Source: Isoetes taiwanensis
Taxonomy: Eukaryota > Streptophyta > Lycopodiopsida > Isoetales > Isoetaceae
Length of the DNA stretch: 64,000 nucleotides
Reading direction: 5' to 3'
Assembly: GCA_021234155.1 (NCBI GenBank)
Contig: JAJEKV010000105.1
Span: 2,482,968-2,546,967, forward strand
Within the stretch, counting starts at the first letter, position 1. Each line of letters begins with the position of its first letter. Shown piece by piece: positions 1 to 64,000 of this stretch. Under the pieces are notes generated by a model that was given only the letters and a program-made list of their open reading frames with translations, was not told the origin of the DNA and made no database searches. The position numbers and the translations under genes are program-made.

Positions 1-1300
1 GAATGATCCCACCCAAGAAAGACATGATCATTTTAAATCAGAATGACAATCACTATAAAGATTTGACTCCTGAAACATCATCCCAGAACACAGCCATCTA
101 ACAGTGGATCTTGTCTTTGGGCACCTTGAATCGGGCACGTGAAAATCGGAATGCAAATAATGGAATGGAAGGAAGCCTATAGTGACCAAACGTGGAGACA
201 TTTAGCCCAGCAACACAGGAAAAGAACTAAATCGGAAGGAACAATGGAAACTTTGGAAATCAGGAAGGAATGGAAGCCCCTGAATCAGGAATCATGGATA
301 TAGGAATGGAGACCATCAAGAGGAAGAATCGAATGGAATCCCGACAAACAATTACACAAAGGAATCCCCATAGTCAAATGTGGAATCCCACATAGCTATC
401 CCCAAGGAAATACAATCATCTTAACACTGGACTAAACACATACATTACAATATACTCACATTTCTCAAGGAAGACACAATGAAGAAATCCAAAGATGGAA
501 TCCGAACATAGCCGAAACAACACACCGTGAATGATTCAAATGATCCCCAGAATCCCGGAACCACTGAAGGCCCAGCGTGCATTGTGAGTACAAATAGAAG
601 GGATTGCTGCCCATGGCTCCCAGACTTTGGCAGCAGCTATAGGCAAACCCAGGATGACAAAGCCGCAGCGACCAGCATTATGCGCCAAGGACCCATATGT
701 CCCTCTGCCGCCAGCGCTGGCTAGGGAACGTGATGATTTATCAGCCACTCAAAGAGCCATCCGATGTGCAGCAAGCAGGCCGGCAAAAAATGGGCTCAAT
801 CAAGAAAACAAATCCCAGAGGAAGGAATCAATCGAAGCCGAATGGGTCCTAGAGGAAAGGAAAAATTATGGATCATGTGTCCCTTCAAGCTACCTCCAAA
901 GGCTATTAGTGGAATGCATGATTTGACCCTCACTTACCACCAAAGAGTGATCCTGGACAACAGAGCAAGGCTTAAAAATGGGCCCACCAAAGGTGAACAC
1001 CAAACCCAAAGAGAAGGAATCACCTGAAAGCCAATGGATCTCAGATGGAAAATATGGTGCAAGGGTCACTGTGGATCCCACCACCTAAACATCACATCCA
1101 TCAAATTTCAAACGATAATGTGTCACAGGTGCCTCATCATCAATGATGGTCCCATTTAACCCTAATCGAACCCTAATCGAGATAGCCCAAGATCAAATCC
1201 TCACAACCATTAAAACGAAATGATCAAATCCTCACCCCTTTGAACTTAGGGGTCATCCAAACACTTCACGCAATAACACATATAACATAAGAAACAACAT
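1..1300. other. Left-flank sequence without a recognisable gene
   Basis: No convincing coding region is visible. The first ~500 bases are purine-rich, with recurring GGAATGGA and GGAATC words that suggest an old repeat. A short direct repeat, GATCAAATCCTCAC, occurs near 1,192 and 1,220, and two AACCCTAATCG words lie near 1,160. CTG and CAG words look normal here (for example around 640-720), unlike the PPR array that begins near 1,300. Short open frames on both strands overlap each other and show no family motif. Confidence 0.5.
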
Positions 1301-1474
1301 TTCATAATATAAGGATGGATTGAACCTGCCTCACCACAGAGGACCACACCCCTTTAACCTCCAAGAGACAGTATCATCTCCGAAACAGGACACCCAGGAC
1401 TATAGATCCTCATAAGATAGATTGCCTGAGACCGATCATCCTCCCGACATAAATCCTTCCAGATAATCGGCCAT
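1300..1474 (-). pseudogene. PPR unit 1: 5' end only, truncated
   Basis: This is the N-terminal end of a PPR unit. The sequence from about 1,300 matches the start region of later units: the words for the initiator segment (RC of GGCCATACCAATGG at ~1,470), the CCGACATAAAT block and the region encoding the ESCIK-like segment. Similarity stops near 1,300, so the rest of the gene is missing. The left end of the array is therefore a truncation boundary, not the end of a gene. The presumed start codon is the reverse-complement ATG at 1,472-1,474. Confidence 0.7.
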
Positions 1475-1796
1475 ACCAATGGCTATGAATTGGCTAGATC
1501 CTAGAATCCAACAACAAATGTTGAACATGAAGGATGGCTTTCACATTTGAAACCGAAAATTCTAATGACCAACTCCATATCCCTGGATGTATTCAAACCA
1601 CAAATCCAATAATCTCTTCATGTATGACCTGAGCCCTCATAAAGGGTGAACAATCTCCCCATTCCTCCTCAAGCTGCTGACCACTGCAGCCCTCCCCACT
1701 CATCCTAGAAAGTGGTTATCTCTAGAGGCCCTAACATAAAAAAGGAATGCTGATGGGTGTTTCCAGCCGGATTTAGGAGTGTAGGAATCAATCGTT

Positions 1797-3600
1797 TTAT
1801 TTATTTATTTTACCGTGGATCGATCTAGCAATGTTCTATGTGTTGTTGGAAGTCTTCTATAAGACTAAATAAGCAAAAGACCCCAAGACCCAATCAGATT
1901 TGCCCCATTGTTTGAGCATGTCTCACCATCCAAACATCCCAAGACTCACCAAGAAGAATCAACCAGCATACGTAATGGTGCACATTGGGGCCATGCATTG
2001 GTCTTCACTCTATGGATTCCAAACACAGAGCTCCCCATTTTCCCAACCCCAAGATGATCAGACACAAGAAGAATTTTACTCATGGGTGACAAAGATCCCA
2101 TTTTAACCCCTTCATCAGATATCCCTCACCATCTAAGAATCCGCCACATTGTGCAAAACCCTGAATCACAGAATCCCCATGAAACCATCAAGCAAGATCT
2201 GGGAAGCCCAACAAACACCCTTGCATGCTCCATCAAACCCACATTCCAGCATACATACAACAATGACCCAGTGGCACATATCTGATCCACCAGTGATAAT
2301 TTGACCATGCACCAACCCCCGGATTAAAGCCCTCAGATTGGCAATGTAAACCCTTCTAGGATGCCTAAAAAGGGTAACTTATTCAGTTTTGCAACCATCT
2401 TGACACATCTCCTCAAAAACTCTAGTGCAAGGAGACCCTCTATCCGAACCGGAGCATGGGCGCAGCAATCATCATAGTCCAATATATATCGATCCCGACT
2501 TCGCAATGCCTCAAAAACATTGCGGTGGAGCTTCCCCATAGCAATACTTACACTTAGCATACATTTCAATGAGGCCGCCTCCAAGAACAAAGAGATCACA
2601 TATAAGTCCACTATTGGTCATCTGCTCATGGATCAGCCTCTTACCTGGGTTAGGGATCCAATCTCACTACATGCTATCAGATGCTTGAAAAATGTCACTT
2701 CGCGGGTGCAATACCTACATATTGCATTTCTTCAAAAGTTTTAGGGCTTTTAGATATTATCTCCATGATGTGCATATGTTGCAATTCATGATATTCCACA
2801 TTATAGCATCCTCGCGCGACGGTTAAATAATTCTATTGCCTCATCCATGCACCCACATTTTCCATATACATACCAACAAGAACATCATTATGTATCATAA
2901 CATCGTGAACTCTAAACCAACCAACACCGCTATGGACTAGCTCGCCTCGTGTACAAAACACACAATGTTGCATGCTCTTATGATAATTTAAAATGTGATT
3001 TTGTCTGGCATTATACCTCCAGCTGCATTCGATATACGTGTTTATCGCGAAAGCCATGCCCATACCGGACATATGCATCAATCATTGAACTCATGAAATG
3101 ACTTTGAGAGTTCTAAATTTTCAAACACGCTGTGTGCTTCTTCCAAATACCACATTTGGCATACATGTAAAACCGTGGAGCTCCAACAGCAACATCCAAA
3201 TATTCGTCATTTCCAACACCGAAGATACAGTTTTATGGTTTAAGCCAACAACCTGCTCACTTTCTCCTAAATTTATCAAGCAGATATTAACGTAATTCCA
3301 TGTAAATACTTGAATCCTAATGTTATTGTATCACCTGCTTTGCCTCCAAAGAAACTTCCAAGATAATTTAAAAGGATTCGGATGAGAACATTGTTCGTGG
3401 CTGCAACACAAGCAATACCACTATACAACATAAGATTGAACTCGCTCTACTAATGAGGCATCAATTCTTTAATGCAGTTTCCAAGAGATAAAAGATGCCA
3501 TTCTGAAACAGAGATACCATTGTATCATAGATTCTCGCGGCAAGATAGATTGTTTATATCCGACGCCCTCCTCACAAATCTTCCGTGAGATACCGGCCAT
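1797..3600 (-). pseudogene. PPR unit 2 (PLS-type), frame-disrupted, short class
   Basis: This is a near full-length PPR unit. It runs from the presumed ATG (RC of CCGGCCAT at 3,598-3,600) down to the terminal segment near 1,797. Readable pieces include GMAFAINTYIE and NDVLVGMY (2,833-3,081) and LEAASLKCMLSV (2,333-2,611); they fall in different frames because of small indels. The unit lacks the ~90 nt block found in most others: CCAAAT joins ATTCGTCATT directly near 3,200. It probably encoded an organelle RNA-binding protein, as PLS-type PPR proteins generally do. Frame breaks may be assembly error. Confidence 0.82.
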
Positions 3601-3895
3601 ACTAATGGCTATGACCATGATTCAACTAACAACAATGCTAACATGAAGGAAGTACGTGATTTGTTCCGGAAACGCATTGATCTAACCTATATCCCTGATG
3701 TATTTCAAAAACCAACTAATAATCTCTTCATGTATGACCTCGAGCTCCCTCATAAGGTGAACAATCCTCCTCATTCCTCTCAAGCTTGGACTAATTGCAG
3801 CCCCACTCATCCGAAAGTGGTTATCTCGAGGCCCTAACATAAAAAGAATGTTGATGGGTAATGTAGTTGGATTTAGGGAGGTAGGAATTAACGCT
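3601..3895 (-). promoter_or_regulatory. Conserved inter-unit spacer (example)
   Basis: Between one unit's presumed ATG and the next unit's stop lies a ~300 bp spacer that recurs through the array. Other copies are near 5,752-6,059, 7,981-8,300, 16,082-16,378, 24,381-24,681, 26,367-26,673, 28,457-28,758, 30,559-30,867, 32,770-33,068, 39,705-39,995, 41,665-41,956, 43,849-44,158, 45,989-46,298 and 56,606-56,790. Constant words on the plus strand are CCCTCATAAAGGGTGAACAA, CGAGGCCCTAACATAAAAA and GGAATGTTGATGGGTAATGT. It is as well conserved as the coding part, so it may hold the 3' end of one gene and the promoter/5' UTR of the next. No specific promoter element was proven. Confidence 0.5.
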
Positions 3896-5751
3896 TCATT
3901 TATTTATTTTGTCGCGGATCGATCTAGCAATGCTCTATGTTTTGTTGGAAGTCTTTCATATAAGACCTGAAATAAGCAAAGACCTGCACCCAATTGCATT
4001 TGGTTCTATTGTTTGGAGCATGTCTTCGCCTCATTCAAACATCTCAGACTCTGGCCAAGAAGATCAACTGCATATACGGTACATTGGGGCCATGCATTGG
4101 TCTTCACTTTTGGATTCAAAATACAAGAGCCTTCATTTTCCAAAACGTAACCCCGCCTGGACCAGATACAAGAAGAATTTTACTATGGGTGACAGATCTC
4201 CGCCTTTAACTCCTTTCGCTACAGACATATCCTCAAGGCATTTTCCAGCCTATCTCGAGAATTCGCCATATTGTGCAAAACCTCGCAATCATTGCACCTC
4301 ATGAACTATTTAAGATTTGAAGCCTAACAAATACCTTTTGTATGCTTCCCCATCAAACTCACATTTGGCATAATACATATGCTTCAACAAGCGCACTCAA
4401 AGTACAGCCATATCCTCGATCTAAAATTGACTAGTGATAATTTGTTCATGTACCAACCTTCCCCGATTAAAGCTCCCGTGATTGGCACAACCTTCGAGAT
4501 GCCTAAAAGGGTAACTTTATCTAGTTTTGCACCATCTTGACACATCTCCCTCAAAACTTCTAGTGCAGAAGGAGATCCTATCCAAATTGATCATATGGAT
4601 AGTCCAACATACCGTGATCCCGACTTCTCGCAATGCCTCAAAAAATATCATGGAGCTTCCCTTACGACTACCACACTTTAAGATACATTTCCCAATGAGG
4701 CCGCTTCAAAGAACAAGATCACATATAAGTCCACTATTGGTCATCCGCTTCATGGATCAGCTCTACCTTGGGTTAGGGATCCAATCTCTCACTCAAGCAT
4801 GCTATCGATGTTTGAAAAATGTCACTTCCTCGTGGTGCAATACCTACATATTGCATTTCTTCAAAAGTTTTAGGGCTGAGATATTATCCCCATGATGTGC
4901 ATATGTCAGTGACCATGATATCCACATTATGGCGATTTGTTAAATAATTCTATTGCCTCATCCATGCACCCACATTTTCCATTCATACTCAACAAGAACA
5001 TTAGTATCATAACACCTAACTTAAACCATCTTGAACAATCTCCTGCTTTTCATGGACTAGCTCACTCGGGTGTACAAACACACAATGTTGCATGCTCTTA
5101 TGATACCGAAAAAAATGTGGATTTTGTCCTGCATTATACCCTCCGTACCGCAGACTCGATATACGTGTTTATCGCGAAAGCCATGCCCATACCGACATAT
5201 GCATCAATCATCAACTCCATGAAATGACTTTGAGAGTTCCTAAATTTTCAAACATCGCTAGGTAAGCTTCTTCCAACAAGCCCATACTTGGCATACATGT
5301 AAACCGTGGAGTTTCCAACAAAGAAGATCCAAATATATTCATTATCTAACACTGAAGATACTTTATGGTTTAAGTCAACAACCGGTTCTTAATTTCTCCT
5401 AAATTTGCATTGGCGATATTATCAATTCCATGTGTAAATATCAACCCAATGTTGCTAAAAATACCTGGATTTTGCCTCCCAAAGAAACTTCCAAGATACC
5501 TAAAACAAGATCGATGAGAATATTGTCTGTATCGCAATGTATAAATACCACTATACAACATAAGGATTGAGCCTCGCTTTACCACGTGAGGCATCAATTT
5601 CTTTTAATGCAGCCTTTCCAAGAGGCAGATGCGGGCCATTCCCCGAAACAGATACCATTGTGGATCATAGATTCTCATGGCATAGATTGCTTCATCTCGA
5701 TCATCCTCTCCTGACATAAATCATTATAATGTAATTTTACAGAATTGTCAT
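3896..5751 (-). pseudogene. PPR unit 3 (PLS-type), frame-disrupted, short class
   Basis: The stop (RC of TCA) is at 3,896-3,898, in the conserved context that encodes KINK then TGA. The presumed ATG is at 5,749-5,751. The piece at 5,370-5,597 reads SILMLYSGIY, RYLGSFFG and ANANLGE, which match the N-terminal third of the better preserved unit 17. Like unit 2 it lacks the ~90 nt block: CCAAAT joins ATATTCATTA near 5,335. Multiple small indels break the frame. Confidence 0.82.
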
Positions 5752-6059
5752 ACTTAATGGCTACTTAATTGGCGATTCAACTACAACAAGAGTAACATGA
5801 AGGATGGCTTTCTCAAGATTTGAAACCCGAAAAATTCAGATTGACGTAACCTATATCTTGATGTATTTCAAAACCAAAGAACAATCTCCCTCATGTATGA
5901 CCTCGAGCTCCCTCATAAAGGGTGAACAATCTCCCCATTCCTCTCAAGCTTGGACTAATGTGTGCCTCACTCATCCGAAAGTGGTTATTCGAGGCCCCTA
6001 ACATAAAAAAGGAATGTTGATGGTAATGTAGTTGGATTTAGGAGGTAGAATTAATCGCT

Positions 6060-7980
6060 TCATTTATTTTATTTTGTCGCGGATCGACATCTATAATGTT
6101 CTATGCATTGAAAGTCTTTCATAAGACTGAAATAAGCAAAGACCTCCACCCAATCGTGATTTTTGGTTCTATTGTTCGGGAGCACGCCTCTTCTATCTAA
6201 ACATCCTTATTCGCCAAGAAGATCAACTGCATATGTAATGGTACACATTGGGGCCACGCATTGGTCTTCACTTTATGGATTCAAAAATACATGTAGCCTT
6301 CATTTTCCAACCCTCGCATGATCGCAGATGCAAGAAGAATTTTACTATGGATGACAAAGATCCGGGCCTTTAACTCCTTTCATGATATCCCCAAGGCATT
6401 TTCCAGCTTATCCGAGAATTGCCACATCTCAAGAAAACCCTCGCGAATCATTGCAATCCCATGAAACTATTATTGCTAAGATTTGGCGTGCTCTTAACAA
6501 TACCTCGTATGCTTCCCATCAAACTTCCACATTTGGCATACATAATAACAAGCGCGACTTCCCGCTATATCTCGATTCAAATTGACGAGTGATAATCTAT
6601 TCATGTACCAACTTTCCCCGATTAAAAGCTCCTCGCATTGCACAACCTTTGAGATGCTCAGCGTAACTTTATCCGCTTTGCACCATCTTGACACATCTCC
6701 TCAAAACTTCTAGTGCAAGTGGAGACTTCGCTCCAACCGAAACATATGCCGCAATCATCATAGTCCAAGATACCGTGATCCCGATTCTACAATGGCTCAA
6801 AAACTATGTGAGCTTCCAATGGCTACTCACACTTAGCATACATTTCAATGAGGCCGCCTCCAAGAACAACACCACATATAAGTCCACTATTGGTCATCAA
6901 GCCATGGATCAAATTTCTACCTTTGGTTAGGGCTCCAATCTCACTACATGCCATCGATGCTTGAAAATGCTTCCTCGTAGTAATACCTACATACTGTGAT
7001 TTCTTCAAAAGTTTTAGGGCAGTAGACATTATCCCTCATGCCGCATATGCTGTGACTATGATATCCCACATCATAGCATCATCCTCAAGTAGCGCATTTG
7101 TTAAATAATTTTATTGCCTTTATCCATGCACCCACATTTTCCATATATACTAACAAGAACATTATTTATCATAACATCGAAGCTCTAAACCAAACAACAA
7201 TCTAGCCATGGACTAGCCCCGCCCCTCACCGTATTAATAAAAATACAATGTTGCATGCTCTTAAGGATATCGGGGTAAAAATGGATTTTACCCGCATTAT
7301 ACCCTCCACCGTATTCTCCTGAGCATACGTTTATCAGAAAGCCATGCCCTTGCCGACATATGCATCAATCATTGAACTCCATGAAATACATATCGAGAGT
7401 TCCCAAATTTTCAAACACGTACTGTAGCTTCTTCCAAATAGCCCACATTTAAGTATATATGTAAACTGTGTGGAGTTTCCAACAAAGAACATCCAACTGC
7501 CACTATTGGTTTAATGACCAGCGTATTAGCCTCCCTCTTGACAACAAATGAGACAAAGAAAGCACTATAAATATATTCATTACTCCAACACCGAAGATAC
7601 AGCTTTATGGTTTAAGCCAAGGATCTGCTCCACTTTCTCCTAAATTTGCATTGGCAGATATTATCAATCTCTTGTGTAAATACTTGAATCCTAATGTTAC
7701 AAAATAATTCGCTTTGCCTCCGAAACTTCTAAGATAATTTAAAAAGACTCGGATGAGAACATTGTTCTGTATCGCATCACGCTAAATACCACTCATACAA
7801 CATAAGTGATTGAACTCGCTCTACCACAGAGGCATCAATTCTTTTAATGCAGTTTTCCAAGAGGCAAGTGGCCATTCCCGGAACCGTAGATACCATATAT
7901 TGTGGATCATGACTTCACAAGATAGATTGTTTCATCTCATCGTCCTCTCCCACATAAATCTTCCTGTGAGATACCGCCAT
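6060..7980 (-). pseudogene. PPR unit 4 (PLS-type), frame-disrupted, long class
   Basis: The conserved TGA stop is at 6,060-6,062 and the presumed ATG at 7,978-7,980. Readable pieces are LSLVNLNRDIAGS (6,494-6,694) and SALKLLKKSQYVGIT (6,823-7,029), which correspond to the RLVHEQLSLVNLNRD and LFEEMQYVGIT stretches of the family. It carries the ~90 nt block near 7,490-7,570 that defines the long class. No single frame spans the unit. Confidence 0.82.
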
Positions 7981-8300
7981 ACTAATGGCTATGAATTGGC
8001 CATATCTCGTAACTCAACAACAAAGAATATGAAGGATGGCTGATTTGAAACCTGAAAATTCTCGTGATTGATGTAACCTTATATCCCTCGATGTATTCTC
8101 AAAACCAACTAACAATCTCCCCTCATGTATGACCCGAGCCCCTCATAAAGGGTGAACAATCTCCCTCATTCCTCCTCAAGCTTGGACTAATTGGTACCCC
8201 ACTCATTCGAGGTTGCCCCAACCTCTTTAACATAAAAAAGAATGTTGGATGGGCAATGTAGTTGATTTAGGAACGAGAATGAGAATGATTTTTTATCATT

Positions 8301-9826
8301 TCATTTATTTATTTTGTCATGGATCGATCTAGCAATGTTCTATATTTTGTTGGAAGTCTTTCATAAGACCTGAAATACAAAGACCCCCACCCAATCGTAA
8401 GATTTAGCCCCATTGTTTGGAGCATGTCTTCTCAGCCATTCAAACATCTCCGCACTACCAAGAAGATCAACTGCATATGTAATGGTATTACCGGGGGCCA
8501 TGCATCGGGTTCTCACTTATAGATTCAACCACGGTAGCCTCTATTTTTCAACCTTATATGATCAGATGCAGAAGAATTTACTATGGATGACAGATCCGCC
8601 TTTTAACTCCTTTCGCTGCATACCCGCGCATTTTCCTCCTACTTATCCGAGAATTACACATCGCAAAACCTCGCACTTGGCTGTACCCCATGAAACTACG
8701 CTAAGATTTCCATGTACCTAACAAATACCTTGCATGCTCTTAATCAAACCTACATTTGGTATACATGTCAACAAGCCGCGACTCAAAGGGCTATATCTAA
8801 TCTCGTTCTAATTTAGTGATAATATGTTCATGTACCAACCTTTCCCCGGATTAAAGCTCTGTACTGGCAATAACCTTCTCAGATGCCTAGAAGGGTAACT
8901 TTATCCTGCTTTCAGACCATCTTTGACATCCTCAAAAACCTCAGTGCGGAGACTCCCTGCTCAAACCGAAGGGAGGCAAAGAATCATCATAGTCCAATAT
9001 ACCGTGACCCGATTCTCAGAATTAAAACTATGTGAGCTTCCAAATACACTTAAAGATACATTTCTATGAGGTCGCCTCTAAGAACAAAGATCACATACAA
9101 GTCCACTATTGGTCATCTCAAGCCATGGATCAGCCTACCTTGGGTTAGGGCTTCCAACTACCTCACATACCGACTTGAAATGTCACTTTGCATTTCTTCA
9201 AAAAGTTTTAGGGCGAGACATTATTATCCCCATGTTGTGACCATGATATCCCACATCATAGCATCCCCCTGCTATGCTACTACAAATAATTTTATCATTT
9301 CATCCATGCACCCACATTTTCCATATACATACCAACAAGAACATTACGTGATCATAACATCGAAATTTTAAACCAGCTCGAATAACTCGCCATGGACTAG
9401 CCTGCCTCACTGCATGTCACACAATGTTGCATGCTTCTATGATAATTAAAAATGTGATTTTGTCTCCGGCATTATACCCTTCACGTGATTCTAATCCAAA
9501 TCAAGCCACTATTGGTTTTAAATGACCATGTATTAGCCTCTCCCTCTTTGGATACCGGGCTGAGATGACATGCTTTGGGTGTTACTATAAATATTCATTA
9601 CTATCTAACACCGAAGATAAAATTTATGGTTTTAAGCTTCAAGACCTGCTCCACTTTCTTCCTAAATTTGCATCAAGTAGATATTAATTTAATTCCATGT
9701 GTAAATACTTGAACTTAATGTTACAAAATACCGATTTTACTCAAAGAAACTTCCAAGATACCTAAAAGACTTTATTGAGAACATTGTTCGTATCGCAATG
9801 TATAATACTCTAATTATACAACACTA
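8301..9826 (-). pseudogene. PPR unit 5, 3' part, interrupted by insertion
   Basis: This is the C-terminal ~80% of a unit, with its stop at 8,301-8,303. It stops matching the family at about 9,826, after TATACAACA in the word that normally reads TATACAACATAAGTGATTG. It resumes at about 15,898 with ATAAGTGGGATTGAAC. The ~90 nt block is present near 9,490-9,590. The insertion separates the segment encoding the first ~60 residues from the rest of the gene. Confidence 0.8.
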
Positions 9827-10445
9827 GTGTAATACCGAGTTTCACGTCGGGCATAAGTTGGGAACCCGCTTCAATGATAAAGCAGTATCGACACCTAGAC
9901 TCTGATGCATTATCCATTTTTCGTCTTAACTTGCTTTCCCATTCCTTCCTATTAGAGGCTTTTGCATTCATGTTTTGGGCCTAGGAATGTTTTGATGCAT
10001 TGACACAATTTCTTAATGTCTTCCATGTCACAGACGTTTAATATGTGCTCAAACAACGTATAATTAATGCATTGGAGGTGCTGCTAGATTGAGTCCGTGA
10101 CTTGCTTTGATGGGTTTCCATTTTATTCTCCCAAACCCTTTCTCTTCATTTTCCCTCTTCTTCTTTTCATATCTCCTCGATGAACTCACTTTGTTAGATC
10201 GATGCCCTCCTCGGAATCAATTCACTCCACCATAGGTTATGTTCTCCTCAAATCAATTCACTTCATGTTCCTCGATGTTGGATCTTGTTGAATCTATCAT
10301 CTTTCTAGTTTGCAGCTTCTATAATCTTATTTTTAGATCTACATATGTGGGCCATAAACATGTCCATGTTTCTATAACTTGTTTTAGGGAGCTAGATATA
10401 AAATATAAACATGTCTAGGGTTCCCTCGCTTAAAACCCATTGTGC

Positions 10446-10531
10446 TCAATGTGCATGGTGGCTTGGGGACTTATAAAACCAATAAGCAGTCAGGCTCACG
10501 GCATGGCTTGGGACTATAAAACCAATGTTTG
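10446..10531. repeat. Short direct repeat, ~56 bp period
   Basis: The word GGCTTGGGGACTTATAAAAC near 10,450 recurs near 10,506 as GGCTTGGGACTATAAAACC, followed in both cases by AAT. This is a two-copy tandem duplication in otherwise anonymous sequence. Confidence 0.55.
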
Positions 10532-13388
10532 AACAAACTCAAGTACATCCTGATTATGGTTCCATAATGGCACCAGCATCTCCACCTAATAGATGTCACA
10601 AACAACCACAACAAATACAATGATTCATAACCTAATTTATGCGACAATTTTGGTCCGCAGATTTTGAACCCATCAACTTTAACCGCTGACTCGCGAGCAT
10701 ACTCCGCTCGCGTTTTATAACAAAATTCACACTTTGAACAATGTTTAGTAATCTCGCGGTCGGCTGATGGTGTCAACAACTTGTAAGATTATATTATTTT
10801 TGAGCTTTGATCCTCCGCGAAAACAATGAAGGACTATCTAATCCGCGCTTATGGATTCCTCCTTAATGTCTCAATGGAATTACCGGTAAAGAAGAGATCA
10901 CCCGAGCAAAAGACAATGTTTTGTAATTAAAACTATATTGCACTTGTTTCTTTGTATTCAAACTATATTGGCATAGCCTTCGAAAGATCCCCGAGGGATT
11001 GATTACTTTATATGACCTCGAAGCGATAAAATATAAACTAAGTGAAGTTAGTATGGCAATCAACATAGACCTTAGTTAAGGCTTCGCTTATACATCCATA
11101 TTAAATGGAGCAAGATATTAATCCAATACGTATAGGGAAGGCTAAACCATACGTAATAATGAAGATATGCCAATCTGTAAATAAACTACTTACATATTGT
11201 TGCTATTCCATTATTTCCGCATGCTTTCAATATATTGTCGCTTATTCCATTAACATACTTCAATTAGCTCCTACGATGACATATGCTTCAATAAAGCTGA
11301 AAACCATCGCCTTTCGTAATGAAATTCTCGCTCGACGCTCAAAAGTTGAAAGAACGTAAAATCGAAGAATCGGCTGTGATATGGATATCCTCAAATAAAA
11401 TCGCACTCAAAAGATCAAAAAGATCCCCGCATGTATTTCTTGTGCAAACTCTATACATCTTTGACATTGTTTCAAGATGGTTCTCAATCGCATTAAAAAT
11501 CATATGCAAAATTTGACCAAATAAGCATAAGACAGACCAAACAAATAGAGCGATAATAAGAAACTTTAACTAAATATAATTTATATAACAAAGAGACATC
11601 AACTTCGACCTGTGACACCGTGGTGGCTCGATGGATGATAATCCTCTAAACTTCTTGATTTTATCAATTTTTTCATACCAGAGCGGGAATCTACCTCGTA
11701 TTTTGGTACCATCCGTGATATTTTGTCGCTTGCTCGATAAACGCCCCTCACAAAAGATCCATCCGATATGCAATCATTGTTGCCCCCGCCTACAACAAAG
11801 AACAAAAAGTCAATCTCTAAGCAAATAAATGTATAACTTTAATAAAGCGTGAAAATTTCATCTAATAATTTCATCAAAAGATGTCTTCCAATGATGGTGG
11901 CAATTCGTGTTACAGCCTTTTGTGTATATTTTAGAAAAGAATCCACCGGTCCATCTTTAACTCTTCTTTGGTAAGCCGGCGAGCCCTTAATTCTCCAATA
12001 CTGAGAATCAATATCGTGATGGTATATATTTGACATCGTGAAGCCGATTCATGAAATGTTCCGATCTGTTTCCAAACCGTGGCCGAGCGTGGCAAGGTCG
12101 CGATCTTCGTAATAAAATGCATTGATAAAATGGAAATTTTGAAACGAGGAATAAGAAATGCATAAAACTACCGATGTAGAGAAGGAAAAGTAGGGCAAAG
12201 GATGCATGCCGAAACTTCGAGATGGACTGCGGGTAATCATTCATGCCGCAGGAATTTGCCTAGCAAGATTGAGCCATGAACAACAAATTTGTGGCCACCT
12301 CTTAGATCCATACATGGCCTAAGGCCCTGAAGATAGGAAGATTTTTGAATTTTAGCATACCATCAGCAAAGAACCTCACACTGAACCATTGTATCATTGC
12401 TAAGATCTCAATGCATAGCCAACAAGTATCTAAAAGATCCGCGAACTCCGCTTAGCCTTAACCTGCCATCTTAAACTTAACCTTCCGCCTGCTGGAACGT
12501 TTCAACCTACCGCGAAAATAAGGTTTTAAATCTTCTATTACAATGAATGGTAAATAGATAGTATTTCTCAATGATAGTGCTTTACGCCATGGTCACTCAC
12601 ACCCTAAAAACGTTGTGTTGTGGCATCATCTCTTTCTACCATCTAAGTCTTTAATCCCGCATTTCAAAATTAGGGGCTGGTTCAAAGCATTTCCTGAAAC
12701 CCGGCCAGATTTCAGGAACAAAAGAATCAGCATAGAGGAGCCGCCTTTGTGCTTTTGATGCGTAAGCATCTTTGGTGCAGGTACGGGCACAGCCGGCTGG
12801 ATCCGGAATGCTTTGTGGAACTCGGTCAGATGTATTTTAACATCCGCTTCTATCCTGTGACCGTCACGGGCTTTTTGAATATAGTAGCTATGATTTTGTA
12901 AAATCCATGGATTTTGGCGTAATAGCGGTTTCCGGCCGTCACTGCATTCAGCTTTCTATGATTCTCGCTTCTTCTAACCGCCGGTGATGGTTCCCGGCTT
13001 CTTGCTTTTCCAATGCCGACATAGCCGTGGTCAGCTTCTTCCCTTCTTCTAATACCCATACATACCGGACCGGCTTTATTCTTCCGACGTCACTTTATAG
13101 CCTGGTTTCTTCCTCGCTTCTTCTTTCTTCTCATCGAGTGCTTTCAGCGTTCTCGGCAGAAGCATCGCCGCCTCGAATTCGGTGCCCTCACGAACCCTAG
13201 CCAAAACCCTAGGAATCTTTACGGTATCATCTCTTCCATTGATTTCCATCAACTACTGGCCGAAGTTTGGTTTTATGCATCGCATACACTAAAACTTTTA
13301 TCAGCGGACTCAGGCGGCGTTTCGGCCCCTCGACTACCGTTCTTTTTCTTTAGTTTCACACCCGTATTTACTACGCTTGACCTTAATC

Positions 13389-14795
13389 GCATGTGCTCTC
13401 TCTCTCTCTCCCTCTCTCTCTCTCTCTCTTCTTATTCCTCTCTTCTCTTCTCCTCTCTTTCCCTTCTTCTTTCCTGCCCATTCTCCCTCCCTCTCTCTCC
13501 CCCTTTCTTTTATTTCTGTCATCTTCAATGTACTGGCTTCTATTAGTCTAATCTATCACTTCTCCCTCTCCCTCTCCTCTCTCTTCTCTCTCTCTCTCTC
13601 TCTTCTTCCTCTTCTTTCTCCTCTCTTCCTCGATTCTCCTTCTCTCTTTTTCTCTCTCTCTTCCTTCTCCTCTCTGTTTCCTCTCTCCCCTTCTCCTCTT
13701 TTTTCTGTCCTTCTTTCTATCTCCTTTTCTCCATTGCTTCTCCTTTCTTCTTTTCCCCTCTCCTCCCTCTCTTTCTCTCCTTCCTCTCATTTCTCTCCTC
13801 CTCTCCTTCTTCGGCTTGTTGCCTCCTCGGCCGGCCTCGGGCTGATTAGACCCTAATATCTTTTGACCGAGTCTCTTCCCTTTCTCTCTCTCCCTTCTCT
13901 CTACTTATTCTCTCTTCTCCTCTCTCTTTCTATTCTCTCTATTCTTTTTCTTTTCTTTTCCTCTTCTCTTTTTTCTTCTCATTTCTCCTCATTTTCTCTC
14001 CTATTTATCTTCTCTCTCCTTAATCTTCTCCTTTCTCTCTTTTTTCGATTTTCTCTCTCTCTTTCTCTCTCTCTCCCTCTCTCTCTCTCTCTTCGAACTC
14101 TTTTCTCTCTTCCCTCTCCCTCCCCTTCTCCCCTCTCTCCTCATTTCCTATCTCTATCCTCCCTTTCTTCTTTTTTCTTTTTATTCTCTCTCTTTCTTCT
14201 CTCCTCCCTCCTGTTCTTATATCCCTCTCTTTTTCTCTCCTTTCTCTCACCCTCCTGGTCCCTTCTCTCTATTCCTCTCTTTCTCATCTCCCTTCTCTCT
14301 CTCCCTCTCTCTCTCCTCTCCTCTTCCCCGTGATCTCTCTATCATCTCTTCTCTCCCTCCTCCCTCCCTCCCTCTTTCTCCTTCTCTCTCTTTCCCCTCT
14401 TCTCTCTCCCTCTCTCTCTCCCTCTCTTCCTCTCTTTCTCTCTCTCTCTCCTTTCTCTCTCTTCTCTCTCCCTCCCTTTCCTCTCTCTCTTCTCTCTCTT
14501 TTCTCTCTTCTCTCTCCTCCCTCTCTCATCTCTCTCCTCTCTCCGGCCTCTTCTCTCCTCCCCCTCTTCTCTCTCTACTCTATTCTCTCTCTCTCTTCTC
14601 TCTATCTCCCTTCTTCCTCCCTCTCTCCTCCTCTCTCTTCTTCCCTCTCTCTCTCCTCTCCTCTCTCTATTCCCTCCATCTCTCTCATCTCTCTTCTCCC
14701 TCCTCCTCTCTCTCTCCTCTTCTTTTCCCCTCTCTCTCTCCCTGGCTCTCTTCTTTCCCTCTCTCCTCTCCCTCCTCTTCTCTCCCTCTCCTCAT
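13389..14795. repeat. ~1.4 kb polypyrimidine (CT-rich) tract
   Basis: The plus strand is almost purely C and T for about 1.4 kb, mostly (CT)n mixed with CCT, TTC and TTTC runs. The main interruptions are short patches near 13,540-13,560 and 13,812-13,870. It opens long Ser/Leu frames on the plus strand and Arg/Glu frames on the minus strand, which are compositional only. Such homopurine-homopyrimidine tracts can form triplex (H-DNA) and are difficult to assemble, so the length is approximate. Confidence 0.9.
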
Positions 14796-14969
14796 GAGTA
14801 GCACACCACACCACGCCCCTCACACACGCCCCCATACACATCTACTCACCCTACTACCACCCTCCTAAAGTATGTCAATTCTAAAGTATCACCCTATGTG
14901 AAGTTTACACACACCTATCATACTCCATCACACTTCTTACTTCATCAACTCCAGCATCACCTCCTGCAT

Positions 14970-15475
14970 TCTATTTGAGATTTCTTGTAATGTTTCAAAG
15001 GAAACTTTCTACTTTTAGACTGAGGTGCTTCTAGAGCATAGATGGTTGCCCTATAGCATCCTGGAATATTTTGTTTGAGTTTTACAAAGTTTAAGAAAAC
15101 CCTATTTTTAAAACCGGAATCCTCTATTTTTAGGACTGAGGTGTACCCATGAGCATCCTGAACATTCCAAATCACATTCTATTTTGAGATTTGCAAAGTT
15201 TCAAAAAACTTTCTATTTTGACCGAGGTGCTTACTCCATGAGCATCCTGAACATTCCACCACATTCTATTTTGAGCATTTGCAGTTTCAAAAACTTTCTA
15301 TTTTTAGACCTGAACTTCTATTTTTAGACTGAGATGCTTACCCATGAGCATCCCCGGAACATTTCACAACATTCCCATTTTAGCATTTGCAAAGTTTCAA
15401 AAAACTTCATTTTTAGATCAAACTTTCATTTCTGTAATTTTCAAGGTCCTTACTCATGAGTATCCGAACATTTTA
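14970..15475. repeat. Degenerate tandem repeats of ~100 bp
   Basis: At least four or five diverged monomers share the ordered words TTTGCAAAGTTTCAAAAAAC, CTATTTTTAGACTGAGGTGC, TACCCATGAGCATCCTG and AACATTCCACAACATTC. The GAGCATCC word recurs near 15,056, 15,152, 15,240, 15,343 and 15,458. No coding function is apparent. Confidence 0.75.
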
Positions 15476-15477
15476 GG

Positions 15478-15690
15478 ATATTCTAGAAGATCTAGGACAT
15501 CTCCCAAGACATTCTAGAAGATTATAGAATAACTCCTAGAGCTATTCAACATCCTAGAGACCTTTAACGTTTTGCAAAGTTTCACAAAACTTTCTATTTT
15601 AGACATCAGAAGATTCCATGACACTCCCAGTTTCTAGAAGATTCCACACCAATCTAGAACATTCTAGAACATCCTAGAACATCCCGACTA
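15478..15690. repeat. TTCTAGAA-rich short repeats
   Basis: Short words such as ATTCTAGAAGATTC, CATTCTAGAACATCC and CCTAGAACATCC are scattered and partly tandem. The best stretch, near 15,653-15,690, has TTC and GAA triplets alternating at 5 bp spacing, the geometry of a heat shock element. It sits within a simple repeat and has no adjacent gene, so I treat the HSE resemblance as a by-product of the repeat. Confidence 0.6.
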
Positions 15691-15734
15691 TTTGGCCCTC
15701 ATCTTAACTATATGTGAACTTCCATTTTTCAAAG

Positions 15735-15800
15735 AAATCAATGCTCAGTGCAGGTATGGGTGGGGTTTGGGGCAATGTCCGTGGTTCAAGTCCATGGTAA
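15735..15800 (+). repeat. tRNA-like SINE head (A/B box)
   Basis: The word GGTTCAAGTCC at 15,783-15,793 is a perfect match to the RNA polymerase III B-box consensus. It lies about 40 bases after TGCTCAGTGCAGG, an A-box-like word. There is no cloverleaf acceptor pairing, so it is a tRNA-derived SINE head rather than a tRNA gene. It lies close to the right junction of the insertion in PPR unit 5. Confidence 0.4.
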
Positions 15801-15897
15801 ACCAAAAAATTTTGTTCACCTCAAACTTGGGAGCTTTTGAGTTGGATGGTCATGGAAAGCACTCCGCTGCATCGGTTTCATTTTTATAATTGATAGG

Positions 15898-16081
15898 ATA
15901 AGTGGGATTGAACTCCCTGCTCTACTCAATACCTAGGTGCATCAATTCGCTTAATGTGCCTTTCCAAGAGGGGCAAGATAGCACTCGAAACAGATGGCAC
16001 GCGGTGGACTGGTAAATTCCGCAGAGATAGATTGTTTATCCGGATCATCCTCCGACATAAACCTTCTAGAGATACCGCCAT
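15898..16081 (-). pseudogene. PPR unit 5, 5' part
   Basis: This is the N-terminal end of unit 5, cut off from its body by the insertion on the left. The presumed ATG is at 16,079-16,081. A frame across 15,926-16,246 runs through the start region, with ISMAVSLEGLCRRMI then LLERHIKRIDA; these correspond to MAGISRKI and LLESCIKEIDA of cleaner units. Confidence 0.75.
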
Positions 16082-16378
16082 ACTAATGGCTATGAATTGA
16101 ATTTTATCTCGTGAATCCAACAACAAGAGTAACATGAAGGGATGGCTCTCGTGATTTGAAAAGTTCCAAAATTCGGGATGGATGTAACCTATCCCGATGT
16201 ATTTCAAAACCAACGAATACCCCCATGTATGACCTCGAGCCCTCATAAAGGGTGAATAACTTCATTCCTCAAGCTTGACTAATTGGTACCACCATCCGGC
16301 GGTTATTCGAGGCCCTAACATAAAAAAGGAATGTTGATGGGTAAATGTAGTCGATTTAGGGAGTGTAGAATTAATCGC

Positions 16379-17295
16379 TTTACTATTTATTTTGTCATGG
16401 ATCGATCTAGCAATGTTCTATGTTTTGTTGGAAGTCTTTCATAAGACTCGGAATAAGCAAAGACTGCACTCAATCGTGATTTGTCTTGGTCTGTTTGAGC
16501 ATGTCTTCTGGCCTCATTCAAACATCCTCGCACGCGCCAAGCAAAGATCAACTGCATATGTAATGTACACATTAAAGCCATGCATTGGTCTCTTTACTCT
16601 ATGGATTCAAAATACATAGCCTTCTATTTTCCAACCCTCGCATGATCGTGATGCAAGAAGAATTTACTATGGGTGATAGCATCCGCCTTTAACTCCTTCT
16701 TTAGTTGCATACATCCTCAAGGCATTTTCCACTATCCGAGAATTGCCACATTGTGCAAACCCGCGAATCATTGTACCCCAGCGAAACTATTGCAGATTTG
16801 AAGCCTAACAAATACCTTGTATGTTTCCATCAAACTTCCACATTTTGGCATACATGTCAACAGTTTTAATTCTAGTGGGCTATATCCGATTCAAATTGAT
16901 TCAGTGATAATTTGTTCATGTACCAACCTTCCCTGGATTGTAAGCTCCTGACGCACAACCTTCTTAGATGCCTAAAAGGGTAACTTTATCCCGTTTTGCA
17001 CCATCTTGATATATCTCCTCAAAACTTCTAGTGCAAGGAGACTGGCCCCAAACCGAAAGCATATGCAAAGAATCATCATAGTCCAACATACCCGACCCGA
17101 CTTCCGCAATGCCTCAAAACATTGTGAGCTTCCCCCATGGCTACCACACTTAGCATACATTTCAATGAGGCCGCCCAAGAACAAAGAGATCACATACAAG
17201 TCCACTATGGGTCATCCGCTTCATGACCAGCCTACCTTGGGTTAGTCTTAACTTCACTACATGCTATCGTGATGCTTCAGAAATGCTCTCACTTA
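16379..17295 (-). pseudogene. PPR unit 6, 3' part, interrupted by insertion
   Basis: This is the C-terminal half of unit 6. The end reads LPTKHRTLLDRSMTK before the stop near 16,380-16,389. The piece at 16,972-17,205 reads LYVISLFLGGLIEMYAKCGS. Similarity to the family stops at about 17,295 within GAAATGCTCTCACTT (family word AATGTCACTTCCTCGTGG) and resumes at 21,531. Confidence 0.8.
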
Positions 17296-17859
17296 GAACT
17301 ACTTCATATGAGAGCAATAATGACAAGAATATCAATAATGTCGCCTCTGGGCACTCACCAAAACAAAAATAGAGTAATAACAATGCAGCTAGTGAACCAC
17401 ACGGATTAAAACCTTGCCCTTTCGGCTTCGGTGAAAACCCCGACAATAATGGGATCACTAACCAATGCTAGGTCCAAACATAATAGGATCTTGTACCCTT
17501 GGCGTCACTAGCCTTATCGTGAAAGTACATTACTGCAATGAAGTTGCCAAAGACTAAACATGTTTGAATCTTGTTTTCTCGTGATAGATCTTCACCTTTG
17601 TGCTTCGAATCCAAAGCCTTCTTCCAAAATAAAATGCACGCTTAAACCTCACAGATACAATAAAAAGACCAACCAAAGGCCACTAAGGCCATCCGCCACC
17701 AGGCCGCACCAGGCAAATTAAGCTCTTAATTGTGCATACCCTACTTCTCACCCCAGTGGCCCCAATTGTGCTTCAAAATTTCAAAAATGCACTAGGCCTT
17801 CAAACCGGAATGTTAGTTTACCAACAAGCTAATCAAGTGCAAGGAAGGGTGGGGTGGAC

Positions 17860-18027
17860 CTCGACCAAAGAAAAGATGGAAGCAGATGCAAAGAGGCTGA
17901 GAAGAAGGGAATGGACGCGGTAAGGAAACCAAATAGGGTCGCAACCTGCTAACCTAATCTAACTCGACCATATCAGAATTATGTTTTCCCTTCTATTCGT
18001 GAAACGAAGGAAAACATTATTTCTAGA
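17860..18027 (+). repeat. Direct repeat, first copy (possible LTR end)
   Basis: It pairs with 21,368-21,530. The shared ordered words are GATGCAAAGAGG, GAAGAAGGGAATGGACG, AAATAGG, CCTAACT-like blocks, TATGTTTTCCTTCTATTC and GAAACGAAGGAAACATTATTT. The second copy ends exactly at the PPR junction. Confidence 0.65.
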
Positions 18028-18235
18028 ACTTACTGCGAGAGCACATAGACAAGAATGGTCAAGCAGAGGCGTATCTGGGGCAAGGAAATCGACTGCTTGG
18101 CCTAAGCTGACAGCAAGTGCAGCACAAAGAAGTTTGGGTTGATGAATCAGTTTTCTCCAAAGCCGATACTATAAAAGGTCACCCACTTCCAAAAATTCGC
18201 ATGTGCAATTGTCTCTTTAGTGAACAAGCAATGTA

Positions 18236-18358
18236 AACAAGTGGAATATAAAAGGCAAAATATTTATAGTGAAAGTTAGGGTATAAAGAAGAACAAGAAC
18301 ATAGGGAACAAGTGGAATATAAAGGCAAAATATTTATAGTGAAAGTTAGGTATAAAGT
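18236..18358. repeat. Tandem duplication, ~70 bp period
   Basis: Two nearly identical units (18,236-18,288 and 18,306-18,358) carry AACAAGTGGAATATAAA, GGCAAAATATTTATAG and TGAAAGTTAGG. They differ by one or two single-base length changes. There is no coding content. Confidence 0.8.
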
Positions 18359-20369
18359 TGAGAGGCACAAAGCTTAGGTAAAACCATATCGCTTCCCCAC
18401 AACACAACAAAGGGACCAACTTAACAACAAACAATGTTCGGGCTCACAACCCCATACAAAGCAACCAACCAACGAGCAAGGTTATAACTCATAACAAGCC
18501 TCAAATCTCTTGGAAATATAGTGGACCACTAGTTAATAGGATCAAAACATTTTAAAGACATCACCGAAAAGAAAAGGCCAATTAGTTACCAAATTGATTT
18601 AAGCAATCATATAGAGGGCACAAGCTTCATTAAACACACCATCTTGCCGCCACTACATGACTAAGGAATATGAAGTTCGATAAAATAACAAAGCGGAATA
18701 ACGATAAAAACATAATTCTGTATGCCTTTTATGAGAAACGGAATGAAATAAGAAGAGATGCAAAATGGGATTCAATGGCATCAATGGAGGTGAAAACGAG
18801 AATGCACCATTACTATGTGAGATGCAACAAATAAATGTGTTATAAAGCCAAGTATATATAAGCTGCGGTAAGGTAGTAAATAATTAGCAGTTCATGAACT
18901 GCAATGTAGTTAAGTATAAGATGAACGAATTAATCGAAATGGTGTTCTAAAATGAGGTGAAGAAGTAAAAATGAAAGTTTGAAAATAATGCAGTAAGTAA
19001 GGGAAATTATAATGCTGTTCTGAAATGTCATAATCGAAAAGTGAAACCATTGGCTTGATTTCTCCTCTGGTCCGACCACTGAGCACCTTAAACTAGGTTC
19101 CCAATAGCGACTTCCTAACCGGATTCAGCAAATCACCCTAAGTCCAAACTAAATCTGAAGTAAAGACCAGAGGATGCGTAAAACCGGATACGCATCGAGC
19201 TGGGTGTGAAACAATTCGTGGGTTCGAAGCAAACCACCATTGAATTCCCCGCTTTTGATAGCATATACAACACAAAGGAAAATTCACTAACTACTTAACC
19301 TATTTTAACTCAAAATATCAAGCATTTGGCCTAGACTTAAAAGGTTTCAAACCACAACGATACTAAAGGAAGTTGATTTGCATGCACAAGCTTATCACCG
19401 AATAAAAGATGTCAGGCTGGTGAAAGCTTCTAATCGACTTTGGTTAATGAAAGTGAACATAAACCTAAGCAAACAGGAAATGAAAAAATGATATAGCCAA
19501 GAGGAACTAAACAGAAAGAAATGACAAACATAGATGCACTCTCATGTGAGAGAGGCCTCCCAATACAACTAAATCTTAACCTCAAACTCTCGCAACATGA
19601 CCACCTGAAGAAAATTGGGGCCAGAAGATAGCCCTCTCCCAAAGATCGATGCACTCTTCAAAGATCTAAATGTTCAGACACCGTACTTTGGCACAATAAA
19701 ACCTAGTCTCACCGGGTGGAAATAAATGAGATCTATAGGCCAACCCATCCTTTGGCAAGATGGAGAGCCACTGCTTACTCCTTCCTTAACTATGATCATA
19801 TACATGTGATAATGCTACTAATTATCCAAAAGTATACGTAATAAACTGGCGTCACATCACCTTATCCATGCTAAATAAAGCAAAGAAACACTTTGTGAAG
19901 ACAAGGAATAGATGGATTTTCAAGGTCAGACATGCTGGATTTGGGTTATCCACCAAAACTCCGTTGTCACAATGATATGAAGCCATGCATCACCGCCCAT
20001 CGATATCTTCTTTGCACAAGGTAATGCTAAGCATTCCACTTCAATGAGAAACATGGTACCTGAGATGCAAAAGGACATCCCCGAGAATTGATAGCATATG
20101 AAAGTTCATCTTGAATACATCCAAAGTCCCATAACACAATCAAATCATCCAAAGATCAACATCCTCCCCGCCAATCGTTAGAAAATGCTGAAGATCTACC
20201 TATTGTCTCAAACCGATCAAGATAAGAAGATGTTTAATGAAAGATAATCATACCTCTCCATACTACAAATTTTATGCCAAATATTTATTAGAATGTGACA
20301 ATTCATTGCGTGTTCATGACAGAATTCCAAAGTAGATCTTTGTGTGAAAACATTAAGATAGAAAACACT

Positions 20370-20456
20370 AAGTTTGGATATTGGCGTAACAAAAATTCGT
20401 TAAATAATTAACCTCGAAATATTAAGCTTGATACTGGCGTAACAAAAAATTCGATA
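20370..20456. repeat. Short direct repeat, ~56 bp period
   Basis: The word GATATTGGCGTAACAAAAAT near 20,376 recurs near 20,431 as GATACTGGCGTAACAAAAAA, each followed by TTCG. It is a two-copy tandem duplication inside the 17.3-21.5 kb insertion. Confidence 0.6.
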
Positions 20457-21367
20457 GCCTCGAAAGCAATCCAACCATATCCAGAACCTACCTTAAACTT
20501 GCCTTTATTCAAAGACAAACCACCAACAAAGCGTAATTTCAAGTGGACTAACTCAAATCCCCATCATAGGCTAGGGATTAAGTTTTAACCAATCAGCAAT
20601 CGCCTCGCACAGAGTAAATCTCACGTGATCCATCGAAGTCCAATTTTGGGCCATTTTCCAAAAGGGTAAAATCCCCATTTCAAAGAACTCCGCAACACTT
20701 GGGCCCCTCCCTATCCCCTCGATGCAAATTATATTTTCCCCGTTAGAAATCAAAGCTTTTACCTCTATCAATGATGCCTTGGCCTAAGTGCTCAGTACTT
20801 GAGCGACCGCGGCGCACTCTCAGATCAAGGAAATAATCCTCCAACCGCTTGAAAACATCGCCTACATTTTCATGCAACATTCTTAAGAGAGGGGCTCTCG
20901 CTTCCTCCCGCTCCTTTGTCGATCTCCCTCGGCAGAGCCGCAACCTTGGACTCCAGAGTTGTGCAAACATCTCGCTTTTGAGCTACTCGGGATCCTCTAA
21001 CTTCACCGCACCGGCTTCCACTAACAAATTTCGCCTTAATCAGCCTTCCATGCATTTTGCATTATGCCGAACATGCCTCAAGCACCGTGAGGCCCCGTTC
21101 TTCCCCGAGCTTTATCGCGACTCCATTTTAGGGATTAAAGAGCAACGTGGATGTCCCCGGGTTTAAAACCAAAACCGAAAGCCAAGAGCCCAACAACACC
21201 AAACCTGAAGCCGCATCGACCTAGGCAAAGAACAAATAACCGCAAAGCAGAATAACTTGCGGCATGAGTTTGGTCGGCGGAGATGAACACTTAAAGGGGT
21301 AATGCACTCCAAATTGGGCACCCAAACGTAATATCGAGGGCACTCCGCCGCATACCGCCCGACCGGC

Positions 21368-21530
21368 TGAAAAGATGAAGGAGATGCAAAGAGGTCGGCG
21401 AAGAAGGGAATGGACGGCAAGAAACTAAATAGGTCAAACCGCCAACCCAACTAACTCCTAACTACATCATATATAGTTCATAATTCATTATGTTTTCCTT
21501 CTATTCTAAGGAAACGAAGGAAACATTATT
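21368..21530 (+). repeat. Direct repeat, second copy (possible LTR end)
   Basis: It matches 17,860-18,027 in the same orientation and abuts the right junction with PPR unit 6. Its position at the edge of the insertion is what suggests an LTR. Confidence 0.65.
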
Positions 21531-22336
21531 TCCCTCGCGGGTGCAATAACGGCCATATTGCATTTCTTTCCTCAAAAAGTTTTAGGGCGGAGATATTATC
21601 CCCATGATGTTTTCCATACATACCAACAAGAACGCTACGATCATAACATCGAATCCTAAACCAAACCTTTGAACACCGCCATGGACTAGTCTTCGTCTCT
21701 AATCGCATAAAAAACACACAATGTTGCATGCCTTATGATAATCAAAAATGTGATTTTATCCGCATTATACCCTCCCAACGATTCCTCGATATATCGTGTT
21801 TCTTATCGCGAAAATGCCGACATACGTACCAATCATCGAACTCCATGAAATGACATCAACAGAGTTCCCTAAATTTTCAAACACGCCAGGTAGTTTCTTC
21901 CAGCCCACATTTGGCATACATGTAAAACCAAGGAGTTTCCAAATGGAAGAACATCCAACATATTCACATTTCCAACACCGAAGATACAAATTTTTATGGT
22001 TTAAGTCAACGACCGTCTAATTTTCTCCTAAATTTGCATTGGCAGATATTGAATTAATTCCATGTAAATACTTTAAACCTAATGTTACAAAATACCGATT
22101 TGCCTCCCAGCTACTCCAAGATAATTAAAAAGATCTGGATGAGGAACATTGTTCGTATCGCAATAGAAGCAATACCACTATACAACATAAGTGATTGAAC
22201 TCGCCTACCACGTAAGAGTATCAATTCTTTTAATGCAAATTTCCAAGAGGCGCGCCATTCCCCGAAATCTGTAGATACCATTGTGGATCATAGATTCTCA
22301 TGATAGATTGCTTCATCCGGGATCATCCTCTCCTAC
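21531..22336 (-). pseudogene. PPR unit 6, 5' part, start region deleted
   Basis: This is the continuation of unit 6 beyond the insertion. Readable pieces are NISALKLFEE (21,526-21,729) and VFENLGNSVDVISWSSMIGT (21,765-21,989), both PPR helices. At about 22,336 the sequence jumps from CTCTCCTACATTC directly to GTGATTTGAAACC. That removes the ~100 bp which in other units holds the presumed ATG, so this unit has no start codon of its own. It is short class, lacking the ~90 nt block (CATCCAACATATTCA near 21,953). Confidence 0.8.
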
Positions 22337-22573
22337 ATTCGTGATTTGAAACCTCGAAAATTCGATTGATGTGAATCCCAAGTATCTTGATGTATTTCAA
22401 AACCAACTAAATAATCTCATGTATGACCCGGAAGCCCCTCATAGCAGGAATAATCTCCTCTTTATTCCTCTCAAGGTTGACTTCACTGTACCTCACTCAT
22501 CCAGTATATTCGAGTCTCTAACATAAAAGGAATGTTGATGGGTAATGTATAGGGAGTGTAGAATTAATCGCTT

Positions 22574-24380
22574 TCAATTTATTTATTTTGTCGTGGACTG
22601 ATCTAGCAATGTTCTATATTTTGTTGGAAGTCTTTATAAGATTCCTCAAATAAGCAAAGACCTCCACCTAACGATTTGGTTCTATTGTTTGGAGCACGCC
22701 TTCGGCCATTCAAACATCCTCAAGACTCAAGAAGATCAAACTGCATATGTAATGGTACACATTAGCCGCATTGGTCTTCACTTATGGATTCAAAATACAT
22801 GTAGCCTTCATTTTCCAACCCTACATGATCGTGACATGCAAGAAGAATTTGTCATGGATGATGATTCGGGCTTTAACTCCTTTCGTCAGATATCCTTAAG
22901 GCATTTCCATTATCCGAATTGCCACAATATCTCCTCGCAAAACCTCGCGAATCATTGCACTTACATGAAATCCACGCTAAGATTTGGCAGCCTAACAAAT
23001 ACCTTGTATGCTTCCATCAAACTCACATTTGCATACATGTCAACAAGCATTTCCAAAGGGCTATATCTCGATCTAAAATTCGACTAGTGATAACTGCTCA
23101 TGTACCAACCTTCCCTGATTAAAGCTCCTCGCATTGGCACAACCTTTGAGATGCCTCAAGGGTAACTTTATCCGCTTTGCAAAACCATCTTTGACATCTC
23201 TCAAAACTTCTAAGGCAAGGAGACCCTCATTCCAAATTGAGCATATGCCGCGAATCATCATAGTCCAAGATACCAGATCCCGATTCTACAATGCCTCTCA
23301 AAAACTATGTGAGCTTCCAATGGCTACCACACTTAGCATACATTTCAATGAGGCCGCCCCAAGAATGTTAATTGCTACAAGTCCACTATTGGTCATCCGT
23401 CATGGATCTGCACCTTTAAGTTAGGGCTCCAATCTCACTACATGCTATCGATGCTTGAAAAATGTCGCCCTCGAGTGCAATACCTACATATTGCATTTCT
23501 TCAAAAAGTTTTAGATGAGACATTATCCCCATGTCAGGTATATGCTAAGTGACTATGATATCCCACATCATAGCATCCTCAAGTATGCATTTGTTAAATA
23601 ATTTTATTGCCTTATCTGATGCACCCGTATTTTCCATACATACCAGCATGCTCTTTAAGGATAATTTAAAAATGTGATTTTGCCCGCATTATACCCTCCA
23701 AATGCATTCTGACATAGCTGTGTGTTTATCGCGAAAGCCATGCCCATGCCGACATATGCATCAATCATTGAACTCCATGAAATGACATTGAGAGTTCCTA
23801 AATTTTCAAACACTGCGGTGTTTCTTCCAAGCCCACATTTGGCATACATGTAAACCGGAGTTTCCACAGCAACATCCAAATCAAGCCAATTATTGGTTTA
23901 ATGACCATGTATTAGCCTCCCTCTAGACAACAATAGGATGTTATTACGTTTTAAGTAAAGCACTATAAATACATTCATTACTTCCAACACCTGAAAGATA
24001 CAGCTTTATGGTTTAAGCCAAGGACTGCTCCTAATTATTTCTAAATTGTATCAAGCAGATATTACTGAATTCCTTGTGTAAATACTTGAATCCTAATGTT
24101 ACAAAATACCTGCTTTTGCTCTCAAAGAAACTTCCAAGACACTTTAAAAGACGCGATGAGAACATTGTTCGTATTGCAAATAAGCAATTTCACTATACAA
24201 CATAAGTGATTGAACTCGCTCTACCACATGTGAGGGGCATTAATTCTTTTAATGCAGCCTTTCCAAGAGGCGATAAGGCCATTCTGAAACAGATACCATT
24301 GTGGATCATAGATTCTGCAGAGCATAGATTGCTTCTATCCGATTCTCTCCGACATAAATCTTCCGTAGATAATCGGCCAT
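22574..24380 (-). pseudogene. PPR unit 7, frame-disrupted, internal deletion
   Basis: The stop is at 22,574-22,576 and the presumed ATG at 24,378-24,380. The piece at 23,655-23,879 reads VYMYAKCG, VFENLGTLNVISWSSMIDAY and GMGMAFAINT, which are typical PLS repeats. Near 23,645 the family stretch from ACCAACAAG to the CATGCTCTT word is missing (~100 bp), removing about one PPR motif. The same deletion is seen in unit 13. The ~90 nt block is present (long class). Confidence 0.83.
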
Positions 24381-24681
24381 ACTAATGACTATGAATTGGC
24401 TGATTCGTGAGCTAACAACAACAAGAACATGAAGGATGGCTTTCGTGATTTGAAACCTGAAAATTCAGATTGATGTAATCCTATATCCTGATGTATTTCA
24501 AAACCAACTAACAATCTCCTCATGTATGACCTTGAGCCCCTCATAAGGGTGGTAGAACAATCTTCTCATTCCTAAGCTTGACTAATTGGCACTTCACTAT
24601 CTCGAGTGGTTATCTGATGCCCTAACATGTTAATGTTGATCTAAGAATGTAGTTGGATTTAGGAGTGTAGAATTAACTGCT

Positions 24682-26366
24682 TCATTTATTTTATTTTGGT
24701 TTGACTGATCTTAGCAAAGTTCTATATTTTGTTGGAAGTCTTTCATAAGATTCCGAAATAAGCAAAGACTTCCACCCAATCGCGATTTAGTTCTATTGTT
24801 TGAGCATGTCTCTCTCATTTCATTCAAACATCCTCAAGACGGCCAAGAAGATCAACTGCATATGTAATGGTACACATCAGCCATGCATTGGTCTTCACTT
24901 ATAGGATTCAAAATAATGGTAGCCTTCATTTTTCAACCTTACATGACTGCATGCAAGAAGAATTTTATCATGGATGACAAGATCTCCCTTTAACTCCTTT
25001 TCACAGACATCCTCAAGGCATTCTACCATTCTGAGAATCAACTGGGCTACATTGTGCAAAATCCAAGAATCATTGCATCTCATGAAACTACGTGCTAAGA
25101 TTTGGCAAAAATTTAACAAATACCTTGTATGCTTCCATCAAACTTCCACATTTGGGCATACATGTCATCAAGCTTACTTCCAGCTGGGCCATATCTAACT
25201 TAAATTGACTAGTGATAATATGTTCATGTACCAACCTTCCTCGATTAAAAGCTCTTGCATTAGCACAACCTTTCTCGAGATGCTTAGAAGGGTAACTTTA
25301 TCCTGCTTTGCACCATCTCTTTGACACATCTCCTCAAACCTTCTAGTGCAAGGAGACTGCCCAAACCGAAAGCATGGGCGTTAAGAATCATCATAGTCCA
25401 ATATACTGCATCCCGACTTCGCAATGCCAAAAACTATGTGAGCTCCCCACCATACTACACTTAATACATTTCTATGAGGCCGCTTCCAAGAATGATCACA
25501 TACAAGTCCACTATTGGTCATCCGCTTCATGTATCAACTTACCTTGGTTAGAGTCTAATCTCACTACATGCTATCAGATGTTTGAAAATGTCACTTTGCA
25601 TTTCTTCAAAAGTTTTAGGGCTGAGACATTATCCCCATGCCGACCATGATATCCTTACATCATAGCATCCTCGCTATGCGATGTAATTCACATTTCCATA
25701 CATACCAACAAGAACATTAATAGATATAACATCGAAGCTCTAAACCACCGAATAATATGGCCATGGACTAGCTCGCCTCACAGACAAAACACACAATGTT
25801 GCATGCTTCTATGATAATCAAAAATGATTTTGTCCTCGCATTATACCCTCCAAATGATTCTAATCCAAATCGCTTCAATTATTGGTTTAATGACCATGTA
25901 TTGCCTCCTCTTGGATACCGGCTGAGACAAAGACATGCTTTAAGTAAAGCATTAAATATATTCATTACCAACACCGAAAAGATACTTTATGGTTTAAGCC
26001 AAGGATCTGCTCCACTTTCTCCTAAATCTCCAGACAAGTGATATTAATCGGGAATTCCATGTGTAAATACTTGAACTTAATGTTACAGGTAACACTGGAT
26101 TTGCTCCAAAGAAAACTTCCAAAGATAATTTAAAAGATCTGATGAGAACATTGTTCAGTGGCTGCAAATGTATAATACTCACTATACAACATAAGTGATC
26201 AACTCGGCTTCACCACAGAGGCATCAATTCGCTTAATGCGCCTTTCCAAGAGGCAAGATAAGGCCATTCCCTCGAACACATACCGCTGTGGATCATAAAT
26301 CTCACAAGATGATCGGCTTCATCCGGATCGCCCTCCCGACATAAACCTCTAGAGATAATCAGCCAT
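24682..26366 (-). pseudogene. PPR unit 8, frame-disrupted, long class
   Basis: The stop is at 24,682-24,684 and the presumed ATG at 26,364-26,366. Readable fragments include EGYHYFES (24,895-25,119) and SIYTWNSRLISL (25,994-26,182); the latter corresponds to SIYTWNSIISANANLG in the family. At ~1.69 kb it is shorter than most units and appears to have lost sequence in the middle. One such place is near 25,690, where the CTATGCGATG word joins the CATTTTCCATAC block without the intervening TGTTAAATAATT stretch. Confidence 0.8.
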
Positions 26367-26673
26367 ACTAATGGCTATGAATTGACCAGTTCGTAACTAA
26401 CAACAAGAGCAACATGAAGGATGGCTCTCGATTTGAAACTCCAAAATCTCGGGGATTGATGTAACCTATATCCTCGATGTATTTCAAAACCAACCAACAA
26501 TCTCCCCATGTATGACCCCGAGCCCCTCATAAAGGGTGAACAATCTCCTCATTCCTCTCAAGCTTGACCAATTGCCCTCATTCATCCGAAAGTGGTTATT
26601 CGAGGCCCTAACATATAAAAAGGAATGTTGATGGGTAATGTAGTTGGATTTAGGAGTGTAGAATTAATCGCTT

Positions 26674-28456
26674 TCTATTTATTTATTTCTCATTGCGGAT
26701 CGATCTATAATGTTCTATGTTTTGGAAGTCTTTCATAAGACTAAATAAGCAAAAGACCGCACTCCAATCGCAGATGGTTCTATTGTTTGGAGCATGTCTT
26801 CTTCCCATTCAAACATCCTCACCCGCCAAGAAGATCAACTGCATATGCAATTGGTCTTCTGCCTCTATGGATTCAAAATACATGTAGCCTTCTATTTTCC
26901 ACCGCATGATCGCATGCAAGAAGGCCATTAAATTTACCATGGGTGACAAAGATTCCATTTTAACTCCTTTCGCTGCATATCCTCAAGGCATTTTCAGCCA
27001 TCCGAGAATTGCCACATTGTGCAAAACCTCGCAATCATCAGACCCCCATGAACTATCGCAGATTCGCGTACCTTAACAGCATACCTCAGATGCTTCCATC
27101 AAACTTCCACATTTGGCATACATGTCAACAAGCGCACTTCAGCATATATCTCGATTCAAATTGACTAGTGATAACTGCTCATGTAGCAACCTTTCCTGAT
27201 TAAAGCTCCCCGTGATTGGCACCATCTTGACACATCTCCTCAAAAACTTCTAAAGGCAAGGAGACTCCCCGGTTCAAACCGAGCATATGCAAAGAATCAT
27301 CATCGTATTCAACATACCCTTATCCGATTCTCAGAATGCTCAAAACTATGTGAGCTTCCCCATGGCTACTACACTTAGCATACATTTCAATGAGGCCAAA
27401 GATCACATACAAGTCCACTATTGGTCATCTGCTCATGGATTAGCCTACCTTGCTGGGGTGGCCCAATCTCACTACATGCTATCGTGATGCTTGAAAATGT
27501 CACTGCGGGTGCAATACCTACATATTGCATTTCTTCAAAAGTTTCAGGGCGGAGACATTATCCCCTATGCCGCGGTATATAGCCGTGACCATGATATCCC
27601 ACATTATAGCATCCTCAAGTATGCGATTTGTTAAATAATTCTATCACTGGCCCATGCACCCACATTTTCCATACATACCAACAAGAACATTACGTGATCA
27701 TAACATCGAACTCTAAACCAGCCTTTGAACACCGCCATGGACTAGCTCGGCTTACCGTGACAAAACACACAATGTTGCATGCTCTTATGATAATCAAAAA
27801 TGTGATTTCGGTTCGCATCCCTCCCAAAACCACGCCCATGCCGATGATATGCATCAATCATTGAACTCCATGAAATGACATTGAGAGTTCCTTAAATTTT
27901 CAAACACGCCGTGCCTTCCTACCAAGTACAATGCAAACCAGTGAGCCAACAAAGAACATCCAAATCAAGCCAATTATTGGTTTAATGACCATGCATTAGC
28001 CTCCCCTTCGAGAGTCAGCTGAGACAAAGACATGCTTTAAGTAAAGCACTATAAATATATTCATTACTTCCAACACATGAAAAGATATAGTTTATGGTTA
28101 AGTCAAGGACTCCGCTTTCTCCTAGGATTTGCGCTTGGCAGATATTATTGAATTCCATGTGTAACATTTGGAACTCTAATGTTACAAAATAATTGATTTG
28201 TTCCAAGAAACTGCATAATAAAAAGACGGATGAGAACATTGTTCGTATCGCAATGTAAGCAATACCACTATACAACATAAGTGATTGAACTCGCTCTACC
28301 ACTGTGAGGCATCAATTCTTTAATGCAGCTTTCCAAGAGGCGTGATAAGGCCATTCTTGGAAACAGATACCATTGTGGATCATAAATTCTTGCATAGATT
28401 GCTTCATCCTCGATCGCCCTCTCCTCGACATAAATCTTCCGTGAGATACCGGCCAT
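26674..28456 (-). pseudogene. PPR unit 9, frame-disrupted, long class
   Basis: The presumed ATG at 28,454-28,456 lies in the frame of 28,268-28,486, which reads ISMAGISRKIYVEE, then YDPQWYLFPRMALSRLLES. This gives the clearest view of the N-terminus. The next piece (28,015-28,302) reads VERVQSLMLYSGIAYIA and VGSNEYIYSALLKACLC. Around 27,825-27,840 about 40 bp of the family sequence is missing (CATCCCTCCCAAAACCACGCCCATG). Confidence 0.84.
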
Positions 28457-28758
28457 ACTAATGGCTATGAATTGGCCGTATCTCAACTAACAACAACAAA
28501 GAACATGAAGGATGGCTTTCGTGATTTGAAACCCGAAAATCTCGCATTGGATGTAACCTATATCTTGATGTATTTCAAACCAATCTAACAATCTCCTCAT
28601 GTATTGACCCGAGCCCCCCATAAAGGGTGAACAATCTCCTCATTCCTCCTCAAGTTTGACTAATTGCAGCCTCACTCATCCGAAAGTGGTTATTCGAGGC
28701 CCTAACATAAAGATTGTTGATGGGTAATGTGAAGGACGGGAGTGTAGAATTAATCGCT

Positions 28759-30558
28759 TCATTTATTTATTTTGCCGTGGATCATCTTAGCAATGTTCTA
28801 TGTTTTGTTGGAAGTCTTTCATAAGACTTAACATAAAAGACTCGCACCCAATCGCATTTGGTTCTATTGTTTGGAGCATGTCTTCATTTCATTCAAACAT
28901 CCAAGCACCTGCCAAGAAGACTGTAACTCGCATATGTAATATAATACATTGGGGGCCATGCATTGGTCTTCACTCTATGGATTTGCTCACATGTAGCCTT
29001 CTATTTTCCAACCCTCGTGATGATCAAGATGCAAGAAGAATTTTACCATGGGTGACAGATTCACCTTAACTCCTTTTCGCTGCATATCCTCAAGGCATTT
29101 TCCAGCCTATCTCGAGAATTGCCATATTGTGCAAAACCCGCAATCATTGCATCCCATGAAACTAATGCTAATTTGAAGCCTAACAAATACTCTCAGATGC
29201 TTCCATCAAACTTCCACATTTGGCATACATGTCATCACAGACTTCAAGGCCATATCTCGATTCAAGCAAATTACTAGTGATAATTTGTTCATGTGTACCA
29301 ACCTTCCCCGGATTAAGTTTCTCCTGCATTGGCACAACCTTCTCGAGATGCCTCTAAAAAGGGTAACTTTATCTAGTTTTGCACCATCTTGACACATCTC
29401 CCCTCAAAACTTCTAGTGCAAGGAGACCCTAATATCCAAACCGAGCATATGAAGCAATCATCATAGTCCAACATACCGTATCCTGACTCTCGCAATGCCT
29501 CAAAACATTGTGAGCTTCCCCATGTATACCACACTTAGCATACATTTCAATGAGGCCGCCTCCAAGAACAAAGATCACATATAAGTCCACTATTGGTCAT
29601 CCGCCATGGATCACCCTACCTTGGTTAGGGCTGCCACTTCCTGGGTGGCAATACCTACACATTGCATTTCTTCAAAAGTTTTAGGGCTTTAGGATATTAT
29701 CCTCATGATGTGCATATGTCAGTGGACCATGATATTCTTACATTATAGCATCCCTGCTATGATTTGTTAAATAATTCTATTGCCTCTATCCATGCACCTG
29801 CCATTTTCCATACATATCAACAAGAACATTACGATCATACCCAACTCTAAACCAAATTTGAACAATTCCACCATGGATCAGCCCTCGGCTCGTGTACAAA
29901 CACACAATGTTGCATTGCCCATGATACATCAGTAAAATGTGGATTTTGTCTTAGCATTATATCCCCTCCAGCTGCATCTCTAATATATTGTGTTTATCAA
30001 TAAAAAGCCATGCCCATGCTGGACATATGCATCAATCATTGAACTCCATGAAATGACATTGAAAAGTCTCTAAATTTCAAACACGCTAGGTAGTTTCTTC
30101 CAGCCCACATTTGGCATACATAAATCAGGAGTTTCCAACAGCAACATCCAAATATATTCATTACTTCCAACACCTCAAAGATACGTACTTTATGGTTTAA
30201 GTCAACGATCAGACCGCTTTCTCCTAAATTGCATCAGCAGACATCAATTCCATGTGTAAATACTTAAAAATCCTAATGTTACAAACACCGGGATTTGCTC
30301 CAAAGAAACTCCAAGATAATTTAAAAAGACCTGGATGAGAACATTGTTCAGTATTACCGTATAAATACCACTATACAACATAAGTGATTGAACCCGCTCT
30401 ACCACATGAGGCATCACCCTTTTAATGCAAATTTTCCAAGAGGCAAGATGCCATTCCTCGAAACAGATACCATTCCATTGTGGGATCATAGATTCTCAAG
30501 GGATAGATTGTTTATCCGGACATCCTTCTCCGACATAAATCTTCCAGAGATAACACAT
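28759..30558 (-). pseudogene. PPR unit 10, frame-disrupted, short class
   Basis: The stop is at 28,759-28,761 and the presumed ATG at about 30,556-30,558. Fragments are RLVHMNKLSLVICLNRDMA (29,206-29,397) and VERVQSLMLYSGIYTV, NNVLIQVFLNYLGVSLEQ (30,244-30,489). The ~90 nt block is absent (CATCCAAATATATTCATTAC near 30,145). Confidence 0.82.
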
Positions 30559-30867
30559 AATGAATGGCTAGTGAATTGGCCGTAGATTCAACTAACAACA
30601 AAGCAGTTAACATGAAGGATGGCTTTTCGATTTGAAACCCCGAAAATCTCGATTGACATTGTAACCTTATATCTTGATGTATTTCAAAACCAACTAACAA
30701 TTCTCATGTATGACCTGGAGCCCCTCATAGGGTGAACACCCCTCATTCCTCCTCGGCTTGACTAATTGGTGCCTCACCATCCGGAAGTGGTTATTCGAGG
30801 CCCTAACATAAAAAAGGAATGTTGATGGGTAATGTAGTTGGATTTAGGGAGTGTAGAATTAATCGTT

Positions 30868-32769
30868 TCATTTATTTATTTTGCTGTGACTGATCTAGCA
30901 ATGTTCTATATTTTGTTGGAAGTCTTTCATAAGACCTGAAATAAGCAAAGACCTCCACCCAATCGCATTTAGTTCCCATTGCTCGAGCACGCCTTCCGGC
31001 CAATCAAACATCTCCGCATCTCAAGAAGATCAACCAGGCATATGTAATGGCAATAATTACTGGGGCCATGCATTGGTCTTCACTTATGGATTCAAAATAC
31101 ATGTAGCCTTTCATTTTCCAACCCTTACACATGATCAGATGCAAGAAGAATTTTACTATGGATGATGATTCTCTTTAACTCCTTTCTCACGTGATATCCT
31201 CAAGGCATTTTCCACTATCCGAGAATTGCCACGCTCAAAACCTCGCGAATCATTGCAGACTTATGAAACTACGCTAAGATTTTGGCAGCCTAACAAATAC
31301 CTTGTATGCTTCCACATTTGGCATACATGTCAACATGCGACTTCCAAAGTATTAAGGACCGATTCAAATTGACTAGTGATAATTGCTCATGTACCAACCT
31401 TCCCTCGGATTAAAGCTCCCGCATTGCCACAACCTTTCGAGATGCCCAGGAAGGGTAACTTTATCCCGGCTTGCACCATCTTGACACATCTCCTCAAAAC
31501 TTCAGTGCAAGGGAGACTCCTCAAGTTCAAACCGAGCATATGCAAAGAATCATCATAGTCCGCGATACCGTGATCCCGACTTCGCAATGCCTCAAAACTA
31601 TATGAGCCTAACGGCTACCACACTTAGTACACATTTCAATGAGGCCGGGCCTCAAGAACAGCACCACATACAAGTCCACTATTGGTCATCTCTGGCTTCA
31701 GCGATCAGCCTTACCTTGGGTTAGGGTCTAATCTCACTATACATGCTATCGATGCTTGCAGAAAATGTCGCCTCCGTGGTGCAATACCTTACATATTGCA
31801 TTTCTTCAAAAGTTTTAGGATCTGAGACATTATCCCCATGTCACGTGCATATGTCAGGACCATGATATCCTTACATCATAGCATCCTCAAGTATGCATTT
31901 GTTAAATAATTTTATTGCCTTATCCATGCAACTCCACATTTTCCATACATACCAACAAGAATATTACGATTATAACATCGGCTCTAAACCAGCCTCTAAC
32001 AATTCCGCCATGGACTACCTTTACCTCACGGCAAAATACAATGTTAAGGTTTTAAGATAATTTAAAATGTGATTTTTCCCGGCATTATAATTCTCCAAAT
32101 ACATTCTCGAGTATACAGTTTATCGAAAAAGCCATGCCCATGCTAGAGGTATATGCATCAATCATTGAACTCCATGAAATGACATCAGAGTTCCTTAAAT
32201 TTCAAACATCACTGCGGTGCTTATTCCAAATGGGTCACATTTGGCATACATGTAAACTGTGGAGTTTCCAAATGTTGAACATCCAAATCAAGCCAATTAT
32301 TGGTTTAATGACTATGTATTAGCCTCCCTTCTTGACACCGAGACATGCTTTAAGTAAAGCACTATAAATATATTCATTACTTCCAACACCCAAAGATACT
32401 TATGGTTTAAGTCAAGGATCTGCTCCACTTTCTCCTAAATTTCCATACAAGTGATACATCAATTCCCCATGTGTAAATACTGGAATCCTAATGTTACAAA
32501 ATACCTGATTTGCCTCCAAAGAACTTCCAAGATACTCTAAAAAGATGATGAGAACATTGTTCGTATCGCAACATAAGCAATACCACTATACAACATAAGT
32601 GATTGAACTCGCCTACCAATGAGGCATCAATTTTAATGCAAATTTTCCAAGAGGTGTAGTATACCATTCCCCGAAACAGATACTCTCATTGTGGATCATA
32701 GATTCGGCAAGATAGATTGCTTCTATATCCGATCTCCTCTCCAACATAAATCTTCCAGAGATACCACAT
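30868..32769 (-). pseudogene. PPR unit 11, frame-disrupted, long class
   Basis: The stop is at 30,868-30,870 and the presumed ATG at 32,767-32,769. The piece at 31,387-31,587 reads EVLRRCVKMVQAGIKLPFLG then ISKGCGNAGALIRG, a PPR motif shared with the other units. The ~90 nt block is present near 32,283-32,368. Confidence 0.82.
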
Positions 32770-33068
32770 ACTAATGGCTATGAATTCACGATTCAGAACT
32801 AACAAAGAGCAACATGAAGGATGAACTTCAGATTTGAAACCTGAAAATCTCAGGATTGACGTAACCTATATCCGGATGTATTTCAAAACCAAAGAACAAT
32901 CTCCTCATGTATTACCCTCGAGCCCCTCATAAAGGGTGAACACCCTCCTCATTCCTCAAGCTTGACTAATCATAAAGATCACTCATCCCGAGTGGTTATT
33001 CGAGGCCCCTAACATAAAAAGAATGTTGATGGGTAATGTAGTTGGATTTAGGGAGCGAATTAATCGCT

Positions 33069-33135
33069 TCATTTTATTTATCTTTGTTGTGACCGATCTT
33101 AGCAATGTTCTATATTTTGTTGGAAGTCTTTCAAA
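33069..33135 (-). pseudogene. PPR unit 12: 3' stub
   Basis: Only the last ~20 codons and the stop of a unit remain (stop RC at 33,069-33,071). Similarity ends after GGAAGTCTTTCA at about 33,135. The gene body and start are missing. The spacer expected upstream of this unit reappears only at 37,649, beyond element A copy 1, so about 1.9 kb of PPR sequence was lost here. Confidence 0.75.
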
Positions 33136-33974
33136 GAAATGACTATATTAATTTTTGTGTAGATCGTGGATCCTACCTGATTCTTGGAATTTTAGCTATT
33201 CAATTGTTTATGCTCTACATGTTGTTCATCTTTAATGTTCATATTTTATATGATGCAGAATATTCCCTCAATTCTGCCAGATGGATTTTAGGATTAACAA
33301 ATCCCAATGGTGCAAATGAGATTAATAAATCCCATCAAACATGCATCCAAAGTTTTAGGAGATTTTGTTTTAGGAGATTAACAAATCTTAATGAGGTTAA
33401 CAAATCCCAATGGTTTCAAACATGCATCCAAAGTTTCAATGGTGCAAATGAGATTAACAAATCCCAATGGTTTCAAACATGCATGCATCAATTTATTCAC
33501 GTAAAATATTTACAATACAAAGGTCCCAAATACATGACATGTCCTTGATGGCATAGCATCACAACTTTGTATTCACGTGACGGACACTCCCATACGTAAA
33601 ACGTAATCCAATCACCAACAATGTGATCACACATAGAACACCCTATTTGATTCCTCTCTAAGGCTACAAATAAATACATGTGAGATCAGCGATGCCTTTA
33701 TGGCTTCTAGCTGCCCCACCCTTACGGAAGTGCCTTAATAAATTGGAAGTGAGACCGCAATGTGCCTTGCTCCAAGATGATGGAGTTGACTCACATTTTT
33801 AATCCGATCCATTGTGTTAACGAGCGCCAAGCACAATTCTGTAATGTACCTGTGATACGCCCTGATGCCAAATTTCCTCGTGATCCACCAAAGCTTGCAA
33901 CAAGTCCACTTTTGTCCCTCCTTTCTCCTCCTGATTCAACAACAGATTACCTCGATAATCTAATTCCTGAGCTA
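33136..33974. other. Unique segment between PPR stub and element A
   Basis: This stretch of ~840 bp is not found elsewhere in the window. It contains a minisatellite (33,290-33,490, listed separately). A minus-strand frame at 33,817-34,020 reads MPRYGDDGSEIIIKMIAQEL and NLLLNQEEKGGTKVDLLQAL; I cannot assign it to a family. It could be the remains of another transposable element, because element A copy 2 does not contain it. Confidence 0.4.
33290..33490. repeat. Minisatellite of ~40-60 bp units
   Basis: The words GATTAACAAATCCCAATGGT, TCAAACATGCATCCAAAGTT and GGTGCAAATGAGATTAA recur three or four times in shuffled order. The plus-strand frame through it is a by-product of the repeat. Confidence 0.75.
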
Positions 33975-35133
33975 TCATTTTTATAATGATTTCGCTCCCA
34001 TCATCCCCGTACCTTGGCATTATTCCCTCACCTTACACAAAGAACATGAACAACCCTCGAGATAGCCATACGTTCTCAACTCCACTCTGTATACAAGTTA
34101 GAATGCTACATCAAAGAAAATCCATAATCACTAGAGGAGTGCATGCATGAGAATCAGGAGTTTCGGAGGCGATGATCGGGTCCACTAGTCGCGATAGACG
34201 AAGCTCATCCAAGATCAGCTTCCCTCTTGAAACTCTCTTCTCTCGTCTCACAGTTGCATCAGCATCTATTCCATCACCGCTTCTTTTCCATGTTTGAACT
34301 ATTCAAGTAGATTATAGAAATATTCCAAACAAAGATTCAGAAACTTAATAGAAAGAATGCCGACATGATCAAACTCCCGAACTTGTATTAGATCGATCCT
34401 CTCACTGGTTTAAGTACACATGTTCACATAGTTTGTGTCACAAGTTTAGCACAATTCAAAGCCTTGATCATTTCCATAAAACATGCCTTTAAAACTTGCT
34501 AAATTGCTTAATTTAATTGTTCCAACATTCCCTAAAACATGAAAACTGAAATTAAAAATCTTTGCATTTGCAATCACCATCAAGTTGGAATATCTTCCTT
34601 GCAGATCTTAGCATCTTCACCTAACTTAGAAAAACTTTTGATATGCCTTCTTTTGTGGAGAACTAGATTTGCTTATCAACCATTATGAAGTTAATGTAAG
34701 AATTTTGAATATGCAATTCAAGAGTTTGCCTTTGTAATCATAATCCCTCATTGCATGCACCGGGCAATTACATAGTATTCGACTTATGGCTTAATTGAAT
34801 CGGCCAATAATACTGCTTCATCAGCTCCAACTTATTGTTCCATCTCGCCAACATGAATGAATAACAATCCCAGGTGGACTTCCTTGTCCGGTGATTACCT
34901 TCGTGAAGTTATGGACATGAGATCGTTTATGTCCTCGCACACACTTGACAAGTATATATACATTTATTTCATGATGATGTATACTTGTACAGCTTTGACA
35001 ACACTTATTACACGCCACTCGCTTCCCTTGAAAACTTTCAAGGGTTTTTTTTTAACCCTATTTAAGTTTATTGCTTCTCCTTCTGGTCCCATAGGCCGCA
35101 TTGTCTCTCATGGACGATAAAAATCATTCATTC

Positions 35134-35155
35134 ATTCTTTCTTTCTTTCTTTCTA
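35134..35155. repeat. (TTTC)n microsatellite
   Basis: Four to five CTTT units lie in element A copy 1. The equivalent site in copy 2 (57,935-57,966) has about seven or eight, so the tract differs in length between the two copies. Confidence 0.8.
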
Positions 35156-36356
35156 TTTATTGTCTCTCACACTCATAAGCCGCTGCATAATCCTCTCAAT
35201 GACTAGGAGATGGTGATGAATCAATTTTGATCATGCAGCTTGAAAACTCTAGCAAATGTGAGGGGCAATAAAAGGTGAAATGAGGGCTATTTTGAGCGTG
35301 GAATTGCCCCAACACGTAGAGAATGAATGAGAACTACGTAAACGACTTCAATGAAAGTAACTTTTAGCTTTGTTCTTAGTAAGATCAAGATGTATGATAT
35401 ATTCAGTCCAATTGAGCCACTATTACTCCAATTTTAATTCAAATTCCTAAAACCCATCATTTTGGTAGAATGTATTAGCCGCAATGATCAATTCCAGTAT
35501 TTGATATGAACTCACTTTGTATGGAAAAAACTCCACATGCTATAACATTAATTTGTAATATCAGCCTTAAGGAGTTTGAGCTTGTCTAAAGCTCCTTCTT
35601 AGCTGCAGATGCCCGAACAATGCATGGCGTGATCTAAGGGCAAACGATCACATCATGCAAGATTTAAGGTCTAGGATTATTATAGTTGTTCCGTGAGTCC
35701 GTAGTCTTGCAATGCTTGGTGTAGGAAGTTGAGATTAATCATAAATAAACATGGTGTTACTAATACATGGAATAGCATAATAGGCAAAGGAGTTCACCAT
35801 TGCAAGAGAGCAAAAGTGGATGAAAGGATAAAGCATGCAACATGTAATTTCCATCTTCTCTACTTTCATTGAACTCTATCCACCAGATGACACACATTTT
35901 CCTCAAGCATTGCTTGCTTGGTTTTGAGTCAAGTAATCGCCCCGCGGTTCAAAATTTGTGGAATTTCTAACCATGCACTCAATGCTTATCCTTGATAGAC
36001 ATATGGTCCATATTTGTGGCTCTATTCCCGATTCATGGCTCCCATTCCAATCTTGGAAATAGTTTGATCCCTCTCCTAAAGAGTTCTAATGGTCTATAAT
36101 TTTATGAGATTACCATTTGAGCTTGAAATTGCATTTATTAGAAATTGTATTTTGTCTCGGTCTCTCGGGTTTCATACGCTTCGGAAATCTTTATTCATTG
36201 CGTAGACACCTCTTGAATTAAAGCCAGTTTTTATATCCGGAATAGAGATGTAGGATCTTTTTTCTATAGTATTAGATAAACTCATGGGTTTACTAACTTT
36301 GAACTCAGAAATCGTGCGCTATACACCACAAAATAATGCTTTATTTATTTGGCAAA

Positions 36357-36640
36357 ATGGAGGTGGCAAATGAGGTTGAATTTGTGAAGATATGTGGAGC
36401 AACATATGCCGAAATGCAGCAAGAAATTAAGTGATGAGACGCAATTACTTGAAGATTGTAGTTGGGTTTTCTTTAGCAATAGAGGATTGCAAATTGTCGC
36501 CAAAGCAAAACATAAGTATACTTTCGATGTGGATGAGATTTTACGCCAAATTCATGGACTATCAAAATGGAGAAAAGTGAAGTCAACAATAGATGAGTCT
36601 CTTGCTTTGCAATCTTCAGCCCGAGCGTAAAAATCGCATG
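36357..36640 (+). pseudogene. Element A protein fragment, copy 1
   Basis: The readable part is LLEDCSWVFFSNRGLQIVA, KHKYTFDVDEI and VKSTIDESLAL. The same polypeptide occurs in copy 2 at 59,147-59,497 with a longer uninterrupted frame. I do not recognise the domain. Its position upstream of a WCxxC zinc-finger exon suggests it belongs to the transposase gene of element A. Frame breaks fall where copy 2 has CAG/CTG words. Confidence 0.5.
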
Positions 36641-37884
36641 AAAGAGCTTCGGAGGATGAAGGAGTGGAGACGATGTAGAGGGAGTTAATATGCAATTGAT
36701 GCTAATAGTGCCTAAGCGTTAAAGTTGGAAAGTAGATTTCAGCAAGATGGTGAGGAAGGCACGGGTTATTAAAATGGCAAAAGACTTGAATCAAAAAAGA
36801 TGATCGACAACTATTAGAATCATGGTAGAAAAAGAGTAGTGTGAGATAATGTCCGCTGATAGAATGGGCATGCCAAATTTCTATGTTTGGTGCATAGGAG
36901 TGTAATATGCAAAAGATAGGAAACGTGAATCATGACACAATGTATACTTGTGCAACATCATTGTAAGGCCAGATCTCATGTTGAAAAATTATGAACTTAG
37001 CACCAAAGTGCAGACATGAATGCTCGTCGCAAAGCAACTCTTGAGCCAAGAATAAGAAAAAAATAAAGTTGATGGATTCATGTTTGTCAAATGGAAGTAG
37101 CTAAGGTTCTTGGAGGGAAATCAGTATTTTTATGAAGCTACAAAGAAAGGGTTATGCAACTGAAGTCACATAAACATAATTTACTTTTGGCATTGTTTTG
37201 AAAAGCCGGTAACCAAGGAGCACACTAAATCATCCAGACATCGGGAAGTGCAATGGCACTTGAGAAGAAGACAAAAAGGGAGGGAAGGAAATAGTGTTGG
37301 TGGTCGTCCAAGAAAGGATGTATAATCTAAAGCAAGAAAGTTTATTTTTCTTCATTACACGAGGTACCAATTGTTATATTGTTATATCATGCATGAGCAG
37401 ACTGAGTTATAATTCTCATGAACAAATTGAATCAAAATATGCATGAAGAGATAAGAGTTAAGATATGGCAACGTATTATCAGAGGGTTTTATATTTTATA
37501 TGAATGAACAAATTGAGTCAAATATGCATGAACAAAAAGAATTGAGATATGTATGTATCAACTGGAAGATAATTTATGTATTTTATGCACAAATATATTA
37601 TATATATTGTGGCTTCAAAATGTCTCTGCGGTAATTCATGGCTGCATTTGAAACCTGAAAATTCAGATTGACGTAACCTTATATCTTGATGTATTTCTAA
37701 AACCAACTAACAATCTCCCTCATATGTATGACCCGAGCTCCCCTCATAAAGGGTGAACAACTCCTCATTCCTCCTCAAGGTTGACTAATTGTACCTCACT
37801 CATCCGGAAAGGGTTATTCGAGGCCCTAACACATAAAAAAGGAATGTTGATGGGTAATGTATAGGGAGTGTAGAATTAATCGCT

Positions 37885-39704
37885 TCATTTATTTATTTTG
37901 TCGCGGATCGACCTAGCAATGTTCTATATTTTGTTGAAAGTCTTTCATAAGACCTGAACAAGCAAAGACCTCCACCCTATCGTGATTTGGTTCATTGTTG
38001 GAGCACGTCTTCCGCCTCATTCAAACATCCTACACGCCAAGAAGATCAACTGTGCATATGTAAATTGTACACATTGGGGCCATGTACGGTTCACTCTCAT
38101 GGATTCAAAAATACATGTACTTTCCATTTTCCAACCCCATGATCGTGATGCAAGAAGAATTTTACTATGGATGACAAAGATCCGCCTTTAACCCTTTCGG
38201 CCGATATCCCTCAAGGCATTTTCTAGTTATCTCAGAATTGCCACATTCTCGCAAAACTCCTCGGTAACTATTGCACTTCATGAAACTACTGCAGATTTGG
38301 CAGCCTTAACAAATACCTTGTATGCTTCCATCAAACTTCCACATTTGGCATACATAATAACAAGCGACTTCCAGCTGGCCATATCCGATCCAAATTGACT
38401 AGTGATAATCGGCTCATGTACCAACCTTCCCCTGATTAAAGCTCCCCAGATTAAGCAAGGCACAACCTTTGAGATGCCTCGGCGTAACTTTATCCGCTTT
38501 GCACCATCTTGACACATCTCCCTCAAAAACTTCTAAAGGTAAGGAGACCCCCGCCCAAAACCGGAAAGCATATTTTAAATCATCATAGTCCAAGATACCG
38601 ATCCCGCACTCTACAATGCCTCAAAAACTAAGTGAGCTTCCAATGGCTACCACACTTAGCATACATTTTAACAGGCTCGCCCAAGAACAGCACCACATAC
38701 AAGTCCACTGAGCTGGTCATTCCGCCATGGATCGTAAAATTCTACCTCGGGGTTAGGGCTCCAACTTCACTATACATGCCATCGATGCTTGAAAATGTCG
38801 CCTGTGGTGCAATACCTACATATTGCATTTCTTCAAAAAGTTTTAGGGCTGGTGACATTATCCCTCATGTCGCGGCATATGCGTGACTATGATATCCCAC
38901 ATCATAGCATCCTCAAGTATGCGTAATTTGTTAAATAATTTTATTGCCTTATCCATGCACCCACATTTTCCATACATAATGCCATGCTCTTATGATAATC
39001 GAAAATGTGATTTTGCCCTCGCATTATACCCTCCACCGCATTCTCGATATACGTGTTTATCGCGAAAAGCTGCCTATGCCGGATATATGCATCAATCATT
39101 GAATCTACAGAAATGACATCGAGTTCCCTAAATTTTCAAACACGGTGCTTCTTTCGGCTTCCACATTTGGCATACATAAACCTGTGGAGTTTCCAACAAG
39201 AACATCCAAATCAAAGCCAATTATTGGTTTAATGACTCAGATTAGCCTCCCTCTTGGATACCGGCCGAGACAAAGACATGCTTTAAGTAAAGCACTATAA
39301 ACATATTCATTACTTCCAACACTGAAAGATACAGCTTATGGTTTAAGTCAAGGACTGCTCACTATTTCCTAAATTTTATCAAGTAGATATTACCTAATTC
39401 CTTGTAAATACTTGAATCCTAATGTTAAAATAATTGCTTTTGCCTCCAAAGAAACTTCCGCATTAAAAGATCTGACATGAGAACATTGTTCGTGGCTGCA
39501 AATGTAAGCAATACCACTATACAAACATAAGTGATTGAACTTGCCTTACCGTGAGGAGGCATCAATTTTTAATGCAGCCTTTCCAAGAGGCGATAGCCAT
39601 TCCCCGAAACAGAGATGCCATTGTGGATCATAGATTCTCAAGAAGATAGATCGCTTCATCCGGACGCTCCTCTCCTCGATATAAATCTTCCGTAGATATC
39701 ACAT
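37885..39704 (-). pseudogene. PPR unit 13, frame-disrupted, internal deletion
   Basis: The stop is at 37,885-37,887 and the presumed ATG at 39,702-39,704. The piece at 38,278-38,526 reads ALIRGRLVHEPIITSQFGSD and IMYAKCGSLMEAYKVFV, a textbook PPR helix pair. Near 38,977 CATTTTCCATACATAATGC jumps straight to CATGCTCTTATG, the same ~100 bp deletion as in unit 7. The ~90 nt block is present near 39,207-39,300. Confidence 0.83.
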
Positions 39705-39995
39705 ACTAATGACTATGAATTGGCCGATTCAACCAACAACAATGTTAACATGGAAGGATGGCTGATTTGAAACCGAAAATTCGGGGATTGATTAACCTAT
39801 ATCCCGATGTATTTCAAAACCAACTTAACACCCTCATGTAAGGACCGAGCCCCTCATAAAGGGTGAACACCTCCCCATTCCTCCTCAAGCTTGGACTTAA
39901 TTGCCTCACCATTCGAGTGGTTATTCATTCCAACATAAAAAAAAGAATGTTGATGGGTAATGTAGTTGGATTTAGGGAGTGTAGAATTAATCGCT

Positions 39996-41664
39996 TCATT
40001 TATTTATTTTGGTCATGGATCGATCTTAGCAATGTTCTATATTTTGTTGGAAGTCTTTCATAAGACCTCGAATAAGCAAAGACTCCCACCTAATCGTGAT
40101 TTAGTTCTCTATTGTTTGGAGCATGTCTTCTTCGGCCATTCAACATCCTCGCATCGCCAAGAAGATCAACTGCATATGTAATGGTGGCTACATTAGCTAT
40201 GCATTGGTTCCTTCATTTATGGATTTAAAATACATGTAGCCTTCATTTTCCAACCCTCGCATGATCAAAGATGCAAGAAGAATTTCTACTATGGGTGACA
40301 AAGATCCCATTTTAACTCCTTTCGCTGCATATCCCCAAGCATTTTCCACATCCGAGAATCAGCATATTGTGCAAAACCCGCGAATCATTGGTGACCCTTA
40401 AGGAACTATTGCTAAGATTTGAAGCCTAACAAATACCTCAGATGCTTCCATCAAACTCACATTTGGCATACATGTCAACAAGCTTACCTGCTGGCCATAT
40501 CCTGATTCAAATTGACTAGTGATAATTTGTTCATACCCAACCTTCCTCGGATTAAAGCTCCTCAGATTGGCACAACCTTCGAGATGCCTAGAGGGTAACT
40601 TTATCTAGTTTTGCACCATCTTTGACACATCTCCTCAAAAACTTCTAAAGGCAAGGAGACCCTATCCAAACCGAGCATATGAAGCAATCATCATAGTCCA
40701 ATATACTGTGATCCCGACCAAGAATGCGCCAAAAACTATGTGAGCTTCCCCAATGCATACCACACTTAGCATACATTTCTATGAGGTCATTTCCAAGAAA
40801 TGCTGATCACATACAAGTCCACTATTGGTCAACTGGCCATGTATCAGCCTACCTTGGGTTAGGGCTCCAATCTCACTGAGCATGCTATCGATGTTTCTGA
40901 AAAATGTCACTTTGCATTTCTTCAAAAAGTTTTAGGGCGAGACATTATCCCCATGCCGTGACCATGATATCCCACATCATAGCATCCCTCGCTATGCGAT
41001 GCACCCACATTTTCCATACATACCAACAAGAACATTACGATCATAACATCGAGCTCTAAAACTACCACCCTCGCCATGGACTAGCCCACAGACAAAACAC
41101 ACAATGTTGTGACAGTTTCTATGATAATCAAAAATGTGGACTTTAAGTCCGCATTATACCCTCCAACAGAGATTCTAATCCAACCGCTTCAATTATCGGG
41201 TTTAACCACCTATGCATTAGCCTCCCCTCTTCGACAACATTGAGACAAAGATGCTTTAAGTAGCATTATAAATATATTCATTACTCCTCGAAAAGATGTA
41301 CGTACTTTATGGTTTAAGTCAAGGACTGTTCCACTTTCTCCTAAATTTGTGAACATCAGCAGAGCACATCAATTCCATGTGTAAATACTTGGAATCCTAA
41401 TGTTACAGTACTAATTCGATGCACTCCAAAGAAACTTCCAAAGATACATTCGATGAGAACATTGTTCAGTATCGCAGTCAAGGCAATACCAATTATACAA
41501 CATAAGGATTGAACTCGTCACTGTGAGGCATCAATTCGCTTAATGCCTTTCCAAGAGGCAAGAGGCCATTCCTGAAACGTAGATACCGCTAGATCATAAA
41601 TTCCGCATGATCATTTCCATCCGATCATTCCTCGACATAAATCTTCTAGGAGATAATTGGCCAT
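39996..41664 (-). pseudogene. PPR unit 14, frame-disrupted, long class
   Basis: The stop is at 39,996-39,998 and the presumed ATG at 41,662-41,664. The start region frame (41,611-41,832) reads FIAISMANYLLEDLCRGMI. At ~1.67 kb it is short. Like unit 8, it lacks the TTGTTAAATAATT stretch near 40,990, where GCTATGCGATGCACCCAC is continuous. The two units may therefore be closely related. Confidence 0.8.
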
Positions 41665-41956
41665 ACTAATGGCTATGAATTGACCGTGATTCAGAATCCA
41701 ACAACAAGAGTAACATGAAGGATGGCTCTCGATTTGAAACTGAAAATTCAGACGACAACCTATATCCCCGATGTATTTCAAAACCAACTTAACAATCTCC
41801 CCATGTATGACCTCGAGCCCCTCATACCCCATTCCTCCTCAAGCTTGGACTAATTGCGTTCTCAATTTCATCCGAAAGTGGTTATTCAAGGCCCTAACAT
41901 AAAAAGGAATGTTGATGGCAATGTAGTTGGATTTAGGGAGTGTAGAATTAATCGTT

Positions 41957-43848
41957 TCATTTATTTATTTTGCCGCGGATCGATCTTGCTAGCAATGTTC
42001 TATGTTTTGTTGGAAGTCTTTCATAAGACTCGAATAAGCAAAGACTGCACTCCAATCGTGATTTGGTTCTATTGCTCGGGTTGCCTCTGCCCTCATCTTC
42101 AAAACATCCTCGCACCTGGCCAAGAAGATCAACTGTGCATATGCAATGGTACATTGGGGCCATGCATTGGTCTTCACTCTATGGATTCAAAATACATGTA
42201 GCCTTCATTTTTCCAGCCCTGCATGACTGCATGCAAGAAGAATTTTACCTATGGGTGACAAGATTCCGCCTTTAACCTTCGCTGCATATCCTCAAGGATT
42301 TTCGAAAGCATCTCAGAATTGCCACATTGTGCAAAACCGCACTCTCATTGCACCCCATGAAACTACATTGCTAAGATTTGCTCTAACAGACACCTTGTAT
42401 GAAGCCCCATCAAACTTCCACATTTGGCATTACATGTCAACAAGTTTACTCCAAAGGCCACAGACCGGGATTCAAATTGACTAGTGATAACTGCTCATGT
42501 AGCGAACCTTTCCCCGGATTAAAAGCCCTCGCGATTGGCACCATCTCGACACATCTCCTCAAAACTTCTAAAGGTAAGGAGACTTCATTCAACAGCATAT
42601 GCAGCAATCATCATCAGCCCAACATACCGTGATCCCGACTGCGAATGCCTCAAAAACTATGTGAGCTTCCCCATGGCTACCACACTTAGCATACATTTTA
42701 CCGAGGCCACTTCCAAGAACAAGATCACATACAAGTCCGCCATTAATATCCGGCCATGGATTAGCCTACCCTTTGGGTTAGGGGTCTAATCTCACTACAT
42801 GCCATCGTGGATGCTTGAAAATCGCTCACTTCCCCGCGGTAATACCTACATATTGCATTTCTTCAAAAGTTCTTTATGAGACATTATCCCCATGTCGCGG
42901 CATAAGGCCGTGACCATGATATCCCACTACATTATAGCATCCCCTCGCTATGCATTTGTTAAATAATTCTATTGCTCCCCTCGGGCCCATGCACCTTTTA
43001 CATTTTCCATACATACCAAGCAACAAGAACATTACGTATCATAATATCACGAACCAGCCTTTTGAACAACTGGGCCGTGGACTAAATTGCCTCATCGCAT
43101 GTAAAACACCTAATGTTGCATGCTCTTATGATACATCAAAATGTGATTTTGTTCCGCATTATACCCTCCAAATGTGATTCTCGATATATAGGTTTATCAC
43201 GTAAGCCATGCCCATGCCGGACATATAGTATCAATCATTGAACTCCATGAAATGACATCAGAGTTCCCAAATTTCAAACACTGTGGTGCTTCTTCCAAAT
43301 ACCCACATTTGGTACATGTAAAATGTGGAGTTTTCAAATAAAGAACATCCAAATCAGCTTCACTATTGGTTTAATGACCATGTATTAGCCTCCCCTCTTG
43401 GAGAGTCACGAGATAAAGATATGCTTTAAGTAGCACTATAAATATATTCATTACTTCCAACATATGAAAGATATAGTTTATGGTTTAAGTCAAGGACTGC
43501 TCATTTCTCCTAGATTTGCGCTATGTATATTATTGAATTCCATGTGTAAATACTTGGAATCCTAATGTTTAAAATAATTGATTTTGCTCCCTAAAGAAAC
43601 TTTCAAGATAATGAAAAAGACTCGGGATGAGAACATTGTTCGTGGTCGCACCGTATAATACCACTCTACAACATAAGTGATTGAACCCGGCTTCACCACG
43701 TGAGGCATCAATCTTTTAATGCAGCCTTTCCAAGAGGCGAAAGGCCATTCCCTCGGAAACAGAGATACCATTGTGGATCATAAATTTAATGACATAGATT
43801 GTTTTATCCGACGCCCTCCCACATAAATCTTCTGTAGATACTGGCCAT
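41957..43848 (-). pseudogene. PPR unit 15, frame-disrupted, readable C-terminus
   Basis: The frame 41,957-42,163 gives the clearest end of the protein: MYHCICTVDLLGQ, FESYERLPTKHRTLLARS, KINK, then TGA. The HYxCxVDLLGR-like word is the start of the E1 region of PLS-type PPR proteins. The protein ends soon after it, so there is no E+ or DYW deaminase domain. The presumed ATG is at 43,846-43,848. The ~90 nt block is present (long class). Confidence 0.84.
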
Positions 43849-44158
43849 ACTAATGGCTGCGAATTGCCGATTCAACTAACAACAACAAAGAATATGAAGG
43901 ATGGCTTTCAGATTTGAAACCTGAAAATTCAGATTGACGTAACCTATATCTTGATGTATTTAAAACTAACTAACGTAAGTCTCCTCATGTATGACCTGAG
44001 CCCCCTCTATAAGGGTGAAATAATCTCCTCATTCCTCTCAAGCTTGGACTAATTGGTACTTCACTCATCCGAAAGTGGTTATTCTCGAGGCCCTAACATA
44101 AAAAGGGATTGTTGATGGGTAATGTAAATTGGATTTTAGGAGTGTAGAATTAATCGCT

Positions 44159-45988
44159 TCATTTATTTATTTTATTGGATCGACCTTAGCAATGTTCTAT
44201 GTTTTGTTGGAAGTCTTTCTATAAGACTCGAATAAGCAAAGACTCCTCGCACTCCAATCGTGATTTGTTCGCTGTTTGGAAGCATGTCGCCTCTCATTCA
44301 AACATCTCCATCTACCAAGAAGATCAACTGTGCATATGTAATGGTACACATTGGGGCCATGCATTAGTCTTCACTTATGGATTTAAAATACATGTAGCCT
44401 CATTTTCCAACCCCCGCATGACTATGCAAGAAGAATTTTTAATACTTTCATGGGTGATGCAAAGATTCTTTAACTCCTTTTCGCTGCATATCCTCAAGGC
44501 ATTTTCCAAATTATCCTCGAGAATTTGCCATATTGTGCAAACCTCGTGAATCATTGCACCCCATGAAACTACTTTAAGATTTGAAGCCTAACAAATACCT
44601 TGTATGCTTCCATCAAACTTCCACATTTGGCATACATGTCAACAAGCGACTTCCGCTGGCTATATCCCCGATTCAAACTGACTAGTGATAATTTGTTCTC
44701 ATGTACCAACCTTCCCTGATTAAAGTTCTCAAGATTGGCACAACCTTTCGAGATGCCTAAAAGGGTAACTTTATCTAGTTTCGCGACCATCTTGACACAT
44801 CTCCTCAAAACTTCTAAAGGTAAGGAGACGCTTATCCAAACCGAAAGCATATGAAGCAATCATCATAGTCCAACATACTGTGATCCCGACTTCCAGAATG
44901 CTCAAAAACATTGTATTTCCCCATGGCTACCACACTTAGCATAAGATTCTAATGAGGCCAGCTCTAAGCAACATTCATTATAAGTCCACTATTGGTCATC
45001 TCAGCCATGGATCAGCCAGCTCTACCTTGTTGTATCTAACTTCACTACATGCTATCGATGCTTGAAAAATGTCACTTCCTCGTGGTGCAATACCTACATA
45101 TTGCATTTCTTCAAAAAGTTTTAGGGCGAGATATCCCTCGTGGATGCATATGTCGCGGACCACATGATATTCCACATTATAGCATCCCTCTATGCGATTT
45201 GTTAAATAATTCTATTCCCTCATCCATGCACCTACATTTTCCATACATACCAACAAGAACATTAATGTATCATAACATCAACTCTAAACCAAATTTTGAA
45301 CACCTACCATGGACTAGTCAGCTCTCGTGTACAAACACACAATGTTGCATGCCTCTTATGATAATCAAAAATGTGATTTTGTCTAGCATTATATCCTCCA
45401 CCGACTGACATACGTGTTTATCGCGAAAAGCCATGCCCATGCCGACATATGCATCAACTTTCATTGAACTCCATGAAATGACACATTGAGAGTTCCCAAA
45501 TTTTCAAACACGCTTGTGTGCTTCTTCCAGCCCACATTTGGCATACATGTAACCGGCCGTGGAGTTTCCAAATAAATAACATCCAAATATATTCATTATC
45601 TAACACTGAAGATACTTTATGGTTTGCTCAACGACCGTATCTAATTTCTCCCCTAAATTCCATCAAGTGTGATATTAATCGAATTCCATGTGTAAATACT
45701 TGGAATCCTAATGTTACAAAATACTGATTTTGCTCCAAGAAACTTCCAAAGATACTTAAAAGACTCGATGAGAACATCGTTCAGTGGCTGCAAATGTATA
45801 ATACCACTATACAACATAAGTGATTGAACTCGCCTACCGAGGTATCAATTTTTAATGCAGCCTTTCCAAGAGGCAAGATAAGGCCATTCCTCGAAACAGA
45901 TACCATTGTGGGATCATAGATTCGTGGGCATAGATTGCCTATCCGATCATCCTCTCCGACATAAATCTTCCGCAGAGATACCGGCCAT
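44159..45988 (-). pseudogene. PPR unit 16, frame-disrupted, short class
   Basis: The stop is at 44,159-44,161 and the presumed ATG at 45,986-45,988. The piece at 44,569-44,859 is one of the longest clean reads: VLRRCVKMVAKLDKVTLLGI, SKGCANLENFNQGRLVHE and SLVDMYAKCGSLMEAYKVFV. This gives consecutive PPR motifs in one frame. The ~90 nt block is absent (CATCCAAATATATTCATTAT near 45,583). Confidence 0.84.
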
Positions 45989-46298
45989 ACTTAATGGCTG
46001 GGCGAATTACCAGATTCAACTAACAACAAGAAGAACATGAAGGATGGCTTCGTGATTTGAAACCTGAAAAATTCAGGATTGACGTAACTCCCTTTATCCT
46101 TTGATGTATTTCAAACCAACTAACAACTTCCCCTCATGTATGACCTCGAGCCCCTCTATAAAGGGTGAACAATCTCCCCATTCCTCCGCTTGACTAATTG
46201 GGTGTTCTCACTCATCCGGAAGGGTTATTCGAGGCCCTAACATAAAAAGGAATGTTGATGGGTAATGTAGTCGATTTAGGAGTGTAGAATTAATCGCT

Positions 46299-47207
46299 TC
46301 ATTTATTTATTTTGTCAGGATCGATCTAGCAATGTTCTATATTTTGTTGGAAGTCTTCATAAGACCTCGAATAGCAAAGACCTCCACCCAATCGTGATTT
46401 AGTTCCCATTGTTTGGAGCACGCCTTCATTTCAATCAAACATCCCGCATGGCTAGGCAAAGATCAACTGTGCATATGTAATGGTACACATTGGGGCCATG
46501 CATTGGTCTTCTTCACTTATGGATTCAAAATACATGTAGACTTCATTTTCCAACCCTTACATGACTGCGATGCAAGAAGAATTTTTACTTCATGGATGAC
46601 AAGATTCCTTTAACTCCTTTTCACAGATATCCTCAAGGCATTTTCCAGCTTATCCGAGAATTGCCACGCTCTACAAACCCGCAATCATTGCACCCCATGA
46701 GTTCACGCTAAGATTTGGCACTTAACAAATACCTCAGATGCTTCCACATTTGGCATACATGTCAACAAGCCGCGACTTCCAAAGCATATCCGATTCAAAT
46801 TGACTAGTGATAACTGCTCATGTACCAACCTTCCCCGGATTAAAGCCTCCCCGATTGGCACAACCTTCGAGATGCCTAGAAGGCTGGTAACTTTATCTCA
46901 TTGCACCATCTTGACACATCTCCCTAAAAACTTCTAGTGCGCAAGGGAGACTCCGTCTAAACCGAGCATATGCAAAGAATCATCATAGTCCAAGATACCG
47001 TGATCCCGATTCCCCGCGAATGCCTCAAAACTATATGAGCTTCCAATGGCTACCACACTTTAGCATACATTTCAATGAGGCCGCCTCCAAGAACAAACAC
47101 CGCCACAAGTCCAATATTGGTCATCCGCTTCATGGATCACCCTACCTTGGGTTAGGGGTCTAACTTCAATTGACATGCTATCGATGCCGGTTCGCCGCCT
47201 CCGGTGG
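46299..47207 (-). pseudogene. PPR unit 17, 3' part, interrupted by insertion
   Basis: This is the C-terminal ~48% of unit 17, with its stop at 46,299-46,301. Similarity ends at about 47,207 within CCTCCGGTGGTA (family word CCTCGTGGTGCAATACC) and resumes at 55,602 with GGTGCAATACC. The break lies about 15 bp from the equivalent insertion point in unit 6. Confidence 0.82.
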
Positions 47208-47280
47208 TAACAAGTAGTTAAAAATTAAACGAGGTTAAAAAGACTCCCGCTTCAAAGATTCCTTTAGAAAAAGCACTCGA
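47208..47280 (+). repeat. Left terminal inverted repeat
   Basis: ACAA, ATTAAACGAGG and TCAAAGATTCCTTT appear in this order from the left junction and correspond to the right end on the opposite strand. The pairing is imperfect, with small gaps. Confidence 0.6.
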
Positions 47281-48189
47281 GACTTCCTCGTAAATTGGGC
47301 TTTTTAAGAAAGGTTCAAAGTTTCGTGAGGTACGGCTTTTTTGGCCCGCTTTTTGGGGCACTTTGACAGGACTTGGTTTTAGAGCGCTACTAATAAAATA
47401 GTTGCATTTGAGACATGAGCACGCATTCATTAGAGGTCGATGTACAAAAACCACAAATTTAGTAAACATAATAATAAATAACTACCATCGGGTTTTGTGT
47501 TATATCAATAATGGCCAATAATGGCAATAATAATATGCTTCGAATCAAGAGCTACAAATAAAAACTACGTGAGATCTAAATTAAAAATCTTCTTCATTCT
47601 TCTTTACGCTTCCAAATTTGACCAGCTTAACGCTTTCACCTTCTCGGTGACTTAGGCTTTTCTCGTGCGTTGGTGGTCAGCTTCGTATTGTAGCTAGAGC
47701 AACTTCTTTCACCGCAAAATGTAGCTTCGCCTTCCAAAGAGTCAGAAAAGGAGGTCAGATCTCCGAAGATGTCATCTTAGCAAAATCGAAAGTTAGACCG
47801 CCCCAACTCTTGATTCTCGCCTGTAGAGTTGGTAAGGCGTAAAGTCTCATCTTTGATGAACTCGTGATGTACCCTTTGTCAATGTCAACAAATACACAAT
47901 TACGCCTCTTCTTAAGTGCACAAGCACAGTTGTACCGAGCCGCAGTGAACGCTGGCCATTAATTCCAATCTCCCCGGACGTGAGAACATGTCCGGCGATG
48001 GTTAATAAGTTTCGCGGGCTTCCTTTGCAGTGACTCACTATTCTCCCTGTGCACTAGGGTCCCTCGCGTAACTTCTCAGAATAGCCTGGAAACTCCAACA
48101 CGCTTTGAAAAGTTCGCATGTCATTGTTGAAGTGTTCCATTGTACGCTTTCTCTATCAAACTCCAATAAGCCACGGAAGATATTCAACC

Positions 48190-49010
48190 TTACTTAGTAG
48201 GCGGGCCTCCACCATGGTAATTAATATTTGTTTTGTACCTAAGGAAATTAAAAATAAAGAAGGGTTTAAGTCTGAGATAAAAGAAACGTATTCGAATAGA
48301 AACTCCCAAAAAGAATTTAAAAATGCTACATTTGTAACTAACAAAGAAAACAAAGGTAAGGAAAACAAAAGGACTTGTGTATTCGAATAAGTGCTTACCA
48401 AACCAGATTTTCATAACCAACAGGCGGCGAACCAGAAGTGATTCTTGAAGTCGGGCTTCCACAAGACCGGATTGCATGCTTGAGTGAAATACAACCACCT
48501 CAATGTTTTGTCAGAATCTGCTTTATGCCGTCGGCGAAAGCGTTAAACTCGAGTTTTAAATGGCTGGTCGTCGTGGCGGTGTCTTTCGACTTAAACCCAT
48601 ATGGAAGGTCGGCTACTACCAAGGTAAAATCTTGGGGCTTTATTGATTCGGTTAATTTGGTGCAATCACCGTGTACAATAGAGAAGAGGTTATTTTGATC
48701 GAACATTGTAAACCTCTCGTAGTCGGAGGGCTCAGAATCCAGAACACGCCTGTCCGCCAGCGTCCTCTCTTCTCGTGCTGTCCTTACCAAGTGCATGAAG
48801 CCCTCCGGCAGGTCTTTGTTTTTCTTTTTGCTCTGCAAAAAAGAGCGTCTTAGTAACAAGAAAAACAACAATATAAAAAACAAATCAACATACCCAGCCT
48901 TCAAAATTTGGCGCATACTGCACAATCCTTTCGTCTGAGGTTGCGATAGGATAAAGCTCCTTGCACCTTTCCCAGCTGTCAACATTTAATTGCTCCATTA
49001 AGCAGGTTTG
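48190..49010 (-). CDS. DLPYG-motif methyltransferase-like protein with a 61-nt intron (partial model)
   Basis: Minus strand. Exon 1 includes WERCKELYPIATSDERIVQY then APNFEGW. A GT-AG intron follows (48,893 down to 48,833, starting GTATGTTG and ending TTTTTTGCAG, with TTACTAAGA as a possible branch site). Exon 2 continues in frame as SKKKNKDLPEGFMHLVRTAR and, further on, NNLFSIVHGDCTK, FTLVVADLPYGFKSKD and LEFNAFADGIKQIL. GDC..L followed by LVVADLPYG resembles the (D/N)PP(Y/F) catalytic loop of class I amino-methyltransferases, where the usual word is DPPY; Leu replaces the first Pro. Beyond ILTKH the likely continuation (VVVFHSSMQSGLVEARLQES) is in another frame, which means an indel or a second intron. 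It may methylate DNA; the substrate is unknown. Confidence 0.5.
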
Positions 49011-49108
49011 ACATGTGATGACATTTTTAAATTTGTAAGACCACACAAATGTTAGAAGAAAAAACTAATAACAAAAGCAACAAAAAGATCTACTAAAAAT
49101 CGAAAGCC

Positions 49109-49340
49109 GAAGTGTATTCGGAATACACTTTGGCTTTTCGGGTGTAACAAAGTGTATTCGGAATACACTTTGGCTCTAACGATTGCCAAAGTGTATTCCG
49201 GAATACACTTTGGCTTTCGTGTGGGAGCCTAAGTGTATTCTGGAATACACCTTGTCTCCCACGTGAGGACCAAAGTGTATTCCAGAATACACTTTGGCTC
49301 ACACACGAAAGCCAAAGTCTATTCTGGAATACACTTTGTA
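49109..49340. repeat. Palindrome array 1 (six hairpin units)
   Basis: There are six copies of a palindrome with core GTGTATTCCGGAATACAC or a one-base variant, extended by AAA/TTT arms. They start near 49,109, 49,148, 49,186, 49,229, 49,271 and 49,311. Spacers are ~12-18 bp. In several units the outer arms also pair: AAAGCC with GGCTTT in unit 1, GCC with GGC in unit 3 and GGGAG with CTCCC in unit 4. A diverged half-unit follows near 49,357. Confidence 0.85.
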
Positions 49341-49724
49341 TGTCGCGTGCAAGCCAGCGTTTTTCAAACTACACTTGTCCCTACCAAACAAGAACCCAAA
49401 GTGGCATTCTTACTTGTGGAGCTCCTTGGACATTTCTTCGAGAGTAAATTCTTTATCGACAACCTTTTGCAGTAGCCTTGCTAATATATCCATATCTGTG
49501 AAGCCCCTGCATTTTCGCCACCACGTTTGATTGTCATTTCCTTTTTTGGGGACGCCGGATCCTTTTTCTTTTTGGAGACCTTGCCTTTGCTTTTCAAATC
49601 ACCATTTCGAACATGGTGAATATTTCGTTTTGGAGGTCCCAAACTGGAGAGAAGAAAGCAATATCGATTGGGAGGCTTTGGGGGTATTCGAATACAAAAA
49701 CAACTTACTCGCCATCTCTGAAGG

Positions 49725-50090
49725 CTAATTTGGAACCGGTTGTCGTGTGGTATTAGAGACCCGCCGTTTGTTAGCTAAAATTCGTATTTTAGGTGACACT
49801 CCCGAAAGACACGCTTCCTTTAGTTCCAATGAGTATTGTGGCTTCTTCAAATCTTCTCCATATTTTTCTTTAAATATCATATATTCCCGCGTGCATGAAC
49901 TGATTTTGTCCACAAAGCTCATTTTCAAACTTATATTAGATTGTCGTCGGATTGTGTGTGTTGGCAACGATTTTGGCTTCCTCGCCTCGCCGGGCCCAAA
50001 ATGCAGACCGCGAAACGGAGAGATATCTTGGGTTTTTTTCTTTTGTACAAACTGTCTCCTTGCTTTGAAACGTGGTTTCCCCAAGGACAT
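49725..50090 (-). CDS. Unassigned minus-strand frame in the 8.4 kb element
   Basis: This 121-residue open frame lies between the two palindrome arrays. It reads KEKYGEDLKKPQYSLELKEA, SGVSPKIRILANKRRVSNTT and other basic stretches. I do not recognise a family. It is on the same strand as the methyltransferase-like gene and ~750 bp upstream of it, so it could be an upstream exon or a separate gene. A competing frame (49,931-50,185) overlaps its start, so the true boundaries are unclear. Confidence 0.3.
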   Translation of the reverse strand: MSLGKPRFKARRQFVQKKKTQDISPFRGLHFGPGEARKPKSLPTHTIRRQSNISLKMSFVDKISSCTREYMIFKEKYGEDLKKPQYSLELKEACLSGVSPKIRILANKRRVSNTTRQPVPN

Positions 50091-50687
50091 AGTGCATGTA
50101 AGTTATGCGCATTTTTCTCTGTCGTAGTCCTTGGGGTCCATGCGTGTTCTGTCAACAAGAACAACAATTGGAGCAACATGGGCATTGGGGTTGCTCCTTA
50201 TTAAATCCTTCAAATTTCTTAAATGGTCAAGCATAGATTTTTCGAACTTGAAGGGGCTCACCCGACTTCATTCTTCGGTGGCAACCTCATTGAGGTTCTT
50301 GGCAAGTATATTACCCCTTGAACATACTTGTTGAGATTTATTTGTTCCATCCTCTCGAGGTCTTATCCACCTTTTTTTTCTTTAATGGCCACTCCGGAGC
50401 CTTGCCCTTTCCCTTCTTCGTTTTGGTTGTTCCTCGGTGATTTCAAAGAACAACAATCTCCTGTACCTTCCGCTTCTTTGGTTCTTTAGCGACTATCGTT
50501 TGCCTTGGCACCGCTAAGTTTTTTTTTGATGCGGGGGTTCTTCCTTGTCTTGTTCCTCGGAACCTTTATCGATGACCTCCCCGAAGAACTAGCGATGTAG
50601 GTGGTGATTGTGACCTTTCTTCATCGATTGCTTTCGGACTCACCGATGGGGAAAGTCACCGCTTGTCTTTGGAACAAACACGCTTAA

Positions 50688-51220
50688 TTAATGAACACAG
50701 GGCTTCGTTTTAGCCGGTAGTGTGAAAAGAAATTGTCTGATCTTTGGTGGTTGCACATTGACAATTTTAAAGAATGCGATGTCCACAATAATAAAGCCTT
50801 GGGAGGTCTTGAAGGAAAGCCTCCCCACACGCCCTCCTTGTCCCAAGCAACATCGGGAGACATCTTTTATTGTCCCAAGGTTGACAAACTTCGAGTCGGC
50901 GTGCACCTTTTGTTACCCGACCATTTTCTGGGACGTACAGAAACGTCGGTGTCTTTGTATTTTCCATCTGCACCCTGGTCACGAACCCGCTGCGTTTGAA
51001 AATTCTCGTAAATAGCGGGCTCGCGTCTGTGTCGGCCGGTGTGCCGAGGGTGTGGGCGCTTAGGCTTGTGAGATTTCTTTGGCGCCCTCTTGCTTCCTTC
51101 TTCCCCGCTTGAAGCGTTGAAAACTACCTTGTTAAGACTGGAATTCAAACGAAAGTTGTATTCCAGAATAACATTTACTAAACTTGTGCCCTGAAGCCCA
51201 GGAAAAAGACAGGAAAACAA
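50688..51220 (-). CDS. Unassigned minus-strand coding-like region in the 8.4 kb element
   Basis: Two overlapping frames carry protein-like text: 50,867-51,220 (VNVILEYNFRLNSSLNKVVF, then a basic KRAPKKSHKPKRPHPR stretch) and 50,688-50,906 (FVNLGTIKDVSRCCLG, FIIVDIAFFKIVNVQPPK). They may be parts of one gene joined by splicing or a frame error. The Lys/Arg-rich block could be a nuclear localisation signal. The family was not recognised. Confidence 0.3.
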
Positions 51221-51360
51221 GCTAAAATATTGTCACTCTAAGTCATGTTTTTGTGCCTTAATTGGACTCGCAAGTGTTATTTTTAACCTAAAAAATGGTA
51301 TGTTGCAGCTAAAAAGTGTGTCATCTTAGTGCAAAAAAGCAAGCGTTCTAAAAATTACAA

Positions 51361-51643
51361 GCAAAGTGTATTCCGGAATACACTTTGCTTACTGGCCAAG
51401 TGCAAGGTGTATTCCGGAATATACACTTTGCCCTTCGGGCGAAGAGCAAAGTGTATTCGGAATACACTTTGCTCTCGGGCGAAGGGCAAAGTGTATTAGG
51501 AATACACTTTGCTCTTCGACCGAAGAAGGGCAAAAAGTGTATTCGAATACACTTTGCCCTTCGCCGATGAGCAAAGTGTATTCGAATACACTTTGCTCTT
51601 TTCGCCAGAGATGGGCAAAAGTGTATTCGGAATACACTTGGCC
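51361..51643. repeat. Palindrome array 2 (seven hairpin units)
   Basis: Seven copies of the same palindrome core as array 1 are spaced ~40 bp apart. The flanking arms alternate and usually pair within a unit: AAGC with GCTT in unit 1, GAGC with GCTC in units 3 and 6, GAAGGGC with GCCCTTC in unit 5, GGGC with GCCC in unit 7. Units 2 and 4 do not pair perfectly. Degenerate relatives lie downstream (GTGTATACGGAAT near 51,891, TATTCGAATAG near 51,944). Confidence 0.87.
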
Positions 51644-52019
51644 CTCTGAAAACAAATCGAGAAAACAAAAGAAAAGGCGTACTATGTACTTTACATGCTT
51701 ACTGTCCATTATTTTCGCTATGTAAATCGGAATACAAACAAATGTATATTGATCGGGAAGGTTTCGCCGACGACTAAATCTCTGGAAGCTGAATACGCGA
51801 ATCGATTTCGAATTGTCCTTTTTAAAGGTAGGCCACTGTCGGTTGTTTTTTCTATGTGATGCGGAATACGTCTTGTCCAAACACGGATAAGTGTATACGG
51901 AATAGCATCTTTGCACACACCACGGCAAATCGCACACAAAATACTATTCGAATAGCAATTGTATTCTCGAATATCATTAGTCCAATCGACTTGTGAGTTA
52001 GTAACAAGCCCACCATTTT

Positions 52020-55000
52020 TTGCAGTTGTTTGACATGGTTAACCGCTTCGTGAACAAACTTCCACCACCATTTGTTTGCCCAAGTACCTCTACGCCGGAT
52101 GGAACACAAGGCGGAGATGCTTCTTCAACACCTACCTCGACAAGGTCTTTGTTGCTTCTCGAAGACACTCCGAGTCCAGTAACTAGTAGACTGCCACCAC
52201 CTTTCCAGCCCTCTCCAAGTCCAGTAGGAAACCGGCTGCCACCACCTTTCCAACCCTCACCTGTTGCACGTAGCACAACCATTTGTACCATCCCCGACAC
52301 TACAATGGCTCGACCTCAACAAATTTTTGAACGGACTACCTCCGCGTTTGTTGTTTCTCCATCTTCACTTACACATGCCAAGAATACAAAGACGCGTTCA
52401 AGAGGCTGCGAGATTCTCCATCGTTTCTCCCATCACGATTTCACTACAAATGAAGAGGCGACCCTGCGGCATCTACTCCTCTTCACACAAGCGTGGTGAC
52501 ACATGGGTTTGCGAAATTTCGATCTGCTCTAAAGAGATATGTTTGATCGAACTCCCGTGAAGGCGGCTTCAACAACTTTACCGGCACATCATATTTGGCC
52601 CATCTCCTTCATTCAACACTGCACCTCCGCCTTATCAGGTGCGACTTCCGTGGTTTGTTCTCCTCTACAAGCACACCACTAAGAGCGAGAGGAGGTCACC
52701 CCAGTAGAACTCTCTTGAGGAAGATGAAGACACCAACGGCGCAACGAGATTACACGTTCTCTAGCCAGTCCACCAAGAAATTCAAGGTGGATTATAGTTT
52801 GAGAGCATGCTCCTCCTCAGAAGAAGAAGAAACCTTATGGGCCGAGCATAAAATGAGAAGACTTTTAAGAAGTAAATGCTGCTCATTGGGTTGTATCAAC
52901 AAATTGAACATGTCTAAATTACGAGCAATTAGAGACAACTTCTGAGTTCAATGACATTGGCTGACAGAATGCCTACTTGGCCTATCATGTAAGGCGGACC
53001 GCCTTAACACCTTCTTGCACTACATTAACCGTCAAGAAGTTTGCGAAAATGCTTTATGGTTGTCCACCGTTTAGGGTCCACGAGAATGTCTAGAATACAC
53101 AAAAGGCGGACAAAAATCCAGCAATTGATGATCATTGTGGACCAAGAAGAGTTGTAACCATGCATGCCCGCTTTCTTTGTGTCATGGATGGAGAAATATT
53201 TTAGAGAAACATGTGAGAAGCCGCCTAATAGCAACATGTATCATTTAAGCGATAACATCACCAAAAAGATGTTTTTAATGAGTACAAAGAGACTTGCACT
53301 TTCGGCTTCAAAGACATCTCTTACTCACACTTCACCGATTGTGGAAAAGTGAATTCGGGTTTAGTGAAAATTCGAGGAGACACAGAATGTCTGTTTTGCT
53401 CAAGGTGTGCGAGAATTAAAAGTCAAAGAGAAACTGCAAAGACAGAGGTCGAAAGAAGTAAGCTCATGTTCTTCAATCTCTCACTTGTTTTAAAAAAAAA
53501 ATGCTTTGACCTTATTTCTTCTACGATATTATTGCAAGAACCTTGCGGACATCGTGAACAACAAGCAAGCAGAGAGAAGAAAGCTTGCCAAAGACAGAAA
53601 AAAAAGCTCTTGAGCGTCCTTTGCAATATATATGCCGTTGTGATTGATGGAATGGAAAAAAAACTACTCTACCACATTTCTTGAACATTCCTAAAGATGT
53701 GCGGAGGAATGTTTTGTTGAGGTCCACCTTGTAGGAGCTATGGTCTTCAAAGGAAGTCTAAAGTGCAAAGTATTTTTGGCGTATCAAACTTGCATGGTGA
53801 CCGAACCTCACAATTACAATTCTTAACAAGGTCCCAATGCGAGCAAAAGCAAGAATTACCGCCCGATGCTTTTATCCGCAACTTGACAATACTACAAGGG
53901 AGAACAAGAATCAAACACTCTTTGCGTCTTGTGCCATGTTAGTGGAGCTAGGGAACCTTAGAAAAGTGAAGCTCGGTTTCTTACTTGTAGGACACACTCA
54001 TGATCAGATTGACCAAATGTTCAGCAGATTTTCTGTGCGCCTTAGAAGGAAGAAGGCTTTCTGTCTTCCTTCTTTAGTTCAAATTATTGAAGATTCTTAC
54101 ACTCCTACTCCAAATTGGTCGATCTTCTTAAAGAGGCTGCTGATTTCGAGAGTTTATTTTCTCTCAACGTTCAAAGCAGAGAACAAGGCGTGAACAAGTT
54201 GAATGATCTTACCTTTCAACATCATATCAAGTTCTACTTGAAGGATGGCCAAAGCTTCTTACAGGGGAAGAAGTATACCACAACTAAGGACTGGAGTCCA
54301 CCAGAGGGATTACGCTTCCTTAAATATATTCCAGACACTTCCATCATAGAGCGTCTTTGAGCAACTTCCTCTCAAAAATCCTAAGGAGTCCAAGCGTAAA
54401 GAAAAGTACCCCAGAGTCATCCTTAAAAGCCATTGAAAATGGAATTTCCTCGAGGCTTTAAGTACTTCTTAGAAGAAGATGGGATGTGGTGGAGTAATTT
54501 CTTTTCGAACAGAAAATTGTTGTACAAAACATAGCTCTAAGGCAGTTGCAAGAACCATTTCAATGGCCTAACACCTTCCATCAACTGAAAGACAAAGCAG
54601 GTCCAAGCGGTGCTACATTTGCACCCTCTGGTAGAAGGCGAGGAGGACCGAGTCATGTACCCTCGGACCAAGACGCAGGGAATGAGCCTCAAGGTAATAT
54701 CACGAGAAATTACCAAGGGTATGCTAATTGCTCTTCCAGCCCGGGGAGGATGACAAAGGTCGACCTTTCTGGATAGCAAAAGTGCTTGACACAGTCAAGG
54801 AGGAAGGCTTAGTCACTAAACTCAAGATCCATTGGCTTGCAACACGCTCAGAAAATGCTTTTGAAGGTAGATATGAGTTAGAAATGAGAAGCCAAGGAAA
54901 AGGGAGAAAGTCCAAGAAGGTGGGTTGTAGGGATGAGCTGATCCTTAATGACGTGACTATATTGTGCTATGATTTTAAATTGAAATCTGACAATCGTCTA

Positions 55001-55225
55001 CGCCAGAGGACTATCAATTTGCTTAAAAAAGCTTGTAATTACGAAGAAGAGGATGAAGAAGGTGGTGGCAATGCTACACCATCTGTTGATAGTGATGAGG
55101 AAGATAACTCAAGCACTTCCTCTAGTGACAGTGAAAGAAGTGAAGGTGATGAGGATGGCATAAATGAACATGATGACGTCCTGGATCCTTCCTTCATCAC
55201 TCCTCATACTTTTGCACATAACTGA
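52020..55225 (+). pseudogene. DUF7869-like transposon protein, frame-disrupted
   Basis: The N-terminus (52,020-52,499) is Pro/Ser/Thr-rich with repeated SRLPPPFQPSPSP-type words. A Cys segment, KCCSLGCINKL, and an acidic SSSEEEE patch follow at 52,595-52,945. Next come MEKYFRETCEKPPNSNMYHL (53,164-53,352) and ECLFCSRCARIKSQRETAKT (53,349-53,684), where Cys pairs suggest metal binding. The core reads QLDNTTRENKNQTLFASCAM and GFLLVGHTHDQIDQMFSRFS (53,837-54,193). QLDNTTRENKN plus GHTHDxIDxxFS is the signature I know from DUF7869 proteins, often transposon-borne; the D/N and HTHD-ID residues may be catalytic. The C-terminus (54,728-55,225) has GRPFWIAKVLD, then an acidic Ser-rich tail. At least four frame changes separate the parts; some could be introns. 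Confidence 0.65.
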
Positions 55226-55519
55226 GTCTTAGAAAAAGACTGTAAATTTTGCATGTGAATATGAAGATTCTATCTTCAAATTTTGAGAATACTACAGTTT
55301 CAGTTACGGACTAACTTCAATTTTTTGTTAAATATTTTATCCTCTGAAATTAGGGTTTCTCTCGTAAAATATACTTCAACAACATTCTATTTGCTAAGAA
55401 AAATGACACTTTAAAAAAGTCAATTCTTTCGTTGCACAAAAAAATTAGTCACTTTTGGGGGGGTCAAAATAGAATTTCATGCATTTTTTTTTTTTTTTAA
55501 CCTCATTTTACCCCCTTTT

Positions 55520-55601
55520 TGTAAAAAAAAAAAGGAATCTTTGAGGAATATTCCTTTCGCTCTCGTTTCGATGATTTGCTCCCGTTTAATACGCAACTTT
55601 G
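55520..55601 (-). repeat. Right terminal inverted repeat
   Basis: Read on the minus strand from the junction, it gives ACAAAGTTGCG, TATTAAACGGGAG and TCAAAGATTCCTTT, matching the left end. Long A and T homopolymers nearby (55,488-55,498 and 55,523-55,534) make its inner limit uncertain. Confidence 0.6.
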
Positions 55602-56605
55602 TTTGGTGCAATACCTACATATTGCATTTCTTCAAAACGTTTTAGGACGGAGACATTATCCCCATGCTGTGCATACGCTTTGACCATGATATCCCACATC
55701 ATAGCATCCTCGTTATGCGATTTGTTAAATAATTTTATTGCCTTATCCATGCACCCACATTTTCCATACATACCAACAAGAATATTACGTATCATAACAT
55801 CGAGCTCTAAACCAGCTCGAACAATCTGGCCATGGACTAGCCTACCCTGCTGTACAAAACACACAATGTTGCGTGCTCTTATGATACTGAAAAATGTGAT
55901 TTTTCCTGGCATTATACCCTCCAGCTACATTCTGATATACAGGTTTATCGCAAAAAAGCCATGCCCATGCTAGATATATGCATCAATCATTGAACTCCAT
56001 GAAATGACATTGAGAGTTCCCAAATTTTCAAACACGCTGTGTGCTTATTCCAGCGCTCCACATTTGGCATACATGTAAACCAGGGAGTTTCCAACAGCAA
56101 CATCCAAATCAAGCCAATTATTGGTTTAATGACTATGTATTAGCCTCCCCTCTTGGACAGCTGCTGAGACAGCACATGCTTTAAGTAAAGCACTATAAAT
56201 ATATTCATTACTTCCAACACCTGAAAGATACAGTTTATGGTTTAAGTCAAGGACTGTTCCACTTTCTCCTAAATTTGCGTTGGCAGATATTACTGAATTC
56301 CATGTGCAAATACTTGGAATCCTAATGTTACAAAATACCTGATTTGCCTCCAGCAAACTTCCAGTATACGAAAAAAGATGGATGAGAACATTGTTCAGGG
56401 CTGCAACATAAGCAATACCACTATACAACATAAGTGATTGAACTCGTCTACCACAGGAGGCATCAATTCTTTTAATGCAGCTTTCCAAGAGGCAGTATGC
56501 GTCATTCCTGGAAACAGAGATACCATTGTGGATCATAGATTCTGCGGCATAGATTGCTTCATCTGATCATCCTCTCCGACATAAATTTTCCAGAGATACT
56601 GTCAT
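55602..56605 (-). pseudogene. PPR unit 17, 5' part: best preserved PPR sequence
   Basis: This is the N-terminal half of a PLS-type PPR protein and the cleanest PPR text in the window. Frame 56,126-56,536 reads LLESCIKRIDAS, VQSLMLYSGIAYVAALNNVL, then PSICTWNSVISANANLGESG and GSNEYIYSALLKACAVSAAV. Frame 55,586-55,912 reads ARNIVCFVQQGRLVHGQIVR, LVGMYGKCGCMDKAIKLFN, DAMMWDIMVKAYAQHGDNVS and RFEEMQYVGIAPNKVAY. Between them, after small shifts, come VGNSLVYMYAKCG and VISWSSMIDAYVGMGMAF. These are successive 35-residue PPR motifs, which bind one RNA base each. The presumed ATG is at 56,603-56,605. With the 3' part the protein would be ~640 residues and end in an E1-like segment without a DYW domain. 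Family members act in chloroplasts or mitochondria; no targeting peptide could be confirmed. Confidence 0.88.
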
Positions 56606-57934
56606 ACGAATGGCTATGAATTGGCCAGATTCAGAACTAACAACAGCAGCAACATGAAGGATGGCTTTCGCATTTGAAACCTGAAAATTCAGATTGACAG
56701 AACCTTTATCTTGGATGTATTTCAAAACCAACGAACAATCTCCTCATGTATGACCTGAGCCCCTCATAAAGGGTGAACAATCTCCTCATTTTTTACAATG
56801 ATTTTCGTTCCCCATCATCCTGTACCTTGGCATTATTCTCACCTACAGCAACATGAACAACCCCTGAGAGATAGCCATACAGCCCAATCCACTCTATACA
56901 AGTTAGAATGCTACATCAAAGAAAATCCATAATCACTAGAGGAGTGCATGCATGAGAATCAGGAGTTTCTGGAGGCGATGATCGAAGTCCACCAGCTGCA
57001 TAGACGAGCTCATCCGCGCTGCTTCCCCTCTTGAAACTCTCTTCTCTGTCCGCAAAGGTATCAGCATCATTCCAATACCGCTTTCTTCTCTTTTCCATGT
57101 TTGAACTATTCAAGTAGATTATAGAAATATCGAACAAAAGATCTGAACTTAATAGAAAGAATACTGATATGATCAAACTCCTGAAACTTGTATTAGATCG
57201 ATCCTCTCACTGGGTTTAAGTACACATGTTCACATAGTTTGTGTCACAAGTTTAGCACAATTCAAAGCCTTGATCATTTCCATAAAACATGCCTTAAAAC
57301 TTACAATTGCTTAATTTAATTGTTCCAACATTCCCCCAGAAAACATGAAAACTGGAAATTAAAAAAAAAAAATCTTGCATTTGCAATCACCATCAAGTTG
57401 AAATATCTTCTTGCAGATCTAGCATCTTCACGAACTTAGAAAACTTTGGATATGCCTTCTTTTGTGGAGAACTAGATTTGGTTATCAACCATTATGGTTA
57501 TCTGCAGTTTTTGAATATGCAATTCAAGAGTTTGCCTTTGTAATCATAATCCCTCATTGAATGCACTGGAAATTACATAGTATTCGACTTCTATGGCGAA
57601 TTGAACCACACAATACTGATTCTTACTGTTCCAACTTATTGTTCCATCTGCCAACATGAATGAATAACTTGTGGTGGACTTCTTGTCTGCATCACCTTCA
57701 GGAAGTTATGGACATGCGAGATCAGCTATGTCCTCGGGCACACACTTGACATGTATATATACATTTATTTCATGATGATGTATACTTGTACAGTTTGACA
57801 GCATTCTTATTACTGCCACAGTTTTTCCCTTGAAAATCCTTCGGGGCGGGGGTTTTTTTTAACCCGGACAGTAAGTTTGTTGCGCTCCTTCTGGGTCCCA
57901 TAGGCCGATTGGTCTCAGTGGACGATAAAAATCA

Positions 57935-57935
57935 T

Positions 57936-57966
<31 letters not shown>
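57935..57966. repeat. (TTTC)n microsatellite
   Basis: About seven or eight CTTT units, longer than at the equivalent site in element A copy 1 (35,134-35,155). Confidence 0.85.
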
Positions 57967-59146
57967 ATTTATTGTCTCTCACACTCACGCTGTTGCATAA
58001 TCCTCTCGAATGACTAGGAGATGGTGATGAATCAATTTTGATCATGCAGCTTGAAAAACCTAGGCAACAGAGGCACAAAAGGTGAAATGAGGGCTAGTTT
58101 GAGCGTGGACCCGTCCCACCACAGAGAATGAATGAGAACTACGTAAATGAATTTCGTCGAGTAACTTTTAGCTTTGTTCTTAGCAAGATCAAGATGTATG
58201 ATATATTCAGTCCAATTGAGCCACTATTACTCCAATTTTAATTCAAATTCCTAAAACCCATCATTTTGGTAGAATGTATTAGCTGCAAATGATCAGACCC
58301 AAAGTTTGATATGAACTCACTTTGTATGGAAAACTCCACATGCTATAACATTAATTTATAATATCAGCCTTAAGGAGTTTGAGTTTGTCGAAAGCTCCTT
58401 CTAGCTTTTGCAGATGCCCGAACAATGTATGGCAGATCTAAGGGCAAACGTATCACATCATGCAAGATTTAAGGTCTAGGATTATTATAGTTGTTCGGGG
58501 AGTCCAGAAAGTCTTGCAATGCTTGGTGTAGGAAGTTGAGTCAATCATAAAATAAACATGGAGAAGATTAATACATGGAATAGCATAATAGGGCAAAGGA
58601 GTTCTGAATTATTGCAGAGAGCAAAAGTGGATGAAAGGATAGCAAGCATGCAACATGTACTTCCATCTTCTCTATTTTCATTGGAACTCTATCCACGCAG
58701 ATGACACACATTTTTCTGAAGCATTGCTTTGCTTGGTTTTGAGCTTGGCACTGCCTTCCTGTGTTCAAAAATTTGTGGGAATTCCCAACCATGCACTCAT
58801 GTTATCCTTGATAGACATATGGTCCATATTTGTGGCTCTATTCCTGATTCATGGCTCTATTCCAATCTTGAAATAGTTTGATCCTCTCCTAAAGAGTTCT
58901 AATGGTCTATAATTTTTATGAGATTACTATTTGAGCTTGAAATTGCATTTATTAGAAATTGTATTTTGTCTTGTCTCTGTTTCATACGCTGAAATCTTTA
59001 TTCATTGCAGGTAGACACCTCAGTTTGAATTAAAGCTAGTTTTTTATATCTGGAATAGAGAGGTAGGATCTTTTTCTATAGTATTAGATAAACTCGTGGG
59101 TTTACTAACTTTGAACTCATAAAATCAGGCTATACACCACAAAATA

Positions 59147-59497
59147 ATGTTTATTTATTTGGCAAATGGAGGTGGCAGCATAGAGGTTGGATTTGTGAAG
59201 ATATGTGGAGCAACATATGCCAAGCTGCAGCAAGAAATTGAAAGTGATGAGATGCAATTACTTGAAGATTGTAGTTGGGTTTTCTTTAGCAATAGAGGAT
59301 TGCAGTTGTCGCCAAAGCAAAAACATAAGTATACTTTCGATGTGGATGAGATTTACGTCAAATTCATGGACTATCAAATGGAGAAAAGGGTGAAGTCAAC
59401 AATAGATGAGTCTCTTGTTTTGCACCAGCTTGAGAGCAGAAAATCAGACATGAAAGAGTCAAGGATGAAGGAGTGGAGACGATGTAGAGGGAGTTAA
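59147..59497 (+). CDS. Element A protein, N-terminal part (partial)
   Basis: Open for 116 codons: FVKICGATYAKLQQEIES, LLEDCSWVFFSNRGLQLSPK, KHKYTFDVDEIYVKFMDYQM then KRVKSTIDESLVLHQLESRK. It resembles a small folded domain followed by a charged helical stretch. I do not recognise it. The copy at 36,357-36,640 is the same protein with frame breaks. It stands ~170 bp upstream of a zinc-finger exon on the same strand, consistent with one spliced transposase gene. Confidence 0.5.
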   Translation: MFIYLANGGGSIEVGFVKICGATYAKLQQEIESDEMQLLEDCSWVFFSNRGLQLSPKQKHKYTFDVDEIYVKFMDYQMEKRVKSTIDESLVLHQLESRKSDMKESRMKEWRRCRGS

Positions 59498-59668
59498 TAA
59501 GGCAATTGATGCTAATAGTGCTCATGTTAAAGTTGAGAGTAGATTTCAAAGCAAGATGGTGAGGAAGGCACGGGTTATTAAATGGCAAAAAGACTTGAAT
59601 CAAAAGATGATCGACAACTATTAGAATCATGGTAGAAAAGAGTAGTGTGAGATAATGTCTGTTGATAG

Positions 59669-59847
59669 AATGGGCATGCCAAATTCTATGTTTGGTGCAT
59701 AGAGTGTAATATGCAGTATAGGAAACGTAATCATGACACAATGTATAATTTTGTGCAACATCATTGTAAGGCTAGATCTCATGTTGAAAATTATGAACGT
59801 AAGCACCAAAGTGCAGACATGAATGTTTGTTCAGAAAGTAACTCTTG
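59669..59847 (+). CDS. Zinc-finger exon of element A transposase (BED-like)
   Basis: After an AG that could be a splice acceptor (59,667-59,668), the frame reads AKFYVWCIECNMQYRKRNH, TMYNFVQHHCKARSHVENYE and RKHQSADMN before a TGA at 59,845. WCxxC followed by paired His residues is typical of BED-like or C2H2-type DNA-binding fingers at the N-terminus of plant DNA transposases. A copy with small length differences exists at ~36,860-37,040. Confidence 0.5.
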
Positions 59848-60004
59848 AGCTAAGAATAAGAAAAAGAATAAAGTTGATGTGGATTCATGTTTGTCGATGG
59901 AAGTAGCTAAGGTTCTTGAGGAAATCAGTATTTCTATGAAGCTACAGCAAAGGGTTATGCAAATCTGAGTCACATAAACATAATTTACTTTTGGCATTGT
60001 TTCC

Positions 60005-60180
60005 AGGTGCTGGTAACCAAGGAGCACATTAAATCATCCAAGCATATCAGAAGTGCAATGGCACTTGAGAAGAAGACAAAAAGGGAGGAAGGAAATAGTG
60101 TTGGTGGTCGTCCAAGAAAGGATGTAGCAGACCCAAAGCAGCAAAGTTTATTTTCTTTCATTACACGAGGTACCAATTGT
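60005..60180 (+). CDS. AT-hook / PIP-like exon of element A transposase
   Basis: TTGTTTCCAG ending at 60,006 is a good 3' splice site. The frame then reads VLVTKEHIKSSKHIRSAM, a finger-like HIKSSKH. It is followed by the AT-hook-like GRPRKD and QQSLFSFI, close to the PCNA-interacting QxxLxxFF box. Similar PIP-like words occur near zinc fingers in several eukaryotic transposases. It continues from an upstream MKLQQRVMQ segment, probably across a ~50 bp intron. Confidence 0.45.
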
Positions 60181-60850
60181 TATATTGTTATATCATGCAT
60201 GAGCAGACTGAGTTATAATTTTCATGAACAAATTGAATCAAAATATGCATGAAGAGATAAGAGTTAAGATATGCAAGAACAGATTACTGTAGGCTTCTGT
60301 ATTTTATGCATGAATGAACAAATTGAGTTGAAATATGCATGAATAAAAAGAATTGAGATATGTATGTATTGAACTGTATACTTATGTATTTTATGCACAA
60401 ATATATTATAATTTATATTGTGGCTTCAAAATGTATGTGTACTCATGGCTGCAAAATCCATATATTCAGGATAACTGTAGTTGATCCATGTCTTGACTTT
60501 CTGATTTATTTAGTTATATGGTTTAAGTATTTTTGGCACTTTTTAGAACTCAATATAAATTGCAAACGCTATATAAAAAAAAGCACGGTACACTTGGGCA
60601 AAAACACTGTTCATTTGTGTATCGTTGACTGTAATAGAATCAGCCAAACAATCATCTCTAGTATCGAGCTTGATCCAAACAACGCAATCTGGCACTCCAG
60701 GTTTGTCCAGTTCGGCAGCAGGTCTGCAATCGGTCATCTACAATCTTATCAAAGAGGTGTTTTTCAGCCCCAAAACTTCAATTAGGTGTAGCAAGATATC
60801 CATTTTAACATGTATGTCCAGTTTAAGATTAAAAGTCTCTTGCACTTTCA

Positions 60851-61191
60851 ATGCGGGAAAGGTCTTTGCATGGGACCGTGGCGAAGTCCATGAACCATAA
60901 AGATGTGCAAAGGTTCTGCCATGATATAGTAGAGGCTCATCGTCTAGATAAGTTTGATGGAAGGCAAGGATTATGGAACTTTCTTACAGATATTGCATAT
61001 CATTCGGCCAGGTCAGAGCAAAAGATACACAGACACTACAAAGGCACTTTTTGAGACAAATATGGGGAGGCACCAGGATGCATTATTTCTTGTCCATCAA
61101 TTTTGTTGGTCCAAGTATTTCTACAAGAAAAAATTTTGTCTATAGGCTTGGTATACAAGAACAAACTTTGATTCATCTTGCAAAGACATAA
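60851..61191 (+). pseudogene. Element A transposase, middle fragment
   Basis: The frame at 60,851-61,054 reads MNHKDVQRFCHDIVEAHRLD, FDGRQGLWNFLTDIAYHSAR and QKIHRHYKGTF. It shifts at ~61,050 and continues as TNMGRHQDALFLVHQFCWSK in 60,954-61,145. No named domain was recognised. It lies immediately before the EDET segment, so it is probably the region preceding the catalytic core. Confidence 0.45.
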
Positions 61192-61420
61192 ATGAAATAT
61201 ATGCACAATTTAAGCTTGTCACAAGGCAATGTACTAGTAATAGTAGCCGAGGATGAGACTGTGGTGAAGCAATCAATTCATTAGCTTGCTAAAGATGATT
61301 GCTTGACTAGTTTTTGTGGTAATAAGGAAAACCACAAGTGCGAGGCATCCTTTGTTGTATATGTTGGTTCCAGTGATGTAGGCTATAGTTCAATTGACTT
61401 CGAATAGGTTTGACCACACT
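61192..61420 (+). pseudogene. EDET-motif DDE-like transposase core, broken
   Basis: The reading frame from 61,192 gives LSQGNVLVIVAEDETVVKQS, a TAG stop at 61,282 (context suggests TGG to TAG), then LAKDDCLTSFCGNKENHKCE and ASFVVYVGSSD. An acidic EDET at the end of a hydrophobic strand followed by FCG...HKC looks like the first catalytic strand of an RNase H-fold transposase. Family assignment is uncertain. Confidence 0.45.
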
Positions 61421-61549
61421 CATATGAGATCTCAATGGCAGGAGATATTAAGATTATGGGATGTTCATCCATAATAGGGCCTCTAATAAGACATGCATCT
61501 GATAGAGATGCAAGACATAGAGCTTGCATGATCCACGATTAGATGTCAA

Positions 61550-61574
61550 TAGAATAGAATAGAATAGAATATAC
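61550..61574. repeat. (GAATA)n pentanucleotide repeat
   Basis: Four to five AGAAT units in a row, between parts of the element A transposase. Confidence 0.8.
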
Positions 61575-61641
61575 ATTAACGTCCCTCAGGCCGTGAGGCC
61601 CCCGGACTTTTGTAGCATCCTGCGAGCTCCCAAAAATTAGG

Positions 61642-61830
61642 GTGCTGCCAACCATGGAATGTTGCTATGCCATACCATGGGAAGGAATGATTTTCAATAC
61701 AAGTATAAAGGAAGATGGAAGCATATATGGGTTGCATGATGAGAATTATATTCATAATGGCAAAAAACTTATAAACCCAATGAATAATGCATCAAGGAGA
61801 CTATGCCTTGGAAACGACCTTGTAACTTCC
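61642..61830 (+). pseudogene. Element A transposase fragment (IHNGKK segment)
   Basis: The frame reads NENYIHNGKKLINPMNNASR then RLCLGNDLVTS. A NGKKLINP...LGND segment after the EDET motif suggests the second part of the same catalytic domain, with the D of LGND a candidate catalytic residue. After ~61,830 the frame runs into unrelated sequence and SINE-like DNA. Confidence 0.4.
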
Positions 61831-61971
61831 TCTTTCTTTTTTTGGTTAAAGGACTTGAGTTATTTATTCATCACACACATCTCTGGTACATTATATGCTA
61901 GATCCACTCCAAGTCATGAAGTCGCGATATCTTATGCAAGAAGCTGCTCCATATGATTGCATATTATATAT

Positions 61972-62030
61972 GGCCAATCTCGAACCTGTGACCTCAAGGC
62001 AATGGATTTTAAAGTTCCCACTACTAGACA
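61972..62030 (-). repeat. tRNA-derived SINE head 1
   Basis: On the minus strand it reads CTTGAGGTCACAGGTTCGAG, with GGTTCGAGATT matching the Pol III B box, preceded by TGTCTAGTAGTGGGAAC. It lies directly beside a second, similar head. Confidence 0.5.
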
Positions 62031-62040
62031 GATGTTGGGC

Positions 62041-62102
62041 GTACTCAAACCCGTGACCTCAGGTGTGGCAAGTTTAAGGTCTTACCACTAGACCATGCTC
62101 CC
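62041..62102 (-). repeat. tRNA-derived SINE head 2
   Basis: On the minus strand it reads GGGAGCATGGTCTAGTGGTA, with TGGTCTAGTGG as A box. It ends in GGTCACGGGTTTGAGTAC, where GGTTTGAGTAC resembles the B box. Spacing and order match a tRNA, but the acceptor stem does not close. It is tandem with head 1 and inserted in the transposase gene. Confidence 0.55.
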
Positions 62103-62538
62103 TAGATCTTGTAACTTTGAATGATGTCTGACATGTTCTTGATAACTGCCAAGGTGAACATGGGTTAGAGTTGAATGATGTGGAAAGAAAAGATAGGCAG
62201 AATTGGAGAGCAACCCAACGCATTGCATCTAGGAGAGTGTATAATGGTTGAATGGCCCACCAATGAGAACCCTAGGTACAGAAACATATTTTTCGGTGGT
62301 GGTATTGTATATTGACATCTTTCTATCATCTACCATGGTTTTGCGTGATCGAGTTAAAGCTGCTTCGACTGTTTCTTTTTTCTTCAAGTGTTTCTGAATA
62401 TGTATTTAGCATTTTCCATGTTATTTTTAAGAAAGCAAACAACATGGCCAATTAACATGTGGTAGGTTATGGAGGTTGTAGCTAATAGATCATGATCAAC
62501 TTTGTGTATCCCAAAACTTTGTTAGTCAACAAACTTTT

Positions 62539-62988
62539 ATGGACATTCAGATCTTATGCGACTATGTTTTGCTATTGATTACGTATTTTAGAGACAATTT
62601 TGGGCATCTTTATATTCCTTACAAATCTACAGGCTCTGATGTTTGTGAAAATTTCTTCTCCAAAATTGGAGGTATGGTGAGAAATGAAAAATGTTATAGC
62701 GGAGCAGATTTGCTGGAGAGTTCAAGTGCATTGAATTGTATAGCTAAATTTCAAAGTGTGTCTGAGTTGCTTTTTCCGAAGGCACATGCAAAACACGAAC
62801 ATATTTGGCAAGAGCTAGAAAAGAAAGTTGACATGGATGGAAACGAAATAGGTTGTGATTTCTCTAATTATAAGCTTATAAGCACAAATTTCAAGTTAGT
62901 GGATGCTTTAAAAGAAGGATTTGTAATTGTTCAAGACTTGTGGAGTGCAGTGAATTTGTATGCAATAAAAAAAAATGGAAGGAATTGA
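62539..62988 (+). CDS. Element A transposase C-terminal part (partial)
   Basis: Open for 149 codons: FRDNFGHLYIPYKSTGSDVC, ENFFSKIGGMVRNEKCYSGA then DLLESSSALNCIAKFQ, ending in ALKEGFVIVQDLWSAVNLYA. The TGSDxCExFFSxxG motif with a preceding IP word is one I associate with the C-terminal part of DDE-like transposon proteins in plants and invertebrates; the superfamily name is uncertain. It is clean and separated from the upstream parts by SINE heads and ~450 bp without coding signs. A likely continuation (62,995-63,180) reads HEDYFHPGYYTQLERNHIGN. Confidence 0.5.
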   Translation: MDIQILCDYVLLLITYFRDNFGHLYIPYKSTGSDVCENFFSKIGGMVRNEKCYSGADLLESSSALNCIAKFQSVSELLFPKAHAKHEHIWQELEKKVDMDGNEIGCDFSNYKLISTNFKLVDALKEGFVIVQDLWSAVNLYAIKKNGRN

Positions 62989-63187
62989 TGGAACATGCCT
63001 TGGATACATGAGGATTACTTTCATCCTGGTTATTATACACAACTGGAAAGAAACCATATAGGGAATGGGACAGATATTGTGGATACAAATATAGAATTTG
63101 AACATAATCATTCTAACAGTGAAGAGAGTGAAGAGGTGGCTGTGGAATCAGAGTTAAGTCATGTGTTTGATGAGATGTTGGATGTCA

Positions 63188-63235
63188 ATGGTTGTTATGT
63201 GTTGGTTGTTATGTGTTGGTTGTTATGTGTTGGGG
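63188..63235. repeat. 15-bp minisatellite
   Basis: Three tandem copies of GGTTGTTATGTGTT(G), at the end of the element A coding remains. Confidence 0.8.
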
Positions 63236-63311
63236 GATTTAATTTTTATATGTTGGATGTTAATGGTTTGTGTTGCAAAAAATTTTTTTTGGCCCCTTCA
63301 GGGCCTTAGGG

Positions 63312-63330
63312 ACCCCCCCCCCCCCCGGGG
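63312..63330. repeat. Poly-C homopolymer
   Basis: A run of about 14 C followed by GGGG after GGGCCTTAGGGA. Its length is probably unreliable in the assembly. Confidence 0.85.
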
Positions 63331-63399
63331 TGGCAAAAATTTTAGAATTCAAACCAGAAAAAAATTTCATCACTTGTAGCTTTTCAATTTCATCACAAT

Positions 63400-64000
63400 A
63401 AAACAAATAGAACATAAGTAAAAGTTACCATAAAAGATAGAGCAGATTGATCCCATTATTCTGAAAGTCATAAAGTTTGCAACACCCATACACAAACATT
63501 TTTCAACTAGAATTTAACAGCAGCCTTTGGCCTCCATGGATTCTTGTGGTGAGAAACCAAAGTGGGAAACTTTTCTGCTTGTTAGAACAAGGATCTAGAA
63601 GCCTTGGAATTTGCTTAATAACTGCCTCAAAATCTAAAAATGCATGGTAATTTTTTGCAAGCTTCATTCGGAATGAGCCATAAGACAATATCCAATAGCG
63701 CAATCCTGTATTAATCAGCTGGTAGAATGTGAAAGCCGACCAAACCCGGCCGAAAAATTGCTGTTTTAGCATAGATAACTTAACTAAACATATCCATATC
63801 ATACACTATCAAAAAGATCTCGGAGAGAGCTTTCCAACGCAATAAAAATCATCTAAAACAGAGCTCTAGATCAAAAATTATGATAAGAAATATGTTGCCG
63901 GTGGGGAAACTGCACTACATGCACCCTTCAAGCCCTTCATGTGCCTATTATGCACCACACACACAAAAAGAAGGCTTTTGTTGTGAGCCATTGGTTGTTG
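63400..64000. other. Right-flank sequence, possible LTR fragment
   Basis: No supported gene. A word near 63,827, GAGCTTTCCAACGCAATAAA, is of a kind I have often seen near the ends of plant LTR retrotransposons. A minus-strand frame (63,503-63,802) has no recognisable domain. The window ends before any second LTR could be seen. Confidence 0.3.

Follow-up and report, generated by a model that had tools for sequence, protein, structure and literature searches.

An 8.4-kb DUF7869 DNA transposon carrying a putative ParB-like/DNA methyltransferase fusion gene and clade-specific palindrome arrays

Introduction

Sola elements are transposons of the DDD type with 4-bp target-site duplications, inverted ends of 11-1124 bp and sizes mostly of 2-9 kb; they are known from the moss Physcomitrella and are uncommon in flowering plants (PMC10741241). 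Members of the Sola2 group have ends of 12-21 bp and AT-rich 4-bp duplications, and they carry passenger genes (PMC3627910). Mutator-like VANDAL transposons encode the anti-silencing protein VANC, whose short binding motifs form arrays within introns and upstream regions; units of these arrays are gained, lost and altered in concert, and the arrays vary from family to family (PMC5735166).

DNA-modifying enzymes are already known in transposons, namely TET/JBP enzymes in fungi and methylases in virus-borne Mariner elements. A Dam-like methylase is carried by DIRS retrotransposons. The virus-borne Mariner-2_PGv and Mariner-1_OLpv encode a methyltransferase (PMC3627910), and fungal KDZ and other transposons carry a TET/JBP dioxygenase proposed to counter silencing (PMC12730594). 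Whether a transposon can mark its own DNA and so evade silencing by its host is an open question, for which few model systems exist.

Here we analyse an element found in a 64-kb stretch of Isoetes taiwanensis DNA (hereafter the window), and its relatives in the eukaryotic genome of 1.66 Gb that we searched. The best reading of the element, compared with Sola by description only, is a Sola-like transposon with a 4-bp duplication and a D-D-D motif. The window also contains about 1.4 kb of TC-rich low-complexity sequence (13396-14868) and a 108-bp tandem repeat of slightly more than two units (15206-15473).

Results

An insertion flanked by 4-bp target duplications

Positions 47209-55603 form an insertion of 8,395 bp, a DNA transposon lying between TGGT direct repeats. 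The 8.4-kb insertion proposed in an initial annotation of the window is thus borne out, with coordinates that lay within 2 bp of these limits. Its boundaries are the following:

47205-47208: left target-site duplication TGGT, with a second copy at 55604-55607
47209-47235, plus strand: left terminal inverted repeat AACAAGTAGTTAAAAATTAAACGAGG, diverged from the family's AACAAGGTTGCAAATTAAACGGGAG; copies elsewhere start here
55579-55603, minus strand: right terminal inverted repeat, reverse complement AACAAAGTTGCGTATTAAACGGGAG; copies elsewhere stop here
55604-55607: right target-site duplication TGGT, paired with 47205-47208

The ends are imperfect inverted repeats of about 25 bp (AACAAGGTTGCAAATTAAACGGGAG at the left of other copies, AACAAAGTTGCGTATTAAACGGGAG at the right). 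Inverted ends had been recognised in the initial annotation, but the true ones (AACAAGTAGTTAAAAATTAAACGAGG and AACAAAGTTGCGTATTAAACGGGAG) are longer than those it gave. Genome-wide, left-end matches began mostly at query positions 108-110 and otherwise at 144-148, while right-end matches mostly stopped at 604-606. All ten full copies checked, with both ends determined, were flanked by a 4-bp duplication: TGGT in the window, TACT in L021, TAGT in L025, TTTC in L026, TGAT in L028, TCTC in L029, TCTT in L030, TATT in L031, AATT in L053 and AATG in L054, the last two being less independent since their ends were located by a joint criterion of inverted ends and duplication. Full copies measured 8.0-8.4 kb and a single shorter copy 5.6 kb.

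The element had been described as splitting a PPR unit. PPR sequence (PF13041), which points to a land plant, is indeed found on the right flank, with further PPR-like stretches on the left, but the target is now a PPR pseudogene, which either was one before the insertion or has decayed since. Joining the flanks (46000-47204 and 55608-56570) yields PPR-type sequence in which every frame is interrupted by stops.

An abundant family with a dead copy in the window

The genome-wide search for copies with the same ends found them together with their target duplications, identifying a multi-copy DNA transposon. Rough first-look counts gave 1,646 right-end candidates and 9,910 candidates of the DUF7869 family; the family is very abundant, with DUF7869 matches in the thousands. 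The window copy is dead and decayed, the longest frame inside the insertion being at most 184 aa, and long open frames are retained in other copies (987 aa in L052, for example). One layout was common to all sub-families sampled across the full gene region, with a DUF7869 gene on the plus strand and a divergent ParB-methylase gene on the minus strand; few full copies were sampled per clade, clade B being a single copy.

Aligned with L021-L031, the insertion showed 93-100% identity across the last 600 bp, but values as low as 57-75% were reached, according to the pair, in portions of the ParB/promoter block or of the left end. These uneven, pair-specific patterns suggest modular recombination among sub-families. 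A very young age of the window copy, considered on the basis of 97-99% right-end identity, was rejected: this identity is partly a selection bias, because most copies were chosen by their right-end match and identity drops toward the left end.

The plus-strand gene encodes a DUF7869 protein

The following features were delimited on the plus strand:

52035-55225, plus strand: gene of the DUF7869 protein, probable transposase, with several frame breaks in the window copy; open over 987 aa in L052
53642-54112, plus strand: DUF7869 domain with candidate catalytic D residues (VIDGMD, QLDNT, GHTHDQID); from PF25273 and invariant columns
54746-55036, plus strand: C-terminal BAH-like domain KGMLIALPTEEDDKGRPFWIAKVLD; from Foldseek BAH matches (probability at most 0.96, E 0.36) with a low-confidence model

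The DUF7869 assignment was confirmed by PF25273, with E = 1.7e-33 for the broken window frame and 4.4e-51 for L052, and the motifs QLDNTTRENKN and GHTHDQIDQ are both there. VVIDGMD, LYLQLDNT and GFLLVGHTHDQID, segments ending in acidic residues, are invariant or nearly so across sub-families. Such conserved D segments are expected of a D-D-D transposase and are putatively catalytic. The AlphaFold model of the protein was poor (pLDDT 46, 35-row alignment); a Foldseek search with it gave nothing usable for the core and only non-significant BAH matches for the tail, and a direct search of DUF7869 against solved structures returned no match. The best Foldseek matches of the tail include DNMT1 BAH1, EBS, AIPP3 and BAHCC1, none of them significant by E-value. 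BAH domains are chromatin readers. The most economical interpretation is that the DUF7869 protein is the transposase, and we consider this highly probable.

A predicted ParB-like/methyltransferase fusion gene on the minus strand

The divergent gene was reconstructed as follows:

47584-50909, minus strand: predicted ParB-like/DNA methyltransferase fusion gene, decayed, upstream start not located; from exon-by-exon match to better-preserved relatives
49718-50416, minus strand: exon 1, ParB-like domain (LGGNHSFKAR...TDEEAK); from TIGR03764, DUF6551 and hhalign
49416-49641, minus strand: exon 2, linker, with end ...EEMSKELH and splice donor GTAAGA; from match to relatives
48894-49028, minus strand: exon 3; from match to relatives
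48398-48829, minus strand: exon 4, methyltransferase motif IV (DLPYG); from match to relatives
47800-48234, minus strand: exon 5, region of SAM-binding motif I (LDAFSGSGTT in better-preserved relatives); from PF01555

This gene had been called methyltransferase-like on account of its DLPYG loop. In L054, a better-preserved relative, it does match a DNA methyltransferase family (PF01555, E = 2.1e-17), but its product is more than a methylase, with a ParB-like domain fused to it. The methylase part matched type II MTases with E = 3.5e-22, its best solved relative being CcrM, and its motif IV (DLPYG/DIPYG) lies upstream of motif I (LDAFSGSGTT). The usual motif IV is DPPY or NPPY. In the copies read it is D-L/I-P-Y (D-I-P-C in one) and not the canonical (D/N/S)PP(Y/F/W); because of this atypical motif, methylase activity is not certain. 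To judge from its sequence, the product is a bacterial-type N6/N4 DNA amino-methyltransferase, with the features of the beta class except the canonical motif IV.

The ParB-like frame matched the ParB family TIGR03764 with E = 6e-4 and DUF6551, which we take to be ParB-like, with E = 1.4e-3, scores that lie below every curated cut-off. When plasmids were searched by tblastn with the ParB-like protein (E up to 10), 9 of the 11 matches were annotated 'ParB family protein', and hhalign against those plasmid proteins gave a probability of 88-90% and E of about 2e-6, compared to a best E of 0.035 in ten column shuffles. Phage records gave no match at E 1 and only unannotated, chance-level ones at E 10, and PHROGs only one match, weak and unnamed. 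The AlphaFold model was poor (pLDDT 36, 15-row alignment). The ParB-like assignment is thus a remote one, suggested by lines of evidence that are weak singly and concordant together.

L053 and L055, which share about 45-55% protein identity (about 55% in the ParB core), have GT-AG introns of identical phases (0, 2, 0) where readable in both, and the next junction has phase 2 in L055 and L054. These conserved introns and phases connect the exon of the ParB-like domain with those of the methylase, making a single spliced gene. The middle minus-strand frame, considered as a separate gene, was rejected since the intron phases tie it to the methylase.

Linkage of the two genes and selection on their products

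Co-occurrence of methylase and DUF7869 genes was checked in other copies: among the best 150 DUF7869 and the best 150 PF01555 places, 24 pairs lay at most 20 kb apart versus about 0.5 expected by chance. Eighteen of these pairs were in opposite orientation and 4.9-6.2 kb apart, the same as in the window. The ParB-like frame formed 15 pairs with DUF7869, 14 in opposite orientation. Between sub-families, the non-synonymous/synonymous ratio was 0.02 for the DUF7869 core and 0.1-0.43 for the methylase, and pN/pS was 0.07-0.35 for ParB, values obtained with synonymous sites saturated in most comparisons. All domains are under purifying selection.

Palindrome arrays differ between clades

Two arrays lie within the element:

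49110-49340: palindrome array 1, six units AAGTGTATTC(CG)GAATACACTT with a period of about 42 bp, in intron 2 of the ParB-methylase gene
51364-51641: palindrome array 2, seven units with a period of about 42 bp, between the two divergent genes

The arrays noticed initially proved real: 13 palindromes (AAGTGTATTC(C)GGAATACACTT and variants) form two clusters, with none elsewhere in the 64 kb. The intronic site of one array, like the BAH-like tail, the ParB-like domain and the ParB-methylase fusion, is absent from the initial annotation. The arrays are located 1.9-4.4 kb from the left end and none is subterminal. The 42-bp spacing corresponds to four DNA helical turns, and the spacers CTTCGGGCGAAG are partly palindromic too. 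Exact 20-bp palindromes of clade A numbered 1,925 genome-wide and palindrome pairs of clade C 2,507, against 0 with the reversed control pattern in each case.

The palindrome reads GTATTCCGGAATAC in clade A, GTATGAATTCATAC in clade B (L055) and GTATAAATTTATAC in clade C (L056, L057, L058). All three are 14 bp long with a constant frame GTAT-NNNNNN-ATAC, and their cores are TCCGGA, GAATTC and AAATTT. The arrays of all three clades recur at two corresponding kinds of site, one being the promoter region shared by the divergent genes and the other an intron within the ParB-methylase gene. This intron is intron 2 in the window and intron 1 in clade B, in L053 and in clade C, where placement was judged by position relative to exon 1 only. 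It seems that the intronic array was acquired or relocated independently, always inside the ParB-methylase gene.

Clades B and C share 67-69% ParB identity and differ by one base per half-site; A shares about 55% with either of them and differs by three bases per half-site. The palindrome core is wholly different between A and C. Between A and B the DUF7869 core is 74% identical and the ParB core 55%. Across three clades, B being one copy, this pattern fits a putative co-evolution of the palindrome core with the ParB sequence; shared ancestry could also explain it.

Discussion

The explanation that we favour is a cut-and-paste DNA transposon whose ParB-methylase acts on its own arrays, and we give it an even chance. 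The DUF7869 protein would be a D-D-D transposase, and the ParB-like half of the fusion would bind the palindromes of its own clade, as ParB/Noc proteins do at palindromic sites. The methyltransferase half would modify adenines, or less likely N4 of cytosines, in or near the element. Such self-recognition of copies could keep their expression against host silencing, or could autoregulate the divergent promoters. That the ParB-methylase recognises the arrays is predicted with the odds evenly balanced, and that it methylates element DNA with a confidence just short of even. Action of the methylase on the element, already suggested in the initial annotation, is plausible; the fusion to a ParB-like domain and the clade-to-clade variation of the arrays, both read from sequence, strengthen it. 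We propose only tentatively that the purpose would be escape from silencing rather than simple autoregulation. Bacteria-derived self-marking, in which a ParB-like clamp would load at parS-like arrays, deliver adenine or N4-cytosine methylation and override silencing while protein and core co-evolve, seems unlikely.

Ordinary autoregulation, in which the ParB-methylase would bind the palindromes to control its own promoter and that of the transposase, agrees with an array placed exactly within the divergent promoter region and with the fact that operator sites are typically palindromes. Methylation would then be incidental, or would set a copy-number-dependent repression instead of an escape from silencing. 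However, neither the second array, retained by every one of the three clades in intron 1 or intron 2, nor the purifying selection on the catalytic methylase domain is explained in this way, and we hold this proposal to be improbable. The arrays could also serve the DUF7869 transposase as assembly or enhancer sites, the ParB-methylase being a separate passenger: transposases often bind repeated motifs and the DUF7869 gene adjoins one array. Their position 1.9-4.4 kb inside the element, none being subterminal, argues against this, as does the complete difference in palindrome core between clades A and C, when it is the ParB core (55%, A-B) and not the DUF7869 core (74%) that has diverged more; we judge these sites quite improbable.

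As for the nature of the element, the description of Sola (DDD transposase, 4-bp duplications, inverted ends, a size of 2-9 kb, presence in Physcomitrella; PMC10741241) and that of Sola2 (short ends, AT-rich 4-bp duplications, passenger genes; PMC3627910) speak for an already catalogued Sola family transposon with an unremarkable passenger gene. Yet DUF7869 is not mentioned in the literature searched, nor was a ParB-methylase passenger found there, and we give this possibility very little weight. The candidate undescribed group of the initial annotation is nevertheless not established, since the duplications, short inverted ends, size and D-D-D motif are those of the Sola description (PMC10741241, PMC3627910). 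A viral or proviral origin was rejected: no viral structural gene was seen and there is no viral match, and the ends and duplications are transposon-like. A pattern-based screen of viral contigs detected relatives of neither the DUF7869 core nor the methylase.

Should bacteria-derived self-marking be true, plant transposons would possess a second sequence-specific system against silencing, one that evolved independently and writes a DNA mark that is otherwise not standard in plants. The element could also be relevant to reports of plant 6mA and 4mC, and it illustrates the uptake of a bacterial-type ParB-methylase by a transposon of a eukaryote. DUF7869, a domain of unknown function, gains a functional context. 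With its abundance, co-occurring methylase and clade-specific palindromes, the element offers natural protein/site variants for swap experiments.

The element resembles Sola by its 4-bp duplications (10/10), short inverted ends (about 25 bp), large size (8.0-8.4 kb) and D-D-D candidates, by its occurrence in non-flowering plants and by the capture of passenger genes. It differs in that no Sola with a ParB-methylase and palindrome arrays was found in the literature searched, which also gave nothing comparable to a ParB or adenine-methylase passenger in transposons. It shares with KDZ transposons bearing TET/JBP enzymes the association of a transposon with a DNA-modifying enzyme, but there 5mC is removed or oxidised and the transposases are different, with no ParB or arrays seen in the text consulted; Pfam scans of the element's frames detected no TET/JBP dioxygenase gene. 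Mariner-2_PGv, Mariner-1_OLpv and DIRS are likewise mobile elements encoding a DNA methyltransferase, whereas their transposase or recombinase and their methylase family are others. We know of no ParB fusion or palindrome arrays in these methylase-bearing elements. PF01555 and a motif IV placed before motif I recall the bacterial and phage beta-class enzyme CcrM, and the N-terminal GGN-type pattern recalls plasmid ParB, but here the two are joined in a eukaryotic spliced fusion within a transposon, and identity is about 22-30% across most of the domain. With VANDAL the element shares a self-encoded regulator and arrays of short motifs in introns and upstream regions, the motif differing between related families. 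VANC itself has DUF1985/DUF287, no methylase, and is unrelated to the proteins of this element; Mutators have 7-12 bp duplications, and the VANC motif is not reported as a palindrome. Pfam scans of the element detected neither a VANC-type protein (DUF1985/DUF287) nor a Mutator transposase. VANC is the closest working analogy, by likeness of proposed mechanism and not by homology or membership.
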